Origin: Acidimicrobiia bacterium
GTDB lineage: Bacteria > Actinomycetota > Acidimicrobiia > Spongiisociales > UBA5794
Length of the DNA stretch: 39,702 nt
Direction: 5' to 3'
Assembly: GCA_036396535.1 (NCBI GenBank)
Contig: DASWKR010000028.1
Span: 81,434 to 121,135 of the forward strand
Position 1 is the stretch's first letter; each line of letters starts with the position of its first letter. Of this stretch, positions 1 through 39,702 are shown piece after piece. The notes beneath the pieces are model-generated. The model was not told the DNA's origin. It did no database searches and worked only from the letters and a program-made list of their open reading frames with translations. A program made the position numbers and the translations under genes.

Positions 1-55
1 ATCTCGCCGACTCCAGGTCGGGGACGATCGTGAGCCGGTAGTGCGATGGGACCAC
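1..55 (-). CDS. Probable M1-family aminopeptidase, N-terminal fragment (runs off the left edge)
   Basis: Only the first codons are in the window. The minus-strand reading frame through 1-55 translates to VVPSHYRLTIVPDLESAR, and the same frame upstream reads HRLPRA just before it. The LPxxVxPxHYxLxxxPDL pattern is the conserved N-terminal strand of M1 zinc aminopeptidases (aminopeptidase N type), which remove N-terminal residues from peptides. No ATG lies in frame upstream. The GTG at 55 is the only usual start codon seen, but it would cut off the RLPRA part that family members normally have, so the true start is uncertain. The catalytic HExxH region would lie outside the window. The call rests on about 24 residues. 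Confidence 0.55.
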   Translation of the reverse strand, partial: MVPSHYRLTIVPDLESAR

Positions 56-151
56 AGCTCGGGGCAGACGGTGTGGATCGGCGGCAGACAGTTGAGAGCC
101 TCCTGGACGGCGGCGGGATGGTACCCAGCCAGTGGAGCAACCCGAGCGGGA

Positions 152-157
152 TAAGCT
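152..157 (+). promoter_or_regulatory. -10 box TAAGCT, leaderless promoter of the DUF2277 gene
   Basis: TAAGCT ends 6 nt before the ATG at 164 and there is no Shine-Dalgarno sequence. This spacing puts the transcription start at or next to the ATG. The same arrangement recurs before several genes in this window. Confidence 0.45.
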
Positions 158-163
158 CAGACG

Positions 164-379
164 ATGTGCAGAAGCATCAAGACTCTCCGCAGCACCGAGT
201 CGCCGGCGACGCCGGAAGAGATCGAGGCCGCCGCACTCCAGTTCGTGCGCAAGATCTCGGGATACCGACAGCCGTCGAAGGCCAATCAGCAGGTGTTCGA
301 CGCAGCAGTCGACGAGGTGACGCGGGCCTCTGAGAGGCTCCTCGCCAGACTGGTCGTGAGGACGCCGCGCAGCGCATGA
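164..379 (+). CDS. DUF2277 family protein
   Basis: This 71-residue protein begins MCRSIKTLR and continues with TPEEIEAAALQFVRKISGYRQPS and an alanine/valine-rich helix. That is the signature of the DUF2277 family, small soluble proteins of unknown function in actinobacteria and some other bacteria. Length and start fit the family, whose members share the MCRSIKxLR opening containing Cys2. The ATG has no ribosome binding site but follows a -10 box by 6 nt, suggesting a leaderless mRNA. It is divergent from the aminopeptidase fragment and convergent with the SRPBCC gene, with a hairpin terminator between. Family assignment is confident; no function can be inferred. Confidence 0.88.
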   Translation: MCRSIKTLRSTESPATPEEIEAAALQFVRKISGYRQPSKANQQVFDAAVDEVTRASERLLARLVVRTPRSA

Positions 380-397
380 CCGTGGAGGCGACGCGAC

Positions 398-424
398 GAG
401 GGGGCCGGCTGGGCCGACCCCCTC
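398..424. terminator. Bidirectional hairpin between convergent genes
   Basis: The arms GAGGGGGCCGG (398-408) and CCGACCCCCTC (414-424) pair over 11 positions with one mismatch and a 5-nt loop. The hairpin lies between the ends of the DUF2277 gene (+) and the SRPBCC gene (-). No U-run is obvious on either side, so efficiency is unknown. Confidence 0.55.
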
Positions 425-444
425 TGACACGATGGTGAGCGAAC

Positions 445-930
445 CTACTTCATCGAGTCGAGCAGCTCTTCGAGCCGGTCGAACGTCTCTTGCATGCCGC
501 CCTCCATGCCCGAGTTGATGTGACCGTCCCGGTACTCCTTCTTCTCGTGGAGAACGACGGTCGTCAGGGTCGTTCGACCGTTCTCCTCGGTCAGGGTCAC
601 CGTATTGACGGACTCCGCATCCGGGAAGCCCTCGTAGACCTCGGTCGACACGAGGCGGTGCGGCGCCTCGATCTCCCGGTAGACGCCGTGGAACCCGTGC
701 TCGTCGTCCCCAGGGCCTCTCACGACGTATCGCCACGCTCCACCGACCTGCAGGTCGATCTCGCACACGACGAAATGCGAGGTTCGCAGGCCCCACCACC
801 GCTCGACCAGCTCAGGGGTGGTCATGGCCTCGAAGACCAGGCGGGCTGGTGCGTCGAACACCCTGGTGATGACGATCTCGAGATCCGACGGCAGGGTCAC
901 CGATGCCGATCCGCTATGCGCCACGTTCAT
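445..930 (-). CDS. SRPBCC / AHSA1-type START-fold protein
   Basis: This 161-residue protein is in the SRPBCC (Bet v1-like) superfamily, AHSA1 branch. The N-terminal half has ITRVFDAPARLVFEAMTTPE followed by RWWGLR, the usual helix-grip opening. The middle has GGAWRYVVRGPGDDEHGFHG, and the C-terminal helix runs GMEGGMQETFDRLEELL. These proteins bind hydrophobic ligands in a deep cavity; the ligand here is unknown. The ATG at 930 is chosen because GGAGG lies just upstream and the longer frame reads through the upstream gene. It overlaps the arsR-type regulator by 17 nt, so the two are probably co-transcribed. ArsR-AHSA1 pairs are common and often form self-regulated units. Confidence 0.85.
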   Translation of the reverse strand: MNVAHSGSASVTLPSDLEIVITRVFDAPARLVFEAMTTPELVERWWGLRTSHFVVCEIDLQVGGAWRYVVRGPGDDEHGFHGVYREIEAPHRLVSTEVYEGFPDAESVNTVTLTEENGRTTLTTVVLHEKKEYRDGHINSGMEGGMQETFDRLEELLDSMK

Positions 931-1267
931 CTCGATCCTCCTTCTGCTTGAGCTCCTCGAGGAGCTCGTCCAATTGATCGAACCGCTCGTTCCAGAGCCG
1001 CTCGAAGCTCTGCGCCCAGTCGTGGACGGGGCGAAGGGCAGCACCGTTCACTCGATAGAGTTGCTGCCTCCCGCGGCGGCGGCTGGCCACCAGGCCCACC
1101 TCCTTCAGGACTCCGAGGTGCTTCGACACCTGCGGCTGAGCGATGCCGAGCACCGCAACCACGTCGTTGACCGCCATCTCGCCGGTCGAGAGAACATCGA
1201 GGATCTCCCTGCGGCGTGGCTCGCCGATCGCCGCGAAGGCATCGACTGTGGTGGCGAGGCGTGGCAT
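914..1267 (-). CDS. ArsR-family winged-helix transcriptional regulator
   Basis: This 117-residue protein begins MPRLATTVDAFAAIGEPRRREIL and carries a winged helix with the recognition segment LGIAQPQVSKHLGVLKEVGLV, followed by the wing RRGRQQLYRVN. The C-terminal part is a charged helix (WNERFDQLDELLEEL), probably for dimer contacts. The metal-site ELCVCDL motif of metal-sensing ArsR proteins is absent, so a metal ligand is unlikely. An in-frame TTG at 1276 is possible, but the ATG at 1267 gives the usual family start. A perfect inverted repeat immediately upstream overlaps the promoter, so autorepression of the arsR-SRPBCC pair is likely. It lies 46 nt beyond the ccmG stop on the same strand. 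Confidence 0.9.
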   Translation of the reverse strand: MPRLATTVDAFAAIGEPRRREILDVLSTGEMAVNDVVAVLGIAQPQVSKHLGVLKEVGLVASRRRGRQQLYRVNGAALRPVHDWAQSFERLWNERFDQLDELLEELKQKEDRDERGA

Positions 1268-1275
1268 GGGGGACA

Positions 1276-1299
1276 ATCATATTCCTATATCGGAATATG
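1276..1299 (-). promoter_or_regulatory. Palindromic operator overlapping the arsR -10 box
   Basis: CATATTCC (1278-1285) and GGAATATG (1292-1299) form a perfect 8-bp inverted repeat with a 6-bp AT-rich spacer, standing out in GC-rich DNA. Read on the minus strand, TATGAT (1281-1276) is a -10 hexamer 8 nt before the ATG at 1267. A bound dimeric ArsR protein would cover the promoter. Confidence 0.7.
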
Positions 1300-1313
1300 T
1301 CAACTTGGTGCCG

Positions 1314-1922
1314 TCAGCGGTTTTCGACCTCACCGACCTTGATCGTGCCGATCTCCCTGCCCAGGATCAGGTCGTCGATGGCGTTGACGAGCACCTGGGG
1401 GTTCGAGATCGGCCCGCTGATCTTGCCGACGATGGTCCCATCCCTGTCCACGAGGAACGTCTCGGGAAGACCGAGCACGCCGAACTCCAGCCCGAGGCGG
1501 GACCCGGCGTCGACGACGTAGGTGTACGGGTCCCCACGGCCGAGCTCATCCAGGAAGTCGAGGCCGTTCGACGGGTTGTCCTGGTGGAGGATCCCGAGGA
1601 AGCGGACGTCGAACTCGGCGTACTGGGCGGCGGCGTCCGTGAGCGCTGGATGCTCGACGCGACACCCGATGCACCAGGATGCCCAGAAGTTGATCACGAC
1701 GATCGAGCCGTCCAACTCGTCGCTCGACAACTCTCCTTCGAACTCCAGGTACGGGGCGGAGAACTCGGCCACGGGCAAGCCGATGAGGGGCGATGCCGTG
1801 AGATCCGGATCGGTACCGAACCGATCGGACAACACCACCCCCAGCACGACCACGGCCGCGCAAGCCGAGGCGAGCGACCAGAACCCGAGCGTGCGGCCTC
1901 GCGTCCGACCGGCGACCGTCAC
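1314..1922 (-). CDS. ccmG: CcmG/DsbE-like thiol:disulfide oxidoreductase (TlpA family)
   Basis: The protein has 202 residues with one N-terminal membrane anchor (about residues 12-32) and a thioredoxin fold facing the outside. The active site is WCIGC, with cysteines at about 84 and 87. The later GVLGLPETFLVDRDG is the CcmG-type cis-proline segment. In cytochrome c maturation, CcmG reduces the apocytochrome CXXCH disulfide or the CcmH thiols. It is the last gene of the ccm operon, its start overlapping the ccmH/I stop by 4 nt. The CIGC dipeptide differs from the common CxPC of this family, which could shift the redox potential. E. coli places ccmG before ccmH; here it follows. Confidence 0.9.
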   Translation of the reverse strand: MTVAGRTRGRTLGFWSLASACAAVVVLGVVLSDRFGTDPDLTASPLIGLPVAEFSAPYLEFEGELSSDELDGSIVVINFWASWCIGCRVEHPALTDAAAQYAEFDVRFLGILHQDNPSNGLDFLDELGRGDPYTYVVDAGSRLGLEFGVLGLPETFLVDRDGTIVGKISGPISNPQVLVNAIDDLILGREIGTIKVGEVENR

Positions 1923-3070
1923 AGCTCGGCCTCCGCAACGTCGAGCAGCTCTTCGGCCTCGGTGCGGACGTCGTCCGGCAGCTCATACGTGAGGAGCCGC
2001 TCTAGCGGGTCGATGGCGCCGCCCGGGTCGGCGAGGCCGAGCAGGCGGATGTTCCCGAGGTACCAGTACGCCTGGGGGAAGTCCGGCTCGACCTCGATGC
2101 TCCGCTCCACGTAGTCCTCGGCGATGTCCGGCTCGTCGGAGAGGTACGTCATCCACCCGACGCTGGCGAGGGCTTCGGCGTTGAGTTCCCGGTCGAGCAC
2201 CCCCAGAAAGTGGGGTAGAGCGGCCGTGAAGTCGCCTGCTTGGAAGTATCTCCTCGCCAGAGCCAGACGCATCCCGACGACATCGGGGTTCTCGGCGACC
2301 ACTTGCTCGAGCTCCTCGTTCGTGACGGTCGCGAGGTCGACGGGGTCGTCCGCCTCCTGGAACACGCCCCCGGTGATCAGCCCGGACGGATCTCGGTCGG
2401 CCACAGCCCCGATGACGGCGAGTGTGACCGCCGCACCGCCGACGACGAGGATCCCCGCTCCGATGAGCCTCTTCCGGTCGACCTTGCGAGGAGCATCGGC
2501 TGTTTCCCCCTGCGCTCCGGCTGCCGCCACTGCCAGCTCTTCCTCGAGGTACGACGCCCGCAGGCGCCCTGCAACTGCCGGCGTCAGCTCGCCGGCCGCC
2601 TCCTGGAGCTCGAGCTCGCCGAGGTCGCGCCGGACGTGGTCGAGCTGGTCCACGACGTCTCCTGCCGGCACCGCGACCCTGCCCCGTCGCCGCGACCGGA
2701 TGGCGATGACGCCGACGGCGACCGCGACGAACGGCACCGCCCAGAGAACCAGGCCCCATCCGGACCAGACCGGGCGAAGGAGGACCCGCTCCGTGTAACG
2801 GGCGACAAAGTAGTCGTAGACCTCCTGATCGGTGGCCCCGGCGCCGACCTGTTCGGTGATGAACCCCCTCAGGTCACGGGCGATGGACGACGTCGACTCA
2901 GCGATCGAGACTCCACCACAGAACGGGCAGCGCAGGTTGGCGGCGATCTGGTCGACGCGATCCTCGACGGTCGGCTCGACCTCGCCGCCGGACGCCAGCC
3001 CGATCCCGATCACCGATCCCAGGATCACGAGCGCCACAGGTGCCGCCCATCGCCGCAGTGCCGGGATCAC
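1919..3070 (-). CDS. ccmH: CcmH-CcmI-like fusion: cytochrome c maturation thiol protein with TPR tail
   Basis: The protein has 383 residues. Residues 1-25 are a signal or anchor segment. LRCPFCGG (Cys48, Cys51) is the CcmH/NrfF redox motif, and SIAES after it is also conserved. A membrane helix follows at about 102-124, and a linker with LDHVRRDLGEL resembles the CcmI start. A second helix lies at about 202-223, and the C-terminal 130 residues hold tetratricopeptide-like helices. CcmH handles apocytochrome thiols, and CcmI binds apocytochrome c through its TPRs. Here both roles seem combined in one chain, as in fused CcmH proteins elsewhere. It overlaps ccmF and ccmG by 4 nt each. Confidence 0.88.
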   Translation of the reverse strand: MIPALRRWAAPVALVILGSVIGIGLASGGEVEPTVEDRVDQIAANLRCPFCGGVSIAESTSSIARDLRGFITEQVGAGATDQEVYDYFVARYTERVLLRPVWSGWGLVLWAVPFVAVAVGVIAIRSRRRGRVAVPAGDVVDQLDHVRRDLGELELQEAAGELTPAVAGRLRASYLEEELAVAAAGAQGETADAPRKVDRKRLIGAGILVVGGAAVTLAVIGAVADRDPSGLITGGVFQEADDPVDLATVTNEELEQVVAENPDVVGMRLALARRYFQAGDFTAALPHFLGVLDRELNAEALASVGWMTYLSDEPDIAEDYVERSIEVEPDFPQAYWYLGNIRLLGLADPGGAIDPLERLLTYELPDDVRTEAEELLDVAEAEL

Positions 3071-5097
3071 CTGGAAGCCTCAGCGAGGGCAGGCTCGGAT
3101 GCCGCCCTGCGGCGGCCGCCGGTGAGCGACCAGGCGCCTCCCCCTACCGTCACCAGCCCTCCGATCCAGAGCAACCACTGGAACGGGAACACGAAGACGT
3201 CGAGGATCAGGTCACCGCTCGCCGTGATGCCTGCGAGGCTGAGGTACACGTCATCCACGAGGCCCGTATGCACGTCCGGCGTCGCCACGGCCTGAGCTGC
3301 GTTCGGGTAGCGATGGACGCGAGGAAACATCGTGGCGATGCGGTCGGTGCACGACTCGTCCATCAGCCCGACCTGGGCGCCCTCGACCGTCCGGTTCGGC
3401 TCCGTTCGCTGGAAAGGACCCTCGTAGAGCACGCAGTAGCTGCCGATCCTCACCAGGCCGCCTTCCGGGATGCGCACCTCTTGGCGGGTGGCGAGCCCTG
3501 CAGACGTGGCGATGCCTATGGCCGCGATGGCCACGCCGACGTGGGCGATCTGCCCGCCCCAGTAACCCCGTTCGCGTTTCAGGATCATCGCCGCCGCCGT
3601 CGTGGTTCGAGCGCCGCGCTCTCGTTGCGCCTTCAGCTGCCGCCCGAAGTGGGAGGCGACGACGCCTACGACGAACGATGCGAGCACGACGGCGATGACG
3701 ACCGGGACAGACCGCACACCGAGGAGCACCGCTCCGGCACCCGCAGCCATGGCGGCAACGGCCGCCCCCCTGATCCTCGGCCACACGACGGCGCCGGAAG
3801 CGGCGCGATAGGGCGTGATCGGCCCGACCCCCATCGCCAGCAGCAGGGCGAACGCGATCGGCAATGTGATCCGGTCGAAGAATGGCCTGCCGACAGACAC
3901 CTGGCGGCCTGTGAATCCCTCGAGAAAGAGCGGATACGTCGTCCCGATGAGAACCGTGAAGGCGAACAGGGTGAGTAGCAGGTTGTTGAGGAGGAACACG
4001 CCCTCGCGGCTGGCGAGTGAGTCGAGCCGAGGAGACGACGACACCAGGTGGGCGCGGGATGCGAAGAGGGCGAACGAGGCGACGACCACGACCGCCAGGA
4101 AGCCGAGAAGCGCCGGACCGACGGCGGACTGCGTGAACGAGTGCACGGACGCGATGACGCCCGACCTGGTGAGGAAGGTTCCCAAGATGGTGAGCGCGAA
4201 CGTCGAGATGATCAGGACGAAGTTCCATGCCTGGAGCATCCCTCGGCGGCGCTGCACGACGGCGGAGTGGAGGAAGGCGGTGGCGACGAGCCATGGGAGA
4301 AAGGCGGCGTTCTCGACGGGATCCCACGCCCAGTATCCCCCCCAGCCGAGCACCTCGTAGGACCACCACGCCCCGAGGAGGATCCCGAGCGTCAGGAACG
4401 TCCAGGCGATGACGGTCCAGCGGTGCGTTCTCTCCAGCCAGGCCGCCCCCGAGACCTTGTTCGCCAACGCCGAGATGGCGAAGGCGAACGGCACGGACAG
4501 GCCGACGTACCCGAGGTACAGCATCGGAGGGTGAACCGCCATGAGGATGTGGTTCTGGAGCAACGGGTTCGGCCCGAACCCGTCCAGTGGGGCGACCGCC
4601 GCCGCGAATGGATGCCACGTCGACGCCAGGCATCCGACAGAGGCGGCTTCGGTGCACACCCGGAAGGGGTCGGCGACCGTGGCCATCATCCCGAACCAGA
4701 AGATGCCCACACCACCGAGGACGGCGAGTGCTCCGGCCCCGAGCCGGTCCCCGGCGTGCACCCCACGCGCCACCCACCACGTGAAACCGGCGAGCACGAG
4801 CCCCCACAGGGCGATGCTGCCTTCGAGGGCGGCCCAACCGCTGGCGAGCAGGAAGACGAGCGGGGTGGCACGAGCGGTGTTGGTTGCCACGTACTCGATC
4901 GTGAAGTCGTGGGCGACGATGCCGACTTCGAGAGCCACCATGGTCACGACCGCACCGCCGAGGAAGAGCCCGGCCGCCCTGCGGAGCCGAGGTTGTCTCG
5001 CCTCGTCGCTCCGGCACGCGGTGACACCGAGGACGACGAGTTGGGTCGCGCCTGTGAGGGCGGCCAGTATCCCGAGGTACCCGACGACGGCGATCAT
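3067..5097 (-). CDS. ccmF: Heme lyase subunit CcmF
   Basis: This 676-residue polytopic membrane protein has the tryptophan-rich WWD motif GWGGYWAWDPVENA at about residues 251-264. Conserved GPNPLLQNH and AVHPPMLYLGY segments (about 175-197) hold the heme-ligand histidine region. CcmF takes heme from holo-CcmE and, with CcmH/CcmI, attaches it to CXXCH of apocytochromes outside the membrane. The ATG at 5097 (MIAVVGYLG) is preferred over the longer frame starting at 5205, because it overlaps the ccmE stop as ATGA, like the other junctions of this operon. Length is close to the E. coli protein (about 650). Confidence 0.95.
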   Translation of the reverse strand: MIAVVGYLGILAALTGATQLVVLGVTACRSDEARQPRLRRAAGLFLGGAVVTMVALEVGIVAHDFTIEYVATNTARATPLVFLLASGWAALEGSIALWGLVLAGFTWWVARGVHAGDRLGAGALAVLGGVGIFWFGMMATVADPFRVCTEAASVGCLASTWHPFAAAVAPLDGFGPNPLLQNHILMAVHPPMLYLGYVGLSVPFAFAISALANKVSGAAWLERTHRWTVIAWTFLTLGILLGAWWSYEVLGWGGYWAWDPVENAAFLPWLVATAFLHSAVVQRRRGMLQAWNFVLIISTFALTILGTFLTRSGVIASVHSFTQSAVGPALLGFLAVVVVASFALFASRAHLVSSSPRLDSLASREGVFLLNNLLLTLFAFTVLIGTTYPLFLEGFTGRQVSVGRPFFDRITLPIAFALLLAMGVGPITPYRAASGAVVWPRIRGAAVAAMAAGAGAVLLGVRSVPVVIAVVLASFVVGVVASHFGRQLKAQRERGARTTTAAAMILKRERGYWGGQIAHVGVAIAAIGIATSAGLATRQEVRIPEGGLVRIGSYCVLYEGPFQRTEPNRTVEGAQVGLMDESCTDRIATMFPRVHRYPNAAQAVATPDVHTGLVDDVYLSLAGITASGDLILDVFVFPFQWLLWIGGLVTVGGGAWSLTGGRRRAASEPALAEASR

Positions 5098-5504
5098 GGA
5101 CCGGACCCCGCTTCGGTCGGCGTCTCGTAGACCGAGTCCTCCGTCCGGTACTGCTCGTCGTGCTTGACCAGCATCGAGTCGGAGTGGAACGTCGCCCCGT
5201 CCCACTCACCTTCGACGATGACCCCTCGGCCTTCGGCGAACAGCTGCTGCGGCGCTCCGCTGTGGACGACGACCACGGACTGCCGTCCGTCCGTGACCTC
5301 GAAGGTCACTCCGTCGCTCGTGCTGGCCACCGACCCTTCGACGACCTGCCCGCCGAGGCGCAGCCGACTGTCCCTGGCGCCCTCGTCATGCAGCTCCGTC
5401 GGCGTGTTGAAGAACACGAGGTTGTTCGAGAGGTTGAACAACAGGAAGGCGACGACGCCGATCAGGGCGACCGCAGGGATGACGAAGCGCCGGTAGCGGA
5501 TCAC
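5094..5504 (-). CDS. ccmE: Periplasmic heme chaperone CcmE
   Basis: This 136-residue protein has an N-terminal membrane anchor (about residues 7-25) followed by an OB-fold beta barrel. The heme-attachment motif is VKHDEQY, with His115 in the place of E. coli His130 and Tyr119 in the place of Tyr134. CcmE binds heme covalently from the CcmABCD complex and passes it to CcmF. The start is GTG at 5504 (MIRYRRFVIPAV), which overlaps the ccmD stop as GTGA. The histidine (CcmE-H) form is present, not the CXXXY variant found in some archaea and sulfate reducers. Confidence 0.95.
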   Translation of the reverse strand: MIRYRRFVIPAVALIGVVAFLLFNLSNNLVFFNTPTELHDEGARDSRLRLGGQVVEGSVASTSDGVTFEVTDGRQSVVVVHSGAPQQLFAEGRGVIVEGEWDGATFHSDSMLVKHDEQYRTEDSVYETPTEAGSGP

Positions 5505-5623
5505 GGACGTTCGACGAGCCGCTTCTCCAGGCGGGCTCGTCGCACCGCCAGCGACCTCGCATACAGCGCGATGGAGACGATCGTCACTCCGTAGCCGGCC
5601 AGGACCCAGGCCCATCCATTCAT
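5501..5623 (-). CDS. ccmD: CcmD-like small membrane protein
   Basis: This 40-residue ORF has one membrane helix (about residues 5-24, WVLAGYGVTIVSIALYA) and a basic C-terminal tail (SLAVRRARLEKRLVERP). Size, topology and position between ccmC and ccmE match CcmD, which helps release holo-CcmE from the CcmABC transporter. The ATG at 5623 overlaps the ccmC stop and the stop overlaps the ccmE GTG start. Because it is so short, automated gene finders could miss it. Sequence conservation in this family is low, so the call leans on context. Confidence 0.85.
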   Translation of the reverse strand: MNGWAWVLAGYGVTIVSIALYARSLAVRRARLEKRLVERP

Positions 5624-6375
5624 CGGGCGACCTTCGGCGAGCGCCGCTCGAGGGCCGGGGGCGTCACCGCGTCGCCGGCGACACCGCCGGAACCGGCGAT
5701 CGCAACCCGCTCGACCTCGGCCTCGAGCGAGGCGACGGCGAGGCGGCGGCGCAGCAATGACGCGCCGATCATGAGGAAGGCGACGAGACCCGCCAGGAAT
5801 GCGGCGAAGAGGACCCCGTCGATCTGCATCTCGTCGGGCCGCAGCAGCGTCGCCTGCTGGTGGACGTCGCGCCACCACACGACCGAGAAATGGATGACCG
5901 GGATCTGGATGAGCGACAGGATCCCGTACACGGCCGAGCGGCTCGCCCGCAGCTCGGGATCGGCGATCGCCCGACGCAGTGCCAGGTAGCCGAGGTACAC
6001 GAAGAACATCACGGCGGTGAGGATCAACCTGGCCGACCACGTCCAGTACACGCCCCACGTCGGCTTGGCCCACAGCATCCCGACGACGAGTGTCAGCCCG
6101 TTGAAGAGCACTCCCACCTCGGCCGCAGCTGCGGCCAGGTGATCCCACCAGAGGGCCTTCCTCGCCAGGTAGACGATGCTCGCCACGAACGTGACGCCGA
6201 AGGCGACGTACATGACGGCGATCATCGGGAGGTGGAGGTTGAAGAGCCTCGCCGGATTGCCCTGGGTGACCTCCGGCGGGGTTGCGAACGAGAAGGCGAT
6301 GGCACCGACGACGGCCGCCACCGCCAGCTTGTCGTAGGTCGTGCCGAACCTCGCCACACGCGCTCCTGGATTCAT
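5620..6375 (-). CDS. ccmC: Heme export/CcmE-loading protein CcmC
   Basis: This 251-residue protein has six predicted membrane segments. The heme-ligand histidines lie in NLHLPM and VHQQAT, matching the two conserved histidines of CcmC. Between them is the tryptophan-rich motif KPTWGVYWTWSARL. CcmC presents heme to CcmE and forms the holo-CcmE:heme adduct. The canonical motif reads WDARL; here the aspartate is serine (codon TCG), so a usually conserved residue is changed. The C-terminal tail after the last helix is longer than usual and hydrophilic. The ATG at 6375 overlaps the ccmB stop by 4 nt. Confidence 0.92.
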   Translation of the reverse strand: MNPGARVARFGTTYDKLAVAAVVGAIAFSFATPPEVTQGNPARLFNLHLPMIAVMYVAFGVTFVASIVYLARKALWWDHLAAAAAEVGVLFNGLTLVVGMLWAKPTWGVYWTWSARLILTAVMFFVYLGYLALRRAIADPELRASRSAVYGILSLIQIPVIHFSVVWWRDVHQQATLLRPDEMQIDGVLFAAFLAGLVAFLMIGASLLRRRLAVASLEAEVERVAIAGSGGVAGDAVTPPALERRSPKVAR

Positions 6376-7046
6376 CCGGTGTCCATCAGCGCCCTGGAGG
6401 AGAGGACGCCAGCTACGGCGAGGCCGGTGTCGACGGCGACCATCAGCATCACCCAGGCGAGGATACCGTTGGGGGGCCGCAACGAATCCAGCGCCTGCGT
6501 CGCCGCCAGGAGGAGAGGCACGGACAGCGGGGCGACGAGAAGCGGGATCAGCCCGGCACCGGCTCCGACGTTCGCCGCGATCGCCGCGGCGACGGTGCCC
6601 AGCAGCCCGAGGCCGATCGCTGCCAGCGGCACCACGGCGACGATCCACGGCCACCGTGTCAATTCGATGTCGTAGAGCACGACCGCCACGACCCCCACGA
6701 CGGCCTCGAACCCGAGGAGCATCACGACGTTGGCGGCCGCCTTCCCTGCGAAGCTCGCCGCCGGGTCGATGCCGCTCAGCGACGCCGCGTCGCGCTGGGC
6801 AGGCGTCTCGACGGCGGTCCGCCTGACGGCCGTGAGCACACCGAACAAGAGCACCACCACCCAGTACATGCCCGGTCCGATGCGCCGCAACAGCGCCGTG
6901 TCGGTGCTGATGGCCAGCGGGATGAGGAGGAGGGCGACGGCGGCGAACGGGACGGTCACCCACAACACCTCGCCTGCCCTCCGCTCCCGGAGGACGTCAC
7001 GCCCGGCGACGATGGCCGCCTGCGTGACCAACGTCGGTGCCTGCAT
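6372..7046 (-). CDS. ccmB: ABC transporter permease CcmB
   Basis: This 224-residue protein has about six membrane helices, and an N-terminal LRERRAGEVLWVTVPFAAVALLL stretch typical of CcmB, followed by GPGMYWVVVLLFG. CcmB pairs with the CcmA ATPase; together with CcmC and CcmD they release heme-loaded CcmE. The junction with ccmA reads GTGATG: the ATG at 7046 overlaps the ccmA stop by 1 nt, while a GTG at 7049 would overlap by 4 nt. Either start is credible and they differ by one residue. Confidence 0.92.
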   Translation of the reverse strand: MQAPTLVTQAAIVAGRDVLRERRAGEVLWVTVPFAAVALLLIPLAISTDTALLRRIGPGMYWVVVLLFGVLTAVRRTAVETPAQRDAASLSGIDPAASFAGKAAANVVMLLGFEAVVGVVAVVLYDIELTRWPWIVAVVPLAAIGLGLLGTVAAAIAANVGAGAGLIPLLVAPLSVPLLLAATQALDSLRPPNGILAWVMLMVAVDTGLAVAGVLSSRALMDTG

Positions 7047-7690
7047 CACGCCAACGTCCCGGCTGCCAGCTCCACGGTGCGTGTCGCCAGCTTCTCGACT
7101 CGCTCGCGATCGTGGGAGACCACGACTGCGGCACCTCCTGCATCAGCGACGCCGGCTACGAGAGACGTGACGAGCTCGGCCGCGGCCGCGTCGAGTGCCG
7201 AGTGGGGCTCGTCGAGGAGCAGCAACGCCGGCATCCGCATCAGCTCTCTGGCGAACTCGGCTCTCCTTTGCATCCCGTGGGAGCACGCTGCGGCCGGACG
7301 CCCCGCCGCCCGCGTGAGCCCCACCTGGTCGAGCGCCGACCTCGCCTCATCGGCACGGCGACCGTCGAGCCTGGCGCTGAAGACGAGGTTCTCCTCGAGC
7401 GTCAGCTCCGGGTAGAGCCCCGGGACATGGCCGATGAGCCCGATATGGCGCCTGACGTCGATCCTCGCTGAGGAGTCGACGGCGGCGCCGAGGACCGTCC
7501 CCTCCCCGGCGTCCGGCACGAGGAGGGTCGCCAGTATCCGCAGCAGCGTCGTCTTACCGGCTCCGTTGGCGCCGAACAGACCGACGACGTCACCCGGTTC
7601 GATTCGCAGATCGACGTCGCGCAGGATGGTCGTCGAACCGACACGCGCTCCCACGGCTCGGAGCTCGGCGATCGGGGAGGGAAAGCTCAC
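7046..7690 (-). CDS. ccmA: ABC transporter ATP-binding protein CcmA
   Basis: This 214-residue ATPase has Walker A GANGAGKTT at about residues 40-48, a variant signature CSHGMQRRAEFARELM, Walker B LLLLDEPHSAL and the H-loop VVSHD. The signature has SHGMQ where most ABC proteins have LSGGQ. It powers the CcmABCD complex. Two adjacent GTG codons (7693, 7690) can start it; the frame open to 8092 runs into the divergent thioredoxin gene and is not used. There is no clear Shine-Dalgarno sequence, but a TACACT box ends 3-6 nt before the GTGs, suggesting a leaderless message for the whole operon. Confidence 0.92.
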   Translation of the reverse strand: MSFPSPIAELRAVGARVGSTTILRDVDLRIEPGDVVGLFGANGAGKTTLLRILATLLVPDAGEGTVLGAAVDSSARIDVRRHIGLIGHVPGLYPELTLEENLVFSARLDGRRADEARSALDQVGLTRAAGRPAAACSHGMQRRAEFARELMRMPALLLLDEPHSALDAAAAELVTSLVAGVADAGGAAVVVSHDRERVEKLATRTVELAAGTLA

Positions 7691-7696
7691 CACCGG

Positions 7697-7702
7697 AGTG
7701 TA
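7697..7702 (-). promoter_or_regulatory. -10 box TACACT of the ccm operon
   Basis: On the minus strand TACACT is followed by CCG and then the tandem GTG codons of ccmA. No good -35 box is visible. It would drive ccmA through ccmG as one transcript. Confidence 0.4.
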
Positions 7703-7809
7703 TGAGCCGCGACCAGACACGCGAACAGGCACGAGACCCGTTGACTGCCCGTCGGAGCCCTCAGTCGGCGCCGAGCCACGGCCAACGGGTCGTCGGACAC
7801 GCCGGAATG

Positions 7810-7837
7810 TTGCCGAGGGACGGCTGGTTTGTAGGGT
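7810..7837 (+). promoter_or_regulatory. Promoter of the thioredoxin gene
   Basis: TTGCCG (7810-7815) and TAGGGT (7832-7837) lie 16 bp apart, a good housekeeping -35/-10 pair. The mRNA would have a 5' leader of about 20 nt containing the GGAG ribosome binding site before the ATG at 7866. Confidence 0.5.
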
Positions 7838-7865
7838 GCAATTCCCGCGACCACCGGAGTAATCC

Positions 7866-8297
7866 ATGTCAACCCTGGCACTCACAAAGGAAACCTTCGA
7901 AGAGACGATCGCCGACAACGACATGGTCCTCGTCGACTTCTGGGCCGAGTGGTGCGGGCCGTGCCGGATGTTCGGCCCGGTCTTCGAGAAGGTCTCCGAG
8001 GACCACCCGGACATCGTCTTCGCCAAGGTCGACACCGAAGCGCAACAGGAGCTGGCCGGGTACTTCAACGTCCGCTCCATCCCGACGCTCATGATCTTCC
8101 GTGACCAGATCGGGATCTACTCGCAGCCCGGGGCCCTTCCCGAAGGCATGCTCCGCAGCCTCGTCGATCAGGCAAAGGCACTCGACATGGACGACGTGAA
8201 ACGCCAGATCGAAGAGCACGACCACGACGACGACGGCCACGACCACGACCACGCCGGCCACGACCACTCGGAGCATCCGCAGAGACGAACGCGCTGA
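7866..8297 (+). CDS. Thioredoxin with a histidine-rich C-terminal tail
   Basis: Residues 1-108 form a complete thioredoxin: FWAEWCGPCRMF (Cys30, Cys33), the KVDTE strand and the cis-proline SIPTL at about 71-75. No signal peptide is visible, so it should be cytoplasmic. The extra tail (about residues 116-143) has eight histidines in 20 residues mixed with aspartates (EHDHDDDGHDHDHAGHDHSEH), a typical zinc, nickel or copper binding composition. Ordinary thioredoxins of about 105-110 residues lack it. A GGAG ribosome binding site precedes the ATG. It is transcribed away from the ccm operon with only 175 bp between. The thioredoxin call is firm; metal binding is inference. Confidence 0.93.
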   Translation: MSTLALTKETFEETIADNDMVLVDFWAEWCGPCRMFGPVFEKVSEDHPDIVFAKVDTEAQQELAGYFNVRSIPTLMIFRDQIGIYSQPGALPEGMLRSLVDQAKALDMDDVKRQIEEHDHDDDGHDHDHAGHDHSEHPQRRTR

Positions 8298-8326
8298 GCA
8301 GCCCCCCACCGGCGGGACCCGGGACC

Positions 8327-8332
8327 TAGGCT
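8327..8332 (+). promoter_or_regulatory. Putative -10 box TAGGCT of the RTX-like gene
   Basis: TAGGCT lies 25 nt before the GTG at 8358 and leaves room for a short leader with the GGGAGGA ribosome binding site at 8346-8352. Confidence 0.35.
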
Positions 8333-8357
8333 TGCCGCCGACGCCGGGAGGACGCTT

Positions 8358-9614
8358 GTGAACACGAGTCGCTCGATCATCGCCGCCATCGCCGCCACGG
8401 CTCTCTCGCTCACTCCCGCCGCGGTGGCGCGGGCGGCAACGTGCGGCGGGCTGCCGGCGACCATCACCGGGACGCCCGGGGACGACGTCATCTCGGGTAC
8501 GCCTGGAGACGACGTGATCGTCGGCATGGGTGGCGCAGACGTCATCAGGGGCAAGGGCGGCGACGACGTGATCTGCGGCGCCAAGGGACGCGACCGGCTC
8601 CTCGGCGGCGCCGGCCACGACACGCTGATCGGGGGTACAGGCGCCGACACGCTCCAGGGCGGACCCGGTGACGACCTGCTGCACGGCAAGAAGGGCACGG
8701 ACGAGGCCGACTACCGCGACTCGTCCTCCGGCGTGACCGTCAACCTCGGCGCGGGGACCGGGATGGGCCGCGGAACAGACGTCCTCACCCGCATCGAGAA
8801 CGTCGCCGGCTCCGACTTCGACGACAGCATCTATGGGGACGAGGAGCGGAACGTCCTGCGTGGTCGCGACGGGTTCGACTACATCAACGGCTCGGGGGGC
8901 GACGACGACCTGCTCGGCGGCGGCGGCAACGGCGACTACCTCGAGGGAGGCGCCGGTGACGACCTCGTCGACGGAGGCTCCTCGAACCCGGGCTACGGCG
9001 ACTACGCCTTCTTCAGCGCCTCCGCAGCACCCGTCACGGTCGACCTGGCGGCCGGGACGGCGTCGGGCGACGGCAACGACGTGCTCACCGGCATCGAAGG
9101 CATGTTCGGATCGGCACACGACGACGTCCTCTACGGAGGGCCCGGCAACGACTCCATCGGCGGCGAAACGGGCGACGACCTGATCGTGGGGCGCGGAGGG
9201 AGCGACAATCTCGGCGGGGGACCCGGGAACGACGACGTCCGTGGTGGGCCGGGCGACGATGTCGTGAGCGGATCGACCGGCGACGACGCGCTCGACGGAG
9301 GAGCAGGCCTCGATCGACTCGACTACACCACCACGGCAGGCGCCGTCACCCTCGATCTCGCCGCCGGAACGGCGACCGGAGACGGGTCGGACACCATCGA
9401 GCGCGTCGAGATCGTGTGGGGAACCAGCGGTGACGACGTACTGCGCGGTAGCAGCATGCCGGACGTCATCGACGGACGAGCCGGCGACGACGTCCTGGCG
9501 GGGCGCGGCGGCGACGACACGCTCAACGGCAGCCTCGGCACTGACGACATCGACGGAGGCCCCGGAACAGACCGATGCATCGACGGTGAGGTGCTGGCGC
9601 GCTGCGAGCTGTGA
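8358..9614 (+). CDS. Secreted RTX-like calcium-binding repeat protein
   Basis: The protein has 418 residues. Residues 1-26 are a Sec signal peptide ending ARA|AT. The rest is made of GGxGxDxLxG nonapeptides of the hemolysin-type calcium-binding family, for example GTPGDDVISG and GGPGDDLLHG. These fold into calcium-loaded parallel beta rolls. Three VTVDLAAGTASGDGNDVLT-like segments at about residues 125, 226 and 330 divide the repeats into modules of about 100 residues. Four cysteines (about 29, 72, 411, 416) could form disulfides. No enzymatic domain or type I secretion partner is nearby, and the Sec signal argues against type I export. Start: GTG with strong GGGAGGA upstream. Role unknown, perhaps surface or adhesive. 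Confidence 0.9.
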   Translation: MNTSRSIIAAIAATALSLTPAAVARAATCGGLPATITGTPGDDVISGTPGDDVIVGMGGADVIRGKGGDDVICGAKGRDRLLGGAGHDTLIGGTGADTLQGGPGDDLLHGKKGTDEADYRDSSSGVTVNLGAGTGMGRGTDVLTRIENVAGSDFDDSIYGDEERNVLRGRDGFDYINGSGGDDDLLGGGGNGDYLEGGAGDDLVDGGSSNPGYGDYAFFSASAAPVTVDLAAGTASGDGNDVLTGIEGMFGSAHDDVLYGGPGNDSIGGETGDDLIVGRGGSDNLGGGPGNDDVRGGPGDDVVSGSTGDDALDGGAGLDRLDYTTTAGAVTLDLAAGTATGDGSDTIERVEIVWGTSGDDVLRGSSMPDVIDGRAGDDVLAGRGGDDTLNGSLGTDDIDGGPGTDRCIDGEVLARCEL

Positions 9615-9636
9615 GCCACATGGCCCCCGTGCCGGG

Positions 9637-9846
9637 TCATCTCACCAGGTCTGCGATGAGGCGCTGACCCTCATCCGAGCGGCTGCGTGCCACGTAGACG
9701 CGCACCAGCCGGCGACCACCGAAAGGCCCTGGGTCGGACTCGATATTCGCCGGGATGCCCGCCTCGGCGAGACGAGCCCACGCCACCTCGGCGGCCTCCC
9801 TGTCCGAGAACTCGGCGATGGGCACGAGCTTGTCCCGCCGGGACAT
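9637..9846 (-). CDS. DUF2007 family small protein
   Basis: This 69-residue protein reads LVPIAEFSDREAAEVAWARLAEAGIPANIESDP and later RLVRVYVARSRSDEGQRLIADL. This is the pattern of DUF2007 (putative signal-transducing protein), a small alpha/beta ferredoxin-like fold. Its function is not established. The ATG at 9846 directly follows the tldE stop (TGAGATG), so it is probably the last gene of the tldD-tldE unit. The longer frame to 9903 would overlap tldE by 56 nt and is not preferred. Confidence 0.8.
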   Translation of the reverse strand: MSRRDKLVPIAEFSDREAAEVAWARLAEAGIPANIESDPGPFGGRRLVRVYVARSRSDEGQRLIADLVR

Positions 9847-9847
9847 C

Positions 9848-11179
9848 TCAGCCTGCTGCGCCGCCGGTGAAGTGCCACGACGCCAGGCGGAGCGAAGGGG
9901 CATGGATCACGGCAGGGCCGAACTCGGAATCGGCGAGCCTGCCGTCGTCGCCCAGCCCCAGCAGCCGGCCGGGCCCGAGCGCCGCCACGAAGCTCTGCGT
10001 GAACCTCATGTTCGTCACCGCCCCCGTGATCACACCATTCTCGATCATGAACGTGCCGTTGCGGGTGAGCCCGGTGACGGCCAGGGTCTTCGGGTCGAGG
10101 ACCCTGCAGTAGTTGAACGTCGCCACGTAGAGCCCCCGGTCGACCGAGGCGATCATGTCGTCGACCGAGGCGGCGCCCCCTTCGACGAACACGTTCAGGG
10201 GGAACGGCCCGAAGACCTCTCCTCCCGGGACGGCGTGGCCGGTCGAGCGCTCGCCCGCCTTGGCGGCCGTGCGCCGGTCGTGCGCCAGCCCCGACGTGAC
10301 GCCCGACGAGACGAGGTGGACCTGCCCCTTCGGCGTCCCCTCGACGTCGAACCCGAACCCGACCGCCCCGAGGCGCCCTGCATCGTCGACGAGGTGCAGC
10401 TTCTCGTCGAATTGCTGGTCACCGAGCCTGGCGAACGACTGGCCCTCGATGTGCGCCTTGGCGTTGAAGCCGTAGCCGGCGAGGAAGACGGCGATCGTGG
10501 CGACGCACTCCGGCGCCAGGACGACCTCGTACTCGCCCGGCTTCACGTCGTATCCGCCTTCGCCGTCGCGGGCGCGCCGCGCCGCCAGTCCCCCGACGGC
10601 CGCTGCATCGATGTCTGCGATGCGCGCCGAAGTAGCGTGCCCCGATCCGGCCGAGGTGCTCGTCCGGTGGATCCCGTCGAGGGTCGCCTGCGTGTACGAG
10701 GCGCCGGCGACGTGGCCGGCACTGTTGGCAAACGCCACCTCGTTGGCGATCGTCTGGCAGTAGCCGGCTGCATTGAGGCCCTGCCCGGCGTCGATGAAGG
10801 CTTTCACGAGCTCGGCGCGCTCGCCGGGGCCGCACGACTTGGTCGCCTCGTCCTCGTGACCAGGGATCGTGACATCACCCGACGTCGCCAAGCCCGGCCA
10901 GTCGTGGTCGACCGGTTGGAGAGCTGCGGCTGCGATTGCCCGCTCGACGAAGCGCCCGACGACGCCGTCGTCTGCACCGGTCATCGTCGCCGAGCCAACC
11001 CTCTGGTCGACGGCGACCCGGAGCCGAATGCTCACCCCCTCTTCGGCCACGTTCTGATGGATGAACGAGTTGGCGAAACGGGTGAGCCCGTCCGTGCCGG
11101 CGGTCACCACCACTTCCGCCTCGGCCTCGTCGCCAACGTGCTCGAGCACCCTCTCCGCAATGGCGGCGGTCCTCGTCAT
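9848..11179 (-). CDS. tldE: TldE/PmbA-family metalloprotease subunit
   Basis: This 443-residue protein belongs to the U62 (TldD/PmbA) family. The N-terminal domain shows RFANSFIHQNVAEEGVSIRLRV, the middle has PGEYEVVLAPECVATIAVFL, and the C-terminal half has NVFVEGGAASVDDMIASVDRGLYVATFNYCRVLDPKT. It lacks the HExxxH motif of TldD, as expected for the TldE partner. In E. coli the TldD/TldE heterodimer degrades unfolded peptides through a narrow channel and matures microcins. No modified-peptide precursor was recognised nearby, so the substrate is unknown. The ATG at 11179 overlaps the tldD stop by 4 nt. Confidence 0.9.
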   Translation of the reverse strand: MTRTAAIAERVLEHVGDEAEAEVVVTAGTDGLTRFANSFIHQNVAEEGVSIRLRVAVDQRVGSATMTGADDGVVGRFVERAIAAAALQPVDHDWPGLATSGDVTIPGHEDEATKSCGPGERAELVKAFIDAGQGLNAAGYCQTIANEVAFANSAGHVAGASYTQATLDGIHRTSTSAGSGHATSARIADIDAAAVGGLAARRARDGEGGYDVKPGEYEVVLAPECVATIAVFLAGYGFNAKAHIEGQSFARLGDQQFDEKLHLVDDAGRLGAVGFGFDVEGTPKGQVHLVSSGVTSGLAHDRRTAAKAGERSTGHAVPGGEVFGPFPLNVFVEGGAASVDDMIASVDRGLYVATFNYCRVLDPKTLAVTGLTRNGTFMIENGVITGAVTNMRFTQSFVAALGPGRLLGLGDDGRLADSEFGPAVIHAPSLRLASWHFTGGAAG

Positions 11180-12615
11180 GCCTTCACCCCGACCCTCACG
11201 GAGGCGAAGCGTCCCGGTGCCGCCGAGTGGCCCGTGTGCGCCACTTGCATCGGCTGGCCCTTGCCGCAGTTCGGTGTCCCCCAGTGGACCCACTCGGTCT
11301 CGCCGGCCAGCCGGTCCATGGTTCCCCAGAACTGCGGTGTGATCCCGGTGTAGGTCGGGTTCTTGACCATCCGCCCGAGCCTGCCGTTCTTCACCTCCCA
11401 CCCGACCTCGCAGCCGAACTGGAAGTTGAGCCTCGTGTCGTCGATCGACCACGAGCGGTTCGTCGCCATGTAGACGCCATCCTCGGTGTCGGCGATGATC
11501 TCGTCCAAGGTGCCCTCGCCGGGGACCAGCCCGACGTTCGTCATGCGAACCATCGGAAGGCGGTTGTAGCCGTCGGCACGCACCATCCCCCCGGGGAGCA
11601 GGTTGGCGATGGAAGCGGAGTCGCGCCCGGAGAGAACCCCGACCCACACGCCGTCTCGAACGATGTCGACCCGCTGGGCGGGGGTCCCCTCGTCGTCGAA
11701 GCCGAACGTCCCCAGCGCCCCGGGCAGGGTCGCGTCTGCGGTGATGTTCATGAGCGGTGAGCCGTAGCGGTGGGTATGGAGCTTCGGCAGCTCGAGATGT
11801 GACGTCCCCGCGAAGGCGGCCTCCCAGCCGAGGATCCGATCGAGCTCGATGGCATGGCCGACCGACTCGTGGATCTGGAGGGCGAGCTGCGAACCCTCCA
11901 GGATGAGCTGCTTCTCACCTTCCTCGAGCTCCGGTGCCGAGAGAAGCTGGGCGGCTTCCTCGGCGACCCGCCCGGCGTGCCCTGGGAAGTCCCACTGCCT
12001 GACGACTTCGAAACCCCCCGTCTCGTACTGACCGAAAGACTGCGGATAGCTGCGACGCTGGGTCTCGGCATCCGAGATGGCTGTGGCGTCGAAGCCGCCG
12101 CCGGATTCGACGATGTGCTGGTGGATGCGATGGCCCTGAGAGGACACGAACCACTTGCTGGTGTCCCAGAAGGCGAGGCTTGCCCTGGCGAGCGCCACCC
12201 CACGCACCCCGGCCATCGTCTTCGTGAGGTCGAGGAGCATGTCGACCTTCTCAGAGAGCGGCACGTCGAAGGGGTGCACCTCGACCGGCGTGACGTACTC
12301 GGCTTCCACGATCGGGACGTCCGCGAGGTCGAGCGGAGGGCCGGCGACGAGTGCCGATGCCCTGGCGATCTCGGCGGCTCGCTCGCCCGCTCCCCTGGAG
12401 GCTGCCGCAGTCAAGTCGTCGATCGCGAAGAAGCCCCAAGACGACCCGATGAGTGCCCTGACCCCGAGGCCGACCGACTCGGAGTGACCGGCCGACTCGA
12501 CTGCTTCGTTCTGGACGTCGATCGACTCGTCGCGGGTTGCCACGACACGCGCATCTGCGTACGCCGCACCAGCAGCCAGCGCGCCTTCCACGGCCGCTTG
12601 CGCGTGATCGAACAA
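11176..12615 (-). CDS. tldD: TldD-family metalloprotease, catalytic subunit
   Basis: This 479-residue protein has HESVGHAIELDR at about residues 249-260, the HExxxH zinc site of TldD. The conserved C-terminal PNCGKGQPMQVAHTG supplies a further cysteine ligand region. It should be the active half of a TldD/TldE protease in the cytoplasm. The start is TTG at 12615, chosen because GGAGG lies 5 nt upstream and the N-terminus (MFDHAQAAVEGALAAGA) matches the family. A TACCAT box 28 nt upstream suggests a promoter separate from the histidine kinase gene before it. Confidence 0.92.
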   Translation of the reverse strand: MFDHAQAAVEGALAAGAAYADARVVATRDESIDVQNEAVESAGHSESVGLGVRALIGSSWGFFAIDDLTAAASRGAGERAAEIARASALVAGPPLDLADVPIVEAEYVTPVEVHPFDVPLSEKVDMLLDLTKTMAGVRGVALARASLAFWDTSKWFVSSQGHRIHQHIVESGGGFDATAISDAETQRRSYPQSFGQYETGGFEVVRQWDFPGHAGRVAEEAAQLLSAPELEEGEKQLILEGSQLALQIHESVGHAIELDRILGWEAAFAGTSHLELPKLHTHRYGSPLMNITADATLPGALGTFGFDDEGTPAQRVDIVRDGVWVGVLSGRDSASIANLLPGGMVRADGYNRLPMVRMTNVGLVPGEGTLDEIIADTEDGVYMATNRSWSIDDTRLNFQFGCEVGWEVKNGRLGRMVKNPTYTGITPQFWGTMDRLAGETEWVHWGTPNCGKGQPMQVAHTGHSAAPGRFASVRVGVKA

Positions 12616-12642
12616 TGGAGCCTCCGGCTGGGCGAAGCGTCG

Positions 12643-12648
12643 ATGGTA
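12643..12648 (-). promoter_or_regulatory. Putative -10 box TACCAT for tldD-tldE
   Basis: On the minus strand TACCAT lies in the 61-nt gap after the histidine kinase stop. A start about 7 nt downstream gives a leader of about 20 nt with the GGAGG site before the TTG. Confidence 0.4.
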
Positions 12649-12676
12649 GCCCTCGGCCTTGGAACGCCGACGAGGG

Positions 12677-14305
12677 TCAGGACGCGCCGAGTGTGCTCGT
12701 CGTCGGCAACGAGAGCGTGAAGATGCTCTGGTCGTCCGTGTAGGCGTACGTCAGGTCGCCGTGCATCAGCCGGGCCAGCTGCCTCGATATCGTGAGGCCG
12801 AGCCCGAGCGCTCCCAGATGGGCGTCCTGCTCGCGCGAGCGCTGGTACGCCTCGAATATCCGCTCGCGGTCCTCCGTCGGCACACCGGGGCCGTCGTCGC
12901 ACACCGAGATGCGGGCGGCGGACTCGGCACCCATGTCGATCCTGACCTCGACGTTGTCGCCGCCATACCGGCCGGCGTTCGTGAGGAGGTTCCGAACGAT
13001 CTGACGGACCCGGATCGGGTCGGCCACCACCCAGGTCGGGTCGCCGACGACCGAGGGGCGCCGTGGCAGGTTCCCGGCCCTCGTCGCTTCGCCGATCGTC
13101 GCCTCGACCTGATCGGTGAGCTCGATGACGTGGCTGTGGACGGCGAGCTCGCCCATGTCCATCTTGGCGGCGACGAGGAGGTCCTCGACGAGGCTGGCGA
13201 GGTCCGAGCTCTGCTCGGCGATCACTCCGACCAAGGTGTGCGCCTCGGCCTGGCTGAACTGCTCCCAGCGGTTCGACAGCTCGTCGCTCAATCCGAGCAC
13301 TGCGGCGAGCGGCGTGCGCAGCTCGTGGCTGACGGAGGCGATGAACCGGTCCTTGTCCGCCACGAGCTGCTCGAGGCTGCGCTGGTTCTTGCGGATCTCG
13401 GTGAGGTCCAAGAAGGCGACCACCACTCGGGACAGGTCGAGCTGGCCGTCGACACGGTGGATGTTGACCGTCACGAACGCCTCGAAGGGCTCGCCCTTCT
13501 TGTTGTATCCGATGAACTCGGCTTCGTGGGCGGAGCCTCCGTTCCAGATCGTGATGAATTGGCGCCGGAACGACTCGAGCGTCTCCGCCGTGAACTTCTT
13601 GGGTCGGAAGGAGGCGTGGAGCTCGTCCATCTCCTCCGATTTCATGAGCTTGGAGAAGGCGGGATTGACCCGGCTCGTCCTGATGCTCCCGATGGCGGCA
13701 TGGAACTCGGCCTCGTGAGAGTCGATGTACGGCGCGATGTCGGTGACGCCTGCCGCCCGCAGGTCATCGAACCACGAGCCGACGGCCGAGAAGTCCTCCT
13801 CTCGCATGGCGACGGGCGCCGTCATGAAGAGCGTGCGGAACAGCTCCTGCTCGGCGTCGAGCCGCCGCAGCGTTGCGAGGTCGGATGAGCGGTCCTGTAG
13901 GACCACGGACAGGACATACCGGCCTTCGAGCTCGAACCGCGAGGCAGCGATGTCGACCGGGATGAGGGTGCCGTCGGCGCCCGCGCACGTCACGCTGAGC
14001 GTCTCCGGATCGCCGCTCTCGATGGTCCTCCTCAAGGCGTGGGCGAGGTCGTCCGTGCTCGCCGGAGCGACGATGCCGAGCAGCGAGCGTTCGCCTACGG
14101 TGGGCCCGAAGACGTCGAGGGCGGTGCGGTTGCACTCCACGATGCGGAGGTTCTCGTCGACCACGATCAGAGCAACCTGGGCCGCGTCGAACAGACCGCG
14201 ATGCAGCGGTGTCGAATCGACGGAGACCATTCGATTCGCCAAGTACCGATCCTCGTTAGCGTGCTCCGGCCCCAGGAGCGGGGATGCCACGACGGAGCTC
14301 GGCAC
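12677..14305 (-). CDS. Soluble PAS-domain sensor histidine kinase
   Basis: This 542-residue protein has no membrane segment. A PAS domain lies at about residues 38-140 (GLFDAAQVALIVVDENLRIVECN), and a second PAS-like domain at about 150-305 (ending VVVAFLDLTEIRKNQRSLEQL). The HisKA box is SVSHELRTPLAAV with His327. The ATPase has N box NLLTNAGRYGGDN, G1 DDGPGVP, F box IFEAYQRS and G2 LGLGLTISRQLA. It would sense a cytoplasmic or diffusible signal and phosphorylate a response regulator, but none is next to it. Start uncertain: GTG at 14305 has AGCAGG upstream; ATG at 14230 is the alternative and removes 25 residues outside any domain. Confidence 0.9.
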   Translation of the reverse strand: MPSSVVASPLLGPEHANEDRYLANRMVSVDSTPLHRGLFDAAQVALIVVDENLRIVECNRTALDVFGPTVGERSLLGIVAPASTDDLAHALRRTIESGDPETLSVTCAGADGTLIPVDIAASRFELEGRYVLSVVLQDRSSDLATLRRLDAEQELFRTLFMTAPVAMREEDFSAVGSWFDDLRAAGVTDIAPYIDSHEAEFHAAIGSIRTSRVNPAFSKLMKSEEMDELHASFRPKKFTAETLESFRRQFITIWNGGSAHEAEFIGYNKKGEPFEAFVTVNIHRVDGQLDLSRVVVAFLDLTEIRKNQRSLEQLVADKDRFIASVSHELRTPLAAVLGLSDELSNRWEQFSQAEAHTLVGVIAEQSSDLASLVEDLLVAAKMDMGELAVHSHVIELTDQVEATIGEATRAGNLPRRPSVVGDPTWVVADPIRVRQIVRNLLTNAGRYGGDNVEVRIDMGAESAARISVCDDGPGVPTEDRERIFEAYQRSREQDAHLGALGLGLTISRQLARLMHGDLTYAYTDDQSIFTLSLPTTSTLGAS

Positions 14306-14509
14306 GTGTGCCTGCTCTGTCGAAGCACGAGCTCCGAAAGCCTCGATGAGCTATCGGCACTCGTGAGCAGGCAGTTGACCCTTCCCATTGACGGCCCATT
14401 GACGGCTCGTGGAACGACTTCGCGTGGGATGTCAGCCGTGGACCTCGCCGATCACGAAGGGTGGAAGCCATGGCGCGTGACGGCTGCCGGGAGATCGGCA
14501 TGTGGTTCG

Positions 14510-14515
14510 TATGCT
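14510..14515 (+). promoter_or_regulatory. -10 box TATGCT of the Nudix gene
   Basis: TATGCT is followed by 7 nt and then GTG at 14523, the leaderless spacing also seen before other genes here. It overlaps an alternative ATG start at 14511. Confidence 0.45.
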
Positions 14516-14522
14516 GTCGAGG

Positions 14523-15059
14523 GTGACCACTCCCCCGACCGACCATGCCGATCACGTCTGGCCGGGAGAGTTCACGTATTGCCCGCATTGCGCACACGCA
14601 CTCGAGACCGTCACGGTCGAGGGCGAGCCCAGGAGGCGCTGCCCGGGGTGCGGTTACGTCCACTTCCGCAACCCGGGGGTGGGCGCCGCCGTCGTCGTCA
14701 GGGACGAGGCTGCCAGGGTGCTGCTCGTGAAACGTGGCGAGGGAGCGTCGAGACCCGGCAGGTGGTCCGTGCCTGCGGGATTCGTCGACTACGGCGAGGA
14801 GGTGCGCGCCGCGGCTGCCCGGGAGCTGCTGGAAGAGACCGGCCTGGTCGCCGAGATCGGCGACGTGATCCACGTGGCGTCCAATTTCCACGACCCCGAG
14901 AAGCTGACGATCGGGATCTGGTTCGCGTGCCGCGTCGTAGGAGGGGAGCTGGCGGCCGGCGACGATGCAACAGATGCGCGATTCTTCCCGCTCGACGACC
15001 TGCCTCCGCTGGCGTTCGAGACGGACGCCGAGCTGTTCCACATACTGGCGCAGCGTTGA
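14523..15059 (+). CDS. Zinc-ribbon Nudix hydrolase (NudC-like architecture)
   Basis: The protein has 178 residues from GTG 14523. A short zinc ribbon (YCPHC, Cys20/23, and RCPGCGY, Cys40/43) precedes a Nudix domain with the full box GFVDYGEEVRAAAARELLEETGL (about 86-108), matching Gx5Ex7REUxEExGU. Nudix enzymes cut nucleoside diphosphates linked to another moiety. Zinc ribbon plus Nudix recalls NADH pyrophosphatase and many short relatives. It lacks the NudC-specific SQPWPFPxS motif, so the substrate is open; ADP-ribose or a (d)NTP is possible. Alternative in-frame starts are GTG 14502 and ATG 14511. It is divergent from the kinase gene across about 200 bp in which I see only its promoter. 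Confidence 0.88.
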   Translation: MTTPPTDHADHVWPGEFTYCPHCAHALETVTVEGEPRRRCPGCGYVHFRNPGVGAAVVVRDEAARVLLVKRGEGASRPGRWSVPAGFVDYGEEVRAAAARELLEETGLVAEIGDVIHVASNFHDPEKLTIGIWFACRVVGGELAAGDDATDARFFPLDDLPPLAFETDAELFHILAQR

Positions 15060-15110
15060 CCTGCTGCCGGCGCGCTTGCCAAACCTCGGCCCGGGCCGGA
15101 TCATTCAGCG

Positions 15111-18100
15111 GTGAGAGCGCAGCGCGACCTCGGCGGTGATGGGTCCAAGGTGCGTGTCCTCGATCCGATCGCGGACGGTCTGCCCCGGGTCTCGCAGCCG
15201 CCACCGCAAGGGCAGCCGCCCCCGAGGCCGCATCGGTTCTTGCCGGTGGCGCTCGCCTTCTTCGCCTTGGCGGCTGCCTGGCTCGTCGCCCTGGCAGCCG
15301 GAACCGACGAGCCGGGGCCACCCGGCACCACCACGCCGCCCGCCGCGCAGGCCCCACCGACCATCGCACCCGGTCGGGTTGCCGTCGTGCTGCAGGCCCC
15401 GGAGGAGAGCGGCGGGATGATCTCATGGGCGGCCGCATCGCTCGGCAGCGAGGCGGTCGTCAACGACATCGTCCAGCTCGGCGGGCTGTATCTCGCGGTC
15501 GGCTCGCTCGAAGGCGCCCCGGCGGCGTGGCGCTCGCCGGACGGGATCCAGTGGCGGAGCGTGGCGGTGGGGGGTGCCGACGAGCCCGGGTCGATCGATG
15601 TCCTCTCGACGAACGGCGCCACCCCCGGCGACATCATCGCAATCGGCCAGAGCCGGGGGCGCGCCGCCGTTTGGCGGCCCCCACTCGTCCCGCAGCTCGA
15701 GCTCGTCGGCATCGAGCCGGAGTTGTCCGCCGCAGAGCTCGTCGCAACCGTCCGTCTCGGTGACGCCTGGCTGGTGCTCGGGCGGCAGGCGCCGTCTGGC
15801 GATTCGTTAGGTGAACCGTCTGGCGATGCTGTCACGTCGACCAGCTGGCTCGGGTCGCCGGAGAACGGCTGGAGCCTGGTGGGGACCATCCCGGGCAGCG
15901 TCTCAGACGTCGTCGTCCACGACGGTGTCGTGTACGCAGTCGGCGCCCAGTGCATCGAGACGGGCTGCCGCCCCGCCATCTGGACGAGTTTCGACGGCGC
16001 CGACTGGGAGCCGGTCGCCACCGAATCGACCGGCTTGCCGGGCTCGATCTCGTTGCGCCTCGGCGACCTGAGCGCCGTTGCCGCGGCGGGTGACACCCTG
16101 ATCGCCGTCGGAGCCATCGGCACCGGCGAGGGATCGCGCGCCGCCATCTGGCGGTCGATCGACGGGAAGAGCTGGCGGGAGACTCTCCCCGGCGAGGGGG
16201 CAGGCGTCACCATCGTGATCGCAGCCATGGCGCTGCCGCTCGACGACGACACCCCCACGGCGATCGTCGAGGTCGGGGGGGAGCGCTTCGAGGTGACCAC
16301 CGGGACGGTCATCGAGACCGACCTCGGCGACGTCTTGGTGAGGGCGGTCGATCGGGACGGCGTCCACGTGGTATACGGCTGCACTCCATACGGCCAACCG
16401 GAAGGGACTTGCGGGGGATCGATGTCTCCGGGACGGCCCCTCGAGATCGGCGGCCTGGAGCGTGCAACACACGTAGCGGCCTTCGGCGAAAGAGTCGTCG
16501 TCTCGGGCGTCGAAGGCGTCGCCCGGTCGCGCCCTCTCACGTGGACGTCGAAGGACAGCGGGACGACGTGGCGCGAGTCGGTCGTCACCGGGACGGGAGC
16601 AGGAACGCTGGTGGCGACCCGCCTCGCCGACGTTGCTCTCATCGTCGCCGAGGACGGCGAGTCGACGGTGGCGCTCCGAGGGGTGTGGAGGACATCGGAG
16701 GAGATCGCAGCGGGCCTCGACAAGGTCGACCGGCTGGTGGCGGCGCTCAACGGCTCGGGAACGGCGAACGACCTCGTCGATCTGCTCGCCAAGGACGACC
16801 CGGCGACGCTGGAGATCCGAGGCCTCCCCGGGATCGGGCCGATGATCCCCCACTGGGTGAGCGACAGCGGCAGGCGAGTGCGCACGGCCGCCGTTTCGGA
16901 CACGCTCGAGTTCGCCGCCGTCACCCGGCTCGACGTGACCCTGACGCAGTGCTCGGGCACCCACGACTTCGAGGCCGGCCTCACAAGGGTGAGGTGCGGG
17001 TACCTGGCGACCTCCGCCGTCCTCGAGCGCCTCGGCCTGATGGGCTTCGTCCATGGGACGCTCGTGGCCCACGTGAGCGACGGGGGCATCACGTACGTCT
17101 CGGTGACGGGCAACGAGGAGCATCCGCTCCTCCAGCTCGCCGAGTGGGTGCTGTGGACCGATCCCCTGCGGTTCGCCCCGACGTTCGGCAGCCTGGCCGG
17201 CGACGGCTCGTTCGTGGTCGACCCTGCGCTGACGAGGGCAGCAGCCAGGCGCCAGCTGCGCCTCGCTCGCCAGTACGCCGCCGCGTCCCACCAGGCGGCG
17301 TCTCCATACGAGGCAAGCACGCCGTTCGGGTCGATGCAGTTCTACCCTTGGTCGACGAGCGGCCCGGGGGACGACCCCGCCGCCACATATCCCGACGTGA
17401 CCTACGACGGCCGTGGATACGTGGCCCTCCAGCAACGGACCAGCTCGACGTGGGCGCTGTTCACCTCGCAGGACGGGCAGACGTGGACGGGGAACATCCC
17501 GGAGACCGACGCCGAGCTCACCAGGTTCCTAGGCGCCGCCGACCACACCATCGTCTCGGACCCTTCGGGTGAGGCCCTGTGGGAGTGGACGGGCACGGGA
17601 CTCCTGCCCATCGACCTCGAGCGTCCCGAGGGGACGCGCGCCTACGCCACTTCGGCGGCGTCGCGCGCCGGCGTGACACTGATCGTCGGCAACACGGATC
17701 ACGCCGACAGCGCCACCGGGATCTCCACGTGGCGATACGAGGCTGGGACGGCGACGAGAGTGTTCGACCCGAGGGACGTCGGGATCGTCGATCCGATCAT
17801 CACTGCGACGGACTCGTGGTTCCTGATGCTCGACCGAACGAACGGGATCGCTGCCCGCTCCGACGACGGGGTGACCTGGGACCAAGCGGCCCAGCTCACG
17901 CTGCCGGGCGCATCCGTAGTCGAGGCTCTGTGGGTGGTCGGCGAGACCGTCTACGCCAACCTCGCGGTCGACGCCTCGTGCGTGCCTGGGAGCGTGGCCA
18001 TCACGGCCTGTCGACCTTCGTCGTCCGTGAGGCGTCTGATAGGAGGCGCTTGGGAGGAGATCGAGGGTCTGCGGCTCGAGACCGCCTTCGCCGGCCCGCA

Positions 18101-18329
18101 TGGCATCGTCGCGGTCGCCAAGCCGAAGATCGACCACCACACCGTCTCCGGGCCGTTGCTCATGTCCGTCGACGGCGAGACCTGGCAGCCGCTGGGCGCC
18201 TTCTACCCGGTGGCGATCGCCCCCGGGTCCACACGACGGGTGAGCGGAGCGGCAGTCGGCGACGACGGCATGCTCATCCTCGTCCAGAACGACGTCGGCG
18301 ATACGCTCCTCGTCGGGTCGCTTCGCTAG
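15111..18329 (+). CDS. Very large membrane-anchored Asp-box (beta-propeller-like) extracytoplasmic protein
   Basis: This 1072-residue protein has a proline-rich cytoplasmic start, one membrane helix at about residues 43-64 and a Pro/Thr linker, so most lies outside the cell. Seven Asp-box motifs (S/T-x-D-G-x-x-W) appear: SPDGIQW, SFDGADW, SIDGKSW and SKDSGTTW at about residues 143-482, then SQDGQTW, SDDGVTW and SVDGETW at about 787-1022. Asp boxes mark turns between propeller blades, as in sialidases and Vps10-type proteins, but occur without enzyme activity. Between the sets, about residues 540-720 lack the motif and start VDRLVAALNGSGTANDLVDLLAKD, resembling an NTF2/SnoaL-like helix. Start GTG 15111; GTG 15150 is possible. 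I recognise no catalytic residues and assign no function. Confidence 0.8.
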   Translation: MRAQRDLGGDGSKVRVLDPIADGLPRVSQPPPQGQPPPRPHRFLPVALAFFALAAAWLVALAAGTDEPGPPGTTTPPAAQAPPTIAPGRVAVVLQAPEESGGMISWAAASLGSEAVVNDIVQLGGLYLAVGSLEGAPAAWRSPDGIQWRSVAVGGADEPGSIDVLSTNGATPGDIIAIGQSRGRAAVWRPPLVPQLELVGIEPELSAAELVATVRLGDAWLVLGRQAPSGDSLGEPSGDAVTSTSWLGSPENGWSLVGTIPGSVSDVVVHDGVVYAVGAQCIETGCRPAIWTSFDGADWEPVATESTGLPGSISLRLGDLSAVAAAGDTLIAVGAIGTGEGSRAAIWRSIDGKSWRETLPGEGAGVTIVIAAMALPLDDDTPTAIVEVGGERFEVTTGTVIETDLGDVLVRAVDRDGVHVVYGCTPYGQPEGTCGGSMSPGRPLEIGGLERATHVAAFGERVVVSGVEGVARSRPLTWTSKDSGTTWRESVVTGTGAGTLVATRLADVALIVAEDGESTVALRGVWRTSEEIAAGLDKVDRLVAALNGSGTANDLVDLLAKDDPATLEIRGLPGIGPMIPHWVSDSGRRVRTAAVSDTLEFAAVTRLDVTLTQCSGTHDFEAGLTRVRCGYLATSAVLERLGLMGFVHGTLVAHVSDGGITYVSVTGNEEHPLLQLAEWVLWTDPLRFAPTFGSLAGDGSFVVDPALTRAAARRQLRLARQYAAASHQAASPYEASTPFGSMQFYPWSTSGPGDDPAATYPDVTYDGRGYVALQQRTSSTWALFTSQDGQTWTGNIPETDAELTRFLGAADHTIVSDPSGEALWEWTGTGLLPIDLERPEGTRAYATSAASRAGVTLIVGNTDHADSATGISTWRYEAGTATRVFDPRDVGIVDPIITATDSWFLMLDRTNGIAARSDDGVTWDQAAQLTLPGASVVEALWVVGETVYANLAVDASCVPGSVAITACRPSSSVRRLIGGAWEEIEGLRLETAFAGPHGIVAVAKPKIDHHTVSGPLLMSVDGETWQPLGAFYPVAIAPGSTRRVSGAAVGDDGMLILVQNDVGDTLLVGSLR

Positions 18330-19636
18330 CCGAGCGCCTCCTCGAGCGCCTCCTGGAACGCCTGGAGAGTGGTTGCGGCGTCCTCCTCCGTGTGCGCAGC
18401 CGACACGAACCACGGCTCGAGGCCGTCGTCGTTCGGCATCACCCCGCGCCGCACCATCGCCCTGATCACGGTCTCGTAGAGGCCGGCGTCGTGGTCTGCG
18501 GTGTCCCGAAAGTCTGCGGGCGGCTCGTCCGAGAAGACCAGCCCGAACATCGCCGGATGGCCGATGACGTGGGCGGGAACTCCCCTGTCGGCACAGACGG
18601 CCGCCAGCCCCTCCATGAGCAGGCGACCGACCTTGTCGATCCTGGCGTGCGGCTCTCCCGTCGACAGCACATCGATCGTGGCCGACACGGCCGCTGCGGC
18701 GATGCCGTTCCCCGAATAGGTGCCGGCCTGGACGATTCCCCCTTCGCTCCAGGCATCCAAGACCTCCCGCCGCCCCCCGATGGCGGCGACGGGGAACCCG
18801 TTGCCCATCGACTTGGCGAACGTGCCGATGTCGGGGGCGACGCCGAAGACCTCCTCGGCGCCCCCGAGGGCGAAGCGGAATCCGGTCTTCACCTCGTCGA
18901 AAACGAGCACGCAGCCATGCTCCGTCGCCAGGTCGCGCAGGCCCTCGAGAAAGCCGGGAGCCGGGTAGATGCCGAAGCAGTTGCCGAGCGCCGGTTCGAC
19001 GAGGATGGCGGCGACCGACCGCCCCTCGTCGGCCAAGATCCGGGCGACGGCCTCGATGTCGTTGAAGGGCGCGGTGCGCACCAGGGGTCCGATGGCGGCC
19101 GGGATCCCGGACGACGCCTGCAAAGGCATGGGCGACCGTCTCGAACCGAGGCCGTCCGTCGGGCCACCGGGGGTGGAGAACAGGACGTAATCGTGGGCAC
19201 CGTGGTAGCAGCCCTCGAACTTGAGGACGAGATCGCGACCGGTCACGGCACGCGCCAGCCGGACGGCATGCATCGTCGCCTCGGTTCCCGTGTTCGTGAA
19301 GCGCATGGCCTCGACGTATCCGACCGATGCCTGCACCTTCTCGGCGGCCTCGACCTCGCCCGCCGTCGTCATGGCGAACGTCGTCCCGGACTTCGCGGCG
19401 GCCACGACTGCGTCCACGACGGAAGGCTCGGCGTGGCCGAGCACGATCGGCCCGAACCCGAGTTGGTAGTCGATGTAGCGCTTGCCGTCCATGTCCCAGA
19501 CGTATGCGCCCTCGCCGCGATCGATGACCATCGTGTCGTCGGGGCCCCAGTACCGGAACCCGCTCGACACCCCGCCGACGAGGACCTTGCCCGCCCGCTC
19601 GAACCACTCAGCAGTGCTCGTGCCTTGAAGACCCAT
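18326..19636 (-). CDS. Class III aminotransferase, glutamate-1-semialdehyde aminomutase-like
   Basis: This 436-residue PLP enzyme has FTNTGTEATMHAVRLARAVTGRD and FEGCYHGAHDY, both GSA-aminomutase-type. The PLP aspartate lies in VFDEVKTGFR (Asp247) and the Schiff-base lysine in TFAKSMGNG (Lys275). HemL converts glutamate-1-semialdehyde to 5-aminolevulinate, but many paralogues are aminotransferases or racemases acting on other amino compounds. No heme gene other than the ccm operon is near, so hemL is not assigned. The ATG at 19636 is preceded by AAGGAGG and a TACCTT box. Its stop overlaps the stop of the convergent Asp-box gene in a CTAG palindrome. Confidence 0.88.
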   Translation of the reverse strand: MGLQGTSTAEWFERAGKVLVGGVSSGFRYWGPDDTMVIDRGEGAYVWDMDGKRYIDYQLGFGPIVLGHAEPSVVDAVVAAAKSGTTFAMTTAGEVEAAEKVQASVGYVEAMRFTNTGTEATMHAVRLARAVTGRDLVLKFEGCYHGAHDYVLFSTPGGPTDGLGSRRSPMPLQASSGIPAAIGPLVRTAPFNDIEAVARILADEGRSVAAILVEPALGNCFGIYPAPGFLEGLRDLATEHGCVLVFDEVKTGFRFALGGAEEVFGVAPDIGTFAKSMGNGFPVAAIGGRREVLDAWSEGGIVQAGTYSGNGIAAAAVSATIDVLSTGEPHARIDKVGRLLMEGLAAVCADRGVPAHVIGHPAMFGLVFSDEPPADFRDTADHDAGLYETVIRAMVRRGVMPNDDGLEPWFVSAAHTEEDAATTLQAFQEALEEALG

Positions 19637-19657
19637 GCTCTCGCCTCCTTGGCCGAG

Positions 19658-19663
19658 AAGGTA
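19658..19663 (-). promoter_or_regulatory. Putative -10 box TACCTT of the GSA-aminotransferase-like gene
   Basis: On the minus strand TACCTT leaves a leader of about 15 nt that contains AAGGAGG before the ATG at 19636. No convincing -35 box was found. Confidence 0.35.
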
Positions 19664-19759
19664 GTACGGCGGCCCCGGCTCACGTCCCGGCGGCGGCACG
19701 TCGAAGGGTTCCCAGCGGCACCGGGATGATGGCGCTGCCGGACGAGCGAGAATCCCCGG

Positions 19760-20779
19760 ATGCGCTTCGAGTCCATGCCGAAGGTGGAGCTCCACCTGCA
19801 CCTCGAGGGCGCCATCCCCGTCGCCACGATGTGGGAGCTCATCGAAGGGCGCGGCGGGCACCCGGACGTCCCCGACCTAGAGGCGCTCGTCCGCCGGTAC
19901 GAGTACCGCGACTTCGCCCACTTCATCGAGACCTGGATCTGGATGAACCAGTTCCTCGACTCCTACGACGCCTTCCAGGCGGCCGCCGAGGCCGTCGCCG
20001 CCAGTCTCGCATCACAGCGAATCGTGTACGCCGAGGCTTCGTACTCCCCTTCCGACTTCGCTCGGTTCGACCTGGCGCCGGACGAGCTCGCCATGGCGAT
20101 CCGTCGCGGGTTGGACCGCATTCCGCACGTCCGTGTCGGCCTCGTCGCCGACCTCGTGCGGGACAAGGGACCACAGCGAGCCGAACGGACGCTCGACGCC
20201 GTCATCGACGTGGCACCCGACGCAGGCATCGTCGGGATCACGATCGGTGGGTCCGAAGCCGAGTTTCCCCCGGAGCCCTTTGCCGCCGTGTACTCCAGGG
20301 CCCGCCGGTCGGGCCTCCGCCTCAGCGCTCACGCCGGCGAAGCCGCCGGGGCGGCGAGCGTGCGCGGCGCCCTCGACCATCTCGGCGTCGACCGGATCGG
20401 CCACGGAATCCGCGCCGTCGAGGACCCTGAAGTCCTCTTTCGCCTGGTGAACGGGAACGTGCCGCTCGAGGTGTGCCCGAGCTCGAACCTGGCGACCGGT
20501 GTGGCCGACTCTTGGGACACGCATCCTGTTCGGACCCTGATCGACGTCGGCGCCATGGTCACCATCAGCTCGGACGACCCTGCCATGTTCCACAACTCGG
20601 TTGCGGGAGACCTCGAGGCGCTCTACGGGCTCGGGTACGGCGACGCCACCATCCAGCGGCTCGCCGAGAACGCCATCGAGGCCTCATGGGCGCCGCCCAC
20701 CGTGAAGCTGGCTCTCGCCGACGAGCTCGGCGCATGGTGGGACGGCATGGCGCGAGACGCTTCGTTCACGTCCACTTGA
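19760..20779 (+). CDS. Adenosine deaminase-family aminohydrolase
   Basis: This 339-residue TIM-barrel metal hydrolase opens with VELHLHLEGA (zinc histidines 12 and 14), then has LSAHAGEAAG (zinc histidine and catalytic glutamate), RIGHGIRAVEDPE, and TISSDDPAMF (zinc aspartate). All active-site motifs of the adenosine/adenine/aminodeoxyfutalosine deaminase family are present. The substrate cannot be read from sequence. In bacteria that make menaquinone by the futalosine route a close relative deaminates aminodeoxyfutalosine, but no mqn genes are visible here. Start ATG 19760; ATG 19775 (MPKVELHLHLEG) is nearly as good. The 3' end overlaps the convergent cbiZ end by 14 nt. Confidence 0.88.
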   Translation: MRFESMPKVELHLHLEGAIPVATMWELIEGRGGHPDVPDLEALVRRYEYRDFAHFIETWIWMNQFLDSYDAFQAAAEAVAASLASQRIVYAEASYSPSDFARFDLAPDELAMAIRRGLDRIPHVRVGLVADLVRDKGPQRAERTLDAVIDVAPDAGIVGITIGGSEAEFPPEPFAAVYSRARRSGLRLSAHAGEAAGAASVRGALDHLGVDRIGHGIRAVEDPEVLFRLVNGNVPLEVCPSSNLATGVADSWDTHPVRTLIDVGAMVTISSDDPAMFHNSVAGDLEALYGLGYGDATIQRLAENAIEASWAPPTVKLALADELGAWWDGMARDASFTST

Positions 20780-21905
20780 GGCGCCAGCCGATGGCGATCG
20801 CCGCCGGGACCTGACGCGCCACGTCACGCAGCGCCGACTCGAGCTCGGCACGCGCCACGGCGAAGACGTCGGGGCGATTGGAGACCGCCACCGCCAGCAG
20901 GGCGCACTGGTTCAGTATCGCCTCGTCCGCCGAGTCCGCCGAGAGCGTGCCGGCACGCCGTCGGTCCAGCAGTGTGGCGACGGCGTAGGCACTTGCCGCC
21001 ACTTGCGGGTCGTTGACGATCGACTCGACGTTGGCGGCGAAGAGGCGGCCCCCGGCATCGTCGAGCAGGCCGACGACTGCATCGGTGAGCTGCGGATCGG
21101 TGAACCCATGGCGCCCGAGCGCGTGGAACAGGTTGCGCGTCAGGGACGGCTCGAGCCCGTTCTGCCACCGGACCGCCTCGAGCGTTGCGTTGCGAACGGA
21201 CACGCCGATGAGCTCGCCGAGCTTGGTGTGATGGCCGGCCCATTGCAGCCTCCTGGCGCCGTGCGCCGGAGCGGCTACGCAGAACTGGTCCGTCCCGGTG
21301 CCGGTCGCCAGCCGGTCGGATGACTTGCTCGGGACCGCCAGCTCGTTGAGCGCCGCCGTCTTCGCCTCGGTGAGCAGCCCGACCGACCTGGCGAGTGCCC
21401 CGGACGACAGGCCGATGTTCGAGACCAGGATCGTGTTGATCGTGCCAGCCACGTTCGAGAAGTCTTCCGGCTCCTCATACCACGGGCCGGGGTCGCCTGC
21501 CGTCGCGGCGTTCGTCGCCACTCCTGCAGTGACGACCGCGGTGACCGTGATCTCCCTGAAGGAAGACCGCTCGATCGCCACGTACTGCATCTGGGCGGCG
21601 GTCCCCATGAGTGCCACCTCGGCGGGGTCGAGCCCGAGGGAGGCGCACACCGCATCGTGATATCCGGAGACTCCGAGCTCGGTGAGCTTGGCGTGTGCCC
21701 GGTCGTCGCCGGTGCCCTCACACATCTGTTCGTTGACGAGGTGCCGCAGCCCGGAGCGACTGCCACCGTTGACCGAGGACGTCGACAGCACGTCGTGCGG
21801 TTCGGCGAGCGAGACCCCGACGACCTTGCCCGTGCGCCAGATCGTGAATGTCTCCGCGGCGCCGAGCGTGATCGCCCCGGCGGGAATGGCGCCTTCCCCG
21901 CTCAT
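20766..21905 (-). CDS. cbiZ: Adenosylcobinamide amidohydrolase CbiZ
   Basis: This 379-residue protein has the N-terminal CbiZ pattern LSTSSVNGGSRSGLRHLVNEQMCEG, with later VTAVVTAGVATNAATAGDP and GTINTILVSNIGLS. CbiZ cleaves the aminopropanol arm from adenosylcobinamide, giving adenosylcobyric acid that can be reassembled with the cell's own arm and lower ligand. The C-terminal half (GTGTDQFCVAAP... onward) continues the family pattern. It is the last gene of the B12 salvage operon, its ATG overlapping the cobD stop by 4 nt. The next gene upstream, cobD/cbiB, does the reverse chemistry, the expected remodelling pair. Confidence 0.88.
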   Translation of the reverse strand: MSGEGAIPAGAITLGAAETFTIWRTGKVVGVSLAEPHDVLSTSSVNGGSRSGLRHLVNEQMCEGTGDDRAHAKLTELGVSGYHDAVCASLGLDPAEVALMGTAAQMQYVAIERSSFREITVTAVVTAGVATNAATAGDPGPWYEEPEDFSNVAGTINTILVSNIGLSSGALARSVGLLTEAKTAALNELAVPSKSSDRLATGTGTDQFCVAAPAHGARRLQWAGHHTKLGELIGVSVRNATLEAVRWQNGLEPSLTRNLFHALGRHGFTDPQLTDAVVGLLDDAGGRLFAANVESIVNDPQVAASAYAVATLLDRRRAGTLSADSADEAILNQCALLAVAVSNRPDVFAVARAELESALRDVARQVPAAIAIGWRLKWT

Positions 21906-22921
21906 GCAGTGCTCCCGAAGGGGGGCCACGGGGCGAGCAACCGCTCCGGCCAGGGCACGACACCCGCGACTGCGAGCACCAGAAAGGCGACGACCATGAA
22001 CAGGAACGTAGTCACTCCGATCAGCAGGACGGCACGTCGGACGTCCGACAGCGTCGCCGCCTCCCTGTCCTCTTCACGACCGAGCCAGATCCCGTCCACG
22101 ACCTTCACGCCGTCACGCCACACGTCGCCGACGAGGCGGAGGCGGAGCGCCCCGGCGGTGGATGCTTCGCTCCACCCGGCGTTCGGGCCGGGTACCAGCG
22201 CGTGCTGCCGCACGCCGCACCGGGCGGCGTCCCTCCCGGACATGCCGGGAAGGACGGCGGCCGCCAAGACGACGAGGAGCCACGTCAGCCGGGCCGGAAC
22301 GAATGCGAGCACGTCGTCGGCCCGGGCGCTCGCCCAGCCGACCCGGCGGAACCGCTCCGACTTGTACCCGACCATCGAGTCCGCCGTGCTCACCACCTTG
22401 AAAGCCAGCAGACCGAGGAGCCCGAACAACGTGAAGTAGAAGAGAGGGGCGACCACGCTGTCGGTCAGATTCTCTCCCAGGCTCTCGATCGCCGCCCGGT
22501 TGCAGCCCGCTGCGTCGAGCCTCTCGGTGTCTCTCCCGACGAGCATGCCCGTGGCGGCGCGCGCCTCGCCGAGGTCGCCTGCGTCGGCGGCTCGGCCGAT
22601 CGCCAGCCCATGGCCTGCCAGGTCTCGCACCGCGACGAGGTGAGCGCCCAGGACGACATAGGCGATCCACCCTGCGACTGCGGAGACCGCCCACAACACC
22701 GACAGCACACCGGCCGCAGCGCCAGCGGCCACCGCGACCGACACCAGGAGCAGGGCAACGCCGCCGGCGTACCCGTTCCAGCCGCGGGAGCGGAGCAGTC
22801 GCTCGCCACCACCGATGAACGACCCGATGAGCCGGATCGGGTGGAGGCGATAGCGAGGGTCGCCGACCAGCACGTCCACCAGCAGGACGGCAGCGACGAG
22901 CAGGAACGCCTCAAACGACAT
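21902..22921 (-). CDS. cobD: Adenosylcobinamide-phosphate synthase CobD/CbiB
   Basis: This 339-residue integral membrane protein starts MSFEAFLLVAAVLLVDVLVGDPRYRLHPIRLIG, the classic CbiB opening (DxxxGDPxxxxHPVxxxG). Later segments GRDTERLDAAGCNRAAIESLGENLTDSVVAPLFY and GYKSERFRRVGWASARADD are also conserved. It attaches aminopropanol or its phosphate to adenosylcobyric acid. It lies 24 nt after cobO with GGTGAGG as ribosome binding site. Together with CbiZ it allows cobinamide remodelling without de novo corrin synthesis, of which no gene is visible here. Confidence 0.93.
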   Translation of the reverse strand: MSFEAFLLVAAVLLVDVLVGDPRYRLHPIRLIGSFIGGGERLLRSRGWNGYAGGVALLLVSVAVAAGAAAGVLSVLWAVSAVAGWIAYVVLGAHLVAVRDLAGHGLAIGRAADAGDLGEARAATGMLVGRDTERLDAAGCNRAAIESLGENLTDSVVAPLFYFTLFGLLGLLAFKVVSTADSMVGYKSERFRRVGWASARADDVLAFVPARLTWLLVVLAAAVLPGMSGRDAARCGVRQHALVPGPNAGWSEASTAGALRLRLVGDVWRDGVKVVDGIWLGREEDREAATLSDVRRAVLLIGVTTFLFMVVAFLVLAVAGVVPWPERLLAPWPPFGSTA

Positions 22922-22945
22922 GTGGGGGGCGCCTCACCGGGCCCA

Positions 22946-23509
22946 TCAGTAGTCGATACCGCGGCTCGCCGTGATACCCGCTTCGTAGGCGTGCTTCACC
23001 ATGCGCATCTCGGTCACCGTGTCTGCGACCTCGATCAGCTCGGCCGGGGCGTCCCGACCCGTCAGGATCACGTTCACCTTCTCGGGGCGGTGCCGGAGCG
23101 CATCGACGACGTCCTCCGTCGCGATCCACCCCCAGTTCATGGGGTACGTGATCTCGTCGAGGATGACCATCTCGTACTCGCCACCTGCCAGTTTCTCCTT
23201 GGCGAGGCGCCACGCCTCCTGGGCGATCGCCTGGGACTCGCCGAGGTCCTCGGAGTCCCACGTGAACCCGTCTCCCAGCGCCCACCAATCGACGCCGAGG
23301 CGGCCGGCGACCTCTTCCTCGCCGACCTTCCACTTCCCGGACTTGATGAACTGGATCACCCCGACCCGCCAGCCCCTGGCGACGGCCCGCATGGCCGTGC
23401 CGAAGGCGGCGGTCGACTTCCCCTTCCCGTCTCCCGTGTTGACGATGACGACGGAAGCTGCCCGCCGTGGTCGCGGCTCCGGAGCGCTCGTCGGTGGCGT
23501 GTGGGTCAT
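22946..23509 (-). CDS. cobO: Cob(I)yrinic acid a,c-diamide adenosyltransferase CobO (BtuR type)
   Basis: This 187-residue P-loop enzyme has NTGDGKGKSTAAFG (about residues 24-37), GVIQFIKSGKW, and VILDEITYPMNWGWI, typical of the CobA/CobO/BtuR family. It transfers the adenosyl group of ATP to Co(I) corrinoids, making the forms that CbiZ and CobD use. The N-terminal 17 residues are proline-rich and probably disordered. Start ATG 23509 overlaps the btuD stop by 4 nt. Confidence 0.94.
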   Translation of the reverse strand: MTHTPPTSAPEPRPRRAASVVIVNTGDGKGKSTAAFGTAMRAVARGWRVGVIQFIKSGKWKVGEEEVAGRLGVDWWALGDGFTWDSEDLGESQAIAQEAWRLAKEKLAGGEYEMVILDEITYPMNWGWIATEDVVDALRHRPEKVNVILTGRDAPAELIEVADTVTEMRMVKHAYEAGITASRGIDY

Positions 23510-24312
23510 CTGGTGGCCTCCTCTCGGTCGCCTGCATGGTGCCGCCTCAGCGGGATGACGACGACGGTGCCTCCCGGTCCCTCGAGCACGGTCACGTCTG
23601 CGCCGTAATGACGACGAATGTTGTCCTCGGTGAGTACCGAGCGCGCCGGCCCGGAGCCGGCCACAGTCCCGTTCGACAGAAGGACGAGTCGGTCGCAGAA
23701 CTGGGCGGCGAGAGTGAGGTCGTGCAAGGCGGCGACGATCGTCAGCGACCTGTGGCGCCGCAGCGCCTCGACCTCCTCGAGGACCTGCACCCTATGGCCG
23801 ACGTCGAGCGCCGACGTCGGCTCGTCGAGCAGCAGCACCGGAGCAGCCTGCGCAAGGGCGCGTGCGATCACAACTCGCTGCAGCTGGCCGCCGGAGAGCG
23901 TGTCGAGGGGCCTGGCGGCGATGTCGACGAGGTCGAGGGCATCCAGGGCGGCCCGCACCGCGGTGGCGTCCCGCGCTCCCTCCCGCTCGAACAGGCCCAG
24001 GTGCGGGGTCCTCCCGAGCATGACGTAGTCGAAGACGAGCATGCCCGGAGGCACGACCGGGTCCTGCGGCACCGAGGCGAACAGCCTCGCCCTTCGCTTG
24101 GCTCCGATCGCCTCGAGCGCTTCGCCGTCGACCACGATCTCTCCCGAATGGTCGAGCCCTCCGGCGAGCGTCTGGAGGAGGGTCGACTTGCCGGCGCCGT
24201 TCGGCCCGATCAGCCCGAGCCACTCTCCCGGTGCCACGTCGAGATCGATGCCGCGCAGAACGGGGTGCTTCCCACGAACCACGCCGAGCGCTCGAACCGT
24301 GAGAGACGTCAT
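23506..24312 (-). CDS. btuD: Corrinoid ABC transporter ATP-binding protein BtuD
   Basis: This 268-residue ATPase has Walker A GPNGAGKSTLL, Q-loop VPQDPVVPP, signature LSGGQLQRVVIARAL, Walker B VLLLDEPTSAL and H-loop AALHDL. It belongs to the FecE/BtuD group that powers siderophore, heme and cobalamin importers. The cobalamin riboswitch upstream of the operon and the cob genes downstream point to corrinoid uptake. It overlaps btuC and cobO by 4 nt each. Confidence 0.92.
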   Translation of the reverse strand: MTSLTVRALGVVRGKHPVLRGIDLDVAPGEWLGLIGPNGAGKSTLLQTLAGGLDHSGEIVVDGEALEAIGAKRRARLFASVPQDPVVPPGMLVFDYVMLGRTPHLGLFEREGARDATAVRAALDALDLVDIAARPLDTLSGGQLQRVVIARALAQAAPVLLLDEPTSALDVGHRVQVLEEVEALRRHRSLTIVAALHDLTLAAQFCDRLVLLSNGTVAGSGPARSVLTEDNIRRHYGADVTVLEGPGGTVVVIPLRRHHAGDREEATR

Positions 24313-25337
24313 GCCAGCCTCTTGTTCGAGCGGAGGACGATGAGGAAGAAGGGAGCGCCGAGGAAGGCGGTCACGACTCCGATGGGCAGCTCGGCCGGGG
24401 ACACGAGCGAACGCGCCGCCACGTCCGCCCCGACGAGAAAAGCCGCCCCGAGGATCGCCGAGAGCGGGACCACCCGCCGGTAGCTGGTCCCGACGAGGAG
24501 GCGCACGGTGTGCGGCACGATGATGCCGACGAAAGCGATGAGGCCCGAGACGGCCACGACGGCGGCGGTGCCGAGCGTCGCAGCGAGGACCACCCAGCGC
24601 CGTACGGCGGGGGGGCTCACGCCGAGAGACGCCGCTTCCTCATCGTCGAGGGAGAGCACGTCGAGCATCCTCCGGCTCGAGAAGATCACGGCGGCGGCGG
24701 CGACGGCGTAGGGGGCGGCGACCCTCACCTCGGACCACCCCGTCGTGGCGAGCCTGCCGAGGATCCACCCGTAGAGAGCTCGCAAGTCGATCGCCGACCG
24801 CTGCTGCATGTACGTCTGGGCGGCGGTGAAGAACGCAGCCACGGCGACTCCGGCCAGGATCAGCGTCGCAGTCGACCGGCCCCCGGCCGAGCGCCCCAAC
24901 GAGTACGTGGCGGCGACGGCGAGCACCGCCCCGGCGAACGCACCCACGGGGAGCAGCGGGCCACCCGAGGCGTTGGCGGCGAACACGATCGTAGCCCCGA
25001 GGCCGGCGCCGGCCGCCACGCCGAGCAGGTAGGGGTCGGCGAGGGCGTTTCTGAAGACGCCTTGATAAGCCGTCCCCGCCAATGCCAGCATGGATCCGAC
25101 GATGACGCCGAGAACGATGCGGGGCATCCGGATCTGCCAGAGGATGGCCGCCTGCTGGTCCGTGAGGCCCGAGTCGACCTGAACGAGAGGCAGCCGATCC
25201 GCCAGCTCCCGAAGCGCCCCCATGGACCCGATGCTCGCCGGCCCGGTCAGCACGGCGATGGTGAGCACGACGAGGAGGGCGCCGACCGACACCGCCAGGG
25301 AGAGAGGCTCGACCCGCGTGCCCGATGCTTCGCTCAC
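24309..25337 (-). CDS. btuC: Corrinoid ABC transporter permease BtuC (FecCD family)
   Basis: This 342-residue protein has about ten membrane helices. The FecCD landmarks are QIRMPRIVLGVIVGSMLALAGTAYQG near residue 95, NPLADPYLLGV-like RNALADPYLLGVAAGAGLGA, and GLIAFVGIIVPHTVRLLVG. The GTG at 25337 is chosen over the frame open to 25472 because it overlaps the btuF stop as GTGA and begins just before the first membrane helix. It forms the import channel with two BtuD subunits. Confidence 0.92.
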   Translation of the reverse strand: MSEASGTRVEPLSLAVSVGALLVVLTIAVLTGPASIGSMGALRELADRLPLVQVDSGLTDQQAAILWQIRMPRIVLGVIVGSMLALAGTAYQGVFRNALADPYLLGVAAGAGLGATIVFAANASGGPLLPVGAFAGAVLAVAATYSLGRSAGGRSTATLILAGVAVAAFFTAAQTYMQQRSAIDLRALYGWILGRLATTGWSEVRVAAPYAVAAAAVIFSSRRMLDVLSLDDEEAASLGVSPPAVRRWVVLAATLGTAAVVAVSGLIAFVGIIVPHTVRLLVGTSYRRVVPLSAILGAAFLVGADVAARSLVSPAELPIGVVTAFLGAPFFLIVLRSNKRLA

Positions 25338-26344
25338 TTGCTCTCCAGCAAGGATCTCACCGCATCGCCCACCGCCCGCAAGAGGTCGACGATCCTCGGC
25401 CCCCAGCGTGAGGCGACATCGTCGTCGAGCTCGACCACCGCGCCGTTCCGAACGGCTTGCATCGCCTCCCACCCGGGACGCTCGGCGACCGTGGCGGCTG
25501 ATTGCCCACAGCAGACCGTGTCTGCCAGGAAGATGAGGTCCGGATCCGCCTCGATCAGGTACTCCTCGGAGAGCTGCGGATAGCCGAATGCTGCACCGTC
25601 CTCGTCCGCACCGTCTGCGACGTTCACGAGCCCGAGCAATGCGTAGAGCCGGCCGATGAAGGTTGCCGAGGTCGCCGAGTAGAGGTCTTGCCCGAGTTCG
25701 TGGTAGTACGTGAGACCTGCCGCCTCGGCAGGCAGGGCCGCCGCGATCTCCGCCAGGTCGCTGGTCAACGCCTCGTTGAGCGCCGCCGCCTCAGGTGCGT
25801 GACCGGTGGCGGCGCCGAGGTGCTCGATCTGACGGTGGGTGTCGTCGAGGGTGACGGCCACCCCCTGGACGACGACCGGGATGCCAAGTGCCTCGAGCGA
25901 CGAGACGAGATCGCCGGGGTCGAACGAAACGACGACCAAATCGGGCTCGTAGACGGAGATCGCCTCGACGTTCGGCGTCAGGCCCGACAGGTCGGTCAGC
26001 GGCGCCTCAGGGGGATATGTCGAGAACTCGTCCACGGCAACGACCTGATCGCCGGCCCCGATCGCGAACAGGATCTCGGTTGCCGTGGCAGACAGGGACA
26101 CGACGGCGGCCGGTGCCGCGGCGATGGTGATGGATCCGTTGTCCGCATCGATCGTCACCGGGAAGTCTGCCGCCCCCGTCGTCGGCGTCGCCTGGGTCGT
26201 CGACGGCTGGGCCGTGCTCGGCACACCGGCCGTCGTCGTGACCACAGGGGTCGTCGCTTGCAGGGGGGCGGTGGTCGTGGCTGCGGCACCGCCGCACGCC
26301 GCCGCCAGCACCACAAGTCCGATGGTGAGGTTCCTGAAGCGCAA
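25334..26344 (-). CDS. btuF: Corrinoid-binding lipoprotein BtuF
   Basis: The protein has 336 residues. The N-terminus MRFRNLTIGLVVLAAACGG is a lipoprotein signal with lipobox LAAAC (Cys17), followed by a Thr/Pro/Ala linker of about 40 residues. The periplasmic-binding domain shows VVSLSATATEILFAIGAGDQVVAVDEFSTYPPEA and later IPVVVQGVAVTLDDT, as in BtuF/FhuD class III binding proteins. The start is unusual: TTG at 26344, preceded by GGGAGG, with ORF extension upstream overlapping the riboswitch. The ribosome binding site lies inside a hairpin and the start overlaps its U-run (see the regulatory entry). Confidence 0.9.
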   Translation of the reverse strand: MRFRNLTIGLVVLAAACGGAAATTTAPLQATTPVVTTTAGVPSTAQPSTTQATPTTGAADFPVTIDADNGSITIAAAPAAVVSLSATATEILFAIGAGDQVVAVDEFSTYPPEAPLTDLSGLTPNVEAISVYEPDLVVVSFDPGDLVSSLEALGIPVVVQGVAVTLDDTHRQIEHLGAATGHAPEAAALNEALTSDLAEIAAALPAEAAGLTYYHELGQDLYSATSATFIGRLYALLGLVNVADGADEDGAAFGYPQLSEEYLIEADPDLIFLADTVCCGQSAATVAERPGWEAMQAVRNGAVVELDDDVASRWGPRIVDLLRAVGDAVRSLLESK

Positions 26345-26367
26345 AACATCCTCCCGGCGGGAGGATG
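26343..26367 (-). terminator. Riboswitch expression platform: terminator/SD-sequestering hairpin
   Basis: In the minus-strand RNA, CATCCTCCC (26367-26359), loop GCC, GGGAGGATG (26355-26347) form a perfect 9-bp stem directly followed by UUUU (26346-26343). The 3' arm contains the btuF ribosome binding site GGGAGG. A competing helix is available: GGATGAAGG (26414-26406) pairs perfectly with CCTTCATCC (26371-26363), which uses five bases of the stem's 5' arm. The two structures exclude each other. Confidence 0.75.
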
Positions 26368-26414
26368 AAGGGTGGGTCGTATGGTCCGGGGACCGCACGA
26401 AGTCGCCTTCATCC

Positions 26415-26541
26415 GAGACTCGTTCGTGGCCGGGAAGGCAGGCGATCTGGCTCGCTCTCCGAGGAGAGCATCACAGCTGCGGGACAGCGCCCGGGATCTC
26501 ACCGGGACTTCGCTGGCTTCACGGCCCCCCCGTGAAGGGGC
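26415..26541 (-). promoter_or_regulatory. Cobalamin (B12) riboswitch aptamer
   Basis: The minus strand carries the B12 box AGCCAGATCGCCTGCC (26452-26437). Upstream of it is the conserved core AAGTCCCGGTGAGATCCCGG (26510-26491) followed by GCGCTGTCCCGCAGCTGTGATG. These match the cobalamin riboswitch consensus in order and spacing. A further 8-bp hairpin (CTTCACGG/CCGTGAAG, 26537-26517) lies at the 5' end. It precedes btuF and so should repress import and salvage genes when adenosyl- or other cobalamin is plentiful. Outer limits are approximate. Confidence 0.93.
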
Positions 26542-26547
26542 ATCCTG

Positions 26548-26553
26548 ATCATA
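26548..26553 (-). promoter_or_regulatory. -10 box TATGAT of the B12 salvage operon
   Basis: TATGAT on the minus strand would start transcription near 26541, just at the 5' edge of the riboswitch. The -35 region is weak (TCAATG about 18 nt upstream). Confidence 0.55.
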
Positions 26554-26583
26554 CCGCGGCACGGCCGGCGGCATTGACCGCCG

Positions 26584-26595
26584 GTGCGGCCGCAC
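26584..26595. repeat. Perfect 12-bp palindrome after the metF-like gene
   Basis: GTGCGGCCGCAC lies 15 bp beyond the metF-like stop and just upstream of the riboswitch promoter. It could be a weak terminator hairpin (no U-run) or a protein site; it may be chance in GC-rich DNA. Confidence 0.3.
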
Positions 26596-26609
26596 GGCAC
26601 CCGTCGAAG

Positions 26610-27434
26610 TCAGCGCCTGGCTGCTTCGTAGAAGGCGGCGCTCGCCTCGACCTGGTTGAACGTGAAAACGTGGACCCCTGCGATGTCGAGCTCGTCGGCG
26701 GCGGCGATGCGGGCGAGAGCGTCGACGAGCTTGCGTGGCCGGTATCGGCCGGGTCGGAGCAAGCGCCACAGCGCTCTCCTGTTCTTGGCGAGGTGACGCA
26801 TCGACGTCCCGACGCCGATGCGGGCACCGATCGACACGAGCTTGGCGGTCTCGATCACCCCGGGGACGCCGATCACGACGGGCAGGGCGATACCGGCGAG
26901 GCGCTGCTCGCCGATCCAGGTGCTGATGCGTTCGGCGTCGAAGCACATCTGGGTCGTCATGTACGAGGCGTGGGGCTGCTTGTCGAGGAGCGCCTGCCGG
27001 AGTCTGGCGTCGTCGATGACCGGGTGGCCTTCCGGGTAGGCGGCGACACCGATCCGGGTGAAGGAGTGGTCGAGGCCGGCGAGCGCCTCGAGAAGGGAGA
27101 GCGCGTCGGGGAAGTCCCCCGGGTCGGCTCCATCGCCTCCGACCACGAACGCATCGGTGAGCCCGAGGCCTGCGAGCCTCTCGACGATCTGGCCGAGCTC
27201 GCCCGCCGATTTCGTGAGCCGGGCGGACAGGTGCGGGATCACATGGAATCCCCGACCGGCGAGCGCCTCGCACAGCTCGACCGTCGCCAGCATCCCCTTG
27301 GCCGGCGAGGCGGTCACCGATACGGCCGCCCCAAAGGGGAGATGCTCGGCGGCGGCGAGAGTGCTCTTCATCGGAATGAGCTCGTACACCACGTGGCCGA
27401 GCAGGCGAGCCGTGCCGGCCTCACGATCACTCAC
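26610..27434 (-). CDS. metF: Methylenetetrahydrofolate reductase-like protein (divergent MetF)
   Basis: This 274-residue TIM-barrel protein has VVYELIPMKS (the glutamate at the position of the MetF catalytic Glu), VSVTASPAKGMLATVELCEAL, HVIPHLSARLTKS, FVVGGDGADPGDFPDA, GVAAYPEGHPV, TQMCFDAERI and a late GVHVFTFNQVEA. This order fits the MetF/MTHFR family, which reduces 5,10-methylene-THF to 5-methyl-THF using FAD. It is divergent: the usual FEFFPP start is ELIPMK. The neighbour fhs 15 nt upstream supports a folate role. Start is GTG 27434 with only a weak ribosome binding site. Confidence 0.8.
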   Translation of the reverse strand: MSDREAGTARLLGHVVYELIPMKSTLAAAEHLPFGAAVSVTASPAKGMLATVELCEALAGRGFHVIPHLSARLTKSAGELGQIVERLAGLGLTDAFVVGGDGADPGDFPDALSLLEALAGLDHSFTRIGVAAYPEGHPVIDDARLRQALLDKQPHASYMTTQMCFDAERISTWIGEQRLAGIALPVVIGVPGVIETAKLVSIGARIGVGTSMRHLAKNRRALWRLLRPGRYRPRKLVDALARIAAADELDIAGVHVFTFNQVEASAAFYEAARR

Positions 27435-27449
27435 GACCCGGCAACCCGA

Positions 27450-29213
27450 TCAGAAGAGGCCGACAACGTTGCCGTCCTCGTCGATGTCGACATTGAGGTA
27501 TGCAGGTGTCGATCCGAATCCCGGCATGGTCCTCATCTCACCGAGGAGGGGGTAGATGAAGCCGGCGCCGACGGAAGCTCGCACCTCGCGGACCGGGACG
27601 GTGAAGCCGCTTGGAGCGCCCTTGAGGCTGGCGTCGTGGCTCATGGACAGGTGGGTCTTGGCCATGCAGATCGGCAGGTACCCGAAACCCGCCCTCTCGA
27701 ACTCGGCGATCTGCCCGTCGGCGATCGGTGAGTACTCGACGTCCGCCGCCCCGTACATCTCCTTGGCGATGATCTCGATCTTCTGCTTGATCGACATGTT
27801 GAGCGGATACAGCGGCGCCCACTCGTTCGCTTCATCGCACGCCTTGACGACCGCCGACGCCAGGTCGGTTGCCCCTGCGCCGCCTTGTGACCAGTGATTG
27901 GCGACGACGGCGTCGGAGGCGCCCGCCTCGAGGGCCGCCTGACGGATCAGGTTCATCTCGGCCGTTGCGTCCGTCGGGAAGGCATTGATGGCCACCACGA
28001 CCGGCACACCGAATCGCTTGACGTTCTTGATGTGTGCCAGCAGGTTCGGCAGCCCTGCCTGGAGGAGGGAGAGGTTCTCCTCGGTGTACGCCTTGTCGAG
28101 CGGCCTGCCCAGCACGACCCGCGGGCCTCCGCCGTGGGTCTTCAGGGCTCGGACGGTGGCGACGAGCACGACACAGTCGGGGTGGAGGCCGGACGTCCTG
28201 CACTTGATGTCCATGAACTTCTCCATGCCCATGTCGGCACCGAAACCCGACTCCGTGATCACGTAATCGCCGAGGTGGAGAGCGATACGGTCGGCGAGGA
28301 TCGACGAGTTGCCGTGGGCGATGTTGGCGAACGGGCCGGCGTGGACGAACGCCGCCTGTCCTTCGAGGGTCTGCATGATGGTCGGGTGCAGGGCGTCCTT
28401 CATGAGAACCGTGACCGCTCCCGCGATCCCGAGGTCCTCGAGCGAGAGCGGCTTGCCGCTCTTCGCGACTCCGAACACGACCCTCCCGACCCGCTCCCTG
28501 AGGTTGCGAAGGGCGCTCGCAGCAGAGTCCCCGTCCACGAGGGCGAGGATCGCCATGAGCTCGGAGGCGACGGTGATGTCAAAGCCCGTCTGTCGCGGCA
28601 TGCCCTCGGCGCGGCCCCCGAGCCCGACGATCACGTTGCGCAAGGCGCGGTCGTTGACGTCGACGACGCGGTTCCATTGCACGTTGAACTCGTCGATGTC
28701 GAGCCTCCGCAGACCGGCGCCCGCCAGGGCTTCGTCGGTCATCCTGCCCTCGTGGTACCAGCGGGCGTCGATGGCCGCAGCCACCAGGTTGTGCGCCGCT
28801 CCGATGGCATGGATGTCCCCCGTCAGGTGGAGGTTGAACTCGTCCATCGGGATCACCTGGCTGTACCCCCCGCCGGCGGCGCCGCCCTTGATGCCGAATG
28901 TCGGCCCCATCGAGGGCTGCCTGATGCAGGCGATCGCCTCGTGCCCGAGTCTTCCGAGGCCCTGGGTGAGCCCGATCGTGGTCGTGGTCTTGCCCTCGCC
29001 CAGCGGTGTCGGCGTGATGGCCGTGACGTCTACGTACTTGCCTCGCGCCAGGTGCCCGATTCGCTTGAGGGCGTCGAGATGCACCTTGGCCTTCGACGAG
29101 CCGTATGGGATCAACTCGTCGGGGAGCAGCCCGATCCGCTCGGCGACGGCCGCGATCGGCTGCAGGGTGGCATCCCTGGCGATGTCGATGTCGCTCGGCA
29201 CCGATGCGCTCAC
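27450..29213 (-). CDS. fhs: Formate--tetrahydrofolate ligase
   Basis: This 587-residue enzyme has the ATP-binding P-loop TPTPLGEGKTTTTIGL (about residues 68-83), RQPSMGPTFGIKGGAAGGGYSQV, HLTGDIHAIGAAHNL, and ITESGFGADMGMEKFMDIKCR, all hallmark FTHFS segments. It makes 10-formyl-THF from formate, ATP and THF. The size is slightly above the usual 555-560. The GTG at 29213 has GGAGG 5 nt before it and a TACGAT promoter box; the frame stays open to 30365, but that part is antisense to the cyclase gene and is not coding. With the metF-like gene it forms a C1 unit. Confidence 0.96.
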   Translation of the reverse strand: MSASVPSDIDIARDATLQPIAAVAERIGLLPDELIPYGSSKAKVHLDALKRIGHLARGKYVDVTAITPTPLGEGKTTTTIGLTQGLGRLGHEAIACIRQPSMGPTFGIKGGAAGGGYSQVIPMDEFNLHLTGDIHAIGAAHNLVAAAIDARWYHEGRMTDEALAGAGLRRLDIDEFNVQWNRVVDVNDRALRNVIVGLGGRAEGMPRQTGFDITVASELMAILALVDGDSAASALRNLRERVGRVVFGVAKSGKPLSLEDLGIAGAVTVLMKDALHPTIMQTLEGQAAFVHAGPFANIAHGNSSILADRIALHLGDYVITESGFGADMGMEKFMDIKCRTSGLHPDCVVLVATVRALKTHGGGPRVVLGRPLDKAYTEENLSLLQAGLPNLLAHIKNVKRFGVPVVVAINAFPTDATAEMNLIRQAALEAGASDAVVANHWSQGGAGATDLASAVVKACDEANEWAPLYPLNMSIKQKIEIIAKEMYGAADVEYSPIADGQIAEFERAGFGYLPICMAKTHLSMSHDASLKGAPSGFTVPVREVRASVGAGFIYPLLGEMRTMPGFGSTPAYLNVDIDEDGNVVGLF

Positions 29214-29246
29214 TGATCCTCCTCGACTGGGCCGGGCATCCGCCCG

Positions 29247-29252
29247 ATCGTA
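29247..29252 (-). promoter_or_regulatory. -10 box TACGAT of fhs-metF
   Basis: On the minus strand TACGAT lies 33 nt before the fhs GTG, giving a leader of about 27 nt with a GGAGG site. Confidence 0.45.
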
Positions 29253-29306
29253 GTGAAGGGCGGAGTCGGCGCGTCCTCCTCCGCAGGACCGATACCCGAT
29301 GGCGCG

Positions 29307-29312
29307 TAGGAT
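29307..29312 (+). promoter_or_regulatory. -10 box TAGGAT, leaderless promoter of the cyclase gene
   Basis: TAGGAT ends 6 nt before the GTG at 29319; no Shine-Dalgarno sequence is present. Confidence 0.5.
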
Positions 29313-29318
29313 CAGCAC

Positions 29319-31370
29319 GTGACCAGCAAGGACAGCCGTGCCGGGCGCGCCACGGGGGGCGCCGTGCGAACCGGCGTGTGGGCCCTGCACATGGCCCTTC
29401 CCCTGCTGGCGTTGTGGCTGCTCCTCGTCAGGCCGGACCTCGACGTTCGGTGGGAGCACCACTCGAGTCACTTCTGGCTCGTGCTCGGAGTCGCCGCCGT
29501 CAATGTGCTCCTCGGGTTTCGCATGCACTGGGCAGCGTGTGCCAGGGGCGACGCACGGCTGCTGCTCGTCTCGCTGGCCTTCGTCGCCAGCGCCGGATTC
29601 CTCTTCCTGCACGCCGTCGCCACCCCCGGCGTCGTGCTCGACGAGGCGAATGTCGGATTCGAGGTGGCAACGCCGATCGGTCTGGCGATAGCGGCGGTGC
29701 TCCTCGCAGTGTCGGCCGCCGACTTCTCCGAGGAGCGCCAGCGCAAGCTCGTCGGCCGGGCACCGCGTCTTCGGGCCGGCCTCCTCGCCATCATGGTCGC
29801 GTGGGCGGCCGCGTCGCTTCTCGGCCTCCCTCCCCTCGACTTCCTCCCGGCGGAGACGGAGGTGGATGGACCGCTCGCCGTTGTCGCCATGGGCGCGATC
29901 GCGCTCTACGCCATCGCCGCGGCCGGGTATCTGCGGATCCACCTGAGGCGGCCCGCCGTGATGCTCATCGCATTGATCACCGCCTCCGCTCTCCTCGCCG
30001 AGGCCATGGTCACAGTCGTGTTCGCGCCCAACTGGCAGCTGTCGTGGTGGCTCTGGCACATACTCATGACGGCCGGCTTCGGGTTCTTCCTGTACTCGGC
30101 GTTCGTGCAGTACCGCCGGGAAGGCTCGTCCGCCGGGCTGTTCAACGCGATCAGCACCGAGGCGACGGCGGCGGCGATTCGTACCCAGTACGGCAGCGCC
30201 CTCACCGAGCTGACGGCGGCGCTCCACAGATCCCAGATCGGCGCGTTGACCCGTGAGGAGATCGACAGGATCGCCGCAGGCCTGGCAGCACGCTTCGACC
30301 TGACCGAGCGCCAGACGGAGGTGCTCTCTCGTGCCGCCGAGGCGCTCGCCAACGAGCAAGAGCATGGCAGGAGGCTGGCGGTGCTCGCCGAGGTCGGAGC
30401 GGCCTCGCCGGTGAAGCTCCCGGAGAACGAGCTTCTCGAACGCATCGTGGCGATCATCGGAACGGCTTTCGCACCGGACGCCATCAGGATCGGGCAGTCG
30501 GAGGAGGGCCTCGTCGCCTTCCTACCCGAGCTCACCAGCGGGGACTGGAGTGAAGGCGGCGATGTCGCCGCCTTCCCGATCCTCATCAAGGGCATACAGG
30601 CGGGTGTCGCCGAGTTCCGGAGGCCGATCGGCGAGTTCAGTGACGCCGACCGTTCCATATTCGAGATCTTGACAGCCGAGATCTCCATCGCCCTCGAGAA
30701 CTCGCGGCTCTATGGCCAGGTGGAGAGCCTGTTCCGCCAGTACATGTCGCCCGAGGTGGCGGCGGCGCTGCTCGCCGATCCGAACGAGGCGCGCCTCGGC
30801 GGGCGGGTGATCGAGACGACTGCCCTGTTCGCCGACCTGCGCGGCTTCACCCGGTTCTCCGAGCAATCGGACCCCGTGGTGATCGTCGAGCTCCTCAACC
30901 GCTACTTCGCGACTTCGGTGCCCATCGTGCTCGAGGAGGGCGGCACTGTCGTGCAATTCATCGGCGATGCCATGCTCGCCGTCTTCAACACCCCCAACCG
31001 TCAGGACGACCACGCCTTGCGCGCCTGCCGAGCGGCGCTGCGCATTCAAGACGCCATGCTCGAGGTGGCGCCCGGCGACGACATGCCCCGGTTCCGAATC
31101 GGCATCAACACGGGCCCGGCGCTCGTCGGCAACGTCGGCAGCGACGAGATCCGCAGCTTCAACGTGATGGGCGACACGATCAACGTCGCCGCCAGGCTCG
31201 AAGGAGTTGCGTGGACCGGCAACGTCGTCATCGGGGAGACGACCAGGCAGGCGATCGGGGAAGCAGGCGTCGTCGAGCCGCTCGGAGAGCTCGAGCTGAA
31301 GGGGCGGACGCAGCCGGTGACCGCCTACCGGCTCGTGGGCCTCAGGGCGTCTCAGGAACAGCACGCCTGA
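29319..31370 (+). CDS. Membrane adenylate/guanylate cyclase with GAF-like domain
   Basis: The protein has 683 residues. Residues about 20-265 hold seven to eight membrane helices. Then come a helical linker, a GAF-like domain (about 350-470) and a class III cyclase domain (about 495-675). The metal aspartate is in ALFADLRGFTRFSE, the second in FIGDAMLAVFN, and the end is FNVMGDTINVAARLEG with the conserved Asn and Arg. It should make cAMP or cGMP at the inner membrane face. The segment GGTVVQFIGD has glutamine where many adenylate cyclases have lysine (DKFIGD), so nucleotide preference is unclear. Start GTG 29319 with a leaderless promoter. The 3' end overlaps the convergent DUF5995 gene by 29 nt. 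Confidence 0.9.
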   Translation: MTSKDSRAGRATGGAVRTGVWALHMALPLLALWLLLVRPDLDVRWEHHSSHFWLVLGVAAVNVLLGFRMHWAACARGDARLLLVSLAFVASAGFLFLHAVATPGVVLDEANVGFEVATPIGLAIAAVLLAVSAADFSEERQRKLVGRAPRLRAGLLAIMVAWAAASLLGLPPLDFLPAETEVDGPLAVVAMGAIALYAIAAAGYLRIHLRRPAVMLIALITASALLAEAMVTVVFAPNWQLSWWLWHILMTAGFGFFLYSAFVQYRREGSSAGLFNAISTEATAAAIRTQYGSALTELTAALHRSQIGALTREEIDRIAAGLAARFDLTERQTEVLSRAAEALANEQEHGRRLAVLAEVGAASPVKLPENELLERIVAIIGTAFAPDAIRIGQSEEGLVAFLPELTSGDWSEGGDVAAFPILIKGIQAGVAEFRRPIGEFSDADRSIFEILTAEISIALENSRLYGQVESLFRQYMSPEVAAALLADPNEARLGGRVIETTALFADLRGFTRFSEQSDPVVIVELLNRYFATSVPIVLEEGGTVVQFIGDAMLAVFNTPNRQDDHALRACRAALRIQDAMLEVAPGDDMPRFRIGINTGPALVGNVGSDEIRSFNVMGDTINVAARLEGVAWTGNVVIGETTRQAIGEAGVVEPLGELELKGRTQPVTAYRLVGLRASQEQHA

Positions 31371-32223
31371 CGGATCGCCTTCGTCGCTTGGCCACGACGC
31401 GCAGGCGATGCTCTTCGTTAGGGGCTCGATTCACGTCGTCGGCGGCCGCTCGCGAAGCCTGATCGAGGTCGACCCGGTCGACGGTGAGGGCGGCGACGAT
31501 CTCGTCTATCGAGGTCGACTCGGCCGACGCGATGAACCTGCCGACGAGGTGCATCGGGCTCCATCCTCGGACGATGGCCCTGCCGAGCCAGGTGGCGTCT
31601 CCGTCGCGCTCCGTCACTTCGGCGGAAGCATCGGGGACCTCACACAGCCGGTTGGCGAGGCTCCAGGCCAGGTCGCGCCCCATCCTGATGCCGATCCGCA
31701 TGAACGTCTCGTCCCAACTCCCACCGAGCCTGTCGAGCAGGGACATGCGAGGCGAGACGGCGCCGAGACCTCCCTGCAGCCCGTCGAGGATCTGGAAGAG
31801 GATCTCGTTCACGCGGACGAAGTCGGCGTACAGGGGCGGGAGACGTCCCCCGCTCACCTGCGCCGCGGCGACACCCAAGTCGAGGTTGATGTGAGCGTTC
31901 ATGCCGAGCAACACATGTTGCAGGATCATGTGCCGGCGCGTGGCTTCTGCGATCTCGAAGGCGAGCGTCCAGCAGGCGGGCGGCTCGCCTTTCGAGCGGT
32001 GACGGTCGTAGGCGTCGAGGTAGAGGTCGGCGAACACGACGGTCAGCTCCTCGAGGCGGGCGTCGTCGTCGAAGAAGCCGCCGGAACGTACCGCGTCTCG
32101 CACCGCGCTGGTGACACTCCGGTACATCGCGGGGAACACCGCCAGGTAGCTGGCGGCGGCGCACGACTCGTCGACGATCTCGTCGAGCTTGGCGACCGTG
32201 TGATCGAGCGACGTCGTGGCCAT
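31342..32223 (-). CDS. DUF5995 family protein
   Basis: This 293-residue, mostly helical protein contains FADLYLDAYDRH, ACWTLAFEIAE, and LQHVLLGMNAHINLDLGVAAA, the signature of the DUF5995 family. The conserved histidines and aspartate in that segment could bind metal, but no activity is known to me. The C-terminus is very basic (KRRRRSVRR). The ATG at 32223 is preferred to the GTG at 32247; a TACGTT box lies 9 nt before it. The C-terminal 29 nt overlap the cyclase gene on the other strand. Confidence 0.8.
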   Translation of the reverse strand: MATTSLDHTVAKLDEIVDESCAAASYLAVFPAMYRSVTSAVRDAVRSGGFFDDDARLEELTVVFADLYLDAYDRHRSKGEPPACWTLAFEIAEATRRHMILQHVLLGMNAHINLDLGVAAAQVSGGRLPPLYADFVRVNEILFQILDGLQGGLGAVSPRMSLLDRLGGSWDETFMRIGIRMGRDLAWSLANRLCEVPDASAEVTERDGDATWLGRAIVRGWSPMHLVGRFIASAESTSIDEIVAALTVDRVDLDQASRAAADDVNRAPNEEHRLRVVAKRRRRSVRRAVPETP

Positions 32224-32280
32224 GTGCGGCCCAACGTACTGCGGCACCGTCCGGCCCGCCTCGATACGCCCCGCGGTCGA

Positions 32281-32802
32281 TCAGTCTCTCGGCGGCAGGA
32301 CCCGGACCGCAGATGAGCTCGGGGTGTGGCCCGCAGGCTCCCGGAGCCCGTCGACGAGCCGGAGGGCGATATGGTCGGCGAGCGGGCTGCTGCCCTCGAC
32401 GCCGACGTCCCGGTTCCATCCCCAGGCGTCTTCGTAGCGCTCCGAGACGGCGTTGGCGAACGACCGGAGCCCGACCGCCAACGCAACGAGCGCCACCGCA
32501 TAGGTGCCGATCGTCGTGACGAAAGGTGCCAGCGCCATGAACAGGGCGATGCAGACCGTGGCGGTGACGCCGTTGAACGACACCCTCAGGGTGCGAAGGT
32601 GCTGCTTCTCCAGGCGCTCCGCTGCCGCCTTCGCCGCCCCCGGCGTGCGGTGGCGGGAGCTCGACTCGACGGCCGGTTGCCGGGGAGGGCGTGCCAGGAC
32701 GTCGAGCTGCCAGGATCCGGCAATCGTCGCGGAAGTGCGGCGGACGCGGTACGGGCCGCTCTCGTAGCCATCGTCGTGGCTCTCCCAGTCGAGGCTCGGC
32801 AT
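32281..32802 (-). CDS. Hypothetical protein with two membrane helices
   Basis: I do not recognise this 173-residue protein. The first 75 residues are hydrophilic, with YESGPYRVRRTSATIAGSWQLDVLARP followed by a basic helix (AAKAAAERLEKQHLRTLRV). Two adjacent hydrophobic helices lie at about 80-120 (FNGVTATVCIALFMALAPFV and TYAVALVALAVGLRSF), and a polar C-terminal tail ends with PPRD. The topology suggests a hairpin in the membrane with both tails in the cytoplasm. The ATG at 32802 has a GAGAGG-like site upstream; the frame open to 34491 is antisense to the aldehyde dehydrogenase and is rejected. Confidence 0.65.
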   Translation of the reverse strand: MPSLDWESHDDGYESGPYRVRRTSATIAGSWQLDVLARPPRQPAVESSSRHRTPGAAKAAAERLEKQHLRTLRVSFNGVTATVCIALFMALAPFVTTIGTYAVALVALAVGLRSFANAVSERYEDAWGWNRDVGVEGSSPLADHIALRLVDGLREPAGHTPSSSAVRVLPPRD

Positions 32803-32940
32803 CGTCGTCCTCTCTCCTTGCACCACGAGTATGCACCGAACCGCGCCACAGGTGAAGCCCGGGATTCCTCGACGACCGTCATCAGCCGGTGACCTGCACC
32901 GGCGGTAACGTGCCCTCGCACCGAGCGCGGAGGAGTGCAA

Positions 32941-34374
32941 GTGGCCCGGGATCTCGAGATCTACCTCGCGGGAGAGTGGACGGAGGGCACAGGTGACGGA
33001 CATCACGAGCTGATCTCGCCGGTGACCGGTGAGCACGTCGCCAACGTCCCGATGGCGTCCGACGCCGACGTCGATGAGGCGGTCACCGCCGCCAGGGCCG
33101 CCCAGGAGGAGTACCGCTTCTGGTCGGCGTTCGAGCGGGCGGAGCTGTGCCACAGGGTCGCGGCGGCCATCGAGGACCTCGTTCCGGAGATCGCCCGCAT
33201 CCAGACTCTCGAGCAGGGCAAGCCGTACCACGCCGAGTCGCTGGCGGACATCACCGAGGCGAATCAGTACTTCCTCAACGCCGCCGAGGACGTCAAGCGC
33301 CTCGGAGGCGAGAACATCCCGACGACCGACCGCAACAAGCGGATGTTCACGTTTCGGCGTCCCGTGGGCGTATGGGCCGCCATCACGCCGTGGAACTTCC
33401 CGGTGACGATCCCGCTCGAGTACGTGGGTCCCGGCCTGGCCGCAGGCAACGCCGTCATCGTCAAGCCTCCCCAGTTCACCTCGTGGGCGCTGCTCAAGCT
33501 GGCGGAGGCGTTCGATGTCGCCGGCGTTCCCAAGGGTCTCATCTCGATCATCCCCGGCGGAGGGGACATCGGCGAGATGCTCGTCCGCCACGCCGGCGTC
33601 GACGGCATCGGGTTCACCGGATCGTCGGCGACCGGGAAGAAGATCATCGCCGCCATGGGCGTCAAGCGATCCATCATGGAGATGTCGGGCAACGGACCGA
33701 CGATCGTCACGGACGACGCCAACGTCTCGGCCGCCGCCGGTGCCGCCGTCTTCGGGGCGTACTACAACGCCGGCCAGGTCTGCTGTGCTACGGAGCGGGT
33801 CATCGTGACGGAGGCCGTCCACGACGAGTTCGTCGAGCGGGCGCTCGAGGCGTCGAAGGACGTGCGGCTGGGTGACCCCTTCGACGAGGCGACCAACATG
33901 GGGCCCCTCAACAACGAGCCGACGGCGATGAAGATGGACCGCCATCTCGCCGATGCGACCGACAGGGGCGCCACGATCCTCGCCGGGGGACGGAGAGCGC
34001 CCGGCCATCCGACGAACCTGTACTACGAGCTCACCCTCATCGACCAGGTACCGGAGGAAGCGGCAGTCTCTCAGGAGGAGACGTTCGGCCCGGTGCTGCC
34101 CATCCTCACGGCGCGCGACGACGAGGACGCCGCGGGCATCGCCAACCGGACGAGGCTCGGGCTGCAGGCAGCAGTCTTCACCAAGAGCCTCCACAAGGCG
34201 TTCTGGTATGCCGACCGCATCCGCAGCGGAACGGTCGTCGTCAACGACTCGACGGACTTCTGGGAGACGTTCCAACCGTTCGGAGGGGCAGCGGGCACCG
34301 ACACCGGCTGGGGGCGGGGCAGCCTGGAGGAATTCACCGACCTGCAGACGCTCGTCATCGACCTCGGAAGCTGA
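32941..34374 (+). CDS. NAD(P)-dependent aldehyde dehydrogenase
   Basis: This 477-residue enzyme has TPWNFPVTIPLE (Asn152), VKPPQFTS (Lys175), GFTGSSATGKKI (cofactor glycine loop), EMSGNGP (Glu247, general base) and NAGQVCCATERV (catalytic Cys281). All active-site residues of the ALDH superfamily are in place. The substrate is not evident; semialdehydes from amine breakdown are plausible given the aminotransferase and amine oxidase further downstream, but another gene pair intervenes. GTG 32941 is chosen over GTG 32935 because GGAGGA (32929-32934) is 6 nt before it. A hairpin follows the stop. Confidence 0.93.
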   Translation: MARDLEIYLAGEWTEGTGDGHHELISPVTGEHVANVPMASDADVDEAVTAARAAQEEYRFWSAFERAELCHRVAAAIEDLVPEIARIQTLEQGKPYHAESLADITEANQYFLNAAEDVKRLGGENIPTTDRNKRMFTFRRPVGVWAAITPWNFPVTIPLEYVGPGLAAGNAVIVKPPQFTSWALLKLAEAFDVAGVPKGLISIIPGGGDIGEMLVRHAGVDGIGFTGSSATGKKIIAAMGVKRSIMEMSGNGPTIVTDDANVSAAAGAAVFGAYYNAGQVCCATERVIVTEAVHDEFVERALEASKDVRLGDPFDEATNMGPLNNEPTAMKMDRHLADATDRGATILAGGRRAPGHPTNLYYELTLIDQVPEEAAVSQEETFGPVLPILTARDDEDAAGIANRTRLGLQAAVFTKSLHKAFWYADRIRSGTVVVNDSTDFWETFQPFGGAAGTDTGWGRGSLEEFTDLQTLVIDLGS

Positions 34375-34377
34375 GCC

Positions 34378-34427
34378 GCCGACGCCCGCCGCCGCACGAA
34401 ACAGCCGATGGGCGGCGGGCGGTCGGC
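34378..34427. terminator. Long GC-rich hairpin after the aldehyde dehydrogenase
   Basis: The arms GCCGACGCCCGCCGCC (34378-34393) and GGCGGCGGGCGGTCGGC (34411-34427) pair along 16 bp with a single bulge and a 17-nt loop. No U-run follows; the TAGGAT box of the next gene starts 2 nt later. Probably a factor-assisted terminator insulating the downstream promoter. Confidence 0.5.
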
Positions 34428-34428
34428 G

Positions 34429-34434
34429 TAGGAT
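34429..34434 (+). promoter_or_regulatory. -10 box TAGGAT before the leader ORF
   Basis: TAGGAT ends 7 nt before the ATG at 34442, the same hexamer and nearly the same spacing as before the cyclase gene. Confidence 0.45.
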
Positions 34435-34441
34435 CCCAGCC

Positions 34442-34510
34442 ATGAGGCAGGCGAACGACGCGGCCCGGTGTATCACGACGCCCACGCCCACCTCGGGTGG
34501 ACCATGCTGA
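34442..34510 (+). CDS. Putative 22-codon leader ORF
   Basis: ATG at 34442 opens a frame of 22 codons (MRQANDAARCITTPTPTSGGPC). It sits at leaderless distance from a -10 box and has no relatives I know. Its stop lies in ATGCTGA, where the ATG starts the next gene, so terminating ribosomes could reinitiate there. It may instead be untranslated leader sequence; the peptide itself is probably not functional. Confidence 0.35.
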   Translation: MRQANDAARCITTPTPTSGGPC

Positions 34511-35283
34511 CGTTCCTGCGCCGCCTGCTCGATCGGTTCCGCGTGGCGCCGCAGTCAGGACCGCGTGTCACAGGCTTGCCGGCGTCTTCGAACGGCGCCT
34601 CCTCTTTCCACGTCAACTGGGACATGCCTCCGGACCGCTCGATCGTCGCCGTCGAGGCGACGCTGGAGATCCTCGTGCCGCCCGTCGTCGACAGGCTCCA
34701 CTTCTGGGCTCTGCAGGCGAGCTTCGTCGGCCCCGAGGGGCGGCTCGGCGGAGCCCATCTCGGGCTGCAATGGCACCCGAGCCACCCGGGTCACACAGCC
34801 GTCAACTGGGGCGGCTACGACCGGAACGGGCTGATCCTCGACGGAACTTCGTCTGACCTGCCGAGCGCCCGCGGCAACGCCAACACACGCGACTACGCCT
34901 GGGCGCCTGCGACTCCCTACCGTCTGAGGATCTCGCCGGGAAGCAACGACGGGTGGTGGCTCGGAGAGGTCACGAACCTGGTGTCCGGCGAGACGACCAA
35001 GGTGCGCGAGCTCCACCCCGGCGGCGAACGGCTCATCTCACCCGTCGTGTGGAGCGAGGTCTTCGCCCGCTGTGACGACCCGGGTGTGACGGTGCGCTGG
35101 TCCGACCTCACGGCCATCGACGACCAGGGCGGCCACATCCAGCCGGCTGCGGTGCGAGCCAACTACCAGAGCCACGAGTCAGGTGGGTGCGCCAACACGT
35201 CGACGACGACGGACGGAATCGGCGTCCTCCAGGAGACGTCGACGATGCGCGCCACACCTCAGGGCGGCCGCCTCACGCTGTGA
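34504..35283 (+). CDS. Unknown protein, beta-rich
   Basis: I do not recognise this 259-residue protein. After a short basic amphipathic start (MLTFLRRLLDRFRVA) comes a domain rich in alternating hydrophobic residues and tryptophans: FHVNWDMPPDRS, LHFWALQASFVGPEG, GGAHLGLQWHPSH, AVNWGGYDRNG, YRLRISPGSNDGWWLGEV, and VVWSEVFARCDDP. The pattern suggests a jelly-roll or lectin-like sandwich. The C-terminus has HESGGCANTSTTTDG. No signal peptide is clear. In-frame GTG 34468 would add 12 residues (MYHDAHAHLGWT); ATG 34504 overlaps the leader ORF stop. The 3' end overlaps the convergent membrane protein gene by 11 nt. Confidence 0.6.
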   Translation: MLTFLRRLLDRFRVAPQSGPRVTGLPASSNGASSFHVNWDMPPDRSIVAVEATLEILVPPVVDRLHFWALQASFVGPEGRLGGAHLGLQWHPSHPGHTAVNWGGYDRNGLILDGTSSDLPSARGNANTRDYAWAPATPYRLRISPGSNDGWWLGEVTNLVSGETTKVRELHPGGERLISPVVWSEVFARCDDPGVTVRWSDLTAIDDQGGHIQPAAVRANYQSHESGGCANTSTTTDGIGVLQETSTMRATPQGGRLTL

Positions 35284-36574
35284 CGGCGTCGGCGCCGGCG
35301 GCCACAGGCGCCTCCCCTCCCCCAGGCGTTCGTCTCGGGCCTGCCGGGATGAGCGAGCACACGAGCCCGACCTGGAGCCCGAACAGGAGCAGCCCGCTCG
35401 GGTAGAACCACGGGATGGTGTCGAAGAGCCACAGACCGAACGGGGCGGCGAGCAGAGCGAGCGCTGCCGGCCGCCTCCTGCCGATCCGAATGGCGAGCAA
35501 GGCGAGGAAGACGACGTATCCCACCCCGGCGACCACGCCCATCTCGGCGGTGATGAGGAGCACCGTGTTGTGCACGGGCGAAGGCAGCGTCCCATCCTCG
35601 TACTCGGGCTCGCTGGCCAGCGCGTAGTTCCACGGTCCGACGCCGACGACGGGGTGGTCGCCGATGATCTCCAAGGCGATCCTGGCGATCTCGAGGCGTT
35701 GGCTGCTGATCGAGTCGAGGTCCGTGGTGAGCGAGTCGTCCACTCTGGCCAGCCACCCCTGGCCGAACACCAGCGCCGGCACGGCGAAGCCGACGAGGAC
35801 GGCAACCAATGGTCTGGCATGGCGGCCCGGGTCGTTCCGCCACGCGAACATCCAGAGGGGCACCAGCAGCAGGAAGCTGACGAGAACTGCCCGTGAGAAG
35901 CTCAAGCCGAGCGGGATCGCGGCGAGCCCGGTGGCCGCGATCCACAGCGGCCGGGCACGTCGCCCTGCGAACGCCACCCCGACGGCTGAGGCGACGAGCG
36001 AGAGCCCGGCGAGCATGTACGGGTGGGTCGAAGTGCCGGACGGCCTGACGAACGGGCCCGCCACCGAGAACACGGACTGCTCCCCGAGGATCCCGATGCG
36101 GCCGCCGACGACGATCTGGATCGCCGCGATGACGCCGGCGACGGCAACACCGGCCACGAGAGGGGCGGCAACCATCATGCGGGCCCGGCGGCGCGGCATA
36201 GCGGCCACCTCGAGCACGACCACGACGACCACAGCCAGCCGTATCAGCAGGCTGAGCCCCCGCAAAGTCGGGTTGAAGGCGTACGAGACGGCAGCCGCGG
36301 CGAGCAGCCACCCGACGAGGTGCACCCCGGGCGAGCGTCTCGCATCGATGACGCGCCGCCAGACGGTTGGTCCGGAGAGCACCAGGAACACCACGCCGGC
36401 GACGTCCGAGGGCGTCGCGGTGACGAGGGTGTCGAAGAACCGGAATGTCTTCTCCTCGTACACCGCCAGGACGGTGAGGAACTCCCACGGCAACATGAAA
36501 GCCATGAGCACCAAGGGCGCCAGCCGTAGCGGCGCCGTACGGAGATCGGAGGTTGGTGCTGTTGGTTCGCTCAT
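35273..36574 (-). CDS. O-antigen ligase/polymerase (Wzy_C-like) family membrane protein
   Basis: This 433-residue protein has about eleven membrane helices. The family features are SFSRAVLVSFLLLVPL, a long extracytoplasmic loop with QRLEIARIALEIIGDHPVVGVGPWNYAL, and PSPVHNTVLLITAEMGVVAGVGYVVF (the HN...E.G pattern). Such proteins ligate or polymerise glycans carried on undecaprenyl phosphate. No other polysaccharide genes are adjacent, so the acceptor is unknown. ATG 36574 (MSEPTAPTSDL) is chosen; the frame extends to 36679 but that part covers the promoter of the divergent aminotransferase. Confidence 0.82.
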   Translation of the reverse strand: MSEPTAPTSDLRTAPLRLAPLVLMAFMLPWEFLTVLAVYEEKTFRFFDTLVTATPSDVAGVVFLVLSGPTVWRRVIDARRSPGVHLVGWLLAAAAVSYAFNPTLRGLSLLIRLAVVVVVVLEVAAMPRRRARMMVAAPLVAGVAVAGVIAAIQIVVGGRIGILGEQSVFSVAGPFVRPSGTSTHPYMLAGLSLVASAVGVAFAGRRARPLWIAATGLAAIPLGLSFSRAVLVSFLLLVPLWMFAWRNDPGRHARPLVAVLVGFAVPALVFGQGWLARVDDSLTTDLDSISSQRLEIARIALEIIGDHPVVGVGPWNYALASEPEYEDGTLPSPVHNTVLLITAEMGVVAGVGYVVFLALLAIRIGRRRPAALALLAAPFGLWLFDTIPWFYPSGLLLFGLQVGLVCSLIPAGPRRTPGGGEAPVAAGADAVTA

Positions 36575-36662
36575 CGGGTCATCGGGCGACAGGATGGCGT
36601 GCCGCCCATCCGAGGTTATCGGCAGCGGGACGGCAGCCTGAACCGCACCCGATCCGGCTGGG

Positions 36663-36668
36663 TACCAT
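36663..36668 (+). promoter_or_regulatory. -10 box TACCAT of the aminotransferase gene
   Basis: TACCAT ends 9 nt before the ATG at 36678; no Shine-Dalgarno sequence is present, so the leader would be about 2 nt. Confidence 0.4.
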
Positions 36669-36677
36669 CCGCCCATC

Positions 36678-37925
36678 ATGACCTCCTACTGGCACCCATT
36701 CGCCAACATGGCCACAGTCAAGGGCAACGAGTTCGTGGTGACCCGCGGCGAGGGCGTGTACGTGTTCGACGCTGCCGGGAACCGCTACCTCGATGCCACC
36801 GCCAGCCTGTGGTACGCCAACATCGGGCACGGACGGGCCGAGATCGTCGAAGCGGTCAAGCGGCAGATGGAGAGCCTCGCCGCCTTCCACACCTTCGGCG
36901 ACTATGCCAACCCGACGACGCTGGCACTCGCCGACCGGCTCGCCTCGATCGCTCCCGTCCCCGGGAGCAAGGTGTTCCTCACGTCGGGCGGGTCGGACTC
37001 GGTCGACACGGCGGCCAAGTTGGCACGGCGCTACTTCGCCGAGACGGGAGAGCCAGAACGGGTGGTGTTCGTCATCCGTGACTGGGCGTACCACGGGATG
37101 CACGGCTTCGGGACGAGCTTCGCCGGGATCGATCCCAATCGGGCCGGCACGGGTCCGCTCGTCCAAGACGTCGTCAGGGTCCCGCACGACTCGGTGGAGG
37201 ACCTGGAGCGCGCCATCGACGAGGTCGGCCCAGACAGGCTCGCCGGGTTCTTCTGCGAGCCGGTCTTGGGTGCCGGCGGGGTGCGGCCCGTGACGGACAC
37301 CTACCTCAAGGACTCCAGGCGGCTCGTCGACGAGGCGGGGGCGCTGTTCATCGCCGACGAGGTGATCACCGGCTTCGGCCGTGTCGGTGCCTGGTTTGCC
37401 TCGGAGCGGTTCAGCCTCGAGCCCGACATCGTGACGTTCGCCAAGGGTGTCACGTCCGGCTACCTGCCGCTCGGCGGCGTCCTCGCCTCCCCGAAGGTGG
37501 CCGAGCCGTTCTGGGCCGACGGGACCGATGCGGTGTGGCGTCACGGATACACGTACTCGGGCCACCCGACCGTGTGCGCTGCGGCGCTCGCCAACCTCGA
37601 CATCATCGAGCGGGAGGGCCTCATCCCCAGGGTGCTCGAGCTGGAGATCGAGATCATGGAGGCACTCGAGTCTCTTCTCGATCATCCGAACGTCGCCGGC
37701 CTGCGAGGAGGGGTCGGGGCGCTCGCCGCCGTGCAGCTCGACCCCGACCTCGTCGCAGAGGACCCATCCGCCGCCGCACGTGGGGCCGACGCCGCCAGGT
37801 CGGCCGGGGTGATCACGCGAGCCATCGCCGGCGGTGGATTCCAGGTATCCCCCCCATTCACGATCACGAGTGACCAGCTCGACGAGCTCGCCGCCGGGCT
37901 GCGCGCCGGGCTCGACGCCATCTGA
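36678..37925 (+). CDS. Class III PLP-dependent aminotransferase
   Basis: The protein has 415 residues. It opens YWHPFANMATVKG, then has ASLWYANIGHG, LTSGGSDSVDTAAKLARRYF and AYHGMHGFGTSFAG. The PLP aspartate is in FIADEVITGFGRVG (Asp227) and the lysine in TFAKGVTSGYLPLGG (Lys256). This is the omega-amino acid:pyruvate or putrescine/GABA-type subgroup, which moves terminal amino groups. The FAD amine oxidase gene starts 39 nt downstream, so both probably act on the same class of amines. Confidence 0.92.
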   Translation: MTSYWHPFANMATVKGNEFVVTRGEGVYVFDAAGNRYLDATASLWYANIGHGRAEIVEAVKRQMESLAAFHTFGDYANPTTLALADRLASIAPVPGSKVFLTSGGSDSVDTAAKLARRYFAETGEPERVVFVIRDWAYHGMHGFGTSFAGIDPNRAGTGPLVQDVVRVPHDSVEDLERAIDEVGPDRLAGFFCEPVLGAGGVRPVTDTYLKDSRRLVDEAGALFIADEVITGFGRVGAWFASERFSLEPDIVTFAKGVTSGYLPLGGVLASPKVAEPFWADGTDAVWRHGYTYSGHPTVCAAALANLDIIEREGLIPRVLELEIEIMEALESLLDHPNVAGLRGGVGALAAVQLDPDLVAEDPSAAARGADAARSAGVITRAIAGGGFQVSPPFTITSDQLDELAAGLRAGLDAI

Positions 37926-37964
37926 CGTCCCGACGATGGGTGCCGCCGCCGCCGTGGAGGAGCC

Positions 37965-39242
37965 GTGCTGAAGACCGTGGCGTTCTGGCAAGACGACTTC
38001 CCGCGGCCCAAGTCGCTCGCAGTCGGGGAGCTCCCGCCGACCACAGACGTCGCCATCGTCGGAGCCGGGTACACCGGGCTCTCCGCCGCCAGGGCGTTGC
38101 TGCGATCCGGCGCCGCGGTCACCGTCATCGACGCCGGGAGCATCGGGTCCGGTGCCAGCTCGGTCAACGGTGGGATGGTCAACATCGGCCTCAAGGCGCC
38201 GATCGAGAAGGTCTGGAAGGCATACGGCGAGGACCTGACGAGGCGGTTCTGGCAGGCGGGGCTCGACTCAGTCGCCCTCGTCGAGGAGATCGTCGAGTCG
38301 CACGGGATCGAGTGTGATCTCAGCCGCGTCGGCGGCGCCGAGCTCGGAACGTCCCCGCGTGACCTGCGGAGCTTCCGCCAGAGCGCCGAGTGGATCCATA
38401 CCCGATTCGGTCATGAGCTCGTGGTCGTCGGGCCCGAGAGCATCCGTGAGGTGGTGGACAGCGCCCGCTTCACTGCTGCGACGATCGACGCCGCCGGCGC
38501 AGGCGTCCATCCGGCTCGGTACGTGTACGGCCTCGCCGGCGCCGTCGCCGAGGCAGGAGCGACTCTCGTCGAGGACGCCCCCGTCACGAACATCGCCCGC
38601 ACGGTCACCGGCTACCAGCTGCTCACCCCGAGAGGCAAGGTCTCGGCGGGTGCCGTGCTGCTGGCGACGAACGGCTACACCGGCACAAGGCCTGTTCCGG
38701 CGCTCCGGAGGCGCGTCATCCCGATCGGCAGCTACATCGTCGTCACCGAGCCCCTCGATGAGGCGGTCGCAGAGCGTCTCATCCCCGCCAACCGGATGCT
38801 GTGGACCGCCCGGCGCTTTCTCAACTACTTCAGGCGGACACCCGACAACCGGATCCTGATGGGTGGGCGCAACGACCTCTCGACCGACCTCGACCTGATG
38901 GAGAGCGCCGCCATTCTCGGCGCCCGGACCACGGACGTGTTTCCCGAGCTCGCCGATCGTCGGCTGACCCATTCGTGGGGCGGCAAGCTCGGCGTCACGT
39001 TCGACCTCATGCCTCACATCGGCCGGGTCGACGGCATGTGGTACGCCCTCGGCTACGGGGGCCACGGCGTCGCCATCGCCACCTACCTGGGCGCCGAGGT
39101 TGCCGGCCGCATCACAGGAGAGCTCGACTCGAGCCCCTTCGAGGAGATCCCCCACCCGACGCGGCCGTACTACAGGAGCGAGCCGTGGTTCCTCCCAGCT
39201 GCCGCCCGGCTCTACCGGATGCTCGACGCGGTTGGTCGCTGA
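37965..39242 (+). CDS. FAD-dependent amine/amino acid oxidoreductase (DAO family)
   Basis: This 425-residue flavoenzyme has the dinucleotide-binding motif VAIVGAGYTGLSAARAL (about residues 28-44) with the acidic strand end VTVIDAG, then GSGASSVNGGMVNIGL. The C-terminal FAD contact is YALGYGGHGVAIATYLGAEVAG. The opening FWQDDFPRP and overall layout resemble gamma-glutamylputrescine oxidase (PuuB/OrdL) relatives, which oxidise an amine to an aldehyde plus ammonia. GTG 37965 has GGAGG 4 nt upstream. It probably shares a transcript with the aminotransferase. The substrate cannot be fixed from sequence. Confidence 0.9.
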   Translation: MLKTVAFWQDDFPRPKSLAVGELPPTTDVAIVGAGYTGLSAARALLRSGAAVTVIDAGSIGSGASSVNGGMVNIGLKAPIEKVWKAYGEDLTRRFWQAGLDSVALVEEIVESHGIECDLSRVGGAELGTSPRDLRSFRQSAEWIHTRFGHELVVVGPESIREVVDSARFTAATIDAAGAGVHPARYVYGLAGAVAEAGATLVEDAPVTNIARTVTGYQLLTPRGKVSAGAVLLATNGYTGTRPVPALRRRVIPIGSYIVVTEPLDEAVAERLIPANRMLWTARRFLNYFRRTPDNRILMGGRNDLSTDLDLMESAAILGARTTDVFPELADRRLTHSWGGKLGVTFDLMPHIGRVDGMWYALGYGGHGVAIATYLGAEVAGRITGELDSSPFEEIPHPTRPYYRSEPWFLPAAARLYRMLDAVGR

Positions 39243-39301
39243 GCCGGGCTCAGTCGATCGCGGTCGTCCACACGTCCTCTCCACCTCGATCGCACCGCAT
39301 G

Positions 39302-39307
39302 TAGCGT
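39302..39307 (+). promoter_or_regulatory. -10 box TAGCGT, leaderless promoter of the glycerate kinase gene
   Basis: TAGCGT ends 7 nt before the ATG at 39315 and no Shine-Dalgarno sequence is present. Confidence 0.45.
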
Positions 39308-39314
39308 CACCGCC

Positions 39315-39702
39315 ATGACGACCAGGGCCGACCTGATCAGGTACTTCCTGGCCGGAGTCGAGGCGGTCGGCCCAGAGCGCCTCGTTTCGTCGTGGCTCAC
39401 CGCACACCCCGTCGCCGCCTCGCACGTCGTCGCCATCGGCAAGGCGGCCGGAGGCATGGCCGTCGGTGCGTCCCGCCTCGTGGACGCCGAGGAGTGGCTC
39501 GTCGTGGCGCCCCACGACGTCCCGGTGCCCACCGGAGCGAGGCTCGTCATTGCCGGGCACCCCACCCCGAACGAGGAGAGCTTCGCGGCAGGGAGGCTGC
39601 TCGTGGAGCTCGCCGACAGCATGGGCGAGGAGGACCACCTCCTCGTGCTGCTCTCAGGGGGCGCCTCGTCGCTCGCCGAGGCCCCGACGGAAGGGATCTC
39701 GC
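39315..39702 (+). CDS. Glycerate 2-kinase (GckA/MOFRL family), N-terminal part, cut by the right edge
   Basis: The first 129 codons are visible. Segments HVVAIGKAAGGMAVGAS, VAPHDVPVPTGARLVIAGHPTPNEESFAAG and LLVLLSGGASSLAEAP are the N-terminal landmarks of the DUF4147/MOFRL glycerate kinase family: the phosphate-binding GKAA, the GHPxP turn and the LSGGxSxL loop. The enzyme makes 2-phosphoglycerate from D-glycerate with ATP. The rest, including the MOFRL domain, is outside the window. ATG 39315 with a leaderless promoter. Confidence 0.9.
   Translation, partial: MTTRADLIRYFLAGVEAVGPERLVSSWLTAHPVAASHVVAIGKAAGGMAVGASRLVDAEEWLVVAPHDVPVPTGARLVIAGHPTPNEESFAAGRLLVELADSMGEEDHLLVLLSGGASSLAEAPTEGIS

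Follow-up and report, generated by a model that had tools for sequence, protein, structure and literature searches.

Beta-propellers carrying Asp boxes occur in several chain organisations, and those that bear on the present locus are taken from the survey by Quistgaard & Thirup (2009; PMC2716378). There the canonical Asp box reads S-x-D-x-G-x-T-W and a short variant, the s-Asp-box, S-x-D-x-x-x-W; one propeller with an inserted domain is type 2, the GH74 xyloglucanases, with two Asp-box propellers of 7 + 7 blades per chain, are type 3, and two Asp-box propellers with one or more other domains in between, as in yeast Vps10p, are type 4. The same survey argues that the boxes are structural, against sugar binding by the boxes themselves, and in the published Asp-box propeller structures it covers, the top face alone is used, with the boxes on the opposite face (PMC2716378).

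Here we consider a gene from a 39,702-nucleotide stretch of DNA (the window), at 15111..18329 on the + strand, whose 1072-residue product probably shares with Vps10p and type 4 the arrangement of two Asp-box propellers split by another domain. For this organisation the divider and the first propeller are supported by structure models, while the second half is homologous to the first and poorly modelled. A preliminary description of this DNA had stated that no described protein has such a layout, which was too strong given that type 4 is known; what we did not find described, in open-access literature on propellers or Asp boxes with NTF2, SnoaL or Acidimicrobiia, is an NTF2-like divider. The divider of Vps10p is 10CC, whereas that of the window protein is NTF2-like and its boxes are mostly of the short form; sortilin has ten blades, and we read about seven in the N-terminal propeller of our own model. 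Where a Vps10 protein has its 10CC module behind the propeller, the window protein has the NTF2-like region instead, and its second half runs to the C-terminus. Vps10p is membrane-anchored, as the window protein is predicted to be, with its tail at the C-terminus rather than at the N-terminus.

GH74 propellers directly adjoin, whereas those of the window protein are split by a domain and the protein matches no enzyme family. The Vibrio cholerae sialidase, of type 2, also has a domain inserted in a propeller, comparable to the insert at residues 363-447 described below, but its insert is lectin-like and the window protein has no sialidase match. The middle domain has, in the model, the fold of the SnoaL/NTF2-like proteins (SnoaL_2, PF12680; ketosteroid isomerase), differing from them in having no Pfam match, a conserved cysteine pair and a position between propellers.

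The gene and its relatives

The 1072-residue reading frame is as the preliminary description gave it, with a GTG start on the + strand (the start codon being putative). Comparative sequence evidence shows it to be a real gene rather than a chance open frame in high-GC DNA, with relatives in other genomes of the same family and order. Protein matches at E up to 1e-8 are present in 7 of the 50 family genomes, its own included, and a seven-row profile applied to 138 order genomes gives ten members (the window protein and nine relatives) from ten genomes and four genera of one family. The window protein is 23-25% identical to six relatives over the whole alignment. A class-wide search, with the two best candidates per genome scored, found matches at E up to 1e-20 in 11 of 395 genomes, all from the same family; these are the ten members and G023, which covers model positions 34-339 only, and no full-length member was found outside the one family at E 1e-20 in the 395 class genomes. 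The layout of tail, helix, propeller, NTF2-like domain and second half is kept across the ten members, three of them incomplete: G011 is cut by the contig start, the tail of G050 is in another frame, and the C half of G019 is shortened. So far the probable s-Asp-box double-propeller family with an NTF2-like bridge is known from one family of apparent Acidimicrobiia, and its interest lies in being a lineage-restricted membrane protein family with an NTF2-like domain between two propeller halves.

Neighbouring genes are not conserved among the three loci compared, being NUDIX and class-III aminotransferase genes in the window, DAHP synthase and APH-type genes at L028, and Peptidase_S9-like and MFS genes at L027. 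There are no tRNA or Rfam matches within the window. We found no Pfam or NCBIfam model for the full-length family, and Pfam searches with the window protein and seven members, together with NCBIfam, gave no enzyme family above chance. Two Pfam candidates, CBM_5_12 (E 4.1) and Sortilin-Vps10 (2 of 7 members, best 0.026), were set aside as not above chance. The best single match of the window protein in a PDB sequence search had an E of 0.38, and the family profile hit propeller-like stretches of TUP1 (E 5.2e-4) and of a dynein-tail chain (E 0.001).

Asp boxes, propeller halves and the middle domain

Seven box motifs begin at residues 142, 293, 349 and 480 and again at 786, 917 and 1019, and 2000 shuffles of the same protein gave a mean of 0.046 boxes and a maximum of 2. 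The preliminary description had counted seven Asp boxes in groups of four and three; the count and the grouping hold, but six boxes are of the short variant with G after D and only SKDSGTTW (residues 480-487, 16548..16571, + strand) is canonical. The short ones, found by motif match on the + strand, are at 15534..15554 (residues 142-148), 15987..16007 (293-299), 16155..16175 (349-355), 17466..17486 (786-792), 17859..17879 (917-923) and 18165..18185 (1019-1025). With its one canonical box the protein lacks the repeated canonical boxes that define an Asp-box beta-propeller; what it does have is the mark of an s-Asp-box propeller, S/T-x-D/N-x-x-x-W/F/Y repeated above chance, with 7 short boxes vs 0.078 expected when G after D is required and one box ending in Tyr is included. 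That Tyr-ending motif, TYDGRGY at residues 764-770, falls inside the box-free gap if counted. Every one of the ten members has exactly one canonical box, which sits in the blade following the beta insert, together with five to eight short boxes in which D is followed by G; two of these short boxes, one in L002 and one in the window protein, end in Tyr. A gap between the two groups, previously put at about 180 residues, does exist, but it spans 298 residues from box to box (488-785), of which the stretch outside both propellers and boxes takes up about 205 (528-732).

The full-length AlphaFold2 model, built from seven rows, is of moderate quality (mean pLDDT 62.6, pTM 0.44) and is made up of a helix (44-62), strands (103-526), an alpha+beta domain (529-728) and further strands (733-1071). 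The first propeller, at residues ~96-527 (15396..16691, + strand), has strands that we read as seven blades and is interrupted by an insert. In VIA-align, the first half aligns with 7roo (CylK) with Z 28.2 and rmsd 3.2 over 314 residues (chain 251..653), and with 3fm0 with Z 23.4 and rmsd 2.9 over 276 residues, model residues 102..528 lying on the whole chain 4..335. We take 3fm0 to be CIAO1, a seven-bladed propeller. Because residues ~102-528 match complete propeller chains, the first half alone is, in the model, a complete propeller closed into a ring. The structure prediction thus did not give one continuous propeller without an insert, the outcome that the preliminary description had named as fatal to its layout, and the middle is unlike either half.

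Inside the first propeller is a small beta insert at residues ~363-447 (16197..16451, + strand; limits set by eye from the alignment and the model), a second inserted domain that is missing from the preliminary description. It carries the cysteine pair 424/434, found in the window protein alone among the ten members, and no convincing family was found for it; a PilP/GspC-like identity was considered and is not supported.

The second propeller-like half, at residues ~733-1072 (17307..18326, + strand), is recognised from the model and from its homology to the first, and its residues 927-992 have a pLDDT under 50. When family slices are compared by hhalign, the second half falls on the first with a probability of 98.7 in several shifted registers, as repeats would; judged by this alignment the two are of the same stock, and residues 733-1072 (~340 residues) likely close into a ring of their own. 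In VIA-align the second half is reached only by double-propeller chains, at rmsd 20-27, which say little about it, and residues beyond 624 are barely covered. Foldseek with the full model returned mostly propeller chains at low TM-scores (0.10-0.20 on the query), which were not used for the layout. A good many of the structures that VIA-align matched to the N half are of enzymes, such as CylK and GH or lyase entries.

Between the halves is the core of an NTF2-like domain at residues ~528-670 (16692..17120, + strand), followed by a helical extension at ~671-732 (17121..17306, + strand) that is present in standalone relatives too. Modelled alone by AlphaFold2 (residues 522-736, seven rows), the middle domain has a pLDDT of 79.6 and a pTM of 0.78. 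With an E limit of 0.001, Foldseek gave it 32 PDB matches, which include polyketide cyclases, NTF2-like proteins and Mtr2 and of which the best has an E of 1.2e-4; the best VIA row, 6ihj, has Z 13.2 and rmsd 2.6 over 122 aligned residues, covering model positions 1..149 (= 522-670). Among the 50 VIA rows listed, every title that names a fold names NTF2-like, cystatin-like or ketosteroid isomerase; other rows (CaMKII hubs, LinA, bile-acid dehydratases) presumably belong to the same NTF2-like/cystatin-like group. Membership of the NTF2-like superfamily is thus supported by the predicted fold, as the preliminary description had foreseen in noting that the middle begins like NTF2/SnoaL, and searching with this domain alone, as it had proposed, gave both the structural matches and the standalone relatives.

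Sequence profiles say less about this domain. By hhalign it is similar to neither propeller half (0.1%). The window protein's middle domain has no Pfam match, staying below the cut-off of SnoaL_2 (PF12680); searched as single domains, six relatives scored 28.5 bits (cut-off 27), 24.7 and 13.4, with no match for the remaining three, among which are the closest two standalone relatives. In the PDB, 21 of 22 rows up to E 10 for the middle-domain profile are ketosteroid isomerases, at E 0.31-0.88 and over the first helix only, a weak lead. At E 1e-5 the profile matched the protein's own genome alone among 296 phylum genomes (ten best candidates each). Smaller proteins of 278-315 residues (L089, L090, L091) carry the NTF2-like domain on its own, preceded by a tail and a hydrophobic stretch. 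A tree of the domain (10 full-length, 5 standalone and 2 outgroup rows) sets the full-length proteins apart from the standalone ones with weak support (71/66), the window row having the longest end branch. These standalone relatives make the order of assembly testable, whether the tail with the NTF2-like domain came first and the propellers were added, or the reverse.

Predicted membrane anchor, tail and paralogs linked to sigma-like domains

The chain begins with a tail of 42 residues (15111..15236, + strand), predicted to be cytoplasmic, which in the 13-row alignment carries VRVLDP, a VR.[LI].P-like motif, at residues 14-19, and continues with a membrane helix at residues 43-62 (15237..15296, + strand; modelled as a helix over 44-62). 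The hydropathy profile has one segment, at residues 43-61, with a Kyte-Doolittle (KD) value of 2.42, and no other window above 1.6. All eight members with an intact N-terminus have one strong N-terminal hydrophobic segment (KD 1.97-2.61) and no lipobox, and G019 has one extra weak hydrophobic window (1.68). Lysine and arginine together are more numerous in the 20 residues ahead of the helix than behind it in 7 of 8 members, and equal in L018. Beyond the helix the ten members have 8, 6, 6, 6, 6, 6, 6, 4, 4 and 2 cysteines, an even count with local pairs in every case, and the pair 614/629 of the NTF2-like domain is present in all ten; even, locally paired cysteines are expected for disulfides outside the cell. 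From hydropathy, charge and this cysteine pattern we infer, as the preliminary description had proposed, that the N-terminal helix anchors the protein in the membrane with its ectodomain outside the cell, each line of support being indirect.

The tails of eight full-length and five standalone proteins are alike: V and R are conserved in 90% or more of these 13 rows, which were chosen for their membership of the two families and aligned by eye. When a profile built from them was searched, the G050 tail, which had no part in building it, came up at E 1.4e-9; the G019 tail scores 5.2e-5, within the range of scattered, probably unrelated matches (from 4.8e-6, not counted).

The same genome also encodes a protein (G000:C40:7494-9665, or L093:4495-6669) that joins a sigma-factor-like domain, a membrane helix placed by eye and a propeller. 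Its propeller is related to both halves of the 1072-residue protein (hhalign 96.6 and 97.2), and matches to the paralog, some of them partial, are present in 12 of the 50 family genomes, one of which is its own. TIGR02983 is matched at E up to 1 by all four sigma-like domains sampled, the best at 3.1e-7, all of them below the curated cut-off among the scores listed; for the own-genome paralog the match is weak (E 0.015, 15.2 bits vs a cut-off of 141.55). Pfam gave no sigma match for that paralog, and the best PDB match to the profile of the sigma-like domain was a sigma factor, at E 0.63. A precedent is given by the ECF52 sigma factors of the Actinobacteria (SCO4117), which carry a transmembrane region and a carbohydrate-binding domain in addition to the sigma domain (PMC5826349). 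ECF52 and the paralog are alike in combining a sigma or sigma-like domain with a membrane segment and an extra domain, whereas the 1072-residue protein is without a sigma domain. We found no description of this architecture in open-access literature on sigma factors with fused domains or a propeller. In these bacteria, known here from metagenome-assembled genomes only, the sigma-linked paralogs suggest a function for such propellers that could be put to the test.

Possible roles of the protein

The reading we prefer, at roughly even odds, is a non-catalytic binding or scaffold protein of the cell surface, a type II membrane protein in which a propeller, an NTF2-like domain and a second propeller, stabilised by disulfides, would stand outside the cytoplasm. 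A ligand or partner, perhaps a protein or a glycan outside the cell, would sit in the pocket of the NTF2-like domain and on the propellers' variable top faces, and the single helix would keep the complex at the membrane. Conservation was counted over the nine rows other than G019, ignoring gaps and using columns that have seven or more letters. On this count the fully invariant D, E, H, K, R, Y and C residues of the ectodomain are D295, D482 and D788, all in boxes, with C286, C614, C629, C957 and R461; if one departure is allowed, three acidic residues that lie outside the boxes and that the window protein also has, D119, E300 and D1052, are nearly invariant. So few invariant residues of catalytic type, together with the even cysteines, favour binding or scaffolding over an enzyme. 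On the other side, identities as low as those among the relatives leave room for a misaligned active site, and an acidic site made of D119, E300 and D1052 is conceivable. The enzymes among the structural matches to the N half and the lack of a conserved gene neighbour also weigh against the binding reading.

A less probable alternative, which we would hold only tentatively, is a transmembrane sensor whose ectodomain binds a signal and whose short VR.[LI].P-like tail relays it to a cytoplasmic partner. The likeness of the tails before the helix in full-length and standalone proteins, with the recovery of the G050 tail, points this way, as does the related propeller that the same genome joins through a helix to a sigma-factor-like domain. 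The tail is, however, only about 40 residues long, contains no recognised domain and may do no more than help the protein insert into the membrane; the G019 tail does no better than probably unrelated sequences, and the paralog's own resemblance to sigma factors is faint in TIGR02983 and absent from Pfam. A broader speculation, about as doubtful, is that this clade of Acidimicrobiia has modular one-helix receptors sharing a VR.[LI].P-like docking tail, with the NTF2-like domain alone or with two s-Asp-box propellers, and that the related propellers joined to sigma-like domains would amount to a new, propeller-based form of transmembrane signalling.

That the chain holds a single propeller with an inserted domain (type 2) and not two seems very improbable to us: the C half is poorly modelled at 927-992 and shortened in G019, as such a reading might expect, but a complete propeller is already accounted for by residues ~102-528, and the C half is long enough, and sufficiently repeat-like in its registers against the first half, to speak for a second one. 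A carbohydrate-active enzyme (hydrolase, sialidase or lyase) with a GH74-like cleft between the propellers is somewhat easier to entertain than a single propeller, though still unlikely compared with the binding or scaffold protein we prefer. According to the survey cited above, GH74 has tandem Asp-box propellers and GH33 a single one (PMC2716378). VIA matched GH and lyase entries and Foldseek a putative xyloglucanase, 5jwz, and the three nearly invariant acidic residues outside the boxes could serve such an enzyme; but Pfam and NCBIfam gave it no enzyme family above chance, and over nine rows there is no fully invariant Asp or Glu outside the boxes. GH74 enzymes have a conserved catalytic acid pair, and GH33 sialidases have three conserved arginines. 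The one invariant Arg of the ectodomain here, R461, falls short of that trio, and at position 292 the window protein has Thr, where 8 of the 9 rows have Arg.

Canonical Asp box and beta insert

In all ten members, that is, the window protein and its nine relatives, the blade directly after the beta insert (the small domain lodged inside the first propeller) holds the single canonical Asp box, which in the window lies at 16548-16571. A stretch similar to the window's beta insert was also found at three further loci, L107, L108 and L109, with profile E-values of 4.9e-4 to 6.4e-4 and an hhalign probability of 30-46%. The proteins at these loci resemble, by eye, penicillin-binding protein 2.

Tails and standalone proteins

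Standalone proteins consisting of a tail, a helix and an NTF2-like domain are encoded at L089 (4063-4899, minus strand), L090 (3992-4939, minus strand) and L091 (1409-2281, plus strand), and their tails are similar to that of the window protein. For the member from genome G050, the conserved tail (L032, around 8000-8160) is out of frame with the remainder of the gene, the result of a frameshift or an assembly error.

Other propeller and window genes

The window's own genome encodes a protein (L093:4495-6669, equivalent to G000:C40:7494-9665) combining in one chain a sigma-factor-like domain, whose SigE-type match is weak in this member, with a membrane helix assigned by eye and a propeller with short-form Asp boxes; matches to it occur in 12 of the 50 family genomes, the own genome included. 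Within the window, inspection by eye alone suggests a protein rich in GGxGxD-like (RTX-type) repeats at 8358-9614 (plus strand), and a cluster at 20766-25472 (minus strand) resembles, again by eye, a set of genes for making and importing cobalamin (CobT, CobD, CobO, and an ABC ATPase and permease).
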